Part shown: one piece after another, positions 1-64,000 of the stretch
How the letters are laid out: each line of letters starts with the position of its first letter
Position numbering within the stretch: position 1 is the stretch's first letter
Assembly (NCBI GenBank): GCA_011364905.1
Contig: RDNZ01000004.1
Span: forward strand, 1-64,000
DNA length: 64,000 nucleotides
Direction: 5' to 3'
DNA from: Candidatus Thorarchaeota archaeon
Lineage (GTDB): Archaea > Asgardarchaeota > Thorarchaeia > Thorarchaeales > Thorarchaeaceae
Notes under the pieces: generated by a model
Databases searched by the model: none
The model's input: the letters and a program-made list of their open reading frames with translations, nothing else
Told to the model about the DNA's origin: nothing
Made by a program: the position numbers and the translations under genes

Positions 1-1252
1 GGGCTCTATCCATTATTTCCCACAGCCCAAATTCTACAAGGTATCGATACAGTGAACCTACAAACACAAGTATGAGTAGAGTCAGCAGTAGCAGTATGAG
101 TTCGCGATAGACACTTGCGGTCTTTAGTCTTGAGAGTATGCTCTTATTCTCGGCTGCCAAGAACTGCGTGACGAACATAAAACCATAATAGATAGAGAAT
201 AGTCCGACAAACAACCTGAGGTAGTTGGGAATTCCTGGGAACCCATATACAATGAACGCGTCACTCTCGGGATCGATTAAGATGATGGCTGTTGACGGCG
301 AATCACCCACGAGGATCCAGTCCTTTCCATCAATGTTGACATAATCTGCCTCATATGGCTGGGCTAGGTACCAGCCACCGAACTCCTTTGTTATCGTTTT
401 ACTATCCCGATCAAGAAAGAACACTCGACCGTTATTGGAATCCGTGATCATGTAGGTGCCATTGCCAATATCATCGCAGTCTCGTGCCCATCGAAGCTCG
501 CCATGGGGGAAACTAAGATGGAACTCCCAGACGACCTCTCTTGTGGTATAGTTTACCTCTATGATGCGTCGATTCTCGCTATCGCAGATGATTATGTTAC
601 CATTATCTCTTATGTCTGGATTGTGCTGGTGGTTCAGCGTACGGAAATCCTCAGGCTCTCCGTATAGCCAAATGACCTCTTTGGTGGATGAATAATTAAC
701 CTCAAGAATCAGATTGAAGTTCCTTATTGAAATCAGAATCGAATCGTAACTACGGCCACGTTTTGTTCCATTGACCCATCCGGCATAGTTGGTATGAGTC
801 CAATCACCTGTTGGATTCTGAACATACTCCAAAGCCTTCTGACTCCAACCCGCACTAATGGCTAATTCCGTCCAATCTATGTCCGTCTGGTTTGTTGGGT
901 CCCACTCCCATACAATTTTGTTGGGGTCATTGATATCAATCTCGATAGCACGACCTGAACCGGTATCTGCCACCATGATATTTCCGTCAGGAAGCATCTC
1001 GGCCTCATGCACAAACCTCTCTGGTAAGTCACTCTCCCATAGCACATTGAGGTCTCTATCAACAATCAATACCTTACCAATATTATCACATACCAAGAAA
1101 TTTCCCGCGTACGGGCCCTCGGTGAGATAGTCCACATCCAGTGGCATACCTACCGATTGATGTGATGGTATGACAACCAGAAAAACAGGTAAGGCAACTA
1201 CTCCTATAATGGCCAATACTATGATTAGTTGAGTCTGATGTTTCACGTTCAT
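1..1252 (-). CDS. Arylsulfotransferase (ASST)-like beta-propeller membrane protein, truncated by window edge (C-terminus off the left end)
   Basis: Continuous open frame read by hand on the minus strand from ATG at 1252 (MNVKHQTQLIIVLAIIGVVALPVFLVVIPSHQS...YLTEGPYAGNFLVCDNIGKVLIVDRDLNVLWESDLPERFVHEAEMLPDGNIMVADTGSGRAIEIDINDPNKIVWEW...HQHNPDIRDNGNIIICDSENRRIIEVNYTTREVVWEF). Repeated propeller blades, N-terminal TM and C-terminal hydrophobic segments. Missing from the ORF track because it has no stop inside the window. Confidence 0.8.
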   Translation of the reverse strand, partial: MNVKHQTQLIIVLAIIGVVALPVFLVVIPSHQSVGMPLDVDYLTEGPYAGNFLVCDNIGKVLIVDRDLNVLWESDLPERFVHEAEMLPDGNIMVADTGSGRAIEIDINDPNKIVWEWDPTNQTDIDWTELAISAGWSQKALEYVQNPTGDWTHTNYAGWVNGTKRGRSYDSILISIRNFNLILEVNYSSTKEVIWLYGEPEDFRTLNHQHNPDIRDNGNIIICDSENRRIIEVNYTTREVVWEFHLSFPHGELRWARDCDDIGNGTYMITDSNNGRVFFLDRDSKTITKEFGGWYLAQPYEADYVNIDGKDWILVGDSPSTAIILIDPESDAFIVYGFPGIPNYLRLFVGLFSIYYGFMFVTQFLAAENKSILSRLKTASVYRELILLLLTLLILVFVGSLYRYLVEFGLWEIMDRA

Positions 1253-1575
1253 GCCCCCCAGTAAAAAGATAAAGTTGCCAACGCAATGAACGCGATGAAG
1301 TATGTTCCTGTATACATTATGGATCTTTTGAAAATCCTCTTCCTCGGAAGTTGAGTATCATGCCTTCTATCATATACTACTACTATGATCACTGAGATGA
1401 GAAGCGCAACGATAAGGAGCAGCGGCACAACAAAGAAGAATGTCAGATCGCTCAATCTCATAATCATGTAACTTAGAAATCCGAAAAGCATTCCCATAGA
1501 CAACTTAGACCAGTAGACAATATTTGTCAAATCCTGAAGAGAATCGGGATGTGTTGTCTGTGGACCATCCTGCAT
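1249..1575 (-). CDS. Small three-TM membrane protein, possibly EMC6-like
   Basis: 108 aa, N-terminal polar helix then about three hydrophobic helices; 4-bp ATGA overlap with the downstream ASST-like gene. Confidence 0.6.
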   Translation of the reverse strand: MQDGPQTTHPDSLQDLTNIVYWSKLSMGMLFGFLSYMIMRLSDLTFFFVVPLLLIVALLISVIIVVVYDRRHDTQLPRKRIFKRSIMYTGTYFIAFIALATLSFYWGA

Positions 1576-1872
1576 TTTCCAGTTTGCCTCTCAACACTCG
1601 CTGTCCATAGGCCAATAGAAGTCCTTTATCACTCTTGCCATTGTTTAAAGACTGTGATGAACATAAACTCTTTTTCAGTTCACTGACCCTGATGCGAATC
1701 CTTTAGTAGTACGAAACCACATGAAAAAGAGGTGGGCGTCCGTGAGAAGCCATGGTAAACTATCTTCCATTAGTTTGCCACACCCAATGACTTCTAACTC
1801 TCGCCCACCCCTTTTGAAGTCGTATATTACTTCTGGACTTTATCAGGCATTTAAGCAGATGGAGGTGGCAAA

Positions 1873-2433
1873 TTGACAAACTCGCTCTATTTTCTAAGGC
1901 ATGCAGAGTCAAAGGTGGACCTTGCGGTTCCAGCTCGTGATTGGTCCATAACTCCGAATGGGGCAAAGTTGACAAAGGACTTGGCTAACTCTCAGAAACT
2001 CAGTGTGATTGATGGAATAATACACTCGAGTGAAACCAAAGCCAAGCAAACGGCTGAAATCTTTGCTGAGGGTCTTGAAGTTCAGATGTACCAGCTCTCA
2101 GGACTGGACGAGCTAGCTCGTGAGCATGGTGGCAAATTGACTGACGAGGAGTATAGAAGTAGGGTACGTCAGACCTTGACAGATTGGAATGACAATAGTC
2201 CAGGGTGGGAGTCTGGAGCCTCAGCACTTGAAAGATTTGAAGATGCAGTCCAGAAGATAGACATCATGTTCCATCGCAAGAACGTCTTGATTGTATCTCA
2301 CGGCATAGTTCTCACAATCTACTTCTGCAAACTCAAGGGATTTGAGTCGATAGCGTTTGAACGTTGGAGTCAGCTTGAGTTCCTATCTTGGGGATTGGTC
2401 AGGGATGGTCGTGTTCTTGTGGATCTAATCTAA
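1873..2433 (+). CDS. Histidine phosphatase family (phosphoglycerate mutase/SixA-like)
   Basis: N-terminal FLRHAES motif, HSSETKAKQTAEIF and a late SHG motif; TTG start. Confidence 0.85.
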   Translation: MTNSLYFLRHAESKVDLAVPARDWSITPNGAKLTKDLANSQKLSVIDGIIHSSETKAKQTAEIFAEGLEVQMYQLSGLDELAREHGGKLTDEEYRSRVRQTLTDWNDNSPGWESGASALERFEDAVQKIDIMFHRKNVLIVSHGIVLTIYFCKLKGFESIAFERWSQLEFLSWGLVRDGRVLVDLI

Positions 2434-2482
2434 CCACCTAATCTTTTTAGCGCAACTTCTCAAGATGCTGAAATGATGTAGC

Positions 2483-2995
2483 ATGACAAAGGTCACAAAG
2501 AAGATGATTACATCATTTGCTAGGTTCAAATCCGAATGGGAAAAAGAGGCTGGAACACCAGAGAACTCTATCATGTATTATCTCATCGCTGCACTCAATA
2601 TAGAGAAGGACCCAGAGCTCGCAGAAACAATGATGACTGTCGTTGTGTCTAAGAAGGACTGTTATGAGGATGCGAAATCTCCTTCAGGCCTAAAGCTTGG
2701 TCGTAATGCGAAATACTTTGTAGGTCAGTTCAAGCAGAACAAGAACATCGCACGCTCATACGTTGGCGGTACTCCTCAGAATGGTTACAAGTATTCTAAC
2801 GACAATCTCGTAATGACCGTTACAAAGTCGCAGGAACACGGTAAGGGATTGAAGATCTTTATCGATAGTGGGGGAAAAGATATGGACACGCCAGTGCAGC
2901 TCCAAAAGAACAATAATGGACAGTGGAAATTGACCGAGTATTCGTCCATATGCACTGGTGTCCGAAAGACAGTCGAGGAAGAGGGTGACTTCTAA
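2483..2995 (+). CDS. Conserved hypothetical protein (possibly DUF6935-like)
   Basis: 170 aa ORF with archaeal codon usage; ARSYVGGTPQNGYKYSNDNLVMTV segment; family name from memory. Confidence 0.6.
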   Translation: MTKVTKKMITSFARFKSEWEKEAGTPENSIMYYLIAALNIEKDPELAETMMTVVVSKKDCYEDAKSPSGLKLGRNAKYFVGQFKQNKNIARSYVGGTPQNGYKYSNDNLVMTVTKSQEHGKGLKIFIDSGGKDMDTPVQLQKNNNGQWKLTEYSSICTGVRKTVEEEGDF

Positions 2996-3037
2996 AGCCA
3001 AATGGGTCAAATGACCCGTGGCTCATTATTTCACTGC

Positions 3038-3526
3038 TCATTCTTTTTGAATTGTGTTTAGGATTACAGTCATGTCCGGACATGTTCCGACTTTGTCCGA
3101 CAAGACCTCAATATACCGAATGATACCCTTCTTGTCAATGACGAAGAGCCCTCGTTTGCCATATCCCTCATCGGGCACCATACAGTCATACTTGAGAGTT
3201 ACATCTCCAAGTGGGTCCCGGTCAGATAGTATTGGGAAGCCAAGACCATGCATGCTTTGGGACCAAGACTTGTTCTTGATGGTTGAATCCATATTGATGC
3301 CTATGACTTGAGTATCCAGTTCCTTGTACTTCTTAAGATTCTCTTTGTACAATATGAGATAGTTCTTGCATGAATCGTTGAGGTCGCCCGGATTGAGGGC
3401 CAATAGCACATTGGACTTCCCTCTGAAGTCCGAGAGACGTACCATATTCCCATCCTGATCGGGAAGCTCGAACTCGGGTGCTTCAGCTCCAACATTGAGA
3501 CACACATTATTCTGACGAAGAATCAT
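3038..3526 (-). CDS. Peroxiredoxin (AhpC/TSA, BCP-like)
   Basis: GAEAPEFELPDQDGNMVRLSDFRGKSNVLLALNPGDLNDSCKNY, then GINMDST and FPILSDRDPLGDVTLKYDC. Confidence 0.88.
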   Translation of the reverse strand: MILRQNNVCLNVGAEAPEFELPDQDGNMVRLSDFRGKSNVLLALNPGDLNDSCKNYLILYKENLKKYKELDTQVIGINMDSTIKNKSWSQSMHGLGFPILSDRDPLGDVTLKYDCMVPDEGYGKRGLFVIDKKGIIRYIEVLSDKVGTCPDMTVILNTIQKE

Positions 3527-3610
3527 AGTTTTTCACAATATAGTAGTATTAACTATAGCAAATATGCCTTTTGTAAGATACAAAACCATTTGAAATAAGT
3601 AACCATAATA

Positions 3611-3670
3611 CTTAAATAATGTAATACTATTACATATTACTTGCCAACCGTAAGAGTTCGCGACGGTTGG
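3611..3670 (+). promoter_or_regulatory. AT-rich promoter plus leader hairpin for two microproteins
   Basis: cttaaataat TATA-like box at about 3611; inverted repeat GTAAT-act-ATTAC (3621-3633); 8-bp perfect stem CCAACCGT (3644-3651)/ACGGTTGG (3663-3670). Confidence 0.5.
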
Positions 3671-3687
3671 AGGAGATGCAAGGAAAA

Positions 3688-3795
3688 ATGGCTGATGAGA
3701 ATTCGAGCAACGAGCCCTTCATCATGAGAAGGAATCGGAATCCGAGACTCAGATCGCTTGAGTCCCTGTACTACGACTATGCTCGCATCAAGTGA
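3688..3795 (+). CDS. Putative 35-aa microprotein
   Basis: MADENSSNEPFIMRRNRNPRLRSLESLYYDYARIK*; purine-rich ggaggagatgcaagg upstream. Confidence 0.45.
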   Translation: MADENSSNEPFIMRRNRNPRLRSLESLYYDYARIK

Positions 3796-3815
3796 GCAAG
3801 TGGAGGTGAAGTGTA

Positions 3816-3908
3816 ATGGCACTAGCAAAGAATGAAAAGAAATTGAACAAAGCCAAAAAGGCTTGGACAACTGAAGCACTGGCTTATGCTTGGCTCTACA
3901 ACAAGTAG
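3816..3908 (+). CDS. Putative 30-aa microprotein
   Basis: MALAKNEKKLNKAKKAWTTEALAYAWLYNK*; Shine-Dalgarno-like tggaggtgaag just upstream. Confidence 0.5.
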   Translation: MALAKNEKKLNKAKKAWTTEALAYAWLYNK

Positions 3909-3954
3909 GTTGGAGTCGTAGCATCAGCCATGTGGATCAACCTACAATGAGTCT

Positions 3955-4389
3955 GTGCCCGTGTCTGGTGCGGGCACACTCATTCTCATTTTGTTGCCTG
4001 CTGATTTTGTGGGGGGATTTTATACCCCGAGTGATGCACTGAAGACTATGGGCGTGCAAGTCAAGACTCATGCTCCGTCGTACATGGTCTATGATATACG
4101 AGGAATCTCTGAACCTGATGAGGTCTACGAGGCTGCAACGAAAATAGCAGATGAAGTCATGGGAGGGATTGAGCGACTATCATTTTCGAACACGATTGAA
4201 ACAGCCACTCTTTTCATAACGAATACTGGCGCGCAACTCATTCTCCTTGCTCATTCATTCGATGAATCTCTGATTGCTTCTGCATTTCGAAGCACACTGA
4301 AGGGTGTTTCATACGACCCTGAAACTGGATATATCCAGCGATACGTGATTCCGATTCTTGATGTTGATCTTCCAGCAGGACCTACCTAA
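3955..4389 (+). CDS. Hypothetical protein (about 144 aa)
   Basis: ORF with regular amino-acid composition; a degenerate second copy of its 3' end lies at 5566-5691. Confidence 0.6.
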   Translation: MPVSGAGTLILILLPADFVGGFYTPSDALKTMGVQVKTHAPSYMVYDIRGISEPDEVYEAATKIADEVMGGIERLSFSNTIETATLFITNTGAQLILLAHSFDESLIASAFRSTLKGVSYDPETGYIQRYVIPILDVDLPAGPT

Positions 4390-4448
4390 ATCGATAGGCT
4401 TAACCGAATATTCATTGAAATCAATACATTCGCGAGGTGCTCGTTGAA

Positions 4449-5498
4449 ATGGAGTTTGAGTTAAAGCCATTTGATTTCGCAAAGGCAACTGGGAAAGAGT
4501 GGAGAATGTACCATGATTACAGGTACAAGCGCTATCCTGAAGCACTTCCAGGCGATCCCATTCTAGCTGATAATGTTGTTGAAGAAAACCTTAGAAATAT
4601 GCTCGACGAGTTCGACTTGAAAACCCAGTTTGTGTATTTGAAGGACCAGATTGTAGAACCCGTTGGTATGGTCCGAGTAGCTGCACTCAAGGAGTCATCC
4701 GCTTCTTACGAAGAGAATAAACATCTTTGTCAAGTGATCAATCTGGAACTACTAACGCCATATCGCGGAAAAGGGATTGGGCGGCGACTGCTTGAGGTTG
4801 TACTTAACTTTGCCAAAGAGCATGAAAAGTCCATCATTGTTGCTCAAGTGACGGAGGATGATGGAAAACGGTTCATTAGAAAACTTAAGGCCAAAGAAGC
4901 TCTCTCAGCAGTTGAGAACCGTTTAGACTTAACCAAGCTGGACTGGAACATGGTCAATGAATGGGCTGAGGAAGGACCTGTCCGATCCCCTGCTTCTAAG
5001 ATTGAGTTCTTCCAAGACGTGCCTGAGGAAATCATCGAGGAATACTGCAGAGTGTATTCTGAAGTGGGAAATCAAGCACCCCGCGAGGACCTTGAGGTTG
5101 GAGACTTCATTTTGACTCCGGAAAGGCGACGCCAACACGAACAATCTCGGAAAGCCGGTGGTGGTGTCTGGATCACTGCAATCACACGAGAACCCAATGG
5201 AGACGTTTCAGGTCTCACAGAGGTCATATACATGCCATCCAAAGACCCGCTTATCTCTCAGGATCTGACTGGTGTTCCAGAGAAGTATCGAGGCTCTGGT
5301 AAAGGAAAGTGGTTGAAAGCCATCATGCTCCAAGAGATACGGAAACGCTTTCCGACCGTCACTTCCGTGGTCACTGGAAATGCAACATCAAATGCGCCAA
5401 TGTTATCCATCAACAACCGGCTTGGGTTCAAGCCCCATAAAGAGGTCATCTTAGCTCAGATGACAACTGAAGACCTAGAGAGTTATCTCGAAAAGTAA
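4449..5498 (+). CDS. Tandem GNAT acetyltransferase (two GNAT domains)
   Basis: LLTPYRGKGIGRRLLEVVL and PEKYRGSGKGKWLKAIML acetyl-CoA-binding motifs, GNATSNAPMLSINNRLGFKP; the ATG at 4449 is preferred to the GTG at 4437. Confidence 0.87.
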   Translation: MEFELKPFDFAKATGKEWRMYHDYRYKRYPEALPGDPILADNVVEENLRNMLDEFDLKTQFVYLKDQIVEPVGMVRVAALKESSASYEENKHLCQVINLELLTPYRGKGIGRRLLEVVLNFAKEHEKSIIVAQVTEDDGKRFIRKLKAKEALSAVENRLDLTKLDWNMVNEWAEEGPVRSPASKIEFFQDVPEEIIEEYCRVYSEVGNQAPREDLEVGDFILTPERRRQHEQSRKAGGGVWITAITREPNGDVSGLTEVIYMPSKDPLISQDLTGVPEKYRGSGKGKWLKAIMLQEIRKRFPTVTSVVTGNATSNAPMLSINNRLGFKPHKEVILAQMTTEDLESYLEK

Positions 5499-5565
5499 TT
5501 CGCTGCAGTGGTTATGAGCTGTGTAGGTGCTTTCAACTAGTGTACTCTCAGACAAACGGAACGAC

Positions 5566-5691
5566 CATTCATTTGATGAAGATGATTACCCTGGCGTTCT
5601 GAAATGATTTCTCGAGCGTGACATATGATTCTGAAACGGGGACATCAAGGGACTTGTGATTCCTATACTTGATTCTTCACTTCTGAAGTGA
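5566..5691 (+). pseudogene. Degenerate duplicate of the 3' end of the 3955-4389 gene
   Basis: CATTCATTTGATGAA matches CATTCATTCGATGAA; VTYDSETGTSRDL then frameshifted VIPILDSSL matches VSYDPETGYIQRYVIPILDVDL; contains stops and frameshift. Confidence 0.65.
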
Positions 5692-5749
5692 TTGCCAATC
5701 TTTAAACAGGTTCAAATAAGAAGTCAGACAGCGAAAATTCTGTCTAGGA

Positions 5750-7429
5750 TTGTTGGTGGGTTCATTGAGGCGAAAGACAGTCATAATATTCTTACTAATG
5801 ATATGGAGCGTCCTATGTACTCAAACACTAGCACCTGCAGATATTCACGTAGTTGATTCATCAGCATCCGGAGCAATTCCAGCTGGTTCACCCACGTTTT
5901 CTACATATATTGGTGGAAGCGATGATGACACCGTAACCTGTATCGTTGCCGATAGTCAAGGAAATATCTACGTCGCTGGTACTACCAAGTCCAACGACCT
6001 TCCTTCCTCCGGTGGGCCAAAGAGGACTTTTGCGGGTCTATCTGATTATTATGTAATGAAGTTCACAAATACGAGTGAACTGGTTTACACGACCTATATT
6101 GGCGGATCATCCTATGAAGGGTCCACTAATATCCATCCAGATGGAGGCTGCTGGATTGATGTCGACTCTTTGGGCTGTGTCTATATGACGGGTTATACCT
6201 ACAGCCCAGATTTTCCGTGTGTAAATGCTTGGGACGATTCATACAATGGCTATGCTGACTGTTTTGCCCTGAAACTCAGTTCCTCTGGTGCATCTATAGA
6301 ATACGCGACCTACCTCGGGGGCTCTCAAAATGACTTGGGGACAACAATTGCTGTAGATGACTTGGGCAATGCATACATTACGGGTTGGACCGCCTCACCA
6401 AACTTTCCCACTCAGGCATCTTTTGATGATACGCTTGGTGGGAGTCATGATTGTTTTCTTTTGAAGCTGGATTCTTCTGGTCAATTGAACTATTCTACAT
6501 ATGTAGGCGGCGCGCTCACTGAACATTCACATCCTGGCGGATTAGTTGTTGATACAAATGGAACCGCGTACATCATAGGTGGTACTGCATCATCAGATTT
6601 TCCCACATTGAATGCGTATGATGACTCTTTGAATGGGATAGTTAGTGATGTCTTCTTTTCCAAGGTAGATTCCACAGGTCATCTTCTCGCCAGTTCTTTT
6701 TTCGGTGGTTCTTCTTCTGATGAAAATGGAGCAATTGCCATAGACCGAGCTGGTAATATCTATATCAGTGGCCACGGGAGTGGAGATTTTCCAAAGACTG
6801 AGATTCTATCAAGTAGTCCTGAGGTATTTATCGCAAAATTCGACAATTCGGGTCAAAATCTGATTTACTCGGCTGCTTTTGGCGGAGTGAGCGCTGACAA
6901 TCCATATGGTCTAATGGTCGATGAAGATGGGTGCGCTTTTATCACGGGTTTCACATTCTCTGCAGACTTTCCCATGGCAAATGCCTATGATGATACTCAC
7001 GGTGGATTCCGAGACAGCTTTCTGGTCAAGTTATCAAGTGGCGGCAATCACCTACTCTTCTCCTCATATGTTGGAGGAAGCTCAGAAGAGATGGGATTAT
7101 CCCTCGCTAAGACCTCCAAAGGGAGTGTCTATCTAGCTGGGATGACCAACTCCACAGATTTTCCAACCGTGTTACCACTTGTTTCCACCCATCAGAATCT
7201 TGATGGTTTTCTGTTTAGAATTGAGGACGTGTGGCCAGACGTTCCTCAGGCGTCAACTTCAACTACTTCACCAATCCCTTCCACATCTTCTAATCCAGTG
7301 ACCACTTCAAATCCTCGGGGTGGGTTTTCCGACAACCTGACTTTCCTACTGAGTTTTGGAGTCGGATTTGAAATTGTTGTCGTACTCGCACTTATTGTAA
7401 GACGCATCAAACAAAATACTAGTGATTAG
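5750..7429 (+). CDS. Secreted SBBP-type beta-propeller repeat protein with C-terminal TM anchor
   Basis: Repeated TYIGGS...D..GN.Y..G.T.S.DFP units; signal peptide; TSTTSPIPSTSSNPVTTSNPRGG stalk; C-terminal TM then RRIKQ. Confidence 0.88.
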   Translation: MLVGSLRRKTVIIFLLMIWSVLCTQTLAPADIHVVDSSASGAIPAGSPTFSTYIGGSDDDTVTCIVADSQGNIYVAGTTKSNDLPSSGGPKRTFAGLSDYYVMKFTNTSELVYTTYIGGSSYEGSTNIHPDGGCWIDVDSLGCVYMTGYTYSPDFPCVNAWDDSYNGYADCFALKLSSSGASIEYATYLGGSQNDLGTTIAVDDLGNAYITGWTASPNFPTQASFDDTLGGSHDCFLLKLDSSGQLNYSTYVGGALTEHSHPGGLVVDTNGTAYIIGGTASSDFPTLNAYDDSLNGIVSDVFFSKVDSTGHLLASSFFGGSSSDENGAIAIDRAGNIYISGHGSGDFPKTEILSSSPEVFIAKFDNSGQNLIYSAAFGGVSADNPYGLMVDEDGCAFITGFTFSADFPMANAYDDTHGGFRDSFLVKLSSGGNHLLFSSYVGGSSEEMGLSLAKTSKGSVYLAGMTNSTDFPTVLPLVSTHQNLDGFLFRIEDVWPDVPQASTSTTSPIPSTSSNPVTTSNPRGGFSDNLTFLLSFGVGFEIVVVLALIVRRIKQNTSD

Positions 7430-7572
7430 TAGTCTGGCGTCCCAATTCAAGCATAGTGTCCACAGATGAAAAACAAAAATTCCTGAGAAACATCACACAA
7501 CTTACTTTCATCTGCGGGTTCAAGTAGAATTCTTATGGTACGAATGTTTCTCTCGCATTTGGTGCCTGATTT

Positions 7573-8703
7573 ATGATACTTGATCGCTTCGAGCTTGAAC
7601 GAATGCAGTCTGAGTGGGAACATCGTGTGGAGTACAATCTCAGCGAGAGTGGAGTAAAACCAATGCATATCCGTGACTTTGTTGACACAGAGAAGCTTCA
7701 GAACCAACTCCTTGACATCGAACTTGGTTACTCTCAAACAAACGGTACATTGGATCTCCGCGAAGCTATCTCCTATCATTACCCCGGGACCACAGCTGAG
7801 CACATCATCGCAACAAATGGAGGTGCTGAGGCCAACTTCCTCACAACGTGGTGGTTGCGAAAAGAGAATCCCGATAGAGATGAACTTGTGTTCATGATAC
7901 CTAATTACATGCAGATTGGCGGCATCTGGAAGAATCTAGGTGGAAAGGTCATTCCCTTCAAGCTTGAATTGAAAAACGACGTTTGGAACCCCGACATTGA
8001 TGGTCTCAAGGCCTCTGTCACTTCAAAGACTGCAGCAATAGCTATCTGCACCCCTAGCAATCCAACTGGAAAAATCCTGTCTGAGAGTGATCTGAGGACC
8101 ATCGTTGCTATAGCCAAGAAGAACGGGGCGTATGTTGTTTCAGATGAGATATACCGTGGTGCTGAACTTCAAGAAGGCAAAGCGCCTTCGGTAAATGGTT
8201 TAGCTGATAATGTCCTGATTACCTCAAGTCTGTCAAAGGCGTACGGTCTTCCTGGTCTACGATTGGGATGGGTTGTCTGCCCGACACTTCAGGCTGCAAC
8301 TGAACTCTGGACCTATTCTGATTATACAACAATATGCCCAACTAAAGCGAGTGACTGGCTTGCGACCCTCGCACTATCCCAGGAGGTTCAAGCGAAGATT
8401 GAGAAGCGTACCCGAAAGGTTGTCCGTGAAAACTGGGCAATCATGGAGCAGTGGATCGACTCTCATTCTAGCTTACTATCAGGCGTTGCTCCCGAGGCGG
8501 CAGCAATATGCTTCATCAAACTCAGGGATGACATTGACTCACTTGACTTCACAATGCGGCTGTTGAAGGAAAAGAGTGTCCTAGTCTCACCAGGTGAGCA
8601 CTTTGATATGCCTGGTTTCCTCCGCATCGGATTTGGAAGTGAGAAGGAATATCTCATGCCTGCCTTGGAGCGAATTAGTGAACTTCTGAAAGACTATCAG
8701 TAG
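7573..8703 (+). CDS. PLP-dependent aminotransferase class I/II
   Basis: TNGGAEANFL, CTPSNPTGKILSE, VVSDEIYRG, SSLSKAYGLPGLRLGWVV. Confidence 0.92.
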   Translation: MILDRFELERMQSEWEHRVEYNLSESGVKPMHIRDFVDTEKLQNQLLDIELGYSQTNGTLDLREAISYHYPGTTAEHIIATNGGAEANFLTTWWLRKENPDRDELVFMIPNYMQIGGIWKNLGGKVIPFKLELKNDVWNPDIDGLKASVTSKTAAIAICTPSNPTGKILSESDLRTIVAIAKKNGAYVVSDEIYRGAELQEGKAPSVNGLADNVLITSSLSKAYGLPGLRLGWVVCPTLQAATELWTYSDYTTICPTKASDWLATLALSQEVQAKIEKRTRKVVRENWAIMEQWIDSHSSLLSGVAPEAAAICFIKLRDDIDSLDFTMRLLKEKSVLVSPGEHFDMPGFLRIGFGSEKEYLMPALERISELLKDYQ

Positions 8704-8936
8704 AATTAGCGCAAAGACACAAATTCCAATGCACTTTTGAGCCTTTTCAATGTGTAAAAACTATTCTAAATGCTTCTAGTTAAATAATAAGCAATATTAT
8801 CTCTTGAAATGGCACCGTAAGAGCTTTTATTCCTTTATTATTCTGATAAATGATTTTGGTTACTTGGGTTGTTTGAACGAATATTTTGAATGTATTTGAT
8901 TCCCAACTAATATTGCAGTCTAGGCAAGATTGCAGG

Positions 8937-9068
8937 ATGCAAGAACGAATGGCGACAGAGGTGAAACAGCCAACAACAGGACCAACACACAAAGAGCTCA
9001 CCGAAGAAGAGGAACAGGAGCTCGCGATGTTGGCGGAGTTGGCGAGGATTTACTATGATGGTCCATAA
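8937..9068 (+). CDS. Small acidic protein (43 aa)
   Basis: MQERMATEVKQPTTGPTHKELTEEEEQELAMLAELARIYYDGP; the internal ATG at 8937 is preferred; lies just upstream of the TPR gene. Confidence 0.4.
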   Translation: MQERMATEVKQPTTGPTHKELTEEEEQELAMLAELARIYYDGP

Positions 9069-9093
9069 CAAAGACCATTGATGAAAACTGGAC

Positions 9094-9597
9094 GTGTACA
9101 TATTGTCGGGGATAGAGATAGAAAATGAGAATATACTAGGACACTTACATGAGGCCATGGATCGAGCAGCCCCCTCTACTGATACAACATCGAGTCTTGG
9201 GATAGAGTATGCTTGTTTGCGTTCCATGATGTTAGAACCCCAGAATCCAACTATGTGGAATGCGCTAGCATTGGTCTACATGATGTCTGGCCGTGCAAAG
9301 GAGGCTGAGGCGGCGATAGAGAAGTCTCTTGATATCAATACGTCCAATGCATGGACTTGGACAATTTGGGGTGACCTTCTCAGACAAGAAGGAAGACTCA
9401 TGGAAGCAGAGCGAGCGTATCGAATGGTTCTAGAGTTGAATCCGAGTGATCCATATGTTCTAAAACACCTAGCATTACTTTGCTCTGCAAGAGGTGCATA
9501 CCCAGAAGCAGTGGACCTGTTTCAAAGCTTGATCCCGATCATACCAAACAATCAAGACATATGGGATGCCTATTCGTTCTGTCTGAAAAAGTGCTAG
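9094..9597 (+). CDS. TPR-repeat protein
   Basis: NPTMWNALALVYMMSGRAKEAEAAIEKSLDINTSNAWTWTIWGDLLRQEGRLMEAERAYRMVLELNPSDPYVLKHLALL. Confidence 0.87.
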   Translation: MYILSGIEIENENILGHLHEAMDRAAPSTDTTSSLGIEYACLRSMMLEPQNPTMWNALALVYMMSGRAKEAEAAIEKSLDINTSNAWTWTIWGDLLRQEGRLMEAERAYRMVLELNPSDPYVLKHLALLCSARGAYPEAVDLFQSLIPIIPNNQDIWDAYSFCLKKC

Positions 9598-9602
9598 GGC
9601 AA

Positions 9603-12416
9603 TTACTCAGCCAGTCTGAAGTCATCGGCAAGGTTGGTGCTCAATCCCCTTCTTGTAGCTGCGTATGTGGTGGCAAACGCAGAAAAGAAACTCAGGAAAA
9701 GTATGCTTGATAGCAGGGGTAACGGCAGAATCATAGACACCGGAAGTCTTGACCAAGCAATCTGGGTGTCGAATCCGAGAAATGCCAGAGGTATCTGAAG
9801 CACAAGGAGCGACATGAGTATTCCAAGCATGAGTCCTATTAGAACGCCTAGGAACATGCTCACACACACATCTGCCAGAACAGAGCGCATGATTGATGGG
9901 TTTGGTGTCCCAAGGGCTCTCAAAATCGAGAACTGCTTTTGGAGCCGTCGAGTCTTGACAATCGAAATAATCATGAGCCCAGCAGTAAGATAGATCAGTG
10001 AAAATAGAAGATTTAGCGTATACACGCCATATATAGACTGCCCAGTCCGTGAGTCCAACACATCATCAATATTTGCTTGAGCTGAAACTACTTCTTGGTC
10101 TGTGAAATTAGCAATGCTTTTGACCTGCTCTAAAACTTGTGTGTAGTTTGCATCTTCAGTCAGATCGATGTAGACCTTGTTCACTCTTGATGTGTTCAGT
10201 GTGCTTTGGACGTAGCTGATGTTCATCAAGACGAAGTCTTGAATATCTGGCTCGCCGGGGAAATAATTGACACTCCTTGATGTGTAGCTTGTGGACATAA
10301 CATCAACAACAGTGCAGTTGAGTATACTAGTTTGGTTAAGCTTTTGAATAACGACACTCACAGATTCATTATAGATTGGTTCGTCAAAGGAGTATTGTGC
10401 CACAGGCATAAATGTGCTAATGACATTAGTATCACTCTCTGCAAGCAGTCGAATTGCTTCATACGGATCTCCACCAAGTGTAAAATAGGGACATAGGAAT
10501 GCCGTTTTTTCCCAACTTAAGGGGTCGATTGCTAGAATAGTGATTGTCGTATTGACTGGGACTGATTCTCGCTGAGGGCTTGCCTGTATGTACATAACAC
10601 GTCCAGATATCTTCAATAGCGCGCTAGCGTCGCTGACGCCTCCAATAGCCCTTATCTCTTCAAGGATACTCTCATTGATGTATCTTTGATTTTCATCGAC
10701 ATTGATCACAATATCCGCTCCAACATTGAAATAGAATAAATCATGCATGTGAGCTGAACCTGTTGTTGATGATATAGCTGAAAAGAAGCCTGCAGTAAAA
10801 ACAAGTCCAATAAACATCACTCCCATCGCTTCACTTCTCTTAGCTAAAACAGCATTTCTGGACATCATTATGCCTCCTACCTTCAACGATAAGCTTCGGA
10901 ACGAATTGAGTAGTTTTGACTTGATATTTGCTGTAGGTAGCGAGGCAATTCTAGCTATTGAAATGAAGAATACGCCAAACATGGTTATGAACAATGCAGA
11001 AAACAACAAGGTCCCTGTCGATGAAATTCCTCCAGAATTCAGTGAAGTCAGGAGCGGGTTTATGAATAACCCTGCAACGACAAATGCTATGACTTCAACT
11101 ATTGGTGGTCGGACTGCTTCTCTCCCTGTAAGTGCTTCTCTCTCAACTACTGAGTGAGCTTCATCAGGACTCATAAGAAGGGCATTGATCGCTCGCGGTA
11201 GAGAAATGATAAGGCCGAGGGTGAAAGAAAATGCAAAGATAACTGCAATTGAAGTCGGTTCCAATGATAAATCGAAGGAAGACAGTTCTCCTTCACTGAA
11301 GACCATCAGACCCCTCGCTCCGCCTGATAGTATAGCCGCAAAAACTCCTGCTACAACTGCGCCCAAACTGCCTAGTAGTCCTGTGGTGAGTGCGCTAGAC
11401 ATAATCCAGTTAAATGATTGCCAACCTGATGCCCCTCTAGTTATCAGGGTGCCTACGTCCCGTCTGCGTTGACTGTCTATCAGTTTTGAGTTGTAGACCA
11501 GAAGCATTATCCCCATCACAATACTCGGGAAAGAGAAGGCAAGGGCTATGACGGTCATTGTAGATGCCCACGTGTTATAACCATAAACAATTCCCAGTAT
11601 TTCGAAATCCGCGACTTTCGCGTAAGGCAAAGTGCGCTGCTCAATTCTCTTCTTGACATTTGCAAGGGATGATTCGACGAAGCTCGGATTGCCATTGATG
11701 ATGAAATTCGTATCCAACTCTGTCCATATGCTGAAGAATACATCATTTCTTGACTGAAGACCAACATTTCCAAACTCCGAAACAAGACCATTCCGAGTGG
11801 TAACCATTCGAAGCGATGTTAGTGGATTTCCACTGGAATCGTGTCGACTACTGAACAAGTTGGTCGTGAAAATCCCAGCCACTAAATAGCTAGCATTATA
11901 CCTCTGCAATTCATAGTTACTATTTTGAGCTATAATCTCAGCAATGTAGGTGCCGCCAATCTCTAGACCAAGATAATTTGCCCACTCTTGTTCGACATAG
12001 CAGGAAGTGTCGTTCAGATTGAATTGTTTTGAATTCAGGTGAATAGATTTTGAAAAAGTGCTAAAGAAGGAATCATCAACACCAAGGTATGTATATTGCC
12101 TGAATCTACTTTCTGGGAACTCGCCATCCCAACTATCTATGATTGCCACAACTTCTGTACTCACCACTAAACTCTGATCGCTAACAATTTCTGCCAGTTC
12201 ATCAATAGTCATCATATTGGTTTCATAGAAGTCAGTGGTGCATTCCACCTCCATATCCACCTGTATATCCTGCGTCATTTCTTCCAGCACATTTGAACTA
12301 GTGCTGTCCATATAGAATAGGATGCCTCCCAATACACCCGCTGAAAGAGAAAACAGAAACAATGTAGCCAAGACCTGAGGCGTGTGTGAAGTGAGTCTGG
12401 AGAGGAGGAACATCAA
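9603..12416 (-). CDS. FtsX/MacB-type ABC transporter permease (937 aa)
   Basis: N-terminal TM plus large ectodomain, then two FtsX-type TM modules (RRDVGTLITRGAS, LQKQFSILRALGTPNPSI). Confidence 0.85.
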   Translation of the reverse strand: MMFLLSRLTSHTPQVLATLFLFSLSAGVLGGILFYMDSTSSNVLEEMTQDIQVDMEVECTTDFYETNMMTIDELAEIVSDQSLVVSTEVVAIIDSWDGEFPESRFRQYTYLGVDDSFFSTFSKSIHLNSKQFNLNDTSCYVEQEWANYLGLEIGGTYIAEIIAQNSNYELQRYNASYLVAGIFTTNLFSSRHDSSGNPLTSLRMVTTRNGLVSEFGNVGLQSRNDVFFSIWTELDTNFIINGNPSFVESSLANVKKRIEQRTLPYAKVADFEILGIVYGYNTWASTMTVIALAFSFPSIVMGIMLLVYNSKLIDSQRRRDVGTLITRGASGWQSFNWIMSSALTTGLLGSLGAVVAGVFAAILSGGARGLMVFSEGELSSFDLSLEPTSIAVIFAFSFTLGLIISLPRAINALLMSPDEAHSVVEREALTGREAVRPPIVEVIAFVVAGLFINPLLTSLNSGGISSTGTLLFSALFITMFGVFFISIARIASLPTANIKSKLLNSFRSLSLKVGGIMMSRNAVLAKRSEAMGVMFIGLVFTAGFFSAISSTTGSAHMHDLFYFNVGADIVINVDENQRYINESILEEIRAIGGVSDASALLKISGRVMYIQASPQRESVPVNTTITILAIDPLSWEKTAFLCPYFTLGGDPYEAIRLLAESDTNVISTFMPVAQYSFDEPIYNESVSVVIQKLNQTSILNCTVVDVMSTSYTSRSVNYFPGEPDIQDFVLMNISYVQSTLNTSRVNKVYIDLTEDANYTQVLEQVKSIANFTDQEVVSAQANIDDVLDSRTGQSIYGVYTLNLLFSLIYLTAGLMIISIVKTRRLQKQFSILRALGTPNPSIMRSVLADVCVSMFLGVLIGLMLGILMSLLVLQIPLAFLGFDTQIAWSRLPVSMILPLPLLSSILFLSFFSAFATTYAATRRGLSTNLADDFRLAE

Positions 12417-15187
12417 AATCCCTCCGTGTAGGGACCCGATTCAGTCCATGTGCTATTCAGTGCTTCACTCAAATCCACTCTAGAGCTAAGTAGTGCTATC
12501 AGAGAAATAAAGACGATTGTGCAGAGTATGAAGAACGATAGGATTATGCCCATTGGAAGCCACGGTGTCAGAATAGTGATTGGTGAGGGGTAGATATATG
12601 ACACGCCGCCGTAGGTTCGAACTGCAGAAAGAAGTGAATTCACTGATAAAATAGGCGTGAATAATCCAAGAAGTATAACGCTGACAAGCAGAAGAACTAG
12701 CATTTCTGATGTTTGCACTTTTATTATGAGATTCTTCTCGGCTCCTAAGGACCTGAGAAGTGCTATCTCTCGTTTCCTTGACTTAATCCCTTCGACAGCA
12801 TATACAACAAATGCTCCGAAGATTACGCCAATGCTGACGACTGTCATGAGCGTATCAGTTGAACGATCAAGACTATAGATGTCCTGGCCAGTATAGACCT
12901 CTACCTCAAGAAAGGCTGATGCCCACTCTTGATTCTTCAGAACATCCATCCAACCATTATTGAGGAACTCCTCAGCAGTTTGTATTGCACTAGATTGGTT
13001 TCCAACTCTCATACAAAACACAGTATCGATGTCCTGCACTTCTGAGAAAATTGTATCAACATCATCAATATTCACCCAGACTTTTCCTAGTCCAACTTTG
13101 TATGTCCATGGGGTTTCATAGTAGGAATCGTATTCGCTCTCAAATGTCAAGGTATCTGGAAGTGCTCCAACAACTCCGATAATACTGAACTCAAGTGCTT
13201 CAAGTTCAGTTGCATTCCTCCAGAATGCTCTTAGTATCCCTTCATTTGAAAGATCGTATTGCTCTGCGATGTCTTGCGTTATGATTGCGCCAAATTCCGT
13301 GATGGACAGTTGGTCCATTAAGGCGCTAAGCTTTGACTCATTTAGCTTGTTTCCAACAGAATCATACCCAACTCTAGAGTATTCTTCTGGATTTATGGCT
13401 ATGAAGTCGAATAGGCCCTCTGTACCCGTGGAGAGAGAGAGCGAAAGAATGTCAATCAAGGTTCCACTTGATGATGGTATGCTGTTTGTGAGATTGCCAA
13501 TAAAAGAATCCCATTGTGCTGATTCATCTGTATCGAGATGAAATGCCAAATCACCTCCTATGGCGAATCTTGATTGATTCAACCTCGTATAGGGTAAAGT
13601 TGCATCATTGATCGCACAATTCCAACCAAGACTCATCGCCAACACTAGTACAAGGATAAGTGGCCCGGATGAAGCCGTTGCTCTGCTTATTCTACGAATT
13701 CCAACCGACGCAGGTATATCTCCTACAATAATGCCGCAAACATTTGACAGTTTTATAGCTCCCCTCTTCAGTCCCTTCAATGCCAGACTTGTCATTGCAA
13801 AGAATAGTGTATAGGGTAACACGCCCAGAAGAGAGAAAAGAAACGGATTTTGTGTGATAACTGTACCTTCCATGTTAAAAGCAACAAGAAATGCCGCGCT
13901 AAGAGAAAGTATAGCCATATCCCATTTGATGAAACCCAAAGCTTTGGTCAGTTTGGCAACTCTACCACGCACATCTATGGCGGGGATTCTGAGAAGTCCT
14001 TTCAACTGATACATTACGAGAACCAGCAGCGGCAATCCTATTCCTGCGACTATCGAAAAGATCAGACTGTCGTAAGTAATTAGAAGTGGTTCTGTGAGTA
14101 GTTTCTGAGAATCAATCCGAAAGAATCCGTCTGACGCAAGAGCAAATCTACTAAATGCAATACCTATTGCAAAACCTGGAAGAATGGAAAGAATCGCCGT
14201 AGCAGTGATTTCGGTGTTAACTAAAATATTGACTCGGGTTTGCGAAGCACCCCTGGCGACTAACATACTTGTTTCGAATTCTCTCTCATTCCAGATATGA
14301 TTTATAGCCAAGTAGATGACGGCAAGTTCAAGGAGAACTATCCCACCGGTTCGAAAAACCTGAGATGTTCTGAGATCTGTAAGATACGCCATATAACTCT
14401 CAATGCTATCAGACAGCAAGTTGACTACGGAATATTGTGATGTATCGCTCCCCCGTGCATATGTTATATCCAGTCGTTTTATGTCTTCATCAATTCTGTT
14501 TAGGAATCGAAGAGCGCCCATAGGGTCATATGCCACGATTCTGCTTCTATCAACATCTGCATAGATGTAGCTTGAATCTGATGAATCGTGTTCCAATGTG
14601 TGAAATATCGCATTCGCTCGAGTATAGAAGAGTGAATTAGTGTAGCCACTTTCTCCATGCTTGAAGATACCTGAAACAATTGCGACTTGAGTTGACCCGA
14701 CAATGGGGGCCATATTAGAAAAGGAGTAATTGACTTGGTCTCCTAGCCCAACATAAAGTCGATATGCAATCAAAGTCGAAATGGCTACTTCTGAATCGTT
14801 TGTAGGAAAGTGTCCCTCAGTTAGAACAAAAACAGTTGGGAATGCTTCCAGGAATTCTTCATTGGATTCTATACCAAAGGTATTAGCTAGCCAAGTAAGA
14901 CCATAAGTATTCGAAACAAGGTAAGATGTTCTTCCCCGAAAGCTGGCAGCTTTCGTTATCCCTGCAATCTCTCTGAAGTTATTGATTTCGGAGTCAATGC
15001 CTCTTCCTGTTGCCACCAGAGATGCAGGGCCCACATCATTGCTGGATTTCCAATTCTCCATTGAATATGAATCAACATAGACCATGATGCTCCCCACGAT
15101 AGCTGATGAAAGCATGAAACAAAAGAGAGCAACTATCTTCCTTTGTCTACCTTCAAATGCTTCATAACCTGCAGGAGTCCTAACCAA
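12413..15187 (-). CDS. FtsX/MacB-type ABC transporter permease (924 aa)
   Basis: Same architecture (EFETSMLVARGASQTRVNIL, SRKREIALLRSLGAEKNLI); 4-bp ATGA overlap with the downstream permease. Confidence 0.85.
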   Translation of the reverse strand: MVRTPAGYEAFEGRQRKIVALFCFMLSSAIVGSIMVYVDSYSMENWKSSNDVGPASLVATGRGIDSEINNFREIAGITKAASFRGRTSYLVSNTYGLTWLANTFGIESNEEFLEAFPTVFVLTEGHFPTNDSEVAISTLIAYRLYVGLGDQVNYSFSNMAPIVGSTQVAIVSGIFKHGESGYTNSLFYTRANAIFHTLEHDSSDSSYIYADVDRSRIVAYDPMGALRFLNRIDEDIKRLDITYARGSDTSQYSVVNLLSDSIESYMAYLTDLRTSQVFRTGGIVLLELAVIYLAINHIWNEREFETSMLVARGASQTRVNILVNTEITATAILSILPGFAIGIAFSRFALASDGFFRIDSQKLLTEPLLITYDSLIFSIVAGIGLPLLVLVMYQLKGLLRIPAIDVRGRVAKLTKALGFIKWDMAILSLSAAFLVAFNMEGTVITQNPFLFSLLGVLPYTLFFAMTSLALKGLKRGAIKLSNVCGIIVGDIPASVGIRRISRATASSGPLILVLVLAMSLGWNCAINDATLPYTRLNQSRFAIGGDLAFHLDTDESAQWDSFIGNLTNSIPSSSGTLIDILSLSLSTGTEGLFDFIAINPEEYSRVGYDSVGNKLNESKLSALMDQLSITEFGAIITQDIAEQYDLSNEGILRAFWRNATELEALEFSIIGVVGALPDTLTFESEYDSYYETPWTYKVGLGKVWVNIDDVDTIFSEVQDIDTVFCMRVGNQSSAIQTAEEFLNNGWMDVLKNQEWASAFLEVEVYTGQDIYSLDRSTDTLMTVVSIGVIFGAFVVYAVEGIKSRKREIALLRSLGAEKNLIIKVQTSEMLVLLLVSVILLGLFTPILSVNSLLSAVRTYGGVSYIYPSPITILTPWLPMGIILSFFILCTIVFISLIALLSSRVDLSEALNSTWTESGPYTEGF

Positions 15188-15290
15188 TCCGAATCGCCCT
15201 TTCTCATTCTCGTGTTGAACAAATCTGTAGCAGCTGGCATCCTTCTAATAAACCGCACTTTTATAGCAGCAGCTGATAATCATCAAATTC

Positions 15291-16496
15291 ATGGAACTGA
15301 AAATAATCCCCTTCTTATCATCTGTTTCCCCTACGGGCGTAAGAGAGGAACTGCTTAAGGAATTCTCCTCGATCAGAGCAAGCGTGCTTGAACCTGCAGC
15401 CTACCAGCAAGAAACTACTACGGACAGAGTCATTCTCTTCATTGGCACAGGTGGAACTGAGAATGACGTTGCAGATTTCTTAAGCCAACATTCCTTAAAG
15501 CCCCCTATCATGCTTCTGAGCTATGACCTCCGCAATTCACTTCCAGCAGCTATGGAAATACGGTCATACCTTCAGCAGAATGGCATCGAATCAAGAATAG
15601 TATACTCCTCTTTTTCCGAATTGCTTCAGACAGTTTCGGAATGGAGTGAATTCGCAGATGTCCTCACAAATGTCAGCAGGAGTAGTATTGGCATCGTTGG
15701 AAAACCATCATCCTGGCTCATTGCTTCTGAAATCGATAAAGACAAGGTGGCAACACGATGGGGAGTAACCATACAGCAGTTATCATTAGACTCGCTCATT
15801 GAGTCAGTAAGGTCAATAAGCGATGCACCATCCGTCGAATCCTTCAAACAGTCCGCAACTTCTTGTTCGCCTACAGATGATGATGTCCGAAAAGCTGGAC
15901 TTGTCGCGGAATCAATGAGGAATCTTGTGCAAAGAGAAGATCTTGATGCGGTCACTGTTGAGTGTTTCAGTCTACTTATGGAAACCGGAGTCTCCGGTTG
16001 CTTCGCCCTGTCACTTCTTAATGACCTGAAAGAATCGACTGCGGGATGTGAAGGCGACATTCCAGCAACATTCACGATGATGCTGGGGCGGCTGCTCACC
16101 GGCCGGATAGGATTCATGGCCAATGTCACTCAAGTTGACGATGCGGACAATACTGCAGTCTTTGCCCATTGCACTCTTCCAACCTCATTGGCTGAGAGCT
16201 ATGAAATCACATCACATTTTGAAACTGGTTTGAGTATTGGTATACGGGGAACTCTGAAAAAACAGCCAGTAACTATCTTCAAGGTGTTTGGTGATGACCT
16301 CAGGGAGTACTGGGTTTCTAATGGTGAGATAGTAGAGAATCTGGTCAATGACACTGGTTGCAGAACACAGATCCGAGTCAAACTTGAAGAGGATGTAAAC
16401 TACTTCTTGGAACGGTCACTAGCGAATCATCATATAGTGTTCCCTGGCACTTATGCAGAGAAAATCCACAGATTCTTTTCGTTTGCTGCAGGATGA
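15291..16496 (+). CDS. L-fucose/arabinose isomerase-like fold protein
   Basis: 401 aa; VESFKQSA..., DAVTVECFSLL, GDIPATFTMMLGRLLTGRIGFMANV; overall FucI-like pattern. Confidence 0.7.
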   Translation: MELKIIPFLSSVSPTGVREELLKEFSSIRASVLEPAAYQQETTTDRVILFIGTGGTENDVADFLSQHSLKPPIMLLSYDLRNSLPAAMEIRSYLQQNGIESRIVYSSFSELLQTVSEWSEFADVLTNVSRSSIGIVGKPSSWLIASEIDKDKVATRWGVTIQQLSLDSLIESVRSISDAPSVESFKQSATSCSPTDDDVRKAGLVAESMRNLVQREDLDAVTVECFSLLMETGVSGCFALSLLNDLKESTAGCEGDIPATFTMMLGRLLTGRIGFMANVTQVDDADNTAVFAHCTLPTSLAESYEITSHFETGLSIGIRGTLKKQPVTIFKVFGDDLREYWVSNGEIVENLVNDTGCRTQIRVKLEEDVNYFLERSLANHHIVFPGTYAEKIHRFFSFAAG

Positions 16497-16594
16497 CTGG
16501 ATTCCCTCCAAGCAGGACTTTCTTGTCGAATGGAATCACATCAAAATATGTCATTGATCGCGTCTAATAAGGTCATACTGGTCTGAGTGAAAAC

Positions 16595-17467
16595 ATGGTT
16601 CTGAAAGGTTGGTCCCTTTCATTCTATCAGCTTAGACGGCGATTCTTCTCATCGAATTCCTCTAGACAATCTTTGCTACATGATGATGTGACAAACGATT
16701 TTGGGCTGACAAAGATGCTACTTCCCCCTTTCCAGACCGCAGACAGAGTCCAGCGAATCATATGCAAAACTGGAACACCCACTTTAGACAGTCTACTCGA
16801 TGGAGGTTTCGAGGTGGGTCTTGTCTATCTATTCTATGGCTCTAGTCGGCTTCATGACATTCTGCTGAAAGCTGCTGTACACTCTCAATTACCTCCACGG
16901 AACGGTGGTTTCTCAAGCCCATCAATTATCATTGATAGTTCAAACATTGTGAATATAGTCAAACTCAGAGATTTCTCATTCGAACTCGGACTCGAACCCG
17001 AGAGTGTGATGGATATGATCTATGTTTCTCGAGCTTTCAACTCGAGCCAGACTTATGATCTGGTCATTAATCATCTTGATGAATTCCTTGAGAGGGTTCC
17101 AGCCAAGCTACTAGTCCTCCCAGGCCTTGTTGACCTCTTCATTAATGAGGGTCTAGACTCTGAAAGAACAAAGGATATGACGCATCTAGCCGCGAGAATC
17201 AATGCTTTCACTCTGAAGCACAATCTAATCACCTTGATATCTACCAGTCTCAAGAGTAGTCATGCTATGCATCCACCAGTCGGAACGACCTTGGCAAGCT
17301 CTGCTCAAGTTCACATTCACATTGAGGAAACACCAATGCGAACTGTGTATTCACTTACAAAGCATCCAAACCTGCCAAATCGAACTGAGTCCTCTGCGAA
17401 GCAGGGGTCTGCCTTTGGAGTGACACTCCCCCTTGATTACTTCTTCCGAGATACTTCTTCTACTTGA
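16595..17467 (+). CDS. RadA/RecA-superfamily paralogue with degenerate Walker motifs
   Basis: KTGTPTLDSLLDGGFEVGLVYLFYGSSRLHDILLKAAVHSQLPP; VMDMIYVSRAFNSSQT matches RadA/Rad51 IYVARAFNS; C-terminal PVGTTLASSAQVHIHI; no GxxxxGKT. Confidence 0.8.
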   Translation: MVLKGWSLSFYQLRRRFFSSNSSRQSLLHDDVTNDFGLTKMLLPPFQTADRVQRIICKTGTPTLDSLLDGGFEVGLVYLFYGSSRLHDILLKAAVHSQLPPRNGGFSSPSIIIDSSNIVNIVKLRDFSFELGLEPESVMDMIYVSRAFNSSQTYDLVINHLDEFLERVPAKLLVLPGLVDLFINEGLDSERTKDMTHLAARINAFTLKHNLITLISTSLKSSHAMHPPVGTTLASSAQVHIHIEETPMRTVYSLTKHPNLPNRTESSAKQGSAFGVTLPLDYFFRDTSST

Positions 17468-17566
17468 GTGACTTGACGAATCCTTGGACCACACTTTCGA
17501 GGAACGAGAATTACGTTTCGGTTTTGTTTACGTCTTTTGGGCATTATTGGCTAGAAGTTAGTGCAA

Positions 17567-18463
17567 TTACCAGTCTAGGTCTAGGTCAACGGAATCACTA
17601 TGAGTTTCATCCTTCATTTTTTCTCCTGAAACCTTTAACGGAATCTCTATTGAGGGATCAATTGCTAATCCAATCTCCATCACTACCTTCAGGACTAGCG
17701 AAGTCTTGATGAGTTTGGCCACAAACGGAGTCACTGTACCCCAATCAAAATGAACTGCTTCATCAATCCATCTGTCCCAATCACTGTCTGCAATTGGAAT
17801 TCGTTTGTCCGTAATGAGAACCTTCGAGTCTAGTTTGTTCCCTCTGCACACAACATCTTCTCGCCTATGAATTTCAACTCGAACACCCTTAATGCGTGGG
17901 CGTTCTCTTACGCAAACTCTAACATCAAAATCCCTATTTGGCCTGATGATGTCTGTTGGAAGTTCTACCAACAGTTGTTCCTTTTCTCTCCTTATTGGTT
18001 GCAATCCTGAGTCTGGTTCAGGAATGTATTGCGGTGGTCGTGTAGCCACAATGAGATTGGTCTTTGATTTCGTGTCTATTGCACGACTTATTTCTACGAC
18101 AGCTTCAACATCATATTGGATACTACCACGAAATCCGACGTGAGTTGGCGGAATACTCCCCGGGAGATTAAACTCAAAATCGAGTCTTGTATCCCCTAAG
18201 GAAACAACACCTTCCTCGTAGATGGTCATTTCTTTACTCAGAACTTCGTGTGTTTCACTCACATGCACCTTTCCCGCTTGGTAGTGAGTATATTCCTTAC
18301 CCTGGGCCTTCAATGTTATCCTATTACAGGTGAACTCCTTGTTTGTACTGACTAATGCGTACCCGCTTACCTGCTCGCCTGGGTAGTACTGGTCTCTCTC
18401 GGTATGTATTGATATTTGTCGCATGTCTTCCTCGACCGCCTGCCAATAATCATTACTACACAA
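17567..18463 (-). CDS. Arrestin-like fold protein 1
   Basis: ERDQYYPGEQVSGYALVSTNKEFTCNRITLKAQGKEYT...LDFEFNLPGSIPPTHVGFRGSIQYDVEAVVEI matches the arrestin N/C domain pattern. Confidence 0.75.
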   Translation of the reverse strand: MCSNDYWQAVEEDMRQISIHTERDQYYPGEQVSGYALVSTNKEFTCNRITLKAQGKEYTHYQAGKVHVSETHEVLSKEMTIYEEGVVSLGDTRLDFEFNLPGSIPPTHVGFRGSIQYDVEAVVEISRAIDTKSKTNLIVATRPPQYIPEPDSGLQPIRREKEQLLVELPTDIIRPNRDFDVRVCVRERPRIKGVRVEIHRREDVVCRGNKLDSKVLITDKRIPIADSDWDRWIDEAVHFDWGTVTPFVAKLIKTSLVLKVVMEIGLAIDPSIEIPLKVSGEKMKDETHSDSVDLDLDW

Positions 18464-18489
18464 TCACAAATAGTGTTTTCTCAAAACAT

Positions 18490-19365
18490 TCAGTCGAAAC
18501 CAAGATCATACGCAATTGAATCAAAGATGTCATCGACGTCTTCATCCGGTTTTTCACCAGAAATCCTTACGGGAATATTCACAAACGGATCAATTTCCCA
18601 TCGCATCTCTAGTACAACCTTGAGAAAATATGTTGTAGCAATGAGTTTGGACTTAAATGGTACTCGACGCCACCCCTCTCCAACTATTTCTTCTTGCCAC
18701 TCATGAAAGTCGTCAGGCGAAAACGGAACGAATTTGCGCTTTAGTGTGACATCATGGGTGTCTTTACTGTTCCTACACTTGACGAACTCTTTTCTTCTTA
18801 CTTCGAAACGCACACCATTAATGCGTGAGTGTTCCTCAACCATGAAGCGAACTAGAATTCCCTTGTTTATTCTAAGTATATCGCTTTGGAGTTCTATATG
18901 GAGCTTATCCTTATCTTTGTTTATAGGGCTATATCCATCAACTTCTGGAATGTACTCGGGTTGAATTGGCAGAACTCTAAATCGTCGTGTCATCTTTGGA
19001 TCGAGGGTCCAGTCCATTTCAACAACTGCTTCAACGCTGTACTCAATCCAACCACAATAACCGGAATAGGTTGGTGGGAGACCCTCCTCCAGTCTGAATT
19101 TGAATGGAAACTCGCTTCTACCGCTGGAAACCTCTTGGGCCTCACATAGCACTATTCTTCCTTTAACAAGGACAACCTCATCCGTGATGCTATATTCTCC
19201 GCCTCCCAGCTCAGTCCTTTCCTTTCCTTTAATCTTCAGTACTACTCTATTACATTCGAATGCTTTGTCGGTATTAATAACGACAACTCCACTTATGATA
19301 CCTCCCGGACGAGCTTCTCGTTCAGAGAACTTGATGTCTACAAACCTCATCTGTGTTTCAGCCAC
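18490..19365 (-). CDS. Arrestin-like fold protein 2 (paralogue of the neighbour)
   Basis: SEREARPGGIISGVVVINTDKAFECNRVVLKIKGKERTELG...SEFPFKFRLEEGLPPTYSGYCGWIEYSVEAVVEM. Confidence 0.75.
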   Translation of the reverse strand: MAETQMRFVDIKFSEREARPGGIISGVVVINTDKAFECNRVVLKIKGKERTELGGGEYSITDEVVLVKGRIVLCEAQEVSSGRSEFPFKFRLEEGLPPTYSGYCGWIEYSVEAVVEMDWTLDPKMTRRFRVLPIQPEYIPEVDGYSPINKDKDKLHIELQSDILRINKGILVRFMVEEHSRINGVRFEVRRKEFVKCRNSKDTHDVTLKRKFVPFSPDDFHEWQEEIVGEGWRRVPFKSKLIATTYFLKVVLEMRWEIDPFVNIPVRISGEKPDEDVDDIFDSIAYDLGFD

Positions 19366-19422
19366 TGCTCATGTTTTCTCATGGGAACAAATATTCTTTT
19401 GCAGTAAAGAGCGGACTTAGTG

Positions 19423-20124
19423 TCACTCTGTGGCTAGTAGCATTTTCTCTCCCTGCGTAAACAAAACCTTTTGCGAGTCTGAGAAGGTCAAACCTATACC
19501 TCCGAGATATGGCTCGCGATCCCCTTGAACAAGAGGTCGATTGAAAAGCATCCGCTTCGCACTCATTAATGCGAGGTCATGTGTGACATGAATATGTATC
19601 ATGTTGCTTTTCGCTGAGTGAAGTCGTTGTATCGTGTCTGCCGTCAATCGATGTTGATAATCAACAAATGGTTCCATTTTTTCACCAAACAAGCCATCCG
19701 CCCAGGTGTTAACAAAATCTGTCACATTTTTGCCGTCTGGATGCAGGTTTTTCCAAACCTCACGTTCAATGACCTGTGGCCCAACAAGAGAGGCAAGAGC
19801 ATCGATATCCAACACTTCTCCTCCGCGTTGAGTGAATCCCTCAGCAATCGCCTCTGCTGTTTCAAAGCATCTTGGGACGAAACTGGTGTAGATTTGCATC
19901 TTCCCTTTGCGAGGTATCCGCTTCCCGAGTTCCAGTGCCATCTTCTTGCCTAACTCAGTTAATCCTCCACTCACCATTTCATCGTGATTCTGAATGGTTT
20001 CCCGGTGCGAGTGTCGAACAAGGAACATGACTGACTGGGACTGTGGAACTGTCGCCATCCACTCCAAAATCTTCTTGGCATTCTGAACCCATTCCTGATT
20101 CTCCCATGTATGTTTGTCAGTCAT
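19423..20124 (-). CDS. Histidine phosphatase family protein
   Basis: FLVRHSHRET, LTELGKKMALELGKRIP, TSFVPRCFETAEAIAEGF, HVTHD. Confidence 0.82.
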   Translation of the reverse strand: MTDKHTWENQEWVQNAKKILEWMATVPQSQSVMFLVRHSHRETIQNHDEMVSGGLTELGKKMALELGKRIPRKGKMQIYTSFVPRCFETAEAIAEGFTQRGGEVLDIDALASLVGPQVIEREVWKNLHPDGKNVTDFVNTWADGLFGEKMEPFVDYQHRLTADTIQRLHSAKSNMIHIHVTHDLALMSAKRMLFNRPLVQGDREPYLGGIGLTFSDSQKVLFTQGEKMLLATE

Positions 20125-20141
20125 CGTTTTCCCTCATGCAA

Positions 20142-20564
20142 TCAGAAATTCTCACGCACTCCAACCTGCACTGTCCTCTGACAACTAGGACATATTAAGT
20201 CTCCAGATCCTATCCATTCAACCATGCCTAGATCAAGCTTAGTCATGCAGTGAGGACAGTAGACTGGTATCACATAGACAGAGCCAGTTGATTGCTGGTC
20301 GTATGCGGGATAGGATGGTCGCACGTATGTCCGTCGGACCATTGTTTGGTCACTCGTATTTCCACCTCCCACCTTGACAGCTACCCAGATTAGAAGGAAG
20401 ATGAAGAACATCGCACCAAAGGTCCAACCAAAGATCGGTATTAGTATGGGCCATACATACTCTGCGATTCCAAGTGCCTCAAACATGATATAGAGCAAGA
20501 GGAACACTCCTCCGAAAACTATCATCATGATTATAGCAACTCTTGCACAGACATTGTCACTCAA
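20142..20564 (-). CDS. Membrane protein with C-terminal zinc ribbon
   Basis: Two TM segments; CPHCMTKLDL...GDLICPSCQR. Confidence 0.7.
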   Translation of the reverse strand: MSDNVCARVAIIMMIVFGGVFLLLYIMFEALGIAEYVWPILIPIFGWTFGAMFFIFLLIWVAVKVGGGNTSDQTMVRRTYVRPSYPAYDQQSTGSVYVIPVYCPHCMTKLDLGMVEWIGSGDLICPSCQRTVQVGVRENF

Positions 20565-20981
20565 GTGGAATCACTGGTTTCATCTCATTCAGGCATCCTA
20601 TAAAGGTTCAGAGAAGGTAAATATCATATGGGGCTGAACGCTCACATTTTTTGGGCCTCTGTATTATTGCTCACCTGAGTTGTTTTTCTTGAAGTCTCTT
20701 TGAGAATCCAAAACGCAAAGCGATGTAAAGAACTGCACTCTCTCGGAATGACCGAGCTTCAAAGATTAATATAAGGTTCTCCGGATTTTGCAGGTCAGTA
20801 GTAATCTCTGTGTTAGTTTCGACCATCTCTCTGGGTGATTCCAGTTTGCTAGAATGGGTGACAAAGCCTAAGAAAGTCCTAGTAGGAGTGTCATCCGCGG
20901 AGTGATATCGAGGCGTGGCAGGTACCGCAAAGGTTACTTACGGTCAGGTAAGAGGCGTCCAGACTGAGTGAGGAAGAGCAG

Positions 20982-22964
20982 ATGAGCGAATTCAAACTTG
21001 AGGCCCCATTCAATCCCACGGGTGATCAACCTCAAGCGATAGAAAAGCTGTTGGAGGGACTTGAAAGTGGACTTCGGCATCAGACTCTTCTAGGTGTCAC
21101 GGGATCTGGCAAAACTTTCACTATGGCTAATGTGATTGAAGCATACAACAAGCCCACGCTGGTAATCTCACATAACAAGACGCTTGCTGCTCAGCTTGCC
21201 TCAGAGTACAAGCAGTTCTTTCCGGATGCTGGTGTGGAGTACTTCGTTAGCTATTATGATTACTATCAACCTGAGGCCTATGTTCCCAGTAAGGACATGT
21301 ACATTGAGAAGGAAACAGACATCAACCAAGAGATTGAACGACTTCGCCATTCTGCAACTCACTCCCTGAGGTCACGGAAGGATGTCATAGTGGTTGCATC
21401 TGTATCTTGCATATATGGCGTTGGGGACCCGAGCGAGTACGATTATTTCAGGATGTACATTGAACGGGGGGGTCAGGTTGATCGTCGGGAGATCCTCGAA
21501 CGACTTGTGGCAATGCAGTACGAGCGAAATGACATGGAGATCAAGCCTGGAGTTTTTCGTGTGCGTGGAGATGTCATTGATGTTTATCCTGCCGCTTCGG
21601 AGAACAGCTATCGAATTGAGCTGGATGGCGACAAGGTTCACAGGCTCACAATGCTTGAGGGACTAACCGCGAGAAAGATGTATGAACCCGATTGGATTGA
21701 GCTGTTCCCGGCTAAACACCATATCGCTCGACATGAAACGGTCATTGACGCTCTTGATCCAATCGAGCAAGAGATGGAAGAACGTGTTGAATGGTTCAGA
21801 AAGCAGGGCAAACTCGTGGAGGCTGAACGACTCAAGAGACGCACGCTCTATGACCTCGAAATGCTTAGAGAGATTGGTATGTGCTCAGGTATTGAGAACT
21901 ACTCTCGCTTCATAGATGGTAGAGCGGTGGGTGAAAAACCCTATACTCTACTTGACTACTTCCCAGAAGACTTTCTCATGATACTCGATGAGAGTCACAT
22001 GACTATACCCCAGATCCGCGGGATGTACAATGGTGACCTATCGAGAAAGCAGAATCTCGTTGACTATGGATTTAGACTGCCATCAGCCATTGACAACAGA
22101 CCACTCAAGTTCCCTGAGTTCGAGAAGTACATGAAGCATGTTATCTATACTAGTGCCACACCTGGTCCTTACGAGCAAAAAGTCAGTCAACAAATCGTAG
22201 AGCAGCTGTTGAGACCGACAGGACTTCTGGACCCAGCTGTGACTGTTCGACCTGTGGTAGGGCAAGTAGACCACCTGCTCGGAGAGATTAACAAGACCGT
22301 AGAGAATGGCGACCGTGTCCTTGTGACCACACTTACAAAGAAGACATCGGAAATGTTGAGTGAGTATCTCGTCGAGGCTGGCGTGAAAGCCCGATACCTT
22401 CACTCTGACATAGGGACTGTCGAGCGGATTGAAATTGTACGTCAGCTCCGACAGGGGAAGTACGATGTTCTTGTGGGAATCAACCTTCTGCGTGAAGGGC
22501 TGGACCTTCCCGAAGTCGGACTGGTAGCCATCCTAGATGCGGACAAGGAAGGATTCCTGAGGACTGACTGGGCACTCATACAGACTATGGGCCGGGCTGC
22601 TCGGAACGCCAACGGCCGAGTCATTCTCTATGGCGACCACACTTCTGCAGCGATGCAGACCGCCATCGACGAGACCAATCGCAGACGTGCGTACCAGATG
22701 AAATACAATGAGGAGCATGGGATTGAACCTGCCTCAATCATCAAGTCAATCAGAGATATCGCTGAAGGCATCAAGGCCTCAGAGAAAGAGACCCAGACTA
22801 AGTTAGAGGACTTCGATCCGTTTGAGGTGGATGAGCTGACGGACTACATCGTAGATCTTGAAGAACAGATGAAAGAAGCGGCAAGAGAGCTTGAGTTCGA
22901 AAAGGCTGCTCGTCTCAGGGACCAGATAGCGTCCCTTCGCAAGAGGATAGAGGGAATAGAATAG
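20982..22964 (+). CDS. uvrB: Excinuclease ABC subunit B
   Basis: LLGVTGSGKTFTMANVI, YFVSYYDYYQPEAYVP, DESHMTIPQIRGMYNGD, RVLVTTLTKKTSEMLSEYL, C-terminal UVR motif. Confidence 0.99.
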   Translation: MSEFKLEAPFNPTGDQPQAIEKLLEGLESGLRHQTLLGVTGSGKTFTMANVIEAYNKPTLVISHNKTLAAQLASEYKQFFPDAGVEYFVSYYDYYQPEAYVPSKDMYIEKETDINQEIERLRHSATHSLRSRKDVIVVASVSCIYGVGDPSEYDYFRMYIERGGQVDRREILERLVAMQYERNDMEIKPGVFRVRGDVIDVYPAASENSYRIELDGDKVHRLTMLEGLTARKMYEPDWIELFPAKHHIARHETVIDALDPIEQEMEERVEWFRKQGKLVEAERLKRRTLYDLEMLREIGMCSGIENYSRFIDGRAVGEKPYTLLDYFPEDFLMILDESHMTIPQIRGMYNGDLSRKQNLVDYGFRLPSAIDNRPLKFPEFEKYMKHVIYTSATPGPYEQKVSQQIVEQLLRPTGLLDPAVTVRPVVGQVDHLLGEINKTVENGDRVLVTTLTKKTSEMLSEYLVEAGVKARYLHSDIGTVERIEIVRQLRQGKYDVLVGINLLREGLDLPEVGLVAILDADKEGFLRTDWALIQTMGRAARNANGRVILYGDHTSAAMQTAIDETNRRRAYQMKYNEEHGIEPASIIKSIRDIAEGIKASEKETQTKLEDFDPFEVDELTDYIVDLEEQMKEAARELEFEKAARLRDQIASLRKRIEGIE

Positions 22965-25855
22965 TGAAGAGCGCGACCAACGACAGAAGCAAGGGCACGC
23001 CTGATGTCGCACTAGATGGCCCTCAGTCCATAGTAGTCGTTGGTGCTGCAGAACACAATCTTCGTCATATTGACTGTGAGATTCCAAAGAACAGTTTCAC
23101 GGTGGTCACAGGAGTCAGCGGCTCCGGGAAGAGCTCCTTGGTCTTTGATACCATCTTCGCAGAGGGGCAAAGGAGGTTCATTGAGTCACTCTCTGCGTAT
23201 GCTCGGCAGTTCCTCGGGATGCTCGAGAAACCAAAGGTCGACTTCATGTCGGGTCTCTCGCCGTCTATCTCCATTGACCAAAAGAGCGTGGGTCGGAACC
23301 CGAGAAGCACAGTCGGGACCATCACCGAGATCTATGACTATCTACGTCTGCTCTATGCCCGTGTGGGAGTACCTCATTGTCCCAACTGCGGAAAGGTGAT
23401 TGAGCCACAGACATCGCAGCAAATGGTCGATCGTGTTCTCATGCTTGAAGAGGGCACGCACATTATGATTCTAGCACCCATAGTACGGGGGCGAAAAGGG
23501 GAGTATCGGAGAGAGTTCCGGGATCTTTTGAAGAAGGGATTCATCCGCGCGAAGGTCGATGGTGAGCTGATGGAGCTCGAGGACGGGATGTCCCTGGACC
23601 GATATTTCGAACATACCATCGAGGTCGTTGTTGACAGGCTCCGAGTCAAACCATCTGAGCGAGCGCGTATCTCCGAGGCAATCGAGACCTCTCTCAACAT
23701 GGCTGACGGAGTCGTTACAATAGAGAAGGGAGATGGCAATCTGACACTCTCCGAGCAGTTTGCCTGCGTAGACTGCGGTATCAGTCTTCCAGAGATGGAG
23801 CCACGTATCTTCTCCTGGAACACACCTCAAGGCGCATGTACGAATTGCACGGGTCTCGGAGTTGTTCGGGAGTTCGACCCAGACCTCTTCATCAAAGACC
23901 CTAACCTGTCCCTCAATCAGGGTGCCATGATCCCTGACAACTGGGTGCTGCGACGAGACCTATTCAAAAAAGTTGCTGACAAGTACGGGTTCACCCTGGA
24001 TATGCCTTGGAAGGACTTCACTGACAAGCAGAAAGAAATTGTCTTCTATGGTACAAAAGAGAAGTATGACGTGACCTGGGAGAGTGAGAATGAGGACTAC
24101 GAGGTAAAGTTTGCAGGTCACTATAAAAGAGCCTTTGAAGGATTTTTCACTCGGGCGCAACGGACTTACAAGAAGACTAAGTCGGAGTGGCGGAGAAGAG
24201 AGATGGAACGGCTGATGTCAATCCAACCTTGCCCAGTCTGCAAGGGTGACCGTCTTAAGCCCGAATCTCAGGCTATTACCATTGGTGGTCGGTCCATCTC
24301 AAGCCTTGGTAGCCTCTCAATCAAGGACCTCCGTGAGTTTATCGATAATTTGAAGATCAAGAAAGAACTCAGACCAGTGGCTGATCCCATCATCAAGGAG
24401 ATCACCGGAAGGATTGGATTCCTTCAGGACGTCGGGCTCGAATACCTGACTCTTGAGCGATCTGCTCCGTCTCTAGCTGGTGGAGAAAGTCAGAGGATTC
24501 GGCTAGCGAGTCAAATCGGCTCAAACCTCGTTGGAGTTACCTATGTGTGCGATGAGCCCAGTATTGGGCTCCATGCTCGAGACAATGAGCGACTCCTCAA
24601 ATCGTTGAAGAACCTCAGAGACCTTGGGAACACTGTGCTTGTGGTCGAGCATGATGAAGAGACAATCCGAAGTGCAGACTATGTGATTGACTTGGGCCCC
24701 GGCGCTGGAGCTGAGGGTGGTGAAGTTGTCATTGCTGGTACACTGGACAAGATTCTCAAGTCAAAAGACTCGCTGACCGCTAAGTACCTCCGTGGCGAGG
24801 AAAAGATTCCTGTGCCGAATGAGCGAAGAAAACCGAACGGGCGATTTATTGAGGTCCGCGGTTGTCGTCATAATAACCTGAAGAACATAAACGTGAGGAT
24901 CCCACTTGGGCTATTTATAGCAATCACCGGCGTGAGTGGGTCCGGGAAGTCATCGTTGGTTGTGGAAACCCTACAACGTGAATTGGCACGAAGATTCCAC
25001 CACGCAGAGGCTAAGCCTGGTGCTCACGATGAGATAGTTGGCATCGACCAACTCGATAAAGTCATAGTCATCGATCAGAGTCCCATTGGACGAACACCTC
25101 GTTCTAATCCTGCCACGTATGTTGGACTCTGGAGTCCATTACGAGAGATGTTTTCGAACCTGCCGGAGTCAAGGATTCGGGGCTACAAGCCGGGTCGGTT
25201 CAGTTTCAATGTTAAGGGTGGTCGGTGCGAGACCTGCAAGGGGGCAGGTGTAGAAGTCATCGAGATGCAGTTCCTTCCACCTGTTGAGGTCACTTGTAGT
25301 GAGTGCAAGGGTCGAAGGTACAATAGGGAAACCCTTCAGGTGAGATACAAGGGCAAGAACATTGCTGATATCCTCGATATGAGGATTGATGAAGCGTACC
25401 CATTCTTTGAAGGAATACCATCGATACATCGACGACTTGCGACTCTTACTGCAGTTGGTATGGGTTACGTGAAGCTTGGACAACCCGCTACGACTCTCAG
25501 TGGGGGTGAAGCGCAAAGAATCAAGCTGAGCAAGTTCCTCTCGAGGCCTGCTACTGGACAGACTTTGATTTTATTAGATGAGCCCACAACAGGGCTTCAT
25601 TTCGCGGACATCAAGAAGCTACTTGAGGTCTTACATCGATTGGTTGACCTCGGAAACACAGTCTTAGTAATTGAGCATCAGCTGGATGTGGTGAAGACTG
25701 CAGATTGGGTGATTGATCTTGGTCCCGAGGGAGGCGATGATGGTGGATATATTGTTGCTGAAGGGACACCTGAGGACATAGTTGCTTGTCCGACCTCATA
25801 TACTGGGAAATACCTGGAGGAATTTCTGAGCGCACCTGGAGGGAAGAAGAAGTGA
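22964..25855 (+). CDS. uvrA: Excinuclease ABC subunit A (copy 1)
   Basis: [22 protein letters not shown], zinc-binding CxxC motifs, [52 protein letters not shown] start overlapping the uvrB stop by one base. Confidence 0.98.
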   Translation: MKSATNDRSKGTPDVALDGPQSIVVVGAAEHNLRHIDCEIPKNSFTVVTGVSGSGKSSLVFDTIFAEGQRRFIESLSAYARQFLGMLEKPKVDFMSGLSPSISIDQKSVGRNPRSTVGTITEIYDYLRLLYARVGVPHCPNCGKVIEPQTSQQMVDRVLMLEEGTHIMILAPIVRGRKGEYRREFRDLLKKGFIRAKVDGELMELEDGMSLDRYFEHTIEVVVDRLRVKPSERARISEAIETSLNMADGVVTIEKGDGNLTLSEQFACVDCGISLPEMEPRIFSWNTPQGACTNCTGLGVVREFDPDLFIKDPNLSLNQGAMIPDNWVLRRDLFKKVADKYGFTLDMPWKDFTDKQKEIVFYGTKEKYDVTWESENEDYEVKFAGHYKRAFEGFFTRAQRTYKKTKSEWRRREMERLMSIQPCPVCKGDRLKPESQAITIGGRSISSLGSLSIKDLREFIDNLKIKKELRPVADPIIKEITGRIGFLQDVGLEYLTLERSAPSLAGGESQRIRLASQIGSNLVGVTYVCDEPSIGLHARDNERLLKSLKNLRDLGNTVLVVEHDEETIRSADYVIDLGPGAGAEGGEVVIAGTLDKILKSKDSLTAKYLRGEEKIPVPNERRKPNGRFIEVRGCRHNNLKNINVRIPLGLFIAITGVSGSGKSSLVVETLQRELARRFHHAEAKPGAHDEIVGIDQLDKVIVIDQSPIGRTPRSNPATYVGLWSPLREMFSNLPESRIRGYKPGRFSFNVKGGRCETCKGAGVEVIEMQFLPPVEVTCSECKGRRYNRETLQVRYKGKNIADILDMRIDEAYPFFEGIPSIHRRLATLTAVGMGYVKLGQPATTLSGGEAQRIKLSKFLSRPATGQTLILLDEPTTGLHFADIKKLLEVLHRLVDLGNTVLVIEHQLDVVKTADWVIDLGPEGGDDGGYIVAEGTPEDIVACPTSYTGKYLEEFLSAPGGKKK

Positions 25856-28710
25856 CAGGCTACATCAAGGTGCGCAAGGCGGAGGAACACAATCTCAAGA
25901 AGATAGATGTCGATATCCCCCGAGACCGACTTGTAGTTGTCACAGGTCCGAGTGGTTCTGGAAAGAGTACGCTCGTGTTTGATACGATCTTTGCTGAGGG
26001 ACAGCGACGGTATGTTGAATCACTGTCATCGTACGCTCGTAGATTTCTTGGGAGACTGGATAAACCTAAGGTTGACAAGATCACAGGTCTCCCACCTGCC
26101 ATCTCGATTGAACAGAAGGGACGGACAAAGAATCCCCGGAGCACAGTTGCAACGAGCACAGAGATACAGGACTATCTCCGTCTTCTCTACGCAAACATCG
26201 GGATTCCGCACTGTGTTCAGTGTGGTCGACCCATGGAGCAGCTCACAGCAGAGTCTGCAGCCCGTCTTCTTCTTGATGAGAACGGCGGTCAGAAGATTCA
26301 CATCCTCGCCCCAATCGTAAGAGGTGAAACAGGCAATCAGCAGGAGAAGCTTGACAGCTTATTCAAGAATGGTTTTGCCCGGGTCCGGGCTGACGGCAAG
26401 ATACTGGAAATAGAAGATGTCCAGCTGGATGCTCGAATGAAACATGATATCGAAGTCGTTGTTGACCGTTTGGACTTGAGTCAGAAGATTCGCGAGCGAC
26501 TGATTGGGTCCCTGGAAACTGCCCTTGAAACGGGAGAAGGTGCTGCTATCGTTGCACGTGACGATCAACCTGATCTGGTCTTTGCAGAGCAACTAATGTG
26601 TCCAAAGTGTGGCATCCAATATGAAAAACTAGGACCCAAGGCGTTCTCCTACAACAGACCTGATGGTGCATGTCCAACATGCAATGGTCTTGGAGTCACA
26701 ATGTCTATTGACCCTAATCTTATAGTTCCTGACAAGAACATGACTATACGCGACATCAGTCGCAGAGTGAATGGGAGAGAGCGAGCCTGGTTCCTGAAGC
26801 GGCTGCAGACTCTCGGAGAAATGAAAGGGTTCACCCTTGATACGAAATACAAGGATCTCACAAAAACGCAAGTTGATGCTTTTATGTGGGGAAAGCCCAA
26901 TATCATGCTCTCCTACGTTATGGAGGGCGAAGAGTCCTACTGGGAGATCGAACGGAAATGGATTGGTCTGGTTCCATGGCTTGAGAGGCTCTTTGAGAAC
27001 AGCAAGAGTAGTGACAAGCAGTGGTACCAGTGGTGGGCTAGGAGGATTGCTAACGAGTTTTCAAGGAAGTTGACTTGTGAGTCCTGTGGAGGTCGAAAGC
27101 TCAAGCCTGAGAGTCTTGCAGTCACTGTCAGCGGGAAACCCATCGATGAGTTGACTTTGATGACCATCGAGGAAGCTGTTGAGTTCTTCGATAATATCAA
27201 GCTCTCAGAGCGAGAGCGAAAGATTGCAGAGCTCGTCTTGAAGGAGATTCGTGTTCGACTCAAGTTCCTCTGTTCAGTCGGTCTGGAGTACCTGAACCTT
27301 GACAGGTCATCTATGACTCTTTCAGGCGGTGAAAGCCAGAGAATTCGTTTAGCCACGCAGATAGGTTCTGCACTCACAGGTGTCCTCTATTGTCTAGACG
27401 AACCTTCCATAGGTCTCCACCCCCGTGACATCAACCGACTCATCGAGACCTTCTACCATCTCCGATCTCTAGGGAACACGGTCGTTGTGATTGAGCATGA
27501 CCGGGACACAATATCTGCGGCTGACCACCTCATTGACCTTGGGCCGTTAGCTGGCACACATGGTGGCGAAGTGGTTGCGGTGGGACCCCCCTCTGAAGTG
27601 CTTGCTGATCCGAAGTCGCTCACAGCACAGTATCTAGCCGGTGCAAAACAGATCCCAGTTCCTGAAAAACGAAGGAATGGCAATGGAGCAAGTATTGTGG
27701 TCCGTAACGCTAGGGCTAACAATCTGAAGGGAATCAATGTGGAGTTTCCACTGGGAAAGATGATCTGTGTGACAGGCGTTTCAGGTGCTGGAAAGAGTTC
27801 ACTCACCTATGATACGCTGTACAAGGCACTTGCCAGAACGATGAATGGTTCCAATGTCCACCCAGGACCACATGATTCCATTGGAGGTGTCGAGAACCTA
27901 GACAGACTGGTTCTCGTGGATCAGTCTCCGATAGGCCGAACGCCTCGCAGTAATCCTGCAACCTACACAAAGACCTTTGGAGAGATCAGAAACCTCCTTG
28001 CAAAGATGCCTGAGGCAAAGGCACGTGGTTTCAGCCCCGGTAGGTTCAGTTTCAATACTCGGGAGGGTCGATGCGAGAAGTGCAAGGGGAGCGGTCTCAT
28101 ACAGGTCGAGATGCACTTCATGTCTGACGTCTTCATCACTTGCGATGTTTGTAAAGGGAAGCGGTTTGATAGAGAAACCCTAGAGGTTACTTACAAGGGC
28201 AAGAATATCACAGAGATCCTCGGACTGACCATAGATGAGGCCCTTGAATTCTTCGCTGACATTCCGAAGATTGCAGACAAGCTTCAGACACTGGTTGACG
28301 TGGGTCTGGGTTATTTACAACTCGGGCAACCCGCCACTCAATTAAGTGGTGGAGAAGCGCAACGAATGAAGCTTGCATCAGAACTCTCACGGAGATCTAC
28401 AGGCAAGACACTCTACCTTCTAGATGAACCTACGACTGGTCTCTCTGCATCGGATATCCACGTCCTTCTGCGAGTCATTAACCGGCTTGTGGATGCTGGG
28501 AATACAGCAATAGTCGTCGAGCACAACCTCGAGGTGATCAAGACTGCTGACTGGGTGATAGACTTAGGGCCAGAGGGCGGAGATGCTGGTGGTAGGCTTG
28601 TGGCGCAGGGCACACCTGAGCATCTGTGCGAGGAGTGGAAGTCATACACAGGGAACTATCTCAGAAACGCTCTATATGGCCCGAACGTCCGCCACGGTCC
28701 ATTGAATTAG
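25852..28710 (+). CDS. Excinuclease ABC subunit A paralogue (copy 2)
   Basis: [88 protein letters not shown]; proposed GTG start at 25852 overlapping the copy-1 stop (GTGA). Confidence 0.97.
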
Positions 28711-28739
28711 ATTGAGTTGACAAAAAGCCACGATTGAGG

Positions 28740-29384
28740 TCACAACTTAACAGCTATTGTACACCCTTCTCCGATTGGCAGAATAGTGCTTTCAACATAG
28801 TAATCCAGAAGGTTTCTGTTGAACTTGTCAATTGCTCTGTCACCCTCAGTCCATTCATTTGGAGGTCTAATTATAGGAAACAACGTGTCATCAACGAGAA
28901 AGAGGCCACCCGGTCTCAACACACGTATGCAATCTTCAAGCATCACTGGGTAGAGTGTTTTTGTAGAGTCTTGGAAAACAACATCGAATGACTCTGAGTC
29001 CATCTCACAGATGACATCCTTTGCATCGCCAATGATAATCTCAATGCTGCCCGATACTCCTTCTCGCTCGAATGCTCTACGCGCGTCAGCTACTATACTT
29101 TCATCAATCTCAATAGTTGTCACTGTACCACCAAACCGCTTTGCTACAAGAGCAAGATGAGTTGTTGAGAAACCTATACTCATACCTATCTCGAGCACTC
29201 TCTTTGGTCTCACGAGATTCAGAAGTAGTGAGAACAACCTAGCCATCTCATCCTCAATTGGTGGTCCGAAACTCACGAGTCCAGTAGCCTTGATGTATTC
29301 TTCAAGTTTCGGTCTGTCGGTGTCCTTGTATATCTCTTCGATATAGTCCCATGCGTTCTGACAATCAAAAGGCACTTCGGTCAT
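28740..29384 (-). CDS. SAM-dependent O-methyltransferase (class I, COMT-like)
   Basis: RVLEIGMSIGFSTTHLALVAKRFGGTVTTIEIDE, FDVVFQDSTKTLYPVMLEDCIRVLRPGGLFLVDDTLF. Confidence 0.87.
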   Translation of the reverse strand: MTEVPFDCQNAWDYIEEIYKDTDRPKLEEYIKATGLVSFGPPIEDEMARLFSLLLNLVRPKRVLEIGMSIGFSTTHLALVAKRFGGTVTTIEIDESIVADARRAFEREGVSGSIEIIIGDAKDVICEMDSESFDVVFQDSTKTLYPVMLEDCIRVLRPGGLFLVDDTLFPIIRPPNEWTEGDRAIDKFNRNLLDYYVESTILPIGEGCTIAVKL

Positions 29385-29438
29385 AGATGGACTTTCTATT
29401 TCTCTCTTAAGTGAGTTCAGCTATGTACTGGAAACATC

Positions 29439-31343
29439 CTAGTACAACTGACCGCTGTTTGATGCTCTCCGTCGCATAATCAAACCTAACACAATAAGGA
29501 GGATTACTCCAGTTGTGACTCCTCCAGAGATATATACTATCCACAAAGGAAATCCTCCTTCAGTTGTGGGAGTTGTGTTTGACGTTGATGGTTCTGTAGT
29601 AGTTGATAGTGTTCTATCTGGTGCATAATAGAAGTTTGGATTGTAGTTCAGCTCATAAGAAACTCCTTCTTCGAAGTCAGCAAACAAGAAGGGTCCTGAG
29701 GTCACAAGAGGGTCAGTGGAGTTGAATACGGGATTCCATGAACTCCATCCCTCGGCGCCAATTCCAGTCTCATCATTGAAAACATGCTTAGGAATGATCC
29801 AAGTATATGCGAATTCCTGGAAATTCCAGTATGACTCCTTTGAATACTCAAACACAACTTGAAATGGGGTCGGGCTCCAGACTCCAAACATCTCAGTGTT
29901 GGGGAAAAACAGAGTCTGATTCACATCAAGCATGTAGTTGAAGGTGAAAGCAACGTCCTCTGCGGTGAGAGATGTTCCATCGTTCCATGTGGCATTATGG
30001 ATTATATTAACTATGTACCGGATATGGCCTGCAGGAACACTTGGGTTACTATCATTAGTTTCTATGCTAAAAGAATCCGCTAAGTCTTTCACTGGATTTC
30101 TATCAGGACCATAGTCGTAGAGCGATGAATACATTTCATCTAGCATAGCCCGTGTATACTTCGAGTCAGAAACGAAAATGTTGAATGTGTCAGGTGGCTG
30201 ATCGATTGCGACAATCACAGTTCCTCCATACTGCCCATCGATTCTGTGAATATTTCGCATAGTCCATGGTCCTGTGATGTCTCCAATTGTGTCAGGGACC
30301 CAACCTGCAAACACATCGGTTTTATACCCTTGTAGGTAGACATCCGTGTAGACTACCAGCCGTGGTACATTGTATTGTAGGATTCTCTGCATTTTCGCTG
30401 CTGCTTCGAACACTTCCTCGTATGTCTTACCATTGAGAAGTTGATCACACCAGCTATCAAACGTTGCGTTACTGAACTTTCCGGGATTCTGAAATGGACC
30501 ATCTCCAAACTCACTCCCAAATTCATAGGCAAGCCATCGAATATCGGAATCGTTGTGAAGAAATCCGTAAAAGAAGATATCAAAATCACCTTGTGTGACT
30601 ACCCTATTGATAACGTCTTCATAATTTATTTCGGCCCACGTTGCATTGATATGCAAAGAATGAAGCGCATCAACTCCAACCTCGGTGACAACCCCCAAAA
30701 CCGTACAACCTGGTAAGCTCTCAATCACAATATCAAATGGTGTTCCATCTGGTGCTAACCTATATCCTGTATCAGGATCAATGCTAAAGTTCAGACTGTC
30801 AAGAATCTGGTTACCAATGTCTGACTGGTTAGTGTAGTAATGCCAGTCAAAATCCTCCTCAATACACCAATCACTAACTACTGGAACAAGAGAATCAGAT
30901 ACAATACAATATCCTTGAAATGCTTCCGATTTTACCCTTGTTTTATCATAAGCAAAGGCAAATGCTCGACGGAATCCACTGATGTTCAACGGATACCTAT
31001 CACAATTAATTGTAAGCTGGCCGTAACCATTTTCCGGTATATTATGAACAGTGATCTCCGAACCAAACTGAAGGACTGATTGCGGTAATGGGGGGATATA
31101 GTCTAAGTCCATATCAAACTCATCATCCTGAAGCGCCAATATCCGCAGGTCTGCACCGTTTATTACTTTGTAGACAACATGGTCGATGTATGGACCAATC
31201 CTTAGTGATGCGTTGCTATCCCCTTGTGCAACGACTAGTGGGGCACCTGTTACTGGCAGCATCAGAGCTACAAGAACTAGTGCTGCAGCTATCTTCTTGC
31301 TCACCCCTACTCGCCCGATAAGATGTTTAGATGAATCTCTCAT
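29439..31343 (-). CDS. Oligopeptide-type ABC transporter substrate-binding protein (SBP_bac_5), apparently circularly permuted, with C-terminal TM anchor
   Basis: Signal peptide, then the family C-terminal half (IDHVVYKVINGADLRILALQDDEFDM...FRRAFAFAYDKTRV...DIFFYGFLHNDSDIRWLAYEF), then the family N-terminal half (GGTVIVAIDQPPDTFNIF...WNDGTSLTAEDVAFTFNYML...SGPFLFADFEEGVSYELNYNPNFY), then a Thr/Ser stalk and TM. Confidence 0.85.
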   Translation of the reverse strand: MRDSSKHLIGRVGVSKKIAAALVLVALMLPVTGAPLVVAQGDSNASLRIGPYIDHVVYKVINGADLRILALQDDEFDMDLDYIPPLPQSVLQFGSEITVHNIPENGYGQLTINCDRYPLNISGFRRAFAFAYDKTRVKSEAFQGYCIVSDSLVPVVSDWCIEEDFDWHYYTNQSDIGNQILDSLNFSIDPDTGYRLAPDGTPFDIVIESLPGCTVLGVVTEVGVDALHSLHINATWAEINYEDVINRVVTQGDFDIFFYGFLHNDSDIRWLAYEFGSEFGDGPFQNPGKFSNATFDSWCDQLLNGKTYEEVFEAAAKMQRILQYNVPRLVVYTDVYLQGYKTDVFAGWVPDTIGDITGPWTMRNIHRIDGQYGGTVIVAIDQPPDTFNIFVSDSKYTRAMLDEMYSSLYDYGPDRNPVKDLADSFSIETNDSNPSVPAGHIRYIVNIIHNATWNDGTSLTAEDVAFTFNYMLDVNQTLFFPNTEMFGVWSPTPFQVVFEYSKESYWNFQEFAYTWIIPKHVFNDETGIGAEGWSSWNPVFNSTDPLVTSGPFLFADFEEGVSYELNYNPNFYYAPDRTLSTTTEPSTSNTTPTTEGGFPLWIVYISGGVTTGVILLIVLGLIMRRRASNSGQLY

Positions 31344-31702
31344 CTTTCAGATTTATCTCTTTTGCATTTCTAAAATCGCAATAACTGAGTGAAGCGCGCC
31401 TTCTGCTTTCGATTTGTCGACCGACGTCTCGGATTTTGCTGAGTTCACTTGACTAATTCAGTATCATAACAGGAGTGATAACCATTTTCTAATATGATTG
31501 GGGATTCTTCAACGCAATAATGGAATAATAAGAAATCATAGAACTTTAAAACTAGAAAAAAGGTCAATCAACGTGATTTATTCATAGAAAATATGCGCGG
31601 ATTCAATACGCACACGGTATATAACGGCTTCCGGAGCAATCGTTAATGGTTGTTCAACTCTGACAACCAGTTCGCACTGTCCGCCGGGAGGACACAGCAC
31701 AC

Positions 31703-32218
31703 ATGATACGAAGAGACGAGTCGTCTGACTCAACGCCAGCAATGGCATCGACAGCAAAGACATCGAGTGTGATATACGAAGCAGACCTCAGAAGGCGAAT
31801 AGCTACTTTTCCGAAAGATGTACTTGCTTGGTTTGCGTTGGGAAAATATCTCCGATCAGTCGGTAGGCTTGTGGAGGCCGAGGAGGCACTCCGGAAAGCT
31901 GTTACCATTAATCCAGGGCCTCCTCCTTTTTGGGAGGAGCTCGCTTTGACTCTTGTCGATTTGGGACGACTTGACGAGGCTTACACGATCTGCGACCAAA
32001 ACCTACGACGAAATACTGACTCTATTCAGAAGAGAGTAGCTGAACTCAGAAAGCTCGAGAGGTCTGCTGACTCACAATACCCACAAGAGACCTCTCCCTG
32101 CGTGGCGTGCCCGGAGTACACTTACTATGGATGTTCTAGGAGTACAGACTGTGACGCTATTGTCCGATGGCGTTCAGCCATGGCGAATGTCATGCCAACA
32201 TCGAGAAACCGATCCTGA
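31703..32218 (+). CDS. TPR protein with C-terminal Cys cluster
   Basis: KDVLAWFALGKYLRSVGRLVEAEEALRKAVTINPGPPPFWEELALTLVDLGRLDEAYTIC...; C-terminal CVACPEYTYYGCSRSTDC. Confidence 0.78.
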   Translation: MIRRDESSDSTPAMASTAKTSSVIYEADLRRRIATFPKDVLAWFALGKYLRSVGRLVEAEEALRKAVTINPGPPPFWEELALTLVDLGRLDEAYTICDQNLRRNTDSIQKRVAELRKLERSADSQYPQETSPCVACPEYTYYGCSRSTDCDAIVRWRSAMANVMPTSRNRS

Positions 32219-32307
32219 TGCCTTAGTTTGTATTGTTTGTACCTTCCGAATCACTGATTTGTGTTAGTCTTATCTAGGTGGCTGAACACATACAAGGTTG
32301 ATGTTTG

Positions 32308-34119
32308 ATGGTTGATCTCAAGTCCTTGGTGCAAGACCTTCCCGAATCTCCAGGTGTCTATCTCTGGAAGAACGAGAAAGGCAAGATCCTATACATAGGG
32401 AAAGCCAAGCACCTGAGAAGACGTGTTGGTTCCTATCTTAGGAAGAGAGGGCTCTTTCGCCGGACTTGGGACATGATGCAAGAGGCAAGAGACCTAGAGA
32501 CCATCCTCACGAATACAGAGCGAGAGGCTCTTGTTTTGGAGCAGACCCTGATCAAGAAACATCAACCCAAGTATAATATTGCACTGAAGGACGATAGGCG
32601 CCATGCTTGGGTACGAGTGGATCTTTCAAGAGCAATCCCCTCCTTTGAGATTACCCGCGAAGCTCGGAAAGATGGGGCGAACTATTACGGGCCCTATGGC
32701 AGTACAAAGCGCCTAGAACGATTCCTTGACACAATTAGAAAATCAATCCCCATTGCCATGTGCAAGGATCCCACCAAAGTAAAACGAGAATGTATGGACT
32801 ATCACCTCGACAGATGTTCAGGACCTTGCAAGGAGCATATTCCATTAGAGGAGTATCGGTCGCTTGTCGAGCAAATGTGTTACTATCTCGAGGGACGACC
32901 CGAGGACCTCGTACGAATTCTCCAAAGTCAGATGAAAGAGGCATCTGCTGATATGCAATATGAGAAGGCTGCAGAACTCAGGGACCGTTTGACAGATTTG
33001 GAGATTCTAATGAGCCGTCAGAAGATTGTCGAATTCACCGGAGCTAATAGAGATGTCATTGGGATTTCACGAACAGAGCAAGCAGCGCTCATTGAGATGT
33101 TGATAATCCGAAATGGAAGAATGATTGGTCACGACAACTTCTACTTCGAGGTGGATTTGGACACAACAGATGTGGAGGTCTTAACAGCCTTCATAGAGCA
33201 GTTTTACTTCACTATTCCTCGTCTGCCTGATGAGATTATTCTTCCCTCCGAAATTCCTGATGCTGAACAACTTGGAATCTGGCTAAGTGAAGCCAATGGT
33301 CATCCTGTTAGGATTATCCTCGCAGATGATGATAGAGGTGAGGATCTCGTCGAGATGGCCAACAAGAATGCTCACAGAGCACTTCGAAAGATGTTGATTC
33401 TTGGCGAGAGCGACGATGAGATTGTACATGATGGCGTGAAGGAACTGAAGGAAGCCCTTGGGCTGACTCAAGCTCCTATGCGGATAGAAGGTTTCGATAT
33501 TGCAAATATCCAGGGTACTGACCCAACTGGCTCTTGTGTGGTATTCAAAAACGGAGAGCCATATAACAAACGATATCGAATGTTTAAGGTTCGTGGGAAA
33601 GAAACTCCTGACGACTATGCAATGATGCGCGAGGTTGTCTACCGGCGATACTTTGGAGTACTCGAGCGAAAAGATGTTCTCCCAGACTTGATACTTGTCG
33701 ACGGAGGAAAGGGACAGCTCAAAATGGCACTTGAGGCACTTGAAGAGCTTGGGTTGGATTATGTACCAGTTGCGGCCCTTGCTAAAAAGGAGGAAAAATT
33801 GTACACTCGAGATAATCCCGATGGAATCAACCTTGACATCCATTCTGAGGGACTTCACTTGGTGCAAAGAATTCGTGATGAGGCGCACAGGTTTGCTCAA
33901 AGGTATCATCACAAACTCAGAGAAAAGCGATTTACTGGGTCCATCCTTGAGGACGCGCCTGGAATTGGTCCAAAGAGGAGGTCAGCTCTTTTACAGGAGT
34001 TTGGGAGTTTTGACAAAGTCAAAGATGCTACGGTGGAGCAACTGGCTCAAGTAGATGGAATGTCAGAGAAAACAGCTCGAACCCTCAGAGAGTGGCTGGA
34101 TAGTGAAGACTTGGAATAG
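32308..34119 (+). CDS. uvrC: Excinuclease ABC subunit C
   Basis: LPESPGVYLWKNEKGKILYIGKAKHLRRRVGSYL GIY-YIG domain, UVR motif, ILVDGGKGQLKMALEAL, C-terminal HhH DAPGIGPKRRSALLQEFGSFDKV. Confidence 0.98.
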   Translation: MVDLKSLVQDLPESPGVYLWKNEKGKILYIGKAKHLRRRVGSYLRKRGLFRRTWDMMQEARDLETILTNTEREALVLEQTLIKKHQPKYNIALKDDRRHAWVRVDLSRAIPSFEITREARKDGANYYGPYGSTKRLERFLDTIRKSIPIAMCKDPTKVKRECMDYHLDRCSGPCKEHIPLEEYRSLVEQMCYYLEGRPEDLVRILQSQMKEASADMQYEKAAELRDRLTDLEILMSRQKIVEFTGANRDVIGISRTEQAALIEMLIIRNGRMIGHDNFYFEVDLDTTDVEVLTAFIEQFYFTIPRLPDEIILPSEIPDAEQLGIWLSEANGHPVRIILADDDRGEDLVEMANKNAHRALRKMLILGESDDEIVHDGVKELKEALGLTQAPMRIEGFDIANIQGTDPTGSCVVFKNGEPYNKRYRMFKVRGKETPDDYAMMREVVYRRYFGVLERKDVLPDLILVDGGKGQLKMALEALEELGLDYVPVAALAKKEEKLYTRDNPDGINLDIHSEGLHLVQRIRDEAHRFAQRYHHKLREKRFTGSILEDAPGIGPKRRSALLQEFGSFDKVKDATVEQLAQVDGMSEKTARTLREWLDSEDLE

Positions 34120-34211
34120 TGTTTTTGGGTGTCCGACAGAATGATATATTTGATTGATATTATTCTATTCAAAGATAATCATAGTGACCCATCTGAAGGG
34201 GATCATTAGAT

Positions 34212-34451
34212 ATGCCTGTCAAAGTCTTCCTTGCAGTAAAGACCAAACCCGGTAAATCAAAAGAGGTCCAAAAAAGTGTGCGTGCTATTGACGAGGTGAC
34301 ACTAGCATGTTCTGTCGCAGATGGGATATATGATGTGGTTGCTATTGTTGAGGTACCATCACTCGATGAGTATCGGACCTTCTCCATTGACAAGGTGAGC
34401 GGCGTTCCTAACATCCTTGATTATACATCTTTTATCGTCATGGACCAGTAA
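34212..34451 (+). CDS. Lrp/AsnC ligand-binding (RAM) domain protein, stand-alone
   Basis: 79 aa; AVDEVTLACSVADGIYDVVAIVEV-type pattern, no HTH. Confidence 0.82.
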   Translation: MPVKVFLAVKTKPGKSKEVQKSVRAIDEVTLACSVADGIYDVVAIVEVPSLDEYRTFSIDKVSGVPNILDYTSFIVMDQ

Positions 34452-34503
34452 TCTCATGATTCTCGCCAGTAGAATCAACTCATGTTTATTCTCGAATCCA
34501 TAT

Positions 34504-34518
34504 CCTGAAGTTTAAATG
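34504..34518 (+). promoter_or_regulatory. TATA-type promoter element, ferredoxin 1
   Basis: cctgaagtttaaatg, exact match to 34914-34928. Confidence 0.55.
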
Positions 34519-34578
34519 GGGCTGCTATTCGAAAACCGGCGTTGGGCTAAGATAAAGTCCAAGGACAAAGTGGTCATA

Positions 34579-34758
34579 ATGATCTGGAAAGTCAACGATA
34601 ACTGTACTGCTTGTGGTACCTGTGCAGATGTTTGTCCGGTTGATCCTACCCTATATGTGATTAAGGATAAAGCTGAGTATCAGATAGACCGGGCAGACGA
34701 GTGCACTGAGTGCTATGCCTGTGTTGATAGTTGCCCCGAAGGTGCTATCGAGGAGTAG
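34579..34758 (+). CDS. 2x[4Fe-4S] ferredoxin
   Basis: MIWKVNDNCTACGTCADVCPVDPTLYVIKDKAEYQIDRADECTECYACVDSCPEGAIEE; ATG at 34579 preferred to the upstream start. Confidence 0.92.
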   Translation: MIWKVNDNCTACGTCADVCPVDPTLYVIKDKAEYQIDRADECTECYACVDSCPEGAIEE

Positions 34759-34913
34759 AACTCAAGCGATAACGACCCAAACTTATGATGTGGGTGAGGG
34801 GCGCGATTGAAAATGGCTAAGACAGAGCACCGTCTTCTATTCTATCAGTCGTTTTTAAAATCCTTTTGAAAATTTCTACAGGAATGGGCGTTTCTTGTTT
34901 TTTTGTACATAAC

Positions 34914-34928
34914 CCTGAAGTTTAAATG
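34914..34928 (+). promoter_or_regulatory. TATA-type promoter element, ferredoxin 2
   Basis: cctgaagtttaaatg, duplicated with the gene. Confidence 0.55.
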
Positions 34929-34991
34929 CTGAAATGAGCCGCACCACAAATGCAGGACTCGATATAGAGTCTTAAGAAGAAGTGATTCAGA

Positions 34992-35174
34992 ATGATTTGG
35001 AAGATAACTGACGCTTGTACTGGAGAAGGAACCTGTGCCGATGTCTGTCCCGTTGATCCAACACTATTTGTTATTGAAAACGACAAAGCCATCTATCAGG
35101 TTGATCGTGAAGACGAGTGCACTGAGTGCTATGCCTGTGTTGATAGTTGCCCCGAAGGCGCAATCGAGGAGTAG
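34992..35174 (+). CDS. Ferredoxin with cluster I Cys-II replaced by Glu
   Basis: MIWKITDACTGEGTCADVCPVDPTLFVIENDKAIYQVDREDECTECYACVDSCPEGAIEE. Confidence 0.92.
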   Translation: MIWKITDACTGEGTCADVCPVDPTLFVIENDKAIYQVDREDECTECYACVDSCPEGAIEE

Positions 35175-35223
35175 TACTCTATCTTTAACAACCCGAACTC
35201 ACGATGTGAGTGAGGGGTGGTCC

Positions 35224-35275
35224 GACAGGAGTACTCCAAGTGGGTGCTCCTGTCAGCGATATTCTTTCTTTTTGC
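35224..35275 (+). terminator. Putative intrinsic-type terminator after the ferredoxin pair
   Basis: GACAGGAG (35224-35231)/CTCCTGTC (35247-35254) perfect stem extendable inward with G-U pairs, followed by a T-rich tract. Confidence 0.5.
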
Positions 35276-35291
35276 TTCAGCACATTGAATT

Positions 35292-35567
35292 CTAATCAGC
35301 TCTGTGTCCTCGAGACTTTATTTTCGTGGGTTCCCCCAAAACTGAGTTGAACTTCTCCAAAAGCGAATCATCTGTTAGTACAACCATCACCTTAATGGCT
35401 TCTTTTTCCAGACTTATTCCAATGGATTCGATTCCATTCTCTTCATCTCGCATGTGAATGAAGTCTTCGTTATAGCTATATCCTAGTCCAAATGTTGTTT
35501 CTAGTTTCTTTAGAATCTCTTCACGTTGATTGGGCTTGAATTCATAGAATGCCTTGGTGCGCCGCAT
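35292..35567 (-). CDS. Hypothetical protein (91 aa)
   Basis: MRRTKAFYEFKPNQREEILKKLETTFGLGYSYNEDFIHMRDEENGIESIGISLEKEAIKVMVVLTDD... Confidence 0.6.
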   Translation of the reverse strand: MRRTKAFYEFKPNQREEILKKLETTFGLGYSYNEDFIHMRDEENGIESIGISLEKEAIKVMVVLTDDSLLEKFNSVLGEPTKIKSRGHRAD

Positions 35568-35646
35568 TTAGGTTCCTCCAACTTTATCATCTATCAAACA
35601 ACTCATAAGTCATAGTGTTGCACCTGCAGCCATTGGAGAGTGAGAA

Positions 35647-37299
35647 TTGTTGCGTCGCTATGCAGTTCTTATACTATTGACAGTGCTTTTAATGCCAAAC
35701 TTCTCATTTGCTTATTCCGGTGAACCGTCCAAGCAGTATGAACCTGCTCAGTTCACTTTGCAGACTTTTAACCGGAATATGAATGTCACGACTTTTGTTG
35801 GGCCTGATTATGGAAACGAAACTATAACCCGATTCTTGAAAGGAGCAAAAGAGAGTATCTATGTCGAAATATACCAATTCACCAGCCCTGGCTTCTTGAA
35901 TTTGATTGAAGAACTCCACAACGATAACCCATCACTAGACATCAGGGTCATGATCAGCGAACATGTCGTTAGTGAGGGTCAATACAATACATACACAATG
36001 TGGTATCTCACACAACTTGGCATTCCAGTACGCTGGACCTCAGACACATTCACTTTCTCTCATCAGAAATTTGTGATTATAGATAATATCACAACAATTG
36101 TCCAGTCTGGTAACTGGGCCAAGTTGAGTTTTCCACTAAATGATTGGCAATCTGGTTCTTCCGGGGGTTTCACTCAGAAGAATTACATTGGAAACCGAGA
36201 GTTCAACATTGCAATGACTGATGAAGTTGTAACGCAATATTATCGTGATGTGTTTGATCATGACTGGAGTATCGGATCTGATTACAATGAAGGGATAGAT
36301 GGGACAGGTACTCCGTTAGTTTGGGGTACACTTGATCAATCTTACTATCCTCGGGTTTTCGATTTTGCTGGTGAGTTTTCCGGTCCTATGAATGTAACTC
36401 CGGTATTTAGTCCTGATACTAGTCTTGAAGCGATGAAGTGGGTGATAAACAGTGCACAAGCCACTTTGGATATACAGGTACCTTACGTAAGCAACTCTTC
36501 ATCTGTAGTGAATGATCTGCTTGATACAATTGTTGCAGCAAAGCATCGAGGTGTCACTATCAGAATCATTATGGCAACGGAAATTCAGAATGATAATGAA
36601 GAAGTAGCTCTAGCTTTTGCTAAAGAAAATATCCCCGTTTTTTGGATCCGCCAACGGTTCATGTATCTCCACAATAAAGCTTTCATAGCTGATGGTAGAA
36701 TAGTTTTGATTTGCAGTATTAATTGGAGTGAGGAGAGCATTTCAGAGAATCGTGAAGCCGGTGTTGTCATAGAACATGATGGGGTTGGTGCATGGTATCA
36801 GACTGTGTTTGATTATGACTGGGGACTTGCAGAATATGATACTCCTGATTATGTGAATGTTGGCTGGTTCCCTCATATCCCCACAAGCTCTTCAGTCATC
36901 AATGTGACAGTTTATGCTCATGAATACTACAATGACATTGAGGAAGTCAAACTTGGAGTTATGATAAACGATGGAGCCTGGACAAATCATACAATCACTT
37001 CTAACGTCTATACCTCATCTGAACTTCACCCTGAGAACTTCTATTATGAAATTGATCCTCAGCCGAATGGGACAAACATTACCGTGATAGCATATGTCAC
37101 ATCGCTAGGAGTTGAATCAAAAGGACTCGAGATGGTGATTCCAGTTCGTGATTCCATTGGTTCAATTGTTACAACATCAACAACCACGACAACTCCAAAT
37201 GGTGGCGATATTGCCGCATTGATAGCTGAACTATTGCCATACATTGCAGTAGCACTGGTTGCTGTAGTTGCAGCAGCGTGCTTCAAAAAACGCAAGTAA
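35647..37299 (+). CDS. Secreted phospholipase D-like protein with C-terminal TM anchor
   Basis: Signal peptide; two HxKx4D motifs (HQKFVIID...SGNW and HNKAFIAD...SINW); TTSTTTTTPNGG stalk and C-terminal TM followed by KKRK. Confidence 0.88.
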   Translation: MLRRYAVLILLTVLLMPNFSFAYSGEPSKQYEPAQFTLQTFNRNMNVTTFVGPDYGNETITRFLKGAKESIYVEIYQFTSPGFLNLIEELHNDNPSLDIRVMISEHVVSEGQYNTYTMWYLTQLGIPVRWTSDTFTFSHQKFVIIDNITTIVQSGNWAKLSFPLNDWQSGSSGGFTQKNYIGNREFNIAMTDEVVTQYYRDVFDHDWSIGSDYNEGIDGTGTPLVWGTLDQSYYPRVFDFAGEFSGPMNVTPVFSPDTSLEAMKWVINSAQATLDIQVPYVSNSSSVVNDLLDTIVAAKHRGVTIRIIMATEIQNDNEEVALAFAKENIPVFWIRQRFMYLHNKAFIADGRIVLICSINWSEESISENREAGVVIEHDGVGAWYQTVFDYDWGLAEYDTPDYVNVGWFPHIPTSSSVINVTVYAHEYYNDIEEVKLGVMINDGAWTNHTITSNVYTSSELHPENFYYEIDPQPNGTNITVIAYVTSLGVESKGLEMVIPVRDSIGSIVTTSTTTTTPNGGDIAALIAELLPYIAVALVAVVAAACFKKRK

Positions 37300-37312
37300 A
37301 TCTTGAATTCAT

Positions 37313-37342
37313 AAGGTCCCTCAGGGGGCCTTTCTGATTTTT
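37313..37342 (+). terminator. Putative terminator
   Basis: AAGGTCCC-tca-GGGGGCCTT hairpin followed by T-rich sequence, immediately after the PLD-like gene. Confidence 0.5.
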
Positions 37343-37361
37343 TCCAAAGCCGCTCAGATAT

Positions 37362-37955
37362 CTATTCAGACTTTTCTGCCATTTCTGCGAATTTGAAACA
37401 GCTCTCTGCGTCTTGATTCTCACCACGTTTCTGGTGTAGGCCTCCAGCAATTCGATATGCCCTGGCAACTGCTGCCCAATTCTCCTGTGCATCAAGGCAA
37501 AGAGCGAGAGCCTTCCAGGTCTCAGGATCACATGAGTCGAACGAGATTGCTTTGTTATATGCTTCAACTGCCTCATCGATTCTTAGCATGCTTTCCAAAG
37601 CACGGGCCTTCTTTGCCCAAAGGTCTGAACTATCCGGAGCGTAGCTGAGACCCTCATCTGCGGCTCTACTGGCCTCTTCAAAGAGACCGAGAGTGAGATA
37701 TGCTTCTGCTTTGTTAGAATAGGCCTTGGGATCGAGTTCAGAAATGCTGATAGCTAGATCAAATGCCACAATTGCTTCGTTCTGTTCACCAATATGGATA
37801 TGAGTCAGACCCATCTCATTCAATGCTTCGAGGCTATCAGGGGAGAGCTGTAATGCCTGTCGATAAGCTTCGATTGCCTTCTTGTTCTGACCTTGTTGTC
37901 TAAGAGTCCTAGCTCTGGCTATCCACTGGTCAAAGGTCTGCTCATCTTGTGACAT
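37362..37955 (-). CDS. TPR-repeat protein
   Basis: RTLRQQGQNKKAIEAYRQALQLSPDSLEALNEMGLTHIHIGEQNEAIVAFDLAISISELDPKAYSNKAEAYLTLG. Confidence 0.9.
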   Translation of the reverse strand: MSQDEQTFDQWIARARTLRQQGQNKKAIEAYRQALQLSPDSLEALNEMGLTHIHIGEQNEAIVAFDLAISISELDPKAYSNKAEAYLTLGLFEEASRAADEGLSYAPDSSDLWAKKARALESMLRIDEAVEAYNKAISFDSCDPETWKALALCLDAQENWAAVARAYRIAGGLHQKRGENQDAESCFKFAEMAEKSE

Positions 37956-38091
37956 ATCTAGCTTTCAACGCTTTCTAGTTTTAATCATATTTCTGTCGGA
38001 TGTTCGAGATTATAGCTAATTCGTAACAGACGTAAGGATTTTAACAGGGCCGCTCACTCTCCAGTCCATCTGTTATCTAGAGGAAACACGG

Positions 38092-38646
38092 ATGAATCGT
38101 GATGATGATACGTTCTATGAGGACGATGAATACGAAGAAGAGGAAGAGGAAGACGAATTTCCTGACGAAGAATACGAGGAAGATGAAGAGGACGATTACG
38201 ATTCCTTGGAACTCCTTGATGAACCACATGAACCAAGACTGGCAAAATTCGTTGAAGACCCATGGCCGCCAACAACTTTCACCCTAGTAATCATTGGTCT
38301 TGCCATTGTTCTTCTGACACCTCCTAGCTTTTGGGCTCTCTGGAACTACTTCATCATCGCTAACTATTTCATGATTATTATAGGCGGTGTTGCCATAGCC
38401 TACTCACTCGTGACTTGGAATCGAGCGGGAAAACACAGGTTAAGATGGGCAGCTGTTGTAAATCTGATACTGATTATTGCGGTCGTCGTAGTCGGCACGC
38501 TTGACACCTTCAGTTGGATAATAAGTCTACATTCAATCTTTCCAGGAGTTGATACGCCTATTCTCAGCTTGGCACTTGTCCTCGCTATCTTCTCAATCTA
38601 CTCTCTTTGGGTAATCCAAAGAAACTTTGCACCACCAAAGCGGTAG
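38092..38646 (+). CDS. Membrane protein with highly acidic N-terminal tail
   Basis: MNRDDDTFYEDDEYEEEEEEDEFPDEEYEEDEEDDYDSLELL followed by four hydrophobic helices. Confidence 0.75.
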   Translation: MNRDDDTFYEDDEYEEEEEEDEFPDEEYEEDEEDDYDSLELLDEPHEPRLAKFVEDPWPPTTFTLVIIGLAIVLLTPPSFWALWNYFIIANYFMIIIGGVAIAYSLVTWNRAGKHRLRWAAVVNLILIIAVVVVGTLDTFSWIISLHSIFPGVDTPILSLALVLAIFSIYSLWVIQRNFAPPKR

Positions 38647-38660
38647 ATACGGTGTAGAAA

Positions 38661-39029
38661 ATGAATGATGGTGTTCCAACGTTAGATGAGCTGATCTCAC
38701 TCATACGGGAGTTTGTAGAAGAGAGGAACTGGGAACAGTACAACAAGCCCGCCGCTTTGGCAGTTTCAGCATCAATTGAGATGGGGGAACTTCTTGAGCT
38801 CTTCCAATGGAAGTCTGATGAGGAAGTCCAAAAGGCGTTAAATGATAGGAAGTTCACCTCTGCTCTGGCAAGCGAAGTTTCTGACGTGATGGTGTATCTT
38901 CTTCGAATCTGCGATAAAGCTGACATTGACCCTGCTAAGGCTATCGTTGAAAAGATGAAACGCAACTCCAAAAAGTATCCAGTGGATAAGTGGCAGGGCA
39001 AGGCTCCCAGCAAGCTCAATCGGACTTAG
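38661..39029 (+). CDS. MazG-like nucleotide pyrophosphohydrolase (RS21-C6/dCTPase type)
   Basis: FVEERNWEQYNKPAALAVSASIEMGELLELFQW...LASEVSDVMVYLLRICDKADID. Confidence 0.9.
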   Translation: MNDGVPTLDELISLIREFVEERNWEQYNKPAALAVSASIEMGELLELFQWKSDEEVQKALNDRKFTSALASEVSDVMVYLLRICDKADIDPAKAIVEKMKRNSKKYPVDKWQGKAPSKLNRT

Positions 39030-39813
39030 TGAGTAAACCATACAAATCTGGTCGCCGGTCTTTCACCAGATGATTCCGCTTTGTGATCATCTTATCATCA
39101 GCTTCGTGAGGGTCGATGTCAGCAAGTGCGAGTCCCTCTTCATTAGTTGGCAGAGTAGTCAATCTCTTTCCGGTTGTATTAGTTATCTGAGAGCTGCCTG
39201 AGAATGCTACTCCTCTTTCGGTTCCAATTCGATTTGCAGTTGCGGTGAAAACAGAATTCTCAATGGATCTAATCCTCATTGCATCCTGGCAATAGGGAAG
39301 TACAAGATTAGCAGGGTGTAGAATCACCTGTGCTCCTTTTAGCATGAGAATTCTAGCCATTTCGGGGAATATCCAATCGAAACAGATCATAACACCGAAT
39401 CTTGTCCCCTCGAAATCGACCACCGGAGGTTCTTCATTCCCCGGCTGAAACCAATCCTTTTCATTCAGGAACAGATGTATCTTACGATAGGTTGTGATAT
39501 GATTTCCATTAGCAAATGCTACTGCTGAATTGAAAAGGCCATGTCGTGTCTGTTCGCAAATGCCTGCAACGACAAGCTTGTTTGCCTTCGACCATGAACG
39601 AAGTTCCCTTGAGAAACTCCCAGTAGGAATCTCCTCTGCAGTGGTTTTTGCCTCTTCAAGACTATCAAATACATACCCAGAATTACATAGTTCCGGGAGA
39701 ACTAGGACATCAACCTGATTCTCATCTGCCCTCTTGAGGATTGATTTTACTTTCAAGAGGTTCTTTTGTATATCATTGATTAGTGGTTCCATTTGGCCGA
39801 CAGCAAGTCTCAT
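39016..39813 (-). CDS. Carbon-nitrogen hydrolase (nitrilase superfamily)
   Basis: VLPELCNSGYVF (Glu), RKIHLF (Lys), GVMICFDWIFPEMARIL (Cys). Confidence 0.92.
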   Translation of the reverse strand: MRLAVGQMEPLINDIQKNLLKVKSILKRADENQVDVLVLPELCNSGYVFDSLEEAKTTAEEIPTGSFSRELRSWSKANKLVVAGICEQTRHGLFNSAVAFANGNHITTYRKIHLFLNEKDWFQPGNEEPPVVDFEGTRFGVMICFDWIFPEMARILMLKGAQVILHPANLVLPYCQDAMRIRSIENSVFTATANRIGTERGVAFSGSSQITNTTGKRLTTLPTNEEGLALADIDPHEADDKMITKRNHLVKDRRPDLYGLLTKSD

Positions 39814-39914
39814 TCTGCTTTCTCCTTAATCTCCTACCGTTCAGGAGGTTTTGATTTCTTCGGTTGAAAATGAAAAAAGTGCGCCTTCAAAATAAAGGCG
39901 CGATATGCTGCAAA

Positions 39915-40775
39915 TCAAAAGAGTCCGTTCTTCATAGCAGTCTGACAATCACAACTGGCATCATTTGGAATATTGGAGATCATCTCAAAGGTGAGCTTCC
40001 TGACTCTCTCAACATTCTCAGCCATGGTCTTCAAAACCATCGCATGTGTCACGTGCTCCTCACCATGGACGTCATAGTCTGTTGGCATCGAGATATTCAC
40101 GAAACAGATTCCAGCCTCCCGAGCTAATGCGGCCTCAGGATAAGCGGTCATGCCAATGACGTCCCACCCTTGATTATGATAGAACATCGATTCTGCGGCG
40201 GTTGAGAATCTTGGCCCGTTGATACAAACGTACGTCCCCTTTTCATGGACCTTATACCCCACCTCGGCCGCTGTGTCAACTGCAACTTTTCGTAATTCTG
40301 GACAGAACGGCTCTCCAAAGGGGAGATGTGCAATTGTTCCTTCCTCGAAGAAAGTGTCTTTTCGAACGCCAAATGTTCTATCGAAGAGCTGGTCTGCAAC
40401 CACAAACTCGCCCAATTTGATTTTCTTTGGTTGGAGACTACCGCAAGCAGCAGGGCTTATGATTCGTCTGACTCCTAACGATTTCATCCCCCAAATGTTC
40501 GCTCGATAGTTGATCATATGCGGTGCAATAGTGTGACTCCTACCATGACGAGCGAGAAAAGCGAAAGTACGGTCCTTCACAGTTCCCAGGATGAAGTTGT
40601 CTGATGCTGCTCCATACGGAGTGAATACCTTGACTTCGATGGGATTCTCAATCACTTCCGAGTCATAGTTTCCTGAGCCACCAAACATGCCTATCTCAAT
40701 TGGGAAGAGTTTCTGCAGCTCTTCTGTTCTACTTCTATCAACGGGAACCACTGCTGGCGTTGCTTCAAATGCCAT
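39915..40775 (-). CDS. S-methyl-5'-thioadenosine phosphorylase / purine nucleoside phosphorylase family
   Basis: IGMFGGSGNYD, FLARHGRSHTIAPHMINYRANIW, INGPRFSTAAESMFYHNQGWDVIGMTAYPEAALAREAGICFVNISMPTDYD. Confidence 0.93.
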   Translation of the reverse strand: MAFEATPAVVPVDRSRTEELQKLFPIEIGMFGGSGNYDSEVIENPIEVKVFTPYGAASDNFILGTVKDRTFAFLARHGRSHTIAPHMINYRANIWGMKSLGVRRIISPAACGSLQPKKIKLGEFVVADQLFDRTFGVRKDTFFEEGTIAHLPFGEPFCPELRKVAVDTAAEVGYKVHEKGTYVCINGPRFSTAAESMFYHNQGWDVIGMTAYPEAALAREAGICFVNISMPTDYDVHGEEHVTHAMVLKTMAENVERVRKLTFEMISNIPNDASCDCQTAMKNGLF

Positions 40776-40783
40776 TTAACATC

Positions 40784-41461
40784 TCACTCCTTTAATCTCC
40801 AAGCTTTGTCGAGAGGATACTCGATGGTACCCAGGAATCCCATATGCGCCTTGATCTTTGAGAGCTGGTCATCAGAGAGGACAATATTGTTGTACTCACG
40901 GAGGTGTTTCTTCAGCTCCATGGTGCTCATCTCTTTCACTTTCTCTCCCTGGAAAATCTTCGTGATGAGTGAAGTCAAGTCTTCGTAGAAGTTCCACGGC
41001 CAGATCTCCCAGGCCCACGCCACTTCCACGCCGTAGTAGTCAGGAGTGAATTTCGACCCTGCGATGTGCATGAGCGCTGCACTTTTCACATCTGCAGGTC
41101 CACAGCTCTTTACATGGTCGACCGCCATGGTGAGACTCTCTCCAGTGTCCGTGATATCATCAATAACCAGTACTCTTTTCCCGACAACATCTCCGGTCAG
41201 CGGACAGGTGAGCTTTGCCTTACCATCCTTTGTTGCTGTGACTCCCCAGTGGTCAATCTTCACAGAGAAGAGGTCCTTGACCCCGAGCAAATCACATTGG
41301 ATTCTTGCGTGAACCCATCCACCTCGTGCAATACCAACGATTGCATCAGGTCTCCATTCAGATCTTTTCACCTTTATAGCAGTCTGGTATGCATAGTTAT
41401 AGATATCATCAAAATCAAGCACATAGCATAATGGGCCTTTGAGTTCCATAATATGAGCCAC
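40784..41461 (-). CDS. Phosphoribosyltransferase
   Basis: DAIVGIARGGWVHARIQCDLLGV and KRVLVIDDITDTGESLTMA PRPP motif. Confidence 0.9.
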   Translation of the reverse strand: MAHIMELKGPLCYVLDFDDIYNYAYQTAIKVKRSEWRPDAIVGIARGGWVHARIQCDLLGVKDLFSVKIDHWGVTATKDGKAKLTCPLTGDVVGKRVLVIDDITDTGESLTMAVDHVKSCGPADVKSAALMHIAGSKFTPDYYGVEVAWAWEIWPWNFYEDLTSLITKIFQGEKVKEMSTMELKKHLREYNNIVLSDDQLSKIKAHMGFLGTIEYPLDKAWRLKE

Positions 41462-41561
41462 CGAGGTATCGATGTCTTTCAGACTATGATAAAAAGATGT
41501 TCATATCGATAGCTAGGAACAGTAATAGGGAGTTATTCTCATGCAGAGCAATTGATTCAAC

Positions 41562-41876
41562 ATGTCGAATGAAGAGAAATGTGTTGGTAAGGAACCCCGA
41601 AAAGTCACTGCTCGAGTGATAAGCCAAAAGGGATACTGTGCCATTGGTCACAAGGTTGGAGATATCATCGAGTTCGATCATTTCGGAGTGAAGGGCGACA
41701 TTTGTATAAACGCGCTTTTTTCAATACTCCCAGTTGTGTACGCGATGATGCACAATTCATATTTCCCGTGGGCTGAAGACCAATGCAAGGAACTCCATGC
41801 ATGTCCGGATCCCAATAATCCTGTAGTCTTCGAACTGGACCGGTCTCAACCCATGGAGCGCAAAGCCTCCGGATGA
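41562..41876 (+). CDS. TIGR04076-type small protein
   Basis: VTARVISQKGYCAIGHKVGDIIEF...CINALFSILPVVYAMM...CPDPNNPVVFEL. Confidence 0.75.
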   Translation: MSNEEKCVGKEPRKVTARVISQKGYCAIGHKVGDIIEFDHFGVKGDICINALFSILPVVYAMMHNSYFPWAEDQCKELHACPDPNNPVVFELDRSQPMERKASG

Positions 41877-41878
41877 GT

Positions 41879-42730
41879 CTACAGAATCTCAATTGACAGG
41901 GAGTCGTACTTGCCTGGCCGATATGCGACTCGGACAGTGAAAATATCTCCACTGGAGACTTCAATTGGCTGTTCCAATGGAATGAACAGCTGTTTCCATC
42001 CATCTTCCATTTTAAGTACAATATCTCCACAAAGTCTTGCTTCAAACACTCCGACTAGTCCATGAACGGTGCCTTTATCGACTATTGTAAATTGCAGAGT
42101 TTCGTCTATTGTCGTATCCTGCTTCAAACTCATGAGTTTCAAAGACTCCAAGATGCTCATGTCTGCCAAATCTCGTGTTGTTTCGTGTATTGCACTCTGA
42201 ACAACCCGCGGAAACTGAATCTCTTGAAAACGAAATCTTCCCCAGATTTCAGGGCTCTCCACAGGTGCAAGGAAAATATCAACCTCTTGTGGTATGAGGA
42301 CTCCACTTGGTTTCAGAATTCTCTCTATGGCATAAACGCTGGCTGGGATCTGTTGCTCTATCAACATCATTGAAGAAAGCATCTCGCAAATGACAATATC
42401 TGCTCTCGTGTCGGGCACAAAATCAGAAAAGTTGCATTGAACGAACTCGATAAGATCTTCCACGCCATTGAGTCTAGCAGCTCTTCTTGCATATTCAATC
42501 GACTCCGGATTGATTTCAATGGCTGAAACTTTGCCAGCCTTTGCTTTTGCGGCCATAATGGCCAGTACTCCTGAGCCAGTTCCAAGATCAACAACATAGT
42601 CTCCGTCTTTCACTACTTTTTGAATAGCATTTCTGAACTTCACAAGTCTTGACCTTTGTCCCAATAGGCTTGCTGCGTGAAGCACAGTGAAAGGAGTTGC
42701 ATACTGCCTATCTTTCATCAATTTTGCCAT
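41879..42730 (-). CDS. Class I SAM methyltransferase, PRMT-like
   Basis: VVDLGTGSGVLAIMAAKAKAGKVSAIEINPESIEYA; ICEMLSSMMLIEQ double-E spacing; MEDGWKQLFIPLEQPIEVSSGDIFTVRV. Confidence 0.78.
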   Translation of the reverse strand: MAKLMKDRQYATPFTVLHAASLLGQRSRLVKFRNAIQKVVKDGDYVVDLGTGSGVLAIMAAKAKAGKVSAIEINPESIEYARRAARLNGVEDLIEFVQCNFSDFVPDTRADIVICEMLSSMMLIEQQIPASVYAIERILKPSGVLIPQEVDIFLAPVESPEIWGRFRFQEIQFPRVVQSAIHETTRDLADMSILESLKLMSLKQDTTIDETLQFTIVDKGTVHGLVGVFEARLCGDIVLKMEDGWKQLFIPLEQPIEVSSGDIFTVRVAYRPGKYDSLSIEIL

Positions 42731-42835
42731 AACGAATCCTACTTATAATACAGATGTGAGCAAACAGATGCAGAGTGTGTTCAATGATTTAAGCTGAATT
42801 GACACTTACTATCGAGCAAGAAGGGCTATCTAATC

Positions 42836-43996
42836 TTGACTGAAGAAATCATCAACTCCGCGATGCAGGCTCTTGAGGAAGGCCGGCCTCATGATGCAAT
42901 TGTTGCACTTGAGCCTATCGTTGAAGACGATGATGAGAATCCAGATGCGCTGGTTTGCCTTGGTATGGCCTATGTACAGGCTGAGATGCCTGAAAAGGCT
43001 GTCAAGGTATTGGAGCAGGCAGATGAACTTATCGAGCAACATTGTGTTGTCGAGCTGTTTCTAGGACGAGCTCTTTGGGCTCTTGGCAAGCTTGATCATG
43101 CGGAAGACTGCATTCGAGAGGCTCATCGATTGGACTCTTCAGAACCAGAGGTCTGGCTTGATTTGGTTCGGATTCTATACAAGAAGAATCAGTATCGTGA
43201 AGCATTGGGCTACCTGAAACAGGCACTGGAACTTTTTCCCGATGAGCTGGAACTGATGGGGCTTTATGCCTTGACGCTTTATCGATTGGGTGATTTCACC
43301 GCTGCTACCGAAGAGTGGGCAAAGGTTCACAGATTGAGTCCAAATCTTATGGCTGCGGTTTCTAACTATGCCTATCTATTGCTTATTCAGCATCGAACTT
43401 TCGAAGCTGCACCATTTGTAGGCCATGCGAATATCGTTGATCCAGATGATTATCGCGCAAAGATTCTATTGGGAGAGTTGAGATTCCAGACAAGCGAGAT
43501 TGATGGCGCAAAGGAATGCTTTATCGAAGTTGTTGGACAAGACCCCAAAAACATCGAAGCACTCTCTCGACTTGCTGTTCTTACCCATCTAGTTGGAGAT
43601 TCTCAAATATCTAATCACTACCTTGCTCGAGCGGAAGCCGAACTCGGTAGAGACCCCGAGTCATGGAGAGGTCTCTGCCAAGCATATCCCCTCCTTGGCA
43701 TGATGGAAAAATATGTGGAATGCCTTGTTAGATGGACAGAGGCTGATCCGGGAGCAGCGGCTCCATGGATACTGTTAGCTCATGAATATGATAAGGAGGG
43801 AAAACTGGAATACGCTAGAAAGGCGTGGAGAACGGTTTTCGAATTAAGAGGATATGTGAAGATCAGATGCTACCAGTGCAAGACCGAAGCAAGACTCCCA
43901 TATGATGAAATCAAAGGCTTTGATGTCTATCAAGATGTTGTCTGTGACGAATGCGGTTCGAAAATCAACATGCCCGCAGGCCTTGCACTAAACTGA
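42836..43996 (+). CDS. TPR protein with C-terminal zinc ribbon
   Basis: Multiple TPR units; C-terminal KIRCYQCKTEARLPYDEIKGFDVYQDVVCDECGSKINM. Confidence 0.87.
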   Translation: MTEEIINSAMQALEEGRPHDAIVALEPIVEDDDENPDALVCLGMAYVQAEMPEKAVKVLEQADELIEQHCVVELFLGRALWALGKLDHAEDCIREAHRLDSSEPEVWLDLVRILYKKNQYREALGYLKQALELFPDELELMGLYALTLYRLGDFTAATEEWAKVHRLSPNLMAAVSNYAYLLLIQHRTFEAAPFVGHANIVDPDDYRAKILLGELRFQTSEIDGAKECFIEVVGQDPKNIEALSRLAVLTHLVGDSQISNHYLARAEAELGRDPESWRGLCQAYPLLGMMEKYVECLVRWTEADPGAAAPWILLAHEYDKEGKLEYARKAWRTVFELRGYVKIRCYQCKTEARLPYDEIKGFDVYQDVVCDECGSKINMPAGLALN

Positions 43997-44008
43997 GGAG
44001 CTAAGCCG

Positions 44009-44458
44009 ATGAGAGGAAGAAGATATCCTACTCATCCAGTTCCTGGCGTTGGAGCCATTGTTGTGGGCTCTCAAGGTGTATTATTGGCACGCCGTGACAA
44101 AGACCCAGGCCAAGGACTCTGGAGCATTCCTGGCGGAGGAGTGGAACTAGGAGAAACACAAGAAACAACTGTAACTCGTGAAGTGAGAGAAGAAACCGGA
44201 GTAAACTGTGAAGTCATTGAGTTTGTTAACACAGTGGATTTGATTACTCAAGACTCAGCAGGGAATGTTGAGTTTCATTTCATTTTGAACCATTATCTTG
44301 CACGAGCTCTGACAGAAAACACGAGACCCGAATACAAAGATGGAGAAGTCGGATGGTTTCATCCAGATGACCTTCCTTCCGACATTGCTGATCAAAGAAT
44401 CGTAGAACTTGTCCTCTCAGTCCGTGATAAAATACTTCATCTAATGACAAATGATTGA
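44009..44458 (+). CDS. NUDIX hydrolase
   Basis: GGGVELGETQETTVTREVREETGVNCEV Nudix box. Confidence 0.95.
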   Translation: MRGRRYPTHPVPGVGAIVVGSQGVLLARRDKDPGQGLWSIPGGGVELGETQETTVTREVREETGVNCEVIEFVNTVDLITQDSAGNVEFHFILNHYLARALTENTRPEYKDGEVGWFHPDDLPSDIADQRIVELVLSVRDKILHLMTND

Positions 44459-44573
44459 TTTTGTGGCATCGCAGACCAACATGTCATTTATCACATATGC
44501 CACGAAATATAAAAGACAATGATTAATGGAGATATAGTGAGTCTTTTCAGACCTTAGGACGTGTAGAAGTACA

Positions 44574-45041
44574 ATGTTCAGAACATTAATGGCTTTAGTA
44601 GTCTGTTTAGTGACTGCAGTTATCATCGGGGCCTTCCAGATTGTTGGTCTCAACATCGCAGCAATTCAAGCTATCGTTGGTAGCGGTAATATTACGAGCG
44701 AGCTAGCGGCGAAAGGCGCACTCCTCTTTGGAGGATTGTTATTTCCGTACACCCTCGCAACAGCAGCAACTCCTGTATATTCACCACTTGTAGCACTAGG
44801 TGTTGCTGGTTTCATTGCAGGTTTGATCTCAAAGAGTGGCGTTCGAATGCTCTTTGTTTCAGTAATTGCAATGGTTCTATTCTTCTTGGGTTACTACGTA
44901 CTTACCCTAGGCCTTGCACCGTCAAGCCTTAATGATATGCTAATGATTGCAAGAAATATGGCTATAGATATCGGTGTAGCTTTTGGTCTACTCTTTATAC
45001 CCGGCATAATTGGTGCATCACTAACATCTGAGGACTATTAG
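44574..45041 (+). CDS. Hypothetical membrane protein
   Basis: 155 aa, about four hydrophobic helices. Confidence 0.7.
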   Translation: MFRTLMALVVCLVTAVIIGAFQIVGLNIAAIQAIVGSGNITSELAAKGALLFGGLLFPYTLATAATPVYSPLVALGVAGFIAGLISKSGVRMLFVSVIAMVLFFLGYYVLTLGLAPSSLNDMLMIARNMAIDIGVAFGLLFIPGIIGASLTSEDY

Positions 45042-45054
45042 TCCTCATGAACTT

Positions 45055-45088
45055 GTCAGGGGGCTAACTGCCCCCAATGACTCTTTTT
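45055..45088 (+). terminator. Bidirectional terminator between convergent genes
   Basis: GTCA-GGGGGC-taact-GCCCCC-aa-TGAC hairpin followed by ctctttttat. Confidence 0.55.
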
Positions 45089-46592
45089 ATGTTCTGAGTT
45101 TTTTTGCAAGCATTTGGGATACAAGAGTTAGATACTCATCCAGATACGCTTTCTGAATGAATGCTCCGGCAGCCATAGGATGTCCCCCAGCTTCAGCTAT
45201 CAAAGTATTGTTTCTTTCATTTAGCCCTTCAGCGACTTCTACAAAAACGTCTTTGAGATTGATTCCCCTCTTTACTAATCTTCGATTTGCACGGCCTGAT
45301 AGCTTAGCCAAGGGGCTATCTCCCGTTGTGTTTCTTACTACTCCAATTACAGGTCTGTCTGTAGGGATTATCATGGAACCCTGTGCCATCCCGATTACGA
45401 TGCCTATTATCGTATCTGGTGTTTCAGGATCATCTACAAGATACATGCCATCCATTTCCTTGAATCCGCCATCTTCCTCAAGACGGCGGAGTGCGCTTGC
45501 AAGGTTGGCTCTGTGCTGTTGTAATAGATTCTTTCCCTCCACAAATGCCTCTGGGTCCTTCATACAGATTCTTACGCCGACCTCTGGACGTCTATTTCTT
45601 CCGCAAGCATTCAAGAGAGTAGAGAACTCCTTTGCGCTACGCATCTCTGTTTTAGGTGGACGATGAGATAAAACGATGGTGTCGCCAATGATTCCTTGCG
45701 CTATACGAGGATCTTCATAATGTTCAAGAACAACCTGGATGATCCCCTGAATTGCCACTTGCTTCTCGGAAGGTTCAAGATCCATCCAGGTGCGCCAGTT
45801 GTCTCCTGACTTCATTTCAATTCCAAGGTCCTGATAGAATGCGTAGCACGCCTCTTCAGCTCCTGTCAAACCTGGAAGATACGGATCTGTTGCATACATT
45901 AGTAAATAGGGCAGGGGTCTCGTGTGGATGCCAAAGAAAGTGAGGTCTCGCATTAATTCAAGGTATCCCGAACTCTGACCCAACTCGATTATTTCCTTGT
46001 TTAGACCTACAAATCCTCGACCGTAGTAGTCTTGGAGGTCTCCCGTTGCCCCCACAATTGCTAATTCAGACAAGTCAATGTTGTCCTGAGAAACGAACAA
46101 TGCCAAAAGAAAGGCTGTCCCTGCTCCAGAGATGTCATAACTCCCACTTAGTCCATGATGGCTGGGATTAATCTCTATTAGTGTCTTTGATGACTTGTCA
46201 ATTGCGGAGTCATTATTTTCATCATGTGGCAAGTGATGGTCCAAAATAACAATTGATTCTACATCTTCAATATTCAGAATGTGCTCCTTCACCAATTCTA
46301 TCTGCCCTGTCCCGAAATCACTGAATATCACCAAATCCGGTTTGAACTCTCGAACGTCCTCTTCCACTTGCAGGATGGACTCAGAGTTAATTTGGTGTAC
46401 GTTTTTCCAATCATACTCCTTCCCTTCTCTTTCAAGCATTAGAGCGATTATAGCAAGTGCTGAGATTCCATCTGCATCAATGTGAGAAAATGCCGAAACT
46501 CTTTTAGCTTTTCTAACCTCTTTTGCTGCATTCAGAAGTAGTTCACTCATTGACTCGGGTATAGATTCGTAGAAATGTTCCATTTTGTCCAA
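45087..46592 (-). CDS. DHH-family phosphoesterase (RecJ-like)
   Basis: SHIDADGISALAIIALML, IFSDFGTGQIEL, VILDHHLPHDEN, GATGDLQDYYGRGF, C-terminal EAGGHPMAAGAF. Confidence 0.92.
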   Translation of the reverse strand: MDKMEHFYESIPESMSELLLNAAKEVRKAKRVSAFSHIDADGISALAIIALMLEREGKEYDWKNVHQINSESILQVEEDVREFKPDLVIFSDFGTGQIELVKEHILNIEDVESIVILDHHLPHDENNDSAIDKSSKTLIEINPSHHGLSGSYDISGAGTAFLLALFVSQDNIDLSELAIVGATGDLQDYYGRGFVGLNKEIIELGQSSGYLELMRDLTFFGIHTRPLPYLLMYATDPYLPGLTGAEEACYAFYQDLGIEMKSGDNWRTWMDLEPSEKQVAIQGIIQVVLEHYEDPRIAQGIIGDTIVLSHRPPKTEMRSAKEFSTLLNACGRNRRPEVGVRICMKDPEAFVEGKNLLQQHRANLASALRRLEEDGGFKEMDGMYLVDDPETPDTIIGIVIGMAQGSMIIPTDRPVIGVVRNTTGDSPLAKLSGRANRRLVKRGINLKDVFVEVAEGLNERNNTLIAEAGGHPMAAGAFIQKAYLDEYLTLVSQMLAKKLRT

Positions 46593-46658
46593 TAGACCTT
46601 ACGCTCAGGCACGATATAAGTTGGCTTCTCTTTGTTAACGAGTGAGTATCTGAGACTA

Positions 46659-47018
46659 TTACTCTGCGACCCTTACTGCTCGTGATATTGCGAGGAAGAT
46701 GACAAGAAACACGCTTGCAACAGCTGCCAGTACCTTTGCAACTCTTTGCCAACGTGTCAGCGGGATTTCTAGTTCCCTTAGCTCATTGGTTAGTTTTCTG
46801 AGGTATACACGTTGCTCAGTGTATAATGCTTCCTGATCGTCTATGACTGCCGAGTATTCAGACCAGCTATTGTAGAAAGGTGACTCCGGATTGGTTTCAA
46901 GCCACTTCTCCCACTGCTCCAGAATCTCTTCGCGATGTGGTGAGGGAAATCCCTTGATTGTTTCATGGATTTGAGTTTCCCAGTCTTGTGGTAGTGTCAT
47001 CTTTAGTGTGCACCTCAT
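46659..47018 (-). CDS. Hypothetical protein with a single C-terminal TM (tail-anchored-like)
   Basis: Soluble charged N-terminus, terminal helix VAKVLAAVASVFLVIFLAISRAVRVAE. Confidence 0.6.
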   Translation of the reverse strand: MRCTLKMTLPQDWETQIHETIKGFPSPHREEILEQWEKWLETNPESPFYNSWSEYSAVIDDQEALYTEQRVYLRKLTNELRELEIPLTRWQRVAKVLAAVASVFLVIFLAISRAVRVAE

Positions 47019-47168
47019 GTTTCCCGGCTGAGGAACAATAATGATTCGTTTTTTTTGATTATTAAGTCTTGACTGTTTACGCGCGAATTGCGCAAATTGA
47101 GAAAAACACCACGGTTTCTCATAAGACCAATCCGGAGAGTAGCTTGGTTCGGGTGAACACGACAGCAG

Positions 47169-47690
47169 CTATCTCATCTTTGAGAGTTCTTTACTCCACT
47201 CCTTAATGTCCGCACGGAGCTTTGCTATATCTGTCGGACTGATTGTGTCAACCCTTCCGTAGGTTCGTAAAATCCGTGTCCATCTTTGCATCTTGACAAC
47301 TAGAGATCCGGAGGCACCCTTGCCCTCCAGTATTTCTGCGGATTCATTAATTCTCTGTGCCAGGTCACTTGCAATAACACCCTCTCTGACTTGAGTTTCA
47401 AGAGTATCAAGAACTGATTGGAGGTTAGAAACAGCGCCTCTCTCTGCAATACTTGGTTTACTTGCCGAAGCGACCGGAGTTCCGAGTTCTAAGTTATTCA
47501 CCATTTGTATCAACCCATCAAGTCGTTCGGTGTTTGCATTGACAGCTTGTGTGAGTTCTGAGGTGTTCTCTTGCACCTCAGTAATTGCTGAGATTACCTC
47601 AATCATTCTGTTAAGCATCTGAGTAAGTCTCTCTATGGCTCCATTGATTTCTGTGAGCTTTGCTCTCACATAGGTGTCTTCTTCACTCAT
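47169..47690 (-). CDS. Coiled-coil hypothetical protein
   Basis: 173 aa; long N-terminal heptad-like region LTEINGAIERLTQMLNRMIEVISAITEVQENTSELTQAVNANTERLDGLIQMVNNLE. Confidence 0.65.
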   Translation of the reverse strand: MSEEDTYVRAKLTEINGAIERLTQMLNRMIEVISAITEVQENTSELTQAVNANTERLDGLIQMVNNLELGTPVASASKPSIAERGAVSNLQSVLDTLETQVREGVIASDLAQRINESAEILEGKGASGSLVVKMQRWTRILRTYGRVDTISPTDIAKLRADIKEWSKELSKMR

Positions 47691-47879
47691 CGTAAGTTCC
47701 TCTGATTGGAGGTCGCTGTATGTGGCACGTAATGGATGGTCATCTTAGAGTTTGAAGATATAGCTTTCTGTGCTGTTTATTCCAATTACACTGTATCACT
47801 GGAGTCCATAACCGAATACTAATATCCCCCTAGGAATCTCATTTCCAATCAATAGCTCCGTACTGAGGCTCGAAAGACT

Positions 47880-48230
47880 ATGTTTGTTGTAAACTTCAAG
47901 GAAAGAGAGGAACTCCCCGTCGAATTACCTGGTAGTAAGAACGCGACAATGCGTTGGCTTGTCGGCAAACAAGACGGAGCTAGGACATACGCAATGCGTT
48001 TCTTTGAAATAAAACCTGGTGGCATCATCCCCTTGCATACTCATCCTGAGAAACATGAAACATTTATTCTTGAAGGCGAGGCCAAACTTCTTGGCGGCGA
48101 AGAGGATACAGTGGCAAAGAAAGGTGATGTTGTCTTCGTGCCGCCAAATCAGCCTCATGGCTATGAAAACACTCACGGTTCTAAGGTTTTTCGTTCCATA
48201 GATGTGATTCCCTTATTGAAGAAGGATTAG
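47880..48230 (+). CDS. Cupin-domain protein
   Basis: GGIIPLHTHPEKHETFILEGEAKLL...KKGDVVFVPPNQPHGYEN. Confidence 0.93.
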   Translation: MFVVNFKEREELPVELPGSKNATMRWLVGKQDGARTYAMRFFEIKPGGIIPLHTHPEKHETFILEGEAKLLGGEEDTVAKKGDVVFVPPNQPHGYENTHGSKVFRSIDVIPLLKKD

Positions 48231-48278
48231 GTAGTTTTTTCTTGAGGGTTACATTCGCCAGTAATCGGAGCTGGTACA

Positions 48279-49085
48279 ATGAATCTCAGTGACAAGAAGC
48301 TTTGGATTTTTGATGTCGACAATACCTTGATCAAAGACATAGAACATCCAAAACCGTTCAAGGATGCACTGACTCTCTGGAAAGCGTTGAGCGAGAAGGG
48401 GTATGAGCTGGCAATCCTTACAAATGTGGGTCGTCTCTCGTCGAGACAAGTTCAAAAATCTCTTGCAAAGGCAGGTTTTGAAATTCCCTCCGACCGTGTA
48501 TTTACTGCTGGAGCTGCTGCTGCTGCTTATGTGCATAACAGGTCTCCAGGAGCAAGGTGTTTTGTAATCAGTGAAGGTGGAGCACGGGAAGATTTCGTAG
48601 CCAGGGGTCTTGATGTGACAAACAATCCCCCAATCGACTTTGTTGCAGTTGGAGCGGACCGGGGAATGACCTTCGACGAGTTGAACTTTGCCACAAAGAT
48701 GGTAAAAGAGGGTTCACCTCTGATTTGTATCAGTGGGAGTCGTGATTATCCTGGGGTCTACCTTGGAACAGATGGCATATTCATAGGCGAGCGTTCCATT
48801 GTTGCTGCAATAGAAGATGCAACAGGAGCACAAGCAGTAATAGTTGGAAAGCCACTCCCTGAGATTGTAGTTGAAACCGTGAAAATACTGAATCAGCAAT
48901 CCTCGGATACTGTTCTTGTTGGAGATAATCCGAATTCGGATATTGCAGGGGGCAATGCAGCAGGTGTGACGACGGTCTTGGTTAAACGGAATCCAGATGA
49001 TATTGTACCCTACGACTCTGGGGACATGGATGCAACCCCGTCTGTGACTGTCAAATCTTTGGATGAGTTGATATCGCAGATCTAA
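48279..49085 (+). CDS. HAD-superfamily phosphatase (NagD-like)
   Basis: LWIFDVDNTLI, LAILTNVGRLSSRQVQKSLAKAGFE, VIVGKPLPEIVVETV, VLVGDNPNSDIAGGNAAGVTTVLV. Confidence 0.93.
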   Translation: MNLSDKKLWIFDVDNTLIKDIEHPKPFKDALTLWKALSEKGYELAILTNVGRLSSRQVQKSLAKAGFEIPSDRVFTAGAAAAAYVHNRSPGARCFVISEGGAREDFVARGLDVTNNPPIDFVAVGADRGMTFDELNFATKMVKEGSPLICISGSRDYPGVYLGTDGIFIGERSIVAAIEDATGAQAVIVGKPLPEIVVETVKILNQQSSDTVLVGDNPNSDIAGGNAAGVTTVLVKRNPDDIVPYDSGDMDATPSVTVKSLDELISQI

Positions 49086-49128
49086 GAGACTCGCAATACT
49101 CAAAGGGATAGAAACGAACAGACTCCTC

Positions 49129-49821
49129 ATGAGTCATACCAACGTCCCTCATGTTCGTTTTGAAGTTCACCGACCCGGTCTAAGTGTTGCTATGTTCATC
49201 CTTGATGAACTGCGTGTTGGTTCATCTACATCATCGTTTGAGGAATATGAGAAAGAAACCTTCAAGGAAATAAGATCTCAATCTAATCTTGATGATGTGA
49301 AGGATGATCCAATATTTCGTGCCTATCGTGACCTCTACTGGACCTTCGGTATGGATCCAACCAAACTTCGAGTTTCAAGTGAAGCAGTTTTACGAAGGAT
49401 TCTCAAGGGGTTGAATCTTTGGAGAGTATCAGATGTTGTGGACATCATTAACTTGGCCTCAGCATATCATAAAATTCCCATCAGTCTTGTTGATGCCTCA
49501 AAGCTTTCGGGTGGTTTTGTGGTTCGGAATGCTATCAAGGGTGAGCTTTTTCATCGCATAGGAGGAAAAACAATTGTCTGTCGAGGGAGAGAGATTGTGG
49601 TTGCAGATGATGAAAAGATTGTTTGCTTTGGTTTTGCAACGCATGATTCGGAACTCACCATGATCACTCAGGAGAGTAGCCGCGTGTTCGTTCTTCTATA
49701 TGGTGCTGAAATCGTCGATCGAGAAATGATGGATACTGCATTAAAGATTACACTTGATATGATTGACCAATGGCTTGATTGTCGAGTCTCAGTGCCATAT
49801 TTCTTCGAAAGCAAATCTTAG
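49129..49821 (+). CDS. B3/B4 tRNA-binding-domain protein (PheRS beta-like editing fold)
   Basis: RAYRDLYWTFGMDPTKLRVSSEAVLRRIL...DVVDIINLASAYHKIPISLVDASKLSGGFVVRNA. Confidence 0.85.
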   Translation: MSHTNVPHVRFEVHRPGLSVAMFILDELRVGSSTSSFEEYEKETFKEIRSQSNLDDVKDDPIFRAYRDLYWTFGMDPTKLRVSSEAVLRRILKGLNLWRVSDVVDIINLASAYHKIPISLVDASKLSGGFVVRNAIKGELFHRIGGKTIVCRGREIVVADDEKIVCFGFATHDSELTMITQESSRVFVLLYGAEIVDREMMDTALKITLDMIDQWLDCRVSVPYFFESKS

Positions 49822-51785
49822 AACTCAAGGAATGGCTGCCCCAGGACTATCCTTTCGAGAAGGCTGTTTTTGTTTGCGCTATCAACCATCAGTTCAAACT
49901 GTTTCTTCAAACGAACCTCATCAATATATTCCGGTTCTTTGATACCCATGCTATCAATCACCAGTTTAAGCATGTAGTCAAACTCATAAACCAGATAGTC
50001 TTCCTTGCGCGTCTTCCCTTTACGAGTGACTTCCTTTTTGACTTTCTTCGCTAGTCCCTGTTTGAGCGCCTCTCTTGTTTCAGTCAAGTAGAATGACATT
50101 GACTTTTCATAATGAAGCTCTCCTCTCTTGACCAGTTCTTTTAGGAATTGCAGTCCGAATGTCCTTCGTGCAATAGCTTCAATTCTAGCCACAAAGCCAT
50201 TGACTATATCCTCATAGGAAAGTTTCCCAGCTTGCCCCCTCGTTTCAAAGACCTTATCTTCGGGTTTAGCACTCTTAAACTTCTGTTTCTTCTCTGCCAG
50301 GATTCGCTCTTGTTCCAGTCTAGCTGCTTCATCAGCTTTCTTTTGTTGTTCCTCTAATCGTTTCCTTTCAGCTTCATTCTTCGCTTCCTCAATTTGCTTC
50401 AGCTTCGCAAGTCGTGCTTTCTCTCTTTCAGCTGCTTCACGTTTCTCCTGTGCTAGACGCTCTTCTTCAAGCTTCTTCAGGACTTTTTCCTGCTGTTCTC
50501 TCAGCTTCTGCATATGTTTCTGAACGTCTCTCTCAGTGAGAGTAATGTGCTTTGTAAGAAGCCAACGAACTCCTATGTGATTGACCTTGGGTTTGAGGTC
50601 TGCTGACGAGAAAATGAAGCTTGCAGTTTGTTGACCTGGAAGTTGGGTGATGATTTCTTCAGAATCTTTCTCTCCAGCAATTGGTTCTAGGATTCGTTCC
50701 AAAACTTTCAGCGATTGTTCGCTACTAATTCGACCCGCGGATATTGTATTGAACTGCTCAAAGGCCTTGTAGTCTATGTCCTTTGGACTCTGGGTCGCAA
50801 TAAGACACTCAATTCCGTACTTACGTGCCTGCCTGAAGAGAAGCAAGAATGTTTCTTTTGGACCAGGCGCTTTCATCCCCGCTGGAATGAATGGTGCTGC
50901 TTCATCTTGGAAAATCATCATTCTTGGTTTCTCTGTAAAACCTTGTCGAAGCATCCAGGAGTATAACTGGTTTAGAACAATTGAAATGAAGAAGTGCTTC
51001 TCCTCTTCACTGCGAAGAGTCTTCAAGAATATTACATTGATTGGTGTTTTTCCATCTACAGGTTTTGTTAGATCATCGAAGTCTATCCCTCCTTCTTCTT
51101 TGAAAAGAAGTTGTGACGACCCGACAGTCAAGCTTCGGATGCGTGTGGCAAGCGTTTGTCTCTCGGAGAACTTCATGAATGGTTCAAGGTCAACGCCGGC
51201 AGTTTCCTTGTCAGCCACAAGCATATCGGCAAGTTCAGATAGTTCATCAACATCAGTTTTTTCGCCCTCCCAAATAGTCCTTAGAAGTTCATAGATGACC
51301 GCAAAGGATTTGCCCTCCCATGACCTTGACAAGCCTCCAACTTTCGTTAGGACCTTTACAAGTGTTCTGGAACAATTGTCAAGCAACCGAATGATATCAT
51401 CCTGATCTGCATTCCTATCTGGAAGCTTCAATGGATTGATAGAAATCGCTAGTCCTTTACTGCTAGCAGGAGTATAAACGCGAACGATAACCTTGTCCAT
51501 ATACTCCTTCAATCGGTCTGGGGGTACTCCTTTCTCTGCAAGTTCTTTTGGGTCACCTGGCAGCATTAATGATGCTATATCACCTTGAGGATCGAATGCC
51601 ACGACTGGAATACCTTGCATTGCGGCTTCTTCCAAGATGCATTTGGAAAGGACTGTCTTCCCTGATCCTGTAGAGCCAAAAACACCTCCGTGTCTGCGAA
51701 GGAGATCCACACTGATCTCGAATCTCTCCTCAGTCCTCTTTCCTTCTTCATCAAGTTTGAATCCAAGCCAGAGTGAATTTGCCAT
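49818..51785 (-). CDS. HerA/VirB4-like P-loop ATPase with coiled-coil insertion
   Basis: HGGVFGSTGSGKTVLSKCILEEAAMQGIPVVAFDPQGDIASL; MMIFQDEAAPFIP; RKYGIECLIATQSPKDID; long K/E/R coiled coil before the C-terminal domain. Confidence 0.88.
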   Translation of the reverse strand: MANSLWLGFKLDEEGKRTEERFEISVDLLRRHGGVFGSTGSGKTVLSKCILEEAAMQGIPVVAFDPQGDIASLMLPGDPKELAEKGVPPDRLKEYMDKVIVRVYTPASSKGLAISINPLKLPDRNADQDDIIRLLDNCSRTLVKVLTKVGGLSRSWEGKSFAVIYELLRTIWEGEKTDVDELSELADMLVADKETAGVDLEPFMKFSERQTLATRIRSLTVGSSQLLFKEEGGIDFDDLTKPVDGKTPINVIFLKTLRSEEEKHFFISIVLNQLYSWMLRQGFTEKPRMMIFQDEAAPFIPAGMKAPGPKETFLLLFRQARKYGIECLIATQSPKDIDYKAFEQFNTISAGRISSEQSLKVLERILEPIAGEKDSEEIITQLPGQQTASFIFSSADLKPKVNHIGVRWLLTKHITLTERDVQKHMQKLREQQEKVLKKLEEERLAQEKREAAEREKARLAKLKQIEEAKNEAERKRLEEQQKKADEAARLEQERILAEKKQKFKSAKPEDKVFETRGQAGKLSYEDIVNGFVARIEAIARRTFGLQFLKELVKRGELHYEKSMSFYLTETREALKQGLAKKVKKEVTRKGKTRKEDYLVYEFDYMLKLVIDSMGIKEPEYIDEVRLKKQFELMVDSANKNSLLERIVLGQPFLEF

Positions 51786-51897
51786 TTCTAACACCAATTA
51801 TCTTGTTACATCTCTCAGGTTTTAAGAGCCTTTTCAGTATTACTTCAATGCAAAAAGAGAAAGAGTGGATGAAGAAAACTTCATCCAACCTATTCTT

Positions 51898-52533
51898 CTA
51901 TTCTCCAACTGGTTCATATCTTCTTCCAAGGAAGAACACAATTAACACAACTAGAGCAAATGCAAGTAGAAATAGCCCTCCAGCTGCCCATCCATAGGAG
52001 AATGTGTTCTTTATTATGCTCAAGGCAAGATAGACACCAGCCATGATTACACCCAGAACAAGCGAGACAAGCATGAACCTAGATGTCATTTCTTTTACCT
52101 GTCCTGTTTCAGCTCCCACAGCAATTTTGCTACCGAAGAAGACGAAAACAAAGAGGAATATGTATGCAATGACAATCATTGTACCCATATCAAATAGATA
52201 GCCTTGTGTGACTACATCAACACCCTCCAATAATCCAAAGGTCAGGAGAGTCGCAAGTGCGTGAATGTAAACAAGCATGTTTGATACAAGCTTGTCATCA
52301 GGATTCACAAATCCCGTTATTTCGGTAAAAGTGTTAACGATGCTGATAATTAAGACAACTCCCAATACGGCAAGTGCCACCGCCCATATATAGAAGGGAT
52401 ACAGCAACTGTGCTGGGGTTGCAGAAAGTGAATCAAGGATGTATTTCAGTATTATCGCGAAACCAAGTGCAGCTAGTCCGATTCCGGATAGAAAATTTCC
52501 AATAGTAATGACCCTAATCATTATCTCCTCCAT
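51898..52533 (-). CDS. Hypothetical multi-TM membrane protein
   Basis: 211 aa, about six hydrophobic helices. Confidence 0.7.
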   Translation of the reverse strand: MEEIMIRVITIGNFLSGIGLAALGFAIILKYILDSLSATPAQLLYPFYIWAVALAVLGVVLIISIVNTFTEITGFVNPDDKLVSNMLVYIHALATLLTFGLLEGVDVVTQGYLFDMGTMIVIAYIFLFVFVFFGSKIAVGAETGQVKEMTSRFMLVSLVLGVIMAGVYLALSIIKNTFSYGWAAGGLFLLAFALVVLIVFFLGRRYEPVGE

Positions 52534-52613
52534 GAGGTAGAGTAATTATCACAAACAGGCGCTTGTTTCTATTAACTCTTTGCTAATTCCTTGATAATAC
52601 ATGGAGAAGTTTC

Positions 52614-53828
52614 TCAATCCACTTCAGCTATTACAGGTGCCGCTTCCTTAAGGAAGTAGGTACCGATGCACGCGATTGCAATTAGAACAGCGACGAGGGT
52701 CGCCAAGCCCGGGAAAAGACCTCCCATTTGATAAGCAACCTCTGCAGCAAAAGGTCCAATTATCATCCCTGAGCCAAAGAAGATGCTATAGACCCCCATA
52801 GTACTTCCACGCGCTTCCTCACTAGAAATGTCTGTGAGATATGCCATTGCTGCTGGTGGGAATGATCCTGAAATGAATCCAAGAATCGGTAGAGCAGGCC
52901 AAATCGACCATACCAACTCGAACTGGTTTGCATTAGCAACAAGAACATAGGATAGAAGACCAAAACCAATTAGACCCGCCACGATGAATGGTCGTCTCTT
53001 CATTACGTAGTCTGAGAGGTGCCCCATAACGATGATTCCCAGAAGTAATGATACACCTAACATTGCGAAGAGGATTAGCATATCAGTTGCAGTTAGGGAA
53101 AAGTAGTCCTCGATAATCTGTTTTAGTTTTGAGATCATAATACCATAAAGAGAAATGATTGGAACATACACGGGAAGCATCAGTTGAATTCGCCTATCAG
53201 TGGCTACTTCTTTCAAAAGGTGTGTCATGCTGACCTCATCTGTCTCTGAAACAACTCTAGTTTCCTTGATCAATATCACCGCGAGAATTCCGCTTAACGT
53301 GCAAGCTCCTGCAGCCGCAAAGAGAAGAATGTTGGGTGCTAATCCAAATTCAAGTAAAATAATGCCTAGACCAAATCCTCCTGCAAGTCCCGCAAGAGTT
53401 GACAAGTCATAATAGCCCATCAGTCTAGCTCTGTTGGTTTCTGATGAAGCATCAGCAATAATTGATAATGTTGATGTCACCTGTGATGCAGCACCAAGTC
53501 CAAAGACTATAGCTAGTATGTATGCAAGAAACTCAAAAGTGGCAATACCAAACATGAAAGCCGCAAAACCCGTCATGAACAAGCTTGCTACAAAGATTGG
53601 TTTTCTCCCAATCTTATCACTATAAGAGCCAAAGAATGAGACTGTACTTAATTCTGAAACTGGATAAATAGCGAGAACTACTGCTACACCCCATCCCTGC
53701 AAAACTCCACTCATGTACGCGTCACTTGATATCACTGCTATTGTTACATAGAAGGATGCACGCATTATCAATGTTACAAGGTATAACATCATCAGTGTCA
53801 GAAAGTGACCGGATTTTCTAAGTCCCAT
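52614..53828 (-). CDS. MFS transporter
   Basis: 12 hydrophobic helices; FFGSYSDKIGRKPIFVASLFMTG motif; MGHLSDYVMKRRPFIV. Confidence 0.92.
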   Translation of the reverse strand: MGLRKSGHFLTLMMLYLVTLIMRASFYVTIAVISSDAYMSGVLQGWGVAVVLAIYPVSELSTVSFFGSYSDKIGRKPIFVASLFMTGFAAFMFGIATFEFLAYILAIVFGLGAASQVTSTLSIIADASSETNRARLMGYYDLSTLAGLAGGFGLGIILLEFGLAPNILLFAAAGACTLSGILAVILIKETRVVSETDEVSMTHLLKEVATDRRIQLMLPVYVPIISLYGIMISKLKQIIEDYFSLTATDMLILFAMLGVSLLLGIIVMGHLSDYVMKRRPFIVAGLIGFGLLSYVLVANANQFELVWSIWPALPILGFISGSFPPAAMAYLTDISSEEARGSTMGVYSIFFGSGMIIGPFAAEVAYQMGGLFPGLATLVAVLIAIACIGTYFLKEAAPVIAEVD

Positions 53829-54050
53829 CCATTTGCTCTCCTTTAAAAGGTGGTCTGGCCCATGCGTTAGTGTTTATAAGCTTGGCAGTTTGGCACTTGA
53901 ATCATAGCAGGTTATTAGAACTCCTGGGAATTTGATGCCAAGAACTTGTCTTCCTGGCCCGGTTTATGTTTTAGGGCTTGTAGTACGTCTCTTTCTTTCA
54001 CGAAGGGTTTAAATCGCACATTAGAGGGAAACACCTCACGGTGGCTTGAA

Positions 54051-54821
54051 TTGAGCTGGGTTGCTAAAATCATCAATGGAAAACCTGACGAGTACACCCA
54101 TGCGAAGTTGGTAAAGTATGGTATAGGCACTCATCCAGGTCCGAGGATCAAACTTACGTTGAGTAAGACTAGTATAAAATTCAAGGCTGATTTGGACCAA
54201 GAGAAAGATATTCTCCGCGGCTATCTTCTTGGTGCACCTCGCGGGTCTCACAAAGTGAAAGGAATGATAATCACTTACGCTGACCGACAGGAAGACTATG
54301 CCCGACTGAATATGCCGCTCACATGGTCACAATCTAAGGGCAAGGGATCCCCTGTCTATAAGACGAAAGTTGATGAAGTAGCACCTATTGAGGACATAAA
54401 AGCACTGTTTGATGTTGACGACCCCACTACCTTCTATCTTCTTTCTATTAATCCAAGAGATGGGACCAAACCATGGAAAGTTGCTACAAAGACATCCTTT
54501 CCGAAGGGTGGCCCCAAAGGTGATGAAGATGAAAGCGATGAGAAAGATCCTGTCTTCACGAAAGGATCCCTAGGGCGAACAGATGAGATGCTTAGGTATA
54601 TTATCGATACCTTTGTGCCAGACTTCAAGGATAAGATAGGGCCAAAGACAAAACAGATAGTAATTCGCAACAATTTTGTCATCGAGGATATAGTGATTCC
54701 CAAAGACTCTTCCCTCAGTTTCTCTGAGAAACGACGTCTTGCAAAGAAACGTGGCAAGCTAATTCGGCTCGTCACCATTGATGGCACAGATCACACATTT
54801 GAGTATGATTTCATTGTATAG
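54051..54821 (+). CDS. Hypothetical protein (about 257 aa; start revised)
   Basis: Frame 53946-54821 open, but the TATA-like gggtttaaatc at 54005-54015 and GGTGG before TTG at 54051 suggest a later start. Confidence 0.55.
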   Translation: MSWVAKIINGKPDEYTHAKLVKYGIGTHPGPRIKLTLSKTSIKFKADLDQEKDILRGYLLGAPRGSHKVKGMIITYADRQEDYARLNMPLTWSQSKGKGSPVYKTKVDEVAPIEDIKALFDVDDPTTFYLLSINPRDGTKPWKVATKTSFPKGGPKGDEDESDEKDPVFTKGSLGRTDEMLRYIIDTFVPDFKDKIGPKTKQIVIRNNFVIEDIVIPKDSSLSFSEKRRLAKKRGKLIRLVTIDGTDHTFEYDFIV

Positions 54822-54889
54822 TCACATGACCGTGACGTTTAAATTCGAAACGATGGGCATGCCCCATACGAAAAGAAAAGGCGATACGA

Positions 54890-55087
54890 ATGCAAGGATT
54901 TGAAGGACTTTACTTCCCAGTTTCACTTCTGTTCATCTTTCTAGGTCTGTTTGCTGCAAGCTGGTTAATCATTCACATTGAGCACGGTCGCCACTTCTCG
55001 AAGTTCAAGGTGGGGTCTGCGCTTTTCCTAACCTCAATCTTAATTGGATTTGGAATTCACTTTCTCCTTCTCTCTGCTGGAATGTAA
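54890..55087 (+). CDS. Small two-TM membrane protein
   Basis: 65 aa, two hydrophobic helices; TATA-like gtttaaatt about 55 nt upstream. Confidence 0.65.
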   Translation: MQGFEGLYFPVSLLFIFLGLFAASWLIIHIEHGRHFSKFKVGSALFLTSILIGFGIHFLLLSAGM

Positions 55088-55210
55088 GATTCGGCAACAT
55101 TTTCAATTTCGGATTCATTATGAACTAAATACCATTATTTAGTCACTATCCCACTTAATTCTGCTATCCCTCAGTGGAGCGCATATCTTCCAGATAAGAG
55201 GAATCCTGAC

Positions 55211-56398
55211 TTGCTACTTGAACCTGATATTCAGAAACTAGCCATAGAAAGCCGCCAAAGGCTAGTGCAGGAGTTCGCTGATAAGTATGCCAACCTAAGA
55301 GAACGAGTTAAACGAGTTCCAGAAGCAGATGCAAGCAGGATATCAGAAAAACTGTCATGCCCGCTTGAAGTTGCTCTGATAGCATATCTGATTAACATGG
55401 ATGGTATCATGGGTGTGAAGCATGCTGTTGAGCTGCTGAGTGCAGAGCTTCAGCGGAGAGCCGCAGTGGGCGAAGATGTGCCGAATCTTCCTGGGAATAT
55501 TATGGAGTTTGCTCTCACTGAAGGTCGATGGCTTTTACACATTTATGGTAGTTTTGTGCAAGTGCTTGAAACTCAGGTAAGAAGTCTATCAAACCTTGAG
55601 GAAGGGATTGAGGGTCCTTCCATTGATGTTGAGAGAGCACTTTCAATCATCGCGGCGAGGACAAAGATATCTGAAACACTTATCGCTCCTGTCATTGATG
55701 AATGGCACAAAGAACATTCCAAGGCAACCAGCAAAGACGCACTCATCTATTTTGGCCAGGCTATCACAAAATGGAACATTAGCACTCTGAATGGCAAGTT
55801 CCTGCAAATTCAAAGGCGAATTCAAGCACTGTTCAGGGTCCTCAGGGAAAGTCTACTCACCGCGATTGATTCCTATACAATGGATGCAGCAATTGACCGC
55901 ATTGACACTCTTATAGAGGAACTAGGACGGCCATTTGATGAGATGCCCTTGCGGGCTGTTTCTCATTTCTTACTGCATATCGCACCACGACTAGCAACAG
56001 GTCGAGGTGACAGGTCTCCATATGTTTCAGTTGGAGTTTCATCCACAAGAGGAAACAAAGCTGAACCTGATCTCTCTTCTCCTTTTGATTTCCTTGAACG
56101 TGATGTGAAACTGGCAAAGAGAAGGAGAGGGGATGAACGAAACCAATACCTCAAGGAGAGAATTGCACGTGTCATGCGCGTATTGAAGTATCAAGGAAAC
56201 ACAAACTCTGAGAGCCTCGAGCAGTGTTTCAACGAACTCGTCAATCGCCTTGGGGTTGATGTCCCTCAGCTAGGCAGCATCATAGAGAATTCCATGGTAG
56301 CCATAGCAAATGTTTCCGAGTCTGAGAGAGACACTCTCTCGGTGGCCATGATACTTGATTTCATTTCTTCAAATATCTATGGAGAGGAGGCGTCTTGA
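55211..56398 (+). CDS. Uncharacterised protein, first gene of helicase operon
   Basis: 395 aa mostly helical ORF; overlaps the next gene by 4 bp. Confidence 0.7.
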   Translation: MLLEPDIQKLAIESRQRLVQEFADKYANLRERVKRVPEADASRISEKLSCPLEVALIAYLINMDGIMGVKHAVELLSAELQRRAAVGEDVPNLPGNIMEFALTEGRWLLHIYGSFVQVLETQVRSLSNLEEGIEGPSIDVERALSIIAARTKISETLIAPVIDEWHKEHSKATSKDALIYFGQAITKWNISTLNGKFLQIQRRIQALFRVLRESLLTAIDSYTMDAAIDRIDTLIEELGRPFDEMPLRAVSHFLLHIAPRLATGRGDRSPYVSVGVSSTRGNKAEPDLSSPFDFLERDVKLAKRRRGDERNQYLKERIARVMRVLKYQGNTNSESLEQCFNELVNRLGVDVPQLGSIIENSMVAIANVSESERDTLSVAMILDFISSNIYGEEAS

Positions 56399-57171
56399 GC
56401 CTAGGTCAGAGTCCACTCTATTGGTTGATTGAAGTGGAAAGCTATGATTTTCAAGTAGGCGCATTCAAAGACGCTGACCTTACAGGAAAGGCATTAATTC
56501 TATCTAATCAACTCTGGTCGATAATTCGTGGGACAAAGGTGTATTCCATTCTCATAGGACCAGGAGTTTTCAAAGGTGTTGCAACAAAGGGCGGTATCCA
56601 GGTTGATGTCTTGGAATTTCTCTCAGCGCTCATGTTCGACCCTACAATGCTTCGAGTCGATGAGCCGCTTCCACAGGTAGACATTGTAAATCCTGAGGTC
56701 ATAGATCCTTTAGGTGCGCGTAAACACGAAGAGATTGTCACGGTCATTCGTAATCTAGTTGTGGAGAAAGGAAACATCTTGGCGGCTGATCGTTTGGCTA
56801 CTGTTCAGATGAAGGCCAATGTTCCTCAGACGGCATTTTATGAGGAGATGTATAAGCGAATCAATGTTTCACATGTTTCAGGTCTTCAACGAGCCAAATT
56901 CATTTTGGCTGGCACCAATGGTCCAATGTACAAGCCATTTGTCGAGTATTTCAATGACAGAAAGTTCTGGCAGAAAGAACGAACTAAGGTCATGGCTACA
57001 CCTTTTCACAAGTTTAGTAGCTTCATTGATATCGATATAATGTCTGACTGGATGATTGTGGAGAAAGCTGGGTCGGATTCAAAAACTGGAATCGAAGCCA
57101 TTGGTGAGGAGTTTGAAAAGGCTTTGTCGTTAGTAGAGAAAGAGAGCAATGCCTACATTTTTGAATTATGA
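56395..57171 (+). CDS. Uncharacterised protein, second gene of helicase operon
   Basis: 258 aa ORF beginning TTG in the 3' end of the upstream gene. Confidence 0.7.
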   Translation: MSLGQSPLYWLIEVESYDFQVGAFKDADLTGKALILSNQLWSIIRGTKVYSILIGPGVFKGVATKGGIQVDVLEFLSALMFDPTMLRVDEPLPQVDIVNPEVIDPLGARKHEEIVTVIRNLVVEKGNILAADRLATVQMKANVPQTAFYEEMYKRINVSHVSGLQRAKFILAGTNGPMYKPFVEYFNDRKFWQKERTKVMATPFHKFSSFIDIDIMSDWMIVEKAGSDSKTGIEAIGEEFEKALSLVEKESNAYIFEL

Positions 57172-57224
57172 TGCAACCACAAGAGTCTTTGGTGAAAAGT
57201 ATTGCACACGATTGAGGACTCAAA

Positions 57225-59846
57225 TTGGAGGTAGCTGATGCAGACATTCAGAAGCGGCTCAACAAACCCTACACTCTTGTGTTTAGGGATGGTAAGCAGG
57301 AGCTGACTGCGAGAGTCGATGTCTTCTCAGATGTTCTTCGAGATCGCCAGCGGTCTATTCTAAGTGGAATGATGGAATTCCAATTCAAACAATCAGGACT
57401 TCTTGAAGTCAAACGATTCTGGTTTGTCAAATTCAATAAGCCAGTCTACTATCAGCCAAAAGAGACCCATGACATAGTCAGAAAAGCAAAACATATCATT
57501 ATTCCTCGAAAGGATACGCCTCCTTTCATCAAGGAACTCAAGGATTTATTCCTCCGATTGCATGCTCAGAAACCAATGGTTGTGCCAACATGTCAACATT
57601 GTCTGCGCGATGATAGACTTACAATTCTAACGAAAAGGAATGTTGTGAAAATTACAGAATCGCAGGTTGTTTGTACAAACTGTGCACAGAGCGATCTTCG
57701 TGTTGAATTAAAGACAATGGGGATCCATCTCTCCAAGGCAATGACGAACCAGTTGGAGAGGCAAGTATCCAAGGTGAAATCTGTTCCAAGACTAATTGAA
57801 ATGATGACTCCTGGTTTTGACCCAACGCGCGAACCAGATTTGACTTTGATAGATACGATTGTTGCAAAAGAAACACATGCTGTTCGTAAGGTGTCTGACC
57901 TTGAAATCCCCCCCAATTTCAAAGAGAAGCTTTTGTCAGAAGGATTCGAAACCCTTCTGCCTATCCAATCGGAAGTCATCGACTCAGGTTTGTTCAAGGG
58001 AATTAACCTGCTAATTGTTTCTTCCACATCATCTGGCAAGACTCTGTTGGGGGAGTTTGCGGGAGTACCAAAAGCTCTGCTGGGGAAAAAGATGATTTAC
58101 ATGTCCCCTCTGGTCGCTCTCACAAATGAAAAGTATGAGCAATTCCGTAAGAGATACAAATCGCTTGGTCTCAGAGTTGGTATCAAAGTTGGAATGTCCC
58201 GTTTGGATGTTGGTGATGAAGGAAAACCAATTGTCGATACTGACATCATAAAGGCGGATATCATATGTGCGACATATGAAGCACTTGACCTGATTTTCAG
58301 GTCCGGAAACACATCCGACCTGGGTGAGGTTGAAACAGTTGTCATTGACGAGATCCAGAACCTGGCTGACCCCGAGAGAGGTCCTGAACTTGATGGACTT
58401 CTAACCAGGATGAGAATGCACTATCCTAAAGCTCAGTATCTGGCCTTATCTGCCACTGTGGGTTCACCGCAGGTACTAGCAAAGGAGCTGAAGATGAAAC
58501 TTGTGAACTACGAGGGTCGACCTGTCCCTCTAGAACGTCATCTGGTGTTTGCACGCTCCGATGAAGAAAAGCGCTCAATGATACGCCGCCTTGTCAATGA
58601 GGAGTTTCATCATGTCAGTAGTAGCGGAAACAAGGGTCAATCTATAATCTTTACCTACTCGCGAAGACGAGCTCATGCCTTGAGTGATTGGTTGAGAGAA
58701 CATCATGTATCAACGGCTGTCTATCATGGCGGTCTCTCATATTCACGACGCCGCAAGATAGAACATGCATTTTCCAAACAGAGATTCTCTAGTGTTGTGA
58801 CTACAGCTGCACTTGGTGCTGGAGTCGATCTTGCAGCTTCACAAGTTATCTTTGAATCCCTTGCTATGGGCGCTGATTGGCTTTCAAATGCTGAATTTGA
58901 ACAGATGCTTGGAAGAGCCGGCCGCCTTGGTAAACATGATCGGGGGAAAGTCTACCTCTTGGTACAGCCTGAACAGAAATATCACGGTGGTCAGGATAAA
59001 GCTGAGGATGAGATTGCAGTCGATCTTCTCAATGGAACTATTGAGGATGTAGAGCCTTTTGCAGACAAGGAAATGTGCGCTGAACAAATACTAGCAACTA
59101 TTTGTTCAACAGGTCTTGTCGATCTAAAAGAGGTAGCACTCGCCTACAAGCGAATGCTATCAATGTCAGTCCCCCCGTCAGAAGCTTTGAAGCATCTAGT
59201 ACGAACATACATGATTCGTGTGAAGGAGGGCGGGGTGTATCCAACTGATCTCGGACGGGCAACTTCTCTTTCATTTCTGACACCAAGTCAGGGATTAGAG
59301 GTCATGAATCTAACCTCCTCGTATGACGTTACAGACATCGCAATCCTATTAGAGCCGTTTGAAAACGTATACTTGAGCGCTAAACTTCAGGAAGAGGTGA
59401 ATTCAGCTTTTCGAACCTATATGCCAACCCGGTTATTCTCTGGTGTGTTCAATGAGATTAGTGACGCGAGCCGCCCAGAAAGCGGCGCTGGTAGACTTCC
59501 TCACTGGGTCTTCGAAGTGTTTGGTAAATGGACTACTACATTCTTCAACTGCGGGTGTCGAGATTATCCTGAGTGTGATCATGGAAAAATTAGCCTTGGC
59601 AGGTGGCTTGTCGAAAAACGAAAAGAAGGTCTTAATCCCTCCGGACTTGCTCAGAAACTCCACGATGAGTTTGAGCTTTGGGCGTATCCAGGTGATATCT
59701 TCTCATGGCTTGACTCTTTAATCCACAGCCTAAAAGCTGTTCAGAGAATCGCAAATGTGGCCGGAAAAACGGACCTTCATGTACAAATAGAGGATCAAAT
59801 CTCTCGGATTGAACGACCGCTAGAAGCAATCGAGAAAGTTGATTAA
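57225..59846 (+). CDS. SF2 DEAD/DEAH-type helicase (Ski2-like) with N-terminal zinc-finger extension (DUF5814-like)
   Basis: VSSTSSGKTLLGEF, VIDEIQNLADPERG, LALSATVGSP, SIIFTYSRRRAHAL, EQMLGRAGRLGKHDRGKVYL; N-terminal CQHCLRDD...CTNCAQSD. Confidence 0.9.
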   Translation: MEVADADIQKRLNKPYTLVFRDGKQELTARVDVFSDVLRDRQRSILSGMMEFQFKQSGLLEVKRFWFVKFNKPVYYQPKETHDIVRKAKHIIIPRKDTPPFIKELKDLFLRLHAQKPMVVPTCQHCLRDDRLTILTKRNVVKITESQVVCTNCAQSDLRVELKTMGIHLSKAMTNQLERQVSKVKSVPRLIEMMTPGFDPTREPDLTLIDTIVAKETHAVRKVSDLEIPPNFKEKLLSEGFETLLPIQSEVIDSGLFKGINLLIVSSTSSGKTLLGEFAGVPKALLGKKMIYMSPLVALTNEKYEQFRKRYKSLGLRVGIKVGMSRLDVGDEGKPIVDTDIIKADIICATYEALDLIFRSGNTSDLGEVETVVIDEIQNLADPERGPELDGLLTRMRMHYPKAQYLALSATVGSPQVLAKELKMKLVNYEGRPVPLERHLVFARSDEEKRSMIRRLVNEEFHHVSSSGNKGQSIIFTYSRRRAHALSDWLREHHVSTAVYHGGLSYSRRRKIEHAFSKQRFSSVVTTAALGAGVDLAASQVIFESLAMGADWLSNAEFEQMLGRAGRLGKHDRGKVYLLVQPEQKYHGGQDKAEDEIAVDLLNGTIEDVEPFADKEMCAEQILATICSTGLVDLKEVALAYKRMLSMSVPPSEALKHLVRTYMIRVKEGGVYPTDLGRATSLSFLTPSQGLEVMNLTSSYDVTDIAILLEPFENVYLSAKLQEEVNSAFRTYMPTRLFSGVFNEISDASRPESGAGRLPHWVFEVFGKWTTTFFNCGCRDYPECDHGKISLGRWLVEKRKEGLNPSGLAQKLHDEFELWAYPGDIFSWLDSLIHSLKAVQRIANVAGKTDLHVQIEDQISRIERPLEAIEKVD

Positions 59847-59850
59847 ACAA

Positions 59851-60111
59851 TCATGAAGGCGTATTGTCTTTCTCTATCTCAAAAAGGACTCTGATGTTGC
59901 CCACAACCTCCGGAGGCATGGAATCAAGATTCAAATCTAGCCACCTATGCAGGTCTCTGCGAATGGTCTCTTTTTGATTTAGATCCACTGGTAATTCTGA
60001 TCGATCCTCTGAAACCAGATGGAAGTGTGTACAACCGCAACTACAAGCTCCATCCAGAACCTCGTCAATGTCAGCTGTGGTTTTTCCACAAAGCATGCAA
60101 ACGAACATCAT
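59851..60111 (-). CDS. Zinc-ribbon protein (OapC/ArvC-like)
   Basis: FVCMLCGKTTADIDEVLDGACSCGCTHFHLV. Confidence 0.7.
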   Translation of the reverse strand: MMFVCMLCGKTTADIDEVLDGACSCGCTHFHLVSEDRSELPVDLNQKETIRRDLHRWLDLNLDSMPPEVVGNIRVLFEIEKDNTPS

Positions 60112-60238
60112 CTTAGCTTTGCTCCAAGCAGATGCAGTTACAAATATCTATGAGGATTGGTATGGCTTAGGTAATACTGCCTATTTCAGGGCTAGACTTA
60201 TTTGGTGCTTCTTAGCGCTTGATTTCGGGGCGATTCAG

Positions 60239-60496
60239 ATGGCGCGGACATGTACATTATGCCGCGAAAAAACAAAAATCAGGTGTGACCGTTGTCGAAA
60301 TGAGTTTTGCCACGATCATGCCATCAAATGTCCCTCCTGCGGCACCATCACCTGTATCCGTGATTTGAATCATAAAGATCTCTGTCCTCTGTGTCACCGA
60401 CCATTGAATATTTGTCCTGAATGCCTTCTTAATGGTAGAATAGTGAGAACAATTGTAGGTACAAAGCAATGTCCTGAATGCGGATGGCAAAACTAG
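60239..60496 (+). CDS. Small multi-zinc-finger protein (85 aa)
   Basis: MARTCTLCREKTKIRCDRCRNEFCHDHAIKCPSCGTITCIRDLNHKDLCPLCHRPLNICPECLL...KQCPECGWQN; ATG at 60239 preferred. Confidence 0.72.
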   Translation: MARTCTLCREKTKIRCDRCRNEFCHDHAIKCPSCGTITCIRDLNHKDLCPLCHRPLNICPECLLNGRIVRTIVGTKQCPECGWQN

Positions 60497-60750
60497 CGCC
60501 ATAGTATCGCCAAAAGGAACAGACTTACTGCAACAATTGCTGCAATCACCCACGCTCTCTTTCCGTAGCCCCACACGATGGGGATTGGACCCAATAGAAT
60601 GATTCCTTTACTCTTGCTCCCTTGCATTCTGGAATCTGAATGGGATTTCATTATCATAGATACGATTCCTGAAATGATTATGATCGATCCAATGATGATT
60701 AGTGTCCAAGCTAGTATGTTGATGGGTCCATTTGTCTGCATAGTTCTCAC
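60493..60750 (-). CDS. TIGR00304/DUF131-type small membrane protein
   Basis: WTLIIIGSIIIISGIVSMIM...SKGIILLGPIPIVWG. Confidence 0.8.
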   Translation of the reverse strand: MRTMQTNGPINILAWTLIIIGSIIIISGIVSMIMKSHSDSRMQGSKSKGIILLGPIPIVWGYGKRAWVIAAIVAVSLFLLAILWR

Positions 60751-61310
60751 CCAATATCTAATGGCGCTTCTGACATTTCAAATTCCATCCGTTCATACCC
60801 ACCAACTGCATCGCCTTCCAATGCCCAAAGCGTTACAAAGTCTCCGTAAATCTCGAAGTCTAAAGCGGTTTCAATCTCCTTAATCTGCGAACCCATAGGA
60901 AATCTCCATATTATCTCAAAATCATAAGGCGCTTCTTCTTCTTCAAGCCAAGTTTCTATCTTGTTCTCGCGAAGTTCGAACTTGCCTGCAAAGTCTATCA
61001 AATAGACAACTGCTACAACCTCTGAAGCACCCTTGAGGAATATATCACAATAGTCCACTCTGGACCTGACTCTCGCTCCATTGATCTCTACCCTCTCCTG
61101 GTCCAGAAAATACTGCATGTTATCCACTAGTTTTTCGACCTCTTTTTTCAAAAGCCTCTCATCACGAATGACTCTTCGATAGAAGCCTTCAGGGTCAATA
61201 TACTCATAGCATAGTCTCTCATGGATTTCTCCGGTTCTAGAGACAGAGAAGAATGAATCTGCATGCACCGGCTCAACCATTTCAGACAAAGCAGTTTCCA
61301 AGATAATCAC
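60747..61310 (-). CDS. Hypothetical protein (187 aa)
   Basis: ORF overlapping the downstream gene by 4 bp and immediately following the MBL gene. Confidence 0.65.
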   Translation of the reverse strand: MIILETALSEMVEPVHADSFFSVSRTGEIHERLCYEYIDPEGFYRRVIRDERLLKKEVEKLVDNMQYFLDQERVEINGARVRSRVDYCDIFLKGASEVVAVVYLIDFAGKFELRENKIETWLEEEEAPYDFEIIWRFPMGSQIKEIETALDFEIYGDFVTLWALEGDAVGGYERMEFEMSEAPLDIG

Positions 61311-62348
61311 CTACTCTATTGGTACAGCATTGATGCCAATGTCGGAAAGATGTTTCGAGAGAGTCCTCCCATTATCTGTGAAGCAGTATGCAATTCTTGG
61401 CTTGACCTTTTCTGCAAAATCTAGTAATCCCTTGAAGTCTGAATGAGCACTCAGAGGGAAGCCTTTTTCTCTGAACTTTCCAATGGTCCACCCAGAGAGA
61501 TTGAAGTACTCTATTTTTGTTTCATAACGATTGAACGCTTCTCCAAGGTTTCGTTTCATATTTTTGATTGTGTGACGGTAGGAGGAACTTACTATGACCG
61601 CTCCTTCATCCAAAGTCTTGGCCAAGTTAGTATCATGAATGGTGAAGTTCCTTAGGTCTACACCATGCCTTTTGTAGACAGAACTGACTTTGTCTATACT
61701 CGTATTTCCTGTTATCACCTTGAATCCGCCATTCTGTAGGAGGGCAATTGCCTCCTGTGATTTACCCAACGAGTATGCATGAAAGAGTGGGATGCGGTCT
61801 TCATTCAGCAGCTTTGATGCAGTTTCAAGTATGTTTTCGTAAATTGATTTTCGCTCTGGGAATATCCATTGTGGCGAGCCATAGGTGGCTTCTGTAATCA
61901 AAACGTCAGCTGCTACAGGTTTCGCGGCTGCGTGTATTAAGCTATCCACATTGTTGAAATCTCCAGTGTAGAGAACCTTCAGATCATCATCAAACTCGAG
62001 TAAGAACATTGTAGAACCAAGAACATGTCCAGCATTCAGAGCAGTGATGTTCACTCCGATTTGCCCAAACATATCTCCATGCTTAATTACAGTCTTATTA
62101 CGAAAATTGTCCGGTCGTCTTGCTTGCCATGTGTCTATGGTCCCTTTAGTAGCAATGATGTGACTGGCATTTTTGAGGTTTCCAATGTGATCGGAATGGG
62201 AATGTGAAAGCAGAGTTGTCATTCCTCTAATTCCAGTATCGAGTGCTAAGTCCACGTCACCGTACTTCAACCGAAACCCTGTACCGCTTTTCTTTAGACT
62301 GATAGTTGGCATGCAATGACCATCCTCTCTCAGACCTGCTTCAAACAA
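61311..62348 (-). CDS. Metallo-beta-lactamase fold hydrolase (CPSF/SNM1-like exonuclease type); true start may be the ATG near 62312
   Basis: TLLSHSHSDHIGNL, VLGSTMFLLEFDDDLKVLYTGDFN, VLITEATYGSPQ, GFPLSAHSDFKGLLDF. Confidence 0.87.
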   Translation of the reverse strand: MFEAGLREDGHCMPTISLKKSGTGFRLKYGDVDLALDTGIRGMTTLLSHSHSDHIGNLKNASHIIATKGTIDTWQARRPDNFRNKTVIKHGDMFGQIGVNITALNAGHVLGSTMFLLEFDDDLKVLYTGDFNNVDSLIHAAAKPVAADVLITEATYGSPQWIFPERKSIYENILETASKLLNEDRIPLFHAYSLGKSQEAIALLQNGGFKVITGNTSIDKVSSVYKRHGVDLRNFTIHDTNLAKTLDEGAVIVSSSYRHTIKNMKRNLGEAFNRYETKIEYFNLSGWTIGKFREKGFPLSAHSDFKGLLDFAEKVKPRIAYCFTDNGRTLSKHLSDIGINAVPIE

Positions 62349-62370
62349 AAGGATTTCCCAGCATTCATAT

Positions 62371-63258
62371 CTAGAGTTGCTTTCTTAGCAGTGATAACTT
62401 CCTACAAGAAGTAAGACTACATGATTCCTCTAATGCTTGAATGAGTTCTTGTTGGCCTTCTCCCAATAGTGATAGGTCCATTTGCCGCGCTTTTCTTCTT
62501 CGTGCTTCAATAAGCAATTTTGCCGCCAAGTCTTCCCACCCTATTCTCAATGGGTCCGAAACAAGAGGCAAGACACAAAGTGTATCATCTATCTGCCAGA
62601 ATCCTGCCACTGCCGCAATGTATTCATCAATTGTTAGTTCCCAAAGATTTCCGTTTGCAAGTGCAAAATCTCGTGCAAGCCAGACTAGTGAGTTTGTCAA
62701 TCCCATTGGTTTGCTTTGATCCCAAATCAGCTCACTGCTCTCTTCTTCATTGACTTTTTCGTTCCAAACAGTAGGCCTGCCAAAGCTATCAGGTTCAACC
62801 GAAAATGAACAGTGCTTCAAGACGCCGACTTCTGAAAATCCTATTCGCTGGATGATGTTTTTTGTCCAAGGTTCTAGATCAAGGCTGAGGGGAAATCCGA
62901 GCTTTTTGGGCTCATCATTTTGTGGCACTAGGACATCCACATCACGAATTGCCACGGTTTTGAAAAATGGCATTGAAGATTTGATGATTTGGAAAGCTGC
63001 TGACTCTCTATAGTTCCCGTTGATAGCAACAGTTGAAAGAACCATTGCTGATCTTTTTCTATCTCTGTAGATTGATGTTCCGCCGATTATTCTGTTTTCC
63101 AGGGATGAAACAAATGTTATGCTCTCGGGAAGGAGCAAGAATTTTTCTACGAGGTCACGGTTTCTGGCGTCAGTTTCACATGTTGAATCGAGTAAATTCA
63201 GCCATGTGTCAATTTCGCTTTTTCTCAACCTTGCATTGAACATGACTGATTTGTCCAT
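62371..63258 (-). CDS. Putative GNAT-like acetyltransferase
   Basis: Repeated alpha/beta segments with LRKSEIDTWLNLLDST..., IIGGTSIYRDRKRSAMVLSTVAINGNYRESAAFQIIKSSMPFF. Confidence 0.55.
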   Translation of the reverse strand: MDKSVMFNARLRKSEIDTWLNLLDSTCETDARNRDLVEKFLLLPESITFVSSLENRIIGGTSIYRDRKRSAMVLSTVAINGNYRESAAFQIIKSSMPFFKTVAIRDVDVLVPQNDEPKKLGFPLSLDLEPWTKNIIQRIGFSEVGVLKHCSFSVEPDSFGRPTVWNEKVNEEESSELIWDQSKPMGLTNSLVWLARDFALANGNLWELTIDEYIAAVAGFWQIDDTLCVLPLVSDPLRIGWEDLAAKLLIEARRRKARQMDLSLLGEGQQELIQALEESCSLTSCRKLSLLRKQL

Positions 63259-63381
63259 CTATATTCCTCTTGTGTGGCAATTTTACTGTATTGCGCTAGT
63301 GGCAAAAGAACAGCTCATAAGTCATACGTAAACAATATCGAAGGGTTTATTCACTGTCACGAAGGTAGCGTAGAGTTGAAA

Positions 63382-64000
63382 ATGCAGTCGCTTGTATTAA
63401 CTGCAGATGGCCTTCAAATCGCGGACACGCCAATACCTCCTTTGATGCCTGGTGATGTTCGTATCGAAGTTCGTTCGGTGGGCATCTGTGGGACCGACCT
63501 CTCAATCTGGAAGGGTGACTATGAGGCTCCCTTACCGATTGTTCTTGGACATGAAATAGCAGGTGCAGTTCATGAGAGTTCGGTACCAGATATTGTCCCA
63601 GGAGCTATTGTGACTACTGAGATAGATGTGTCATGTGGTCGATGCTGGTATTGTAGAACAGGAGCACGGCATCATTGTCTAGAAAAGGAAACCCTTGGCA
63701 TCACCAGAGATGGGGGTCTCTCTGAGTACATCAGTGTGCCTGCAGATCTTGTTCATCCACTTCCAATAGGCGTCGATACTGTTTCTGGCACATTTGTCGA
63801 ACCTCTGGCTTCAGCCATCAAAACAGTTTCTGATTGCCCTGCTGATATTGGCGAACCGGTGGTGATTATTGGGAGTGGTAAGATAGCGCTTCTGCTCGCA
63901 CAGGTATATGATGCAAGTGGTGCTGATGTATACATAGTTGGAAGAAATCGTTGGCAATTGGGGCTAGCTCGCCAGCTTGGTTTACTCAACACTTTGGACG
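63382..64000 (+). CDS. Zinc-dependent alcohol dehydrogenase family (MDR), truncated by window edge
   Basis: Hand translation: MQSLVLTADGLQIADTPIPPLMPGDVRIEVRSVGICGTDLSIWKGDYEAPLPIVLGHEIAGAV...VSCGRCWYCRTGARHHCLEKETLGITRDGGLSEYISVP. Confidence 0.93.
   Translation, partial: MQSLVLTADGLQIADTPIPPLMPGDVRIEVRSVGICGTDLSIWKGDYEAPLPIVLGHEIAGAVHESSVPDIVPGAIVTTEIDVSCGRCWYCRTGARHHCLEKETLGITRDGGLSEYISVPADLVHPLPIGVDTVSGTFVEPLASAIKTVSDCPADIGEPVVIIGSGKIALLLAQVYDASGADVYIVGRNRWQLGLARQLGLLNTLD

Follow-up and report, generated by a model that had tools for sequence, protein, structure and literature searches.

The segment order of cluster C substrate-binding proteins (SBPs) has so far been taken as fixed. The window analysed here, a 64,000-nucleotide stretch at the start of a Candidatus Thorarchaeota contig (RDNZ01000004.1), carries an open reading frame (ORF) at 29439-31343 on the minus strand (634 aa) that was originally predicted, from the sequence alone, to encode a circularly permuted, membrane-anchored family-5 SBP. 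The locus raises the questions of whether the order of the segments is truly changed, how such a change could have come about, and whether the product still serves an importer. One naturally permuted SBP was found described in the literature searched, TpMglB-2 (Tp0684) of Treponema pallidum, a cluster B sugar-binding protein for which the class 'Type Ic / Cluster Bc' was proposed and whose authors suggested that the permuted topology had evolved to suit tethering (PMC4990184). Searches of the open-access literature, with subscription journals lying mostly outside their scope, found no report of a permuted member of cluster C.

Segment order and predicted fold of the window protein

A Pfam search matched SBP_bac_5 (PF00496) twice in the ORF, in reversed order: residues 51-279 correspond to profile positions 146-364, and profile positions 6-141 are found downstream of these in the chain, at 29625-30083 on the minus strand. 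Both stretches together place the protein among the homologues of SBP_bac_5, or cluster C (whole-protein E 3.4e-32 and 112.4 bits, the curated cut-off being 32.4), and its segments do not follow the canonical N-to-C order of that cluster. SBP_bac_5 was the sole Pfam family above its own cut-off, which leaves the protein outside Type Ic, a class that entails homology to the cluster B sugar-binding proteins. The proposed circular permutation with a C-terminal anchor was supported: the Pfam coordinates are reversed, and the signal peptide, short linker, Thr/Ser stalk and C-terminal transmembrane (TM) helix were all present as first described (Table 1). Similar ends are widespread, with a hydrophobic N-terminus in 146 of 156 permuted ORFs and a hydrophobic C-terminal segment in 139 of the 156.

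Table 1. Parts of the permuted SBP in chain order, with window coordinates and the evidence for each.
Feature	Residues	Coordinates	Strand	Evidence
Signal peptide (KK + AAALVLVALMLPV h-region, ...VVAQ)	1-41	31221..31343	-	sequence; AF2 pLDDT <50 at residues 1-43
Canonical C-terminal SBP part (PF00496 position 146 to canonical C-terminus)	46-365	30249..31208	-	PF00496 146-364; AF2 pLDDT mostly 90-98
Linker joining the canonical C-terminus and N-terminus (11 residues)	362-372	30228..30260	-	alignment count (residues between 361 and 373)
Canonical N-terminal SBP part (GGTVIVAIDQPPDTFNIF... to SYELNYNPNFYY)	373-578	29610..30227	-	PF00496 6-141 at 29625-30083
Thr/Ser-rich stalk	579-597	29553..29609	-	sequence; AF2 pLDDT <50 from residue 591
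C-terminal TM helix, then RRR	598-623	29475..29552	-	sequence

AlphaFold2 (AF2), run on a 97-member alignment, gave a single compact fold (pLDDT mostly 90-98 over residues 50-580, with about 95-98 over the greater part of them, and pTM 0.82) in which both lobes are predicted to be complete and co-folded, and on this model the two-lobed SBP fold is predicted to be rebuilt intact. A sequential Foldseek search of the model against the PDB found family-5 SBPs over about 310 aligned columns with a TMt of about 0.5, the partial alignment that a permutation predicts. When a profile of the 97 permuted members was compared with the PDB, 108 distinct sequences were matched at E <= 1e-3, and the permuted C-terminal segment mapped to the N-terminus of the PDB chain, and vice versa, in two alignments and in the coordinates of 60 of the 108. 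The PDB relatives listed are all canonical, with no permuted segment order among them. A collinear, non-permuted match of the ORF was thus ruled out by the Pfam coordinates and the PDB profile alignments and, judged on its sequence, the window protein is truly a family-5 (cluster C) SBP in circularly permuted form.

The position of the cut departs from the original prediction, which had placed it at the inter-lobe linker. The corresponding positions are residues 238-243 in E. coli OppA and about residues 234-235 in DppA. In MppA, the numbering of which runs about 4-6 below that of OppA by chain alignment, the hinge lies at 286-287 and 507-508 (PMC6022919). The cut therefore falls within the large lobe, in its domain 1a and about 50 residues ahead of the hinge, and an inter-lobe cut is unsupported. 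Past the signal peptide, the chain starts at the segment that canonically comes after the large-lobe strand 'npnYw'. It then passes lobe 2, the canonical C-terminus and an 11-residue linker, with the canonical N-terminal part, the stalk and the membrane anchor following in turn.

Gene context and a proposed role in transport

Inspection of the listed ORFs of at least 200 aa in the 64-kb window revealed no ABC importer subunits, in agreement with the earlier remark that no permease or ATPase adjoins the gene. It is an orphan, flanked by genes for a methyltransferase and a TPR-like protein, in surroundings that read as uvrB-uvrA-uvrA and uvrC. We refer to its order, C-N, with the canonical C-terminal part first and the canonical N-terminal part second, as type A. 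The source genome, a 3.08-Mb MAG of 95 contigs, has five SBP genes of the reversed pattern (in the window and on contigs C69, C52, C57 and C68) against one fully canonical gene, which sits in a full opp locus; a partial permuted copy is found on contig C95. The oppBCDF locus on C52 has its own permuted SBP, to which the window protein is 42% identical. The operon-linked permuted copies at the contig ends G000 C52:1-1734 and C95:2-1252 (L040, L043) are near-identical, and represent either a paralogue or a strain variant.

Many loci have the type A gene immediately after oppC-oppB, on its downstream side, and oppD-oppF, if present, is divergent. Upstream context could be assessed for 70 type A genes that were non-redundant and had at least 3.5 kb of upstream sequence; oppB/C was found upstream in 14 of these and was absent upstream in 56, and in 13 of the 70 loci the permuted SBP began 49-322 bp downstream of oppB/oppC. 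A same-strand SBP gene adjoined 26 of the 70, and tandem arrays were common. At L044:514-14292, in a Thorarchaeota contig, seven permuted SBP genes follow one another.

It had been suggested that the orphan gene encodes a surface receptor instead of a transport component. As a general reading of the family this is unsupported, because permuted relatives belong to oppCB/oppDF loci as their cognate SBP genes. We favour, with a probability of roughly 70%, the reading that the window protein is a permuted cluster C SBP acting as the tethered, ligand-capturing subunit that feeds an Opp-type importer. It would capture an oligomeric ligand, either an oligopeptide or an oligosaccharide, at the cell surface and pass it on to an ABC importer of the Opp type whose genes lie at another site in the genome, for example oppBCDF of C52. 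Through the re-cut the membrane tether would come to lie on a different face of the protein, and the new C-terminus may become available for stalks and, in some family members, for a subtilisin domain. For the window copy itself we infer transport rather than read it from the locus, because there are no importer genes in the 64 kb and 56 of the 70 relatives lack oppB/C upstream. The same observations, along with the long Ig/PKD-like stalks or subtilisin domains of some relatives, would also suit orphan copies, the window protein included, that are surface receptors, sensors or ligand traps no longer serving an importer. We consider this unlikely, since several SBPs can share one importer, as indicated for DppA1-A5 of P. 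aeruginosa (PMC4206461); moreover, identity between orphan and operon copies is about 40%, as in the pair compared above, and the window chain is without a signalling domain, ending in its TM helix and a short basic tail.

Origin and spread of type A

Duplication followed by trimming, the route put forward in the original prediction, is plausible as such, but the expected tandem intermediates did not appear: part-profiles detected neither N-C-N-C nor C-N-C-N among about 210 SBP ORFs. Long ORFs (968-2597 aa) were considered as candidates, and each proved to consist of one permuted SBP and other domains.

Fusion of parts from two different SBP genes, as opposed to the re-cut of one, would yield the same permuted topology, and was hinted at by BLAST, in which the best canonical matches differed between the two parts in 150 of 153 type A proteins. 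However, a chimera of two paralogues found no support in separate trees of the parts. A single clade of permuted proteins was rejected by neither part's tree (p-AU 0.48 and 0.10), and a grouping with the canonical L145/L146 was supported by one part and unrejected by the other (p-AU 0.29). As the part trees are without conflict, a fusion of two paralogues is not needed, and we regard it as improbable compared with the re-cut of a single gene.

Profiles of both parts identified type A order in 132 ORFs of the first locus set, and in 97 aligned relatives the linker from canonical C-end to N-start measured 9-19 aa, 11 and 14 being the commonest lengths. The type A profile was matched in 44 of 47 genomes of the source organism's family; type A was also present in families f9, f18 and f19 and, by Pfam and two part-profiles, in family f8 (L034). 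The related loci that carry titles are from Candidatus Thorarchaeota, apart from a few under the label Lokiarchaeota or 'archaeon', which places the source organism among the Asgard archaea. Two single-contig genomes have type A, G209 from the source organism's family and G086 from another. An artefact of assembly or reading frame that joined two neighbouring SBP genes, the caveat attached to the original prediction and one that a fragmented source MAG might invite, can be set aside with near certainty, given the 132 permuted ORFs of the first set alone, the conserved short linker, the paralogues in the same genome and the single-contig genomes, the last of which exclude assembly joins.

Beyond the Asgard phylum, no type A sequence was present among the matches listed at E <= 1e-60 in 392 genomes (spanning 185 genera, far more than the 61 sampled within the phylum), a threshold that more divergent members could escape, and plasmids gave no single-piece match. 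A tblastn match in a Shinella plasmid was only seemingly permuted, its alignment having extended upstream of the gene start.

A second permutation in the same family

A further order, C2-N-C1, was termed type B. Type B SBPs (L165, L144, L164 and L153, Nitratireductor L193 and Halobaculum L196) are permuted members of the same Pfam family as type A, and those of Asgards are likewise C-terminally anchored. In contrast to type A, however, they are cut inside domain 2, at about DppA residue 370, and they are separate from type A on trees. In a tree of reordered sequences type A was nearly one clade; type B needed five label changes, with at least three forced by well-supported branches, and these changes reflect either repeated gains or reversals. 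An AF2 model of type B, from an alignment of 10 sequences only, reached a pLDDT of 64 and a pTM of 0.62.

The type B protein L165 (590 aa) and the canonical L167 (597 aa) come from genomes of a single genus; their identity is 66% in N-C1, 53% in C2 and 59% in the TM helix. The C2 segment is at the front in L165 and ahead of the TM helix in L167, and the C-terminal anchor comes last in both. In L202, L203 and L204 a type B SBP is the first gene of the operon SBP-oppB-oppC-oppD-oppF, and a canonical relative in L205 likewise sits before oppB; in G002 and G219, the OppB encoded next to the type B gene is 66-69% identical to that adjoining the canonical relative L030. In related genomes the slot ahead of oppB is thus filled by either a canonical or a type B form, which is circumstantial evidence that function has been kept.

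By Pfam and part-profiles, type B was also detected in Nitratireductor, Neorhizobium, Halobaculum and Halomarina plasmids, where several of the genes adjoin permease genes. The alphaproteobacterial and haloarchaeal type B genes at L193:5911-7509 (Nitratireductor plasmid), L196, L199, L200 and L201 are annotated as ordinary ABC transporter substrate-binding proteins.

Ligand, anchor and added domains

In DppA, Arg383 and Asp436 hold the dipeptide termini (PMC12136057). These positions are occupied by T and N in the window protein, which thus lacks the pair of DppA-type dipeptide binding, and mostly by S/T and Y/S/N across type A. The nearest solved relatives include a nonapeptide binder (AppA) as well as oligosaccharide binders. 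Some type A relatives have Ig/PKD-like repeats between the permuted SBP and the TM segment, and others have a subtilase domain with Asp/His/Ser motifs in this position; the subtilase domain points to peptides as the probable ligand of those relatives at least. Permuted SBP, subtilase and further extracellular sequence are combined in each of the chains at L091:10052-17842, L211:1184-8113, L212:876-8435 and L114:3-5558, and the three of these four that are not interrupted by the locus end measure 2310-2597 aa.

The C-terminal membrane anchor is retained in both permuted types in Asgards. That permutation was an adaptation to tethering in this group is put forward as a hypothesis, because anchored canonical Asgard SBPs exist as well (16 of 39 have a C-terminal anchor).

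Relation to known binding proteins and significance

The window protein is homologous over both lobes to cluster C SBPs such as B. subtilis AppA, E. coli DppA/OppA, the Vibrio chitooligosaccharide-binding protein and Thermotoga TM1223, and some members of the permuted family share their opp operon context. It differs from the canonical members in its permuted segment order, its C-terminal TM anchor and the lack of conservation of DppA R383/D436. As mentioned above, TpMglB-2 is likewise a natural circular permutation of a tethered SBP, probably serving an ABC importer; unlike the window protein, it is a bacterial lipoprotein of cluster B (sugar), has a single topology, and its cut is not homologous.

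We offer only tentatively, as a view against which the odds still lean, that cluster C permutation is a recurrent switch with two cut sites, the second probably of several origins, which is exchangeable within the operon and which in Asgards has been selected for repositioning of the tether and for tethering of a subtilisin beside the capture domain, in a one-chain 'cut and catch' surface machine. The expanded Thorarchaeota family and the second cut elsewhere indicate that segment order can change, with the operon role apparently kept. The close canonical/permuted pair in one operon slot (66%/53%) amounts to a natural experiment, both on the way in which a permutation comes about and on what the position of the tether does for an importer. 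Profile searches that give two partial matches misread permuted SBPs.

Other genes of the window

Two adjoining archaeal arrestin-fold proteins (PF00339, E ~1e-14) are encoded at 17567-18463 and 18490-19365 on the minus strand. A putative bacterial-type uvrB-uvrA-uvrA2 run, with uvrC nearby, occupies 20982-28710 and 32305-34119 on the plus strand, and its two UvrA-like genes appear to overlap. At 35647-37299 (plus strand) lies the gene for a secreted PLD-like protein with two PLDc_2 stretches, a Thr stalk and a C-terminal TM segment, an anchoring style that is the same as that of the window SBP.
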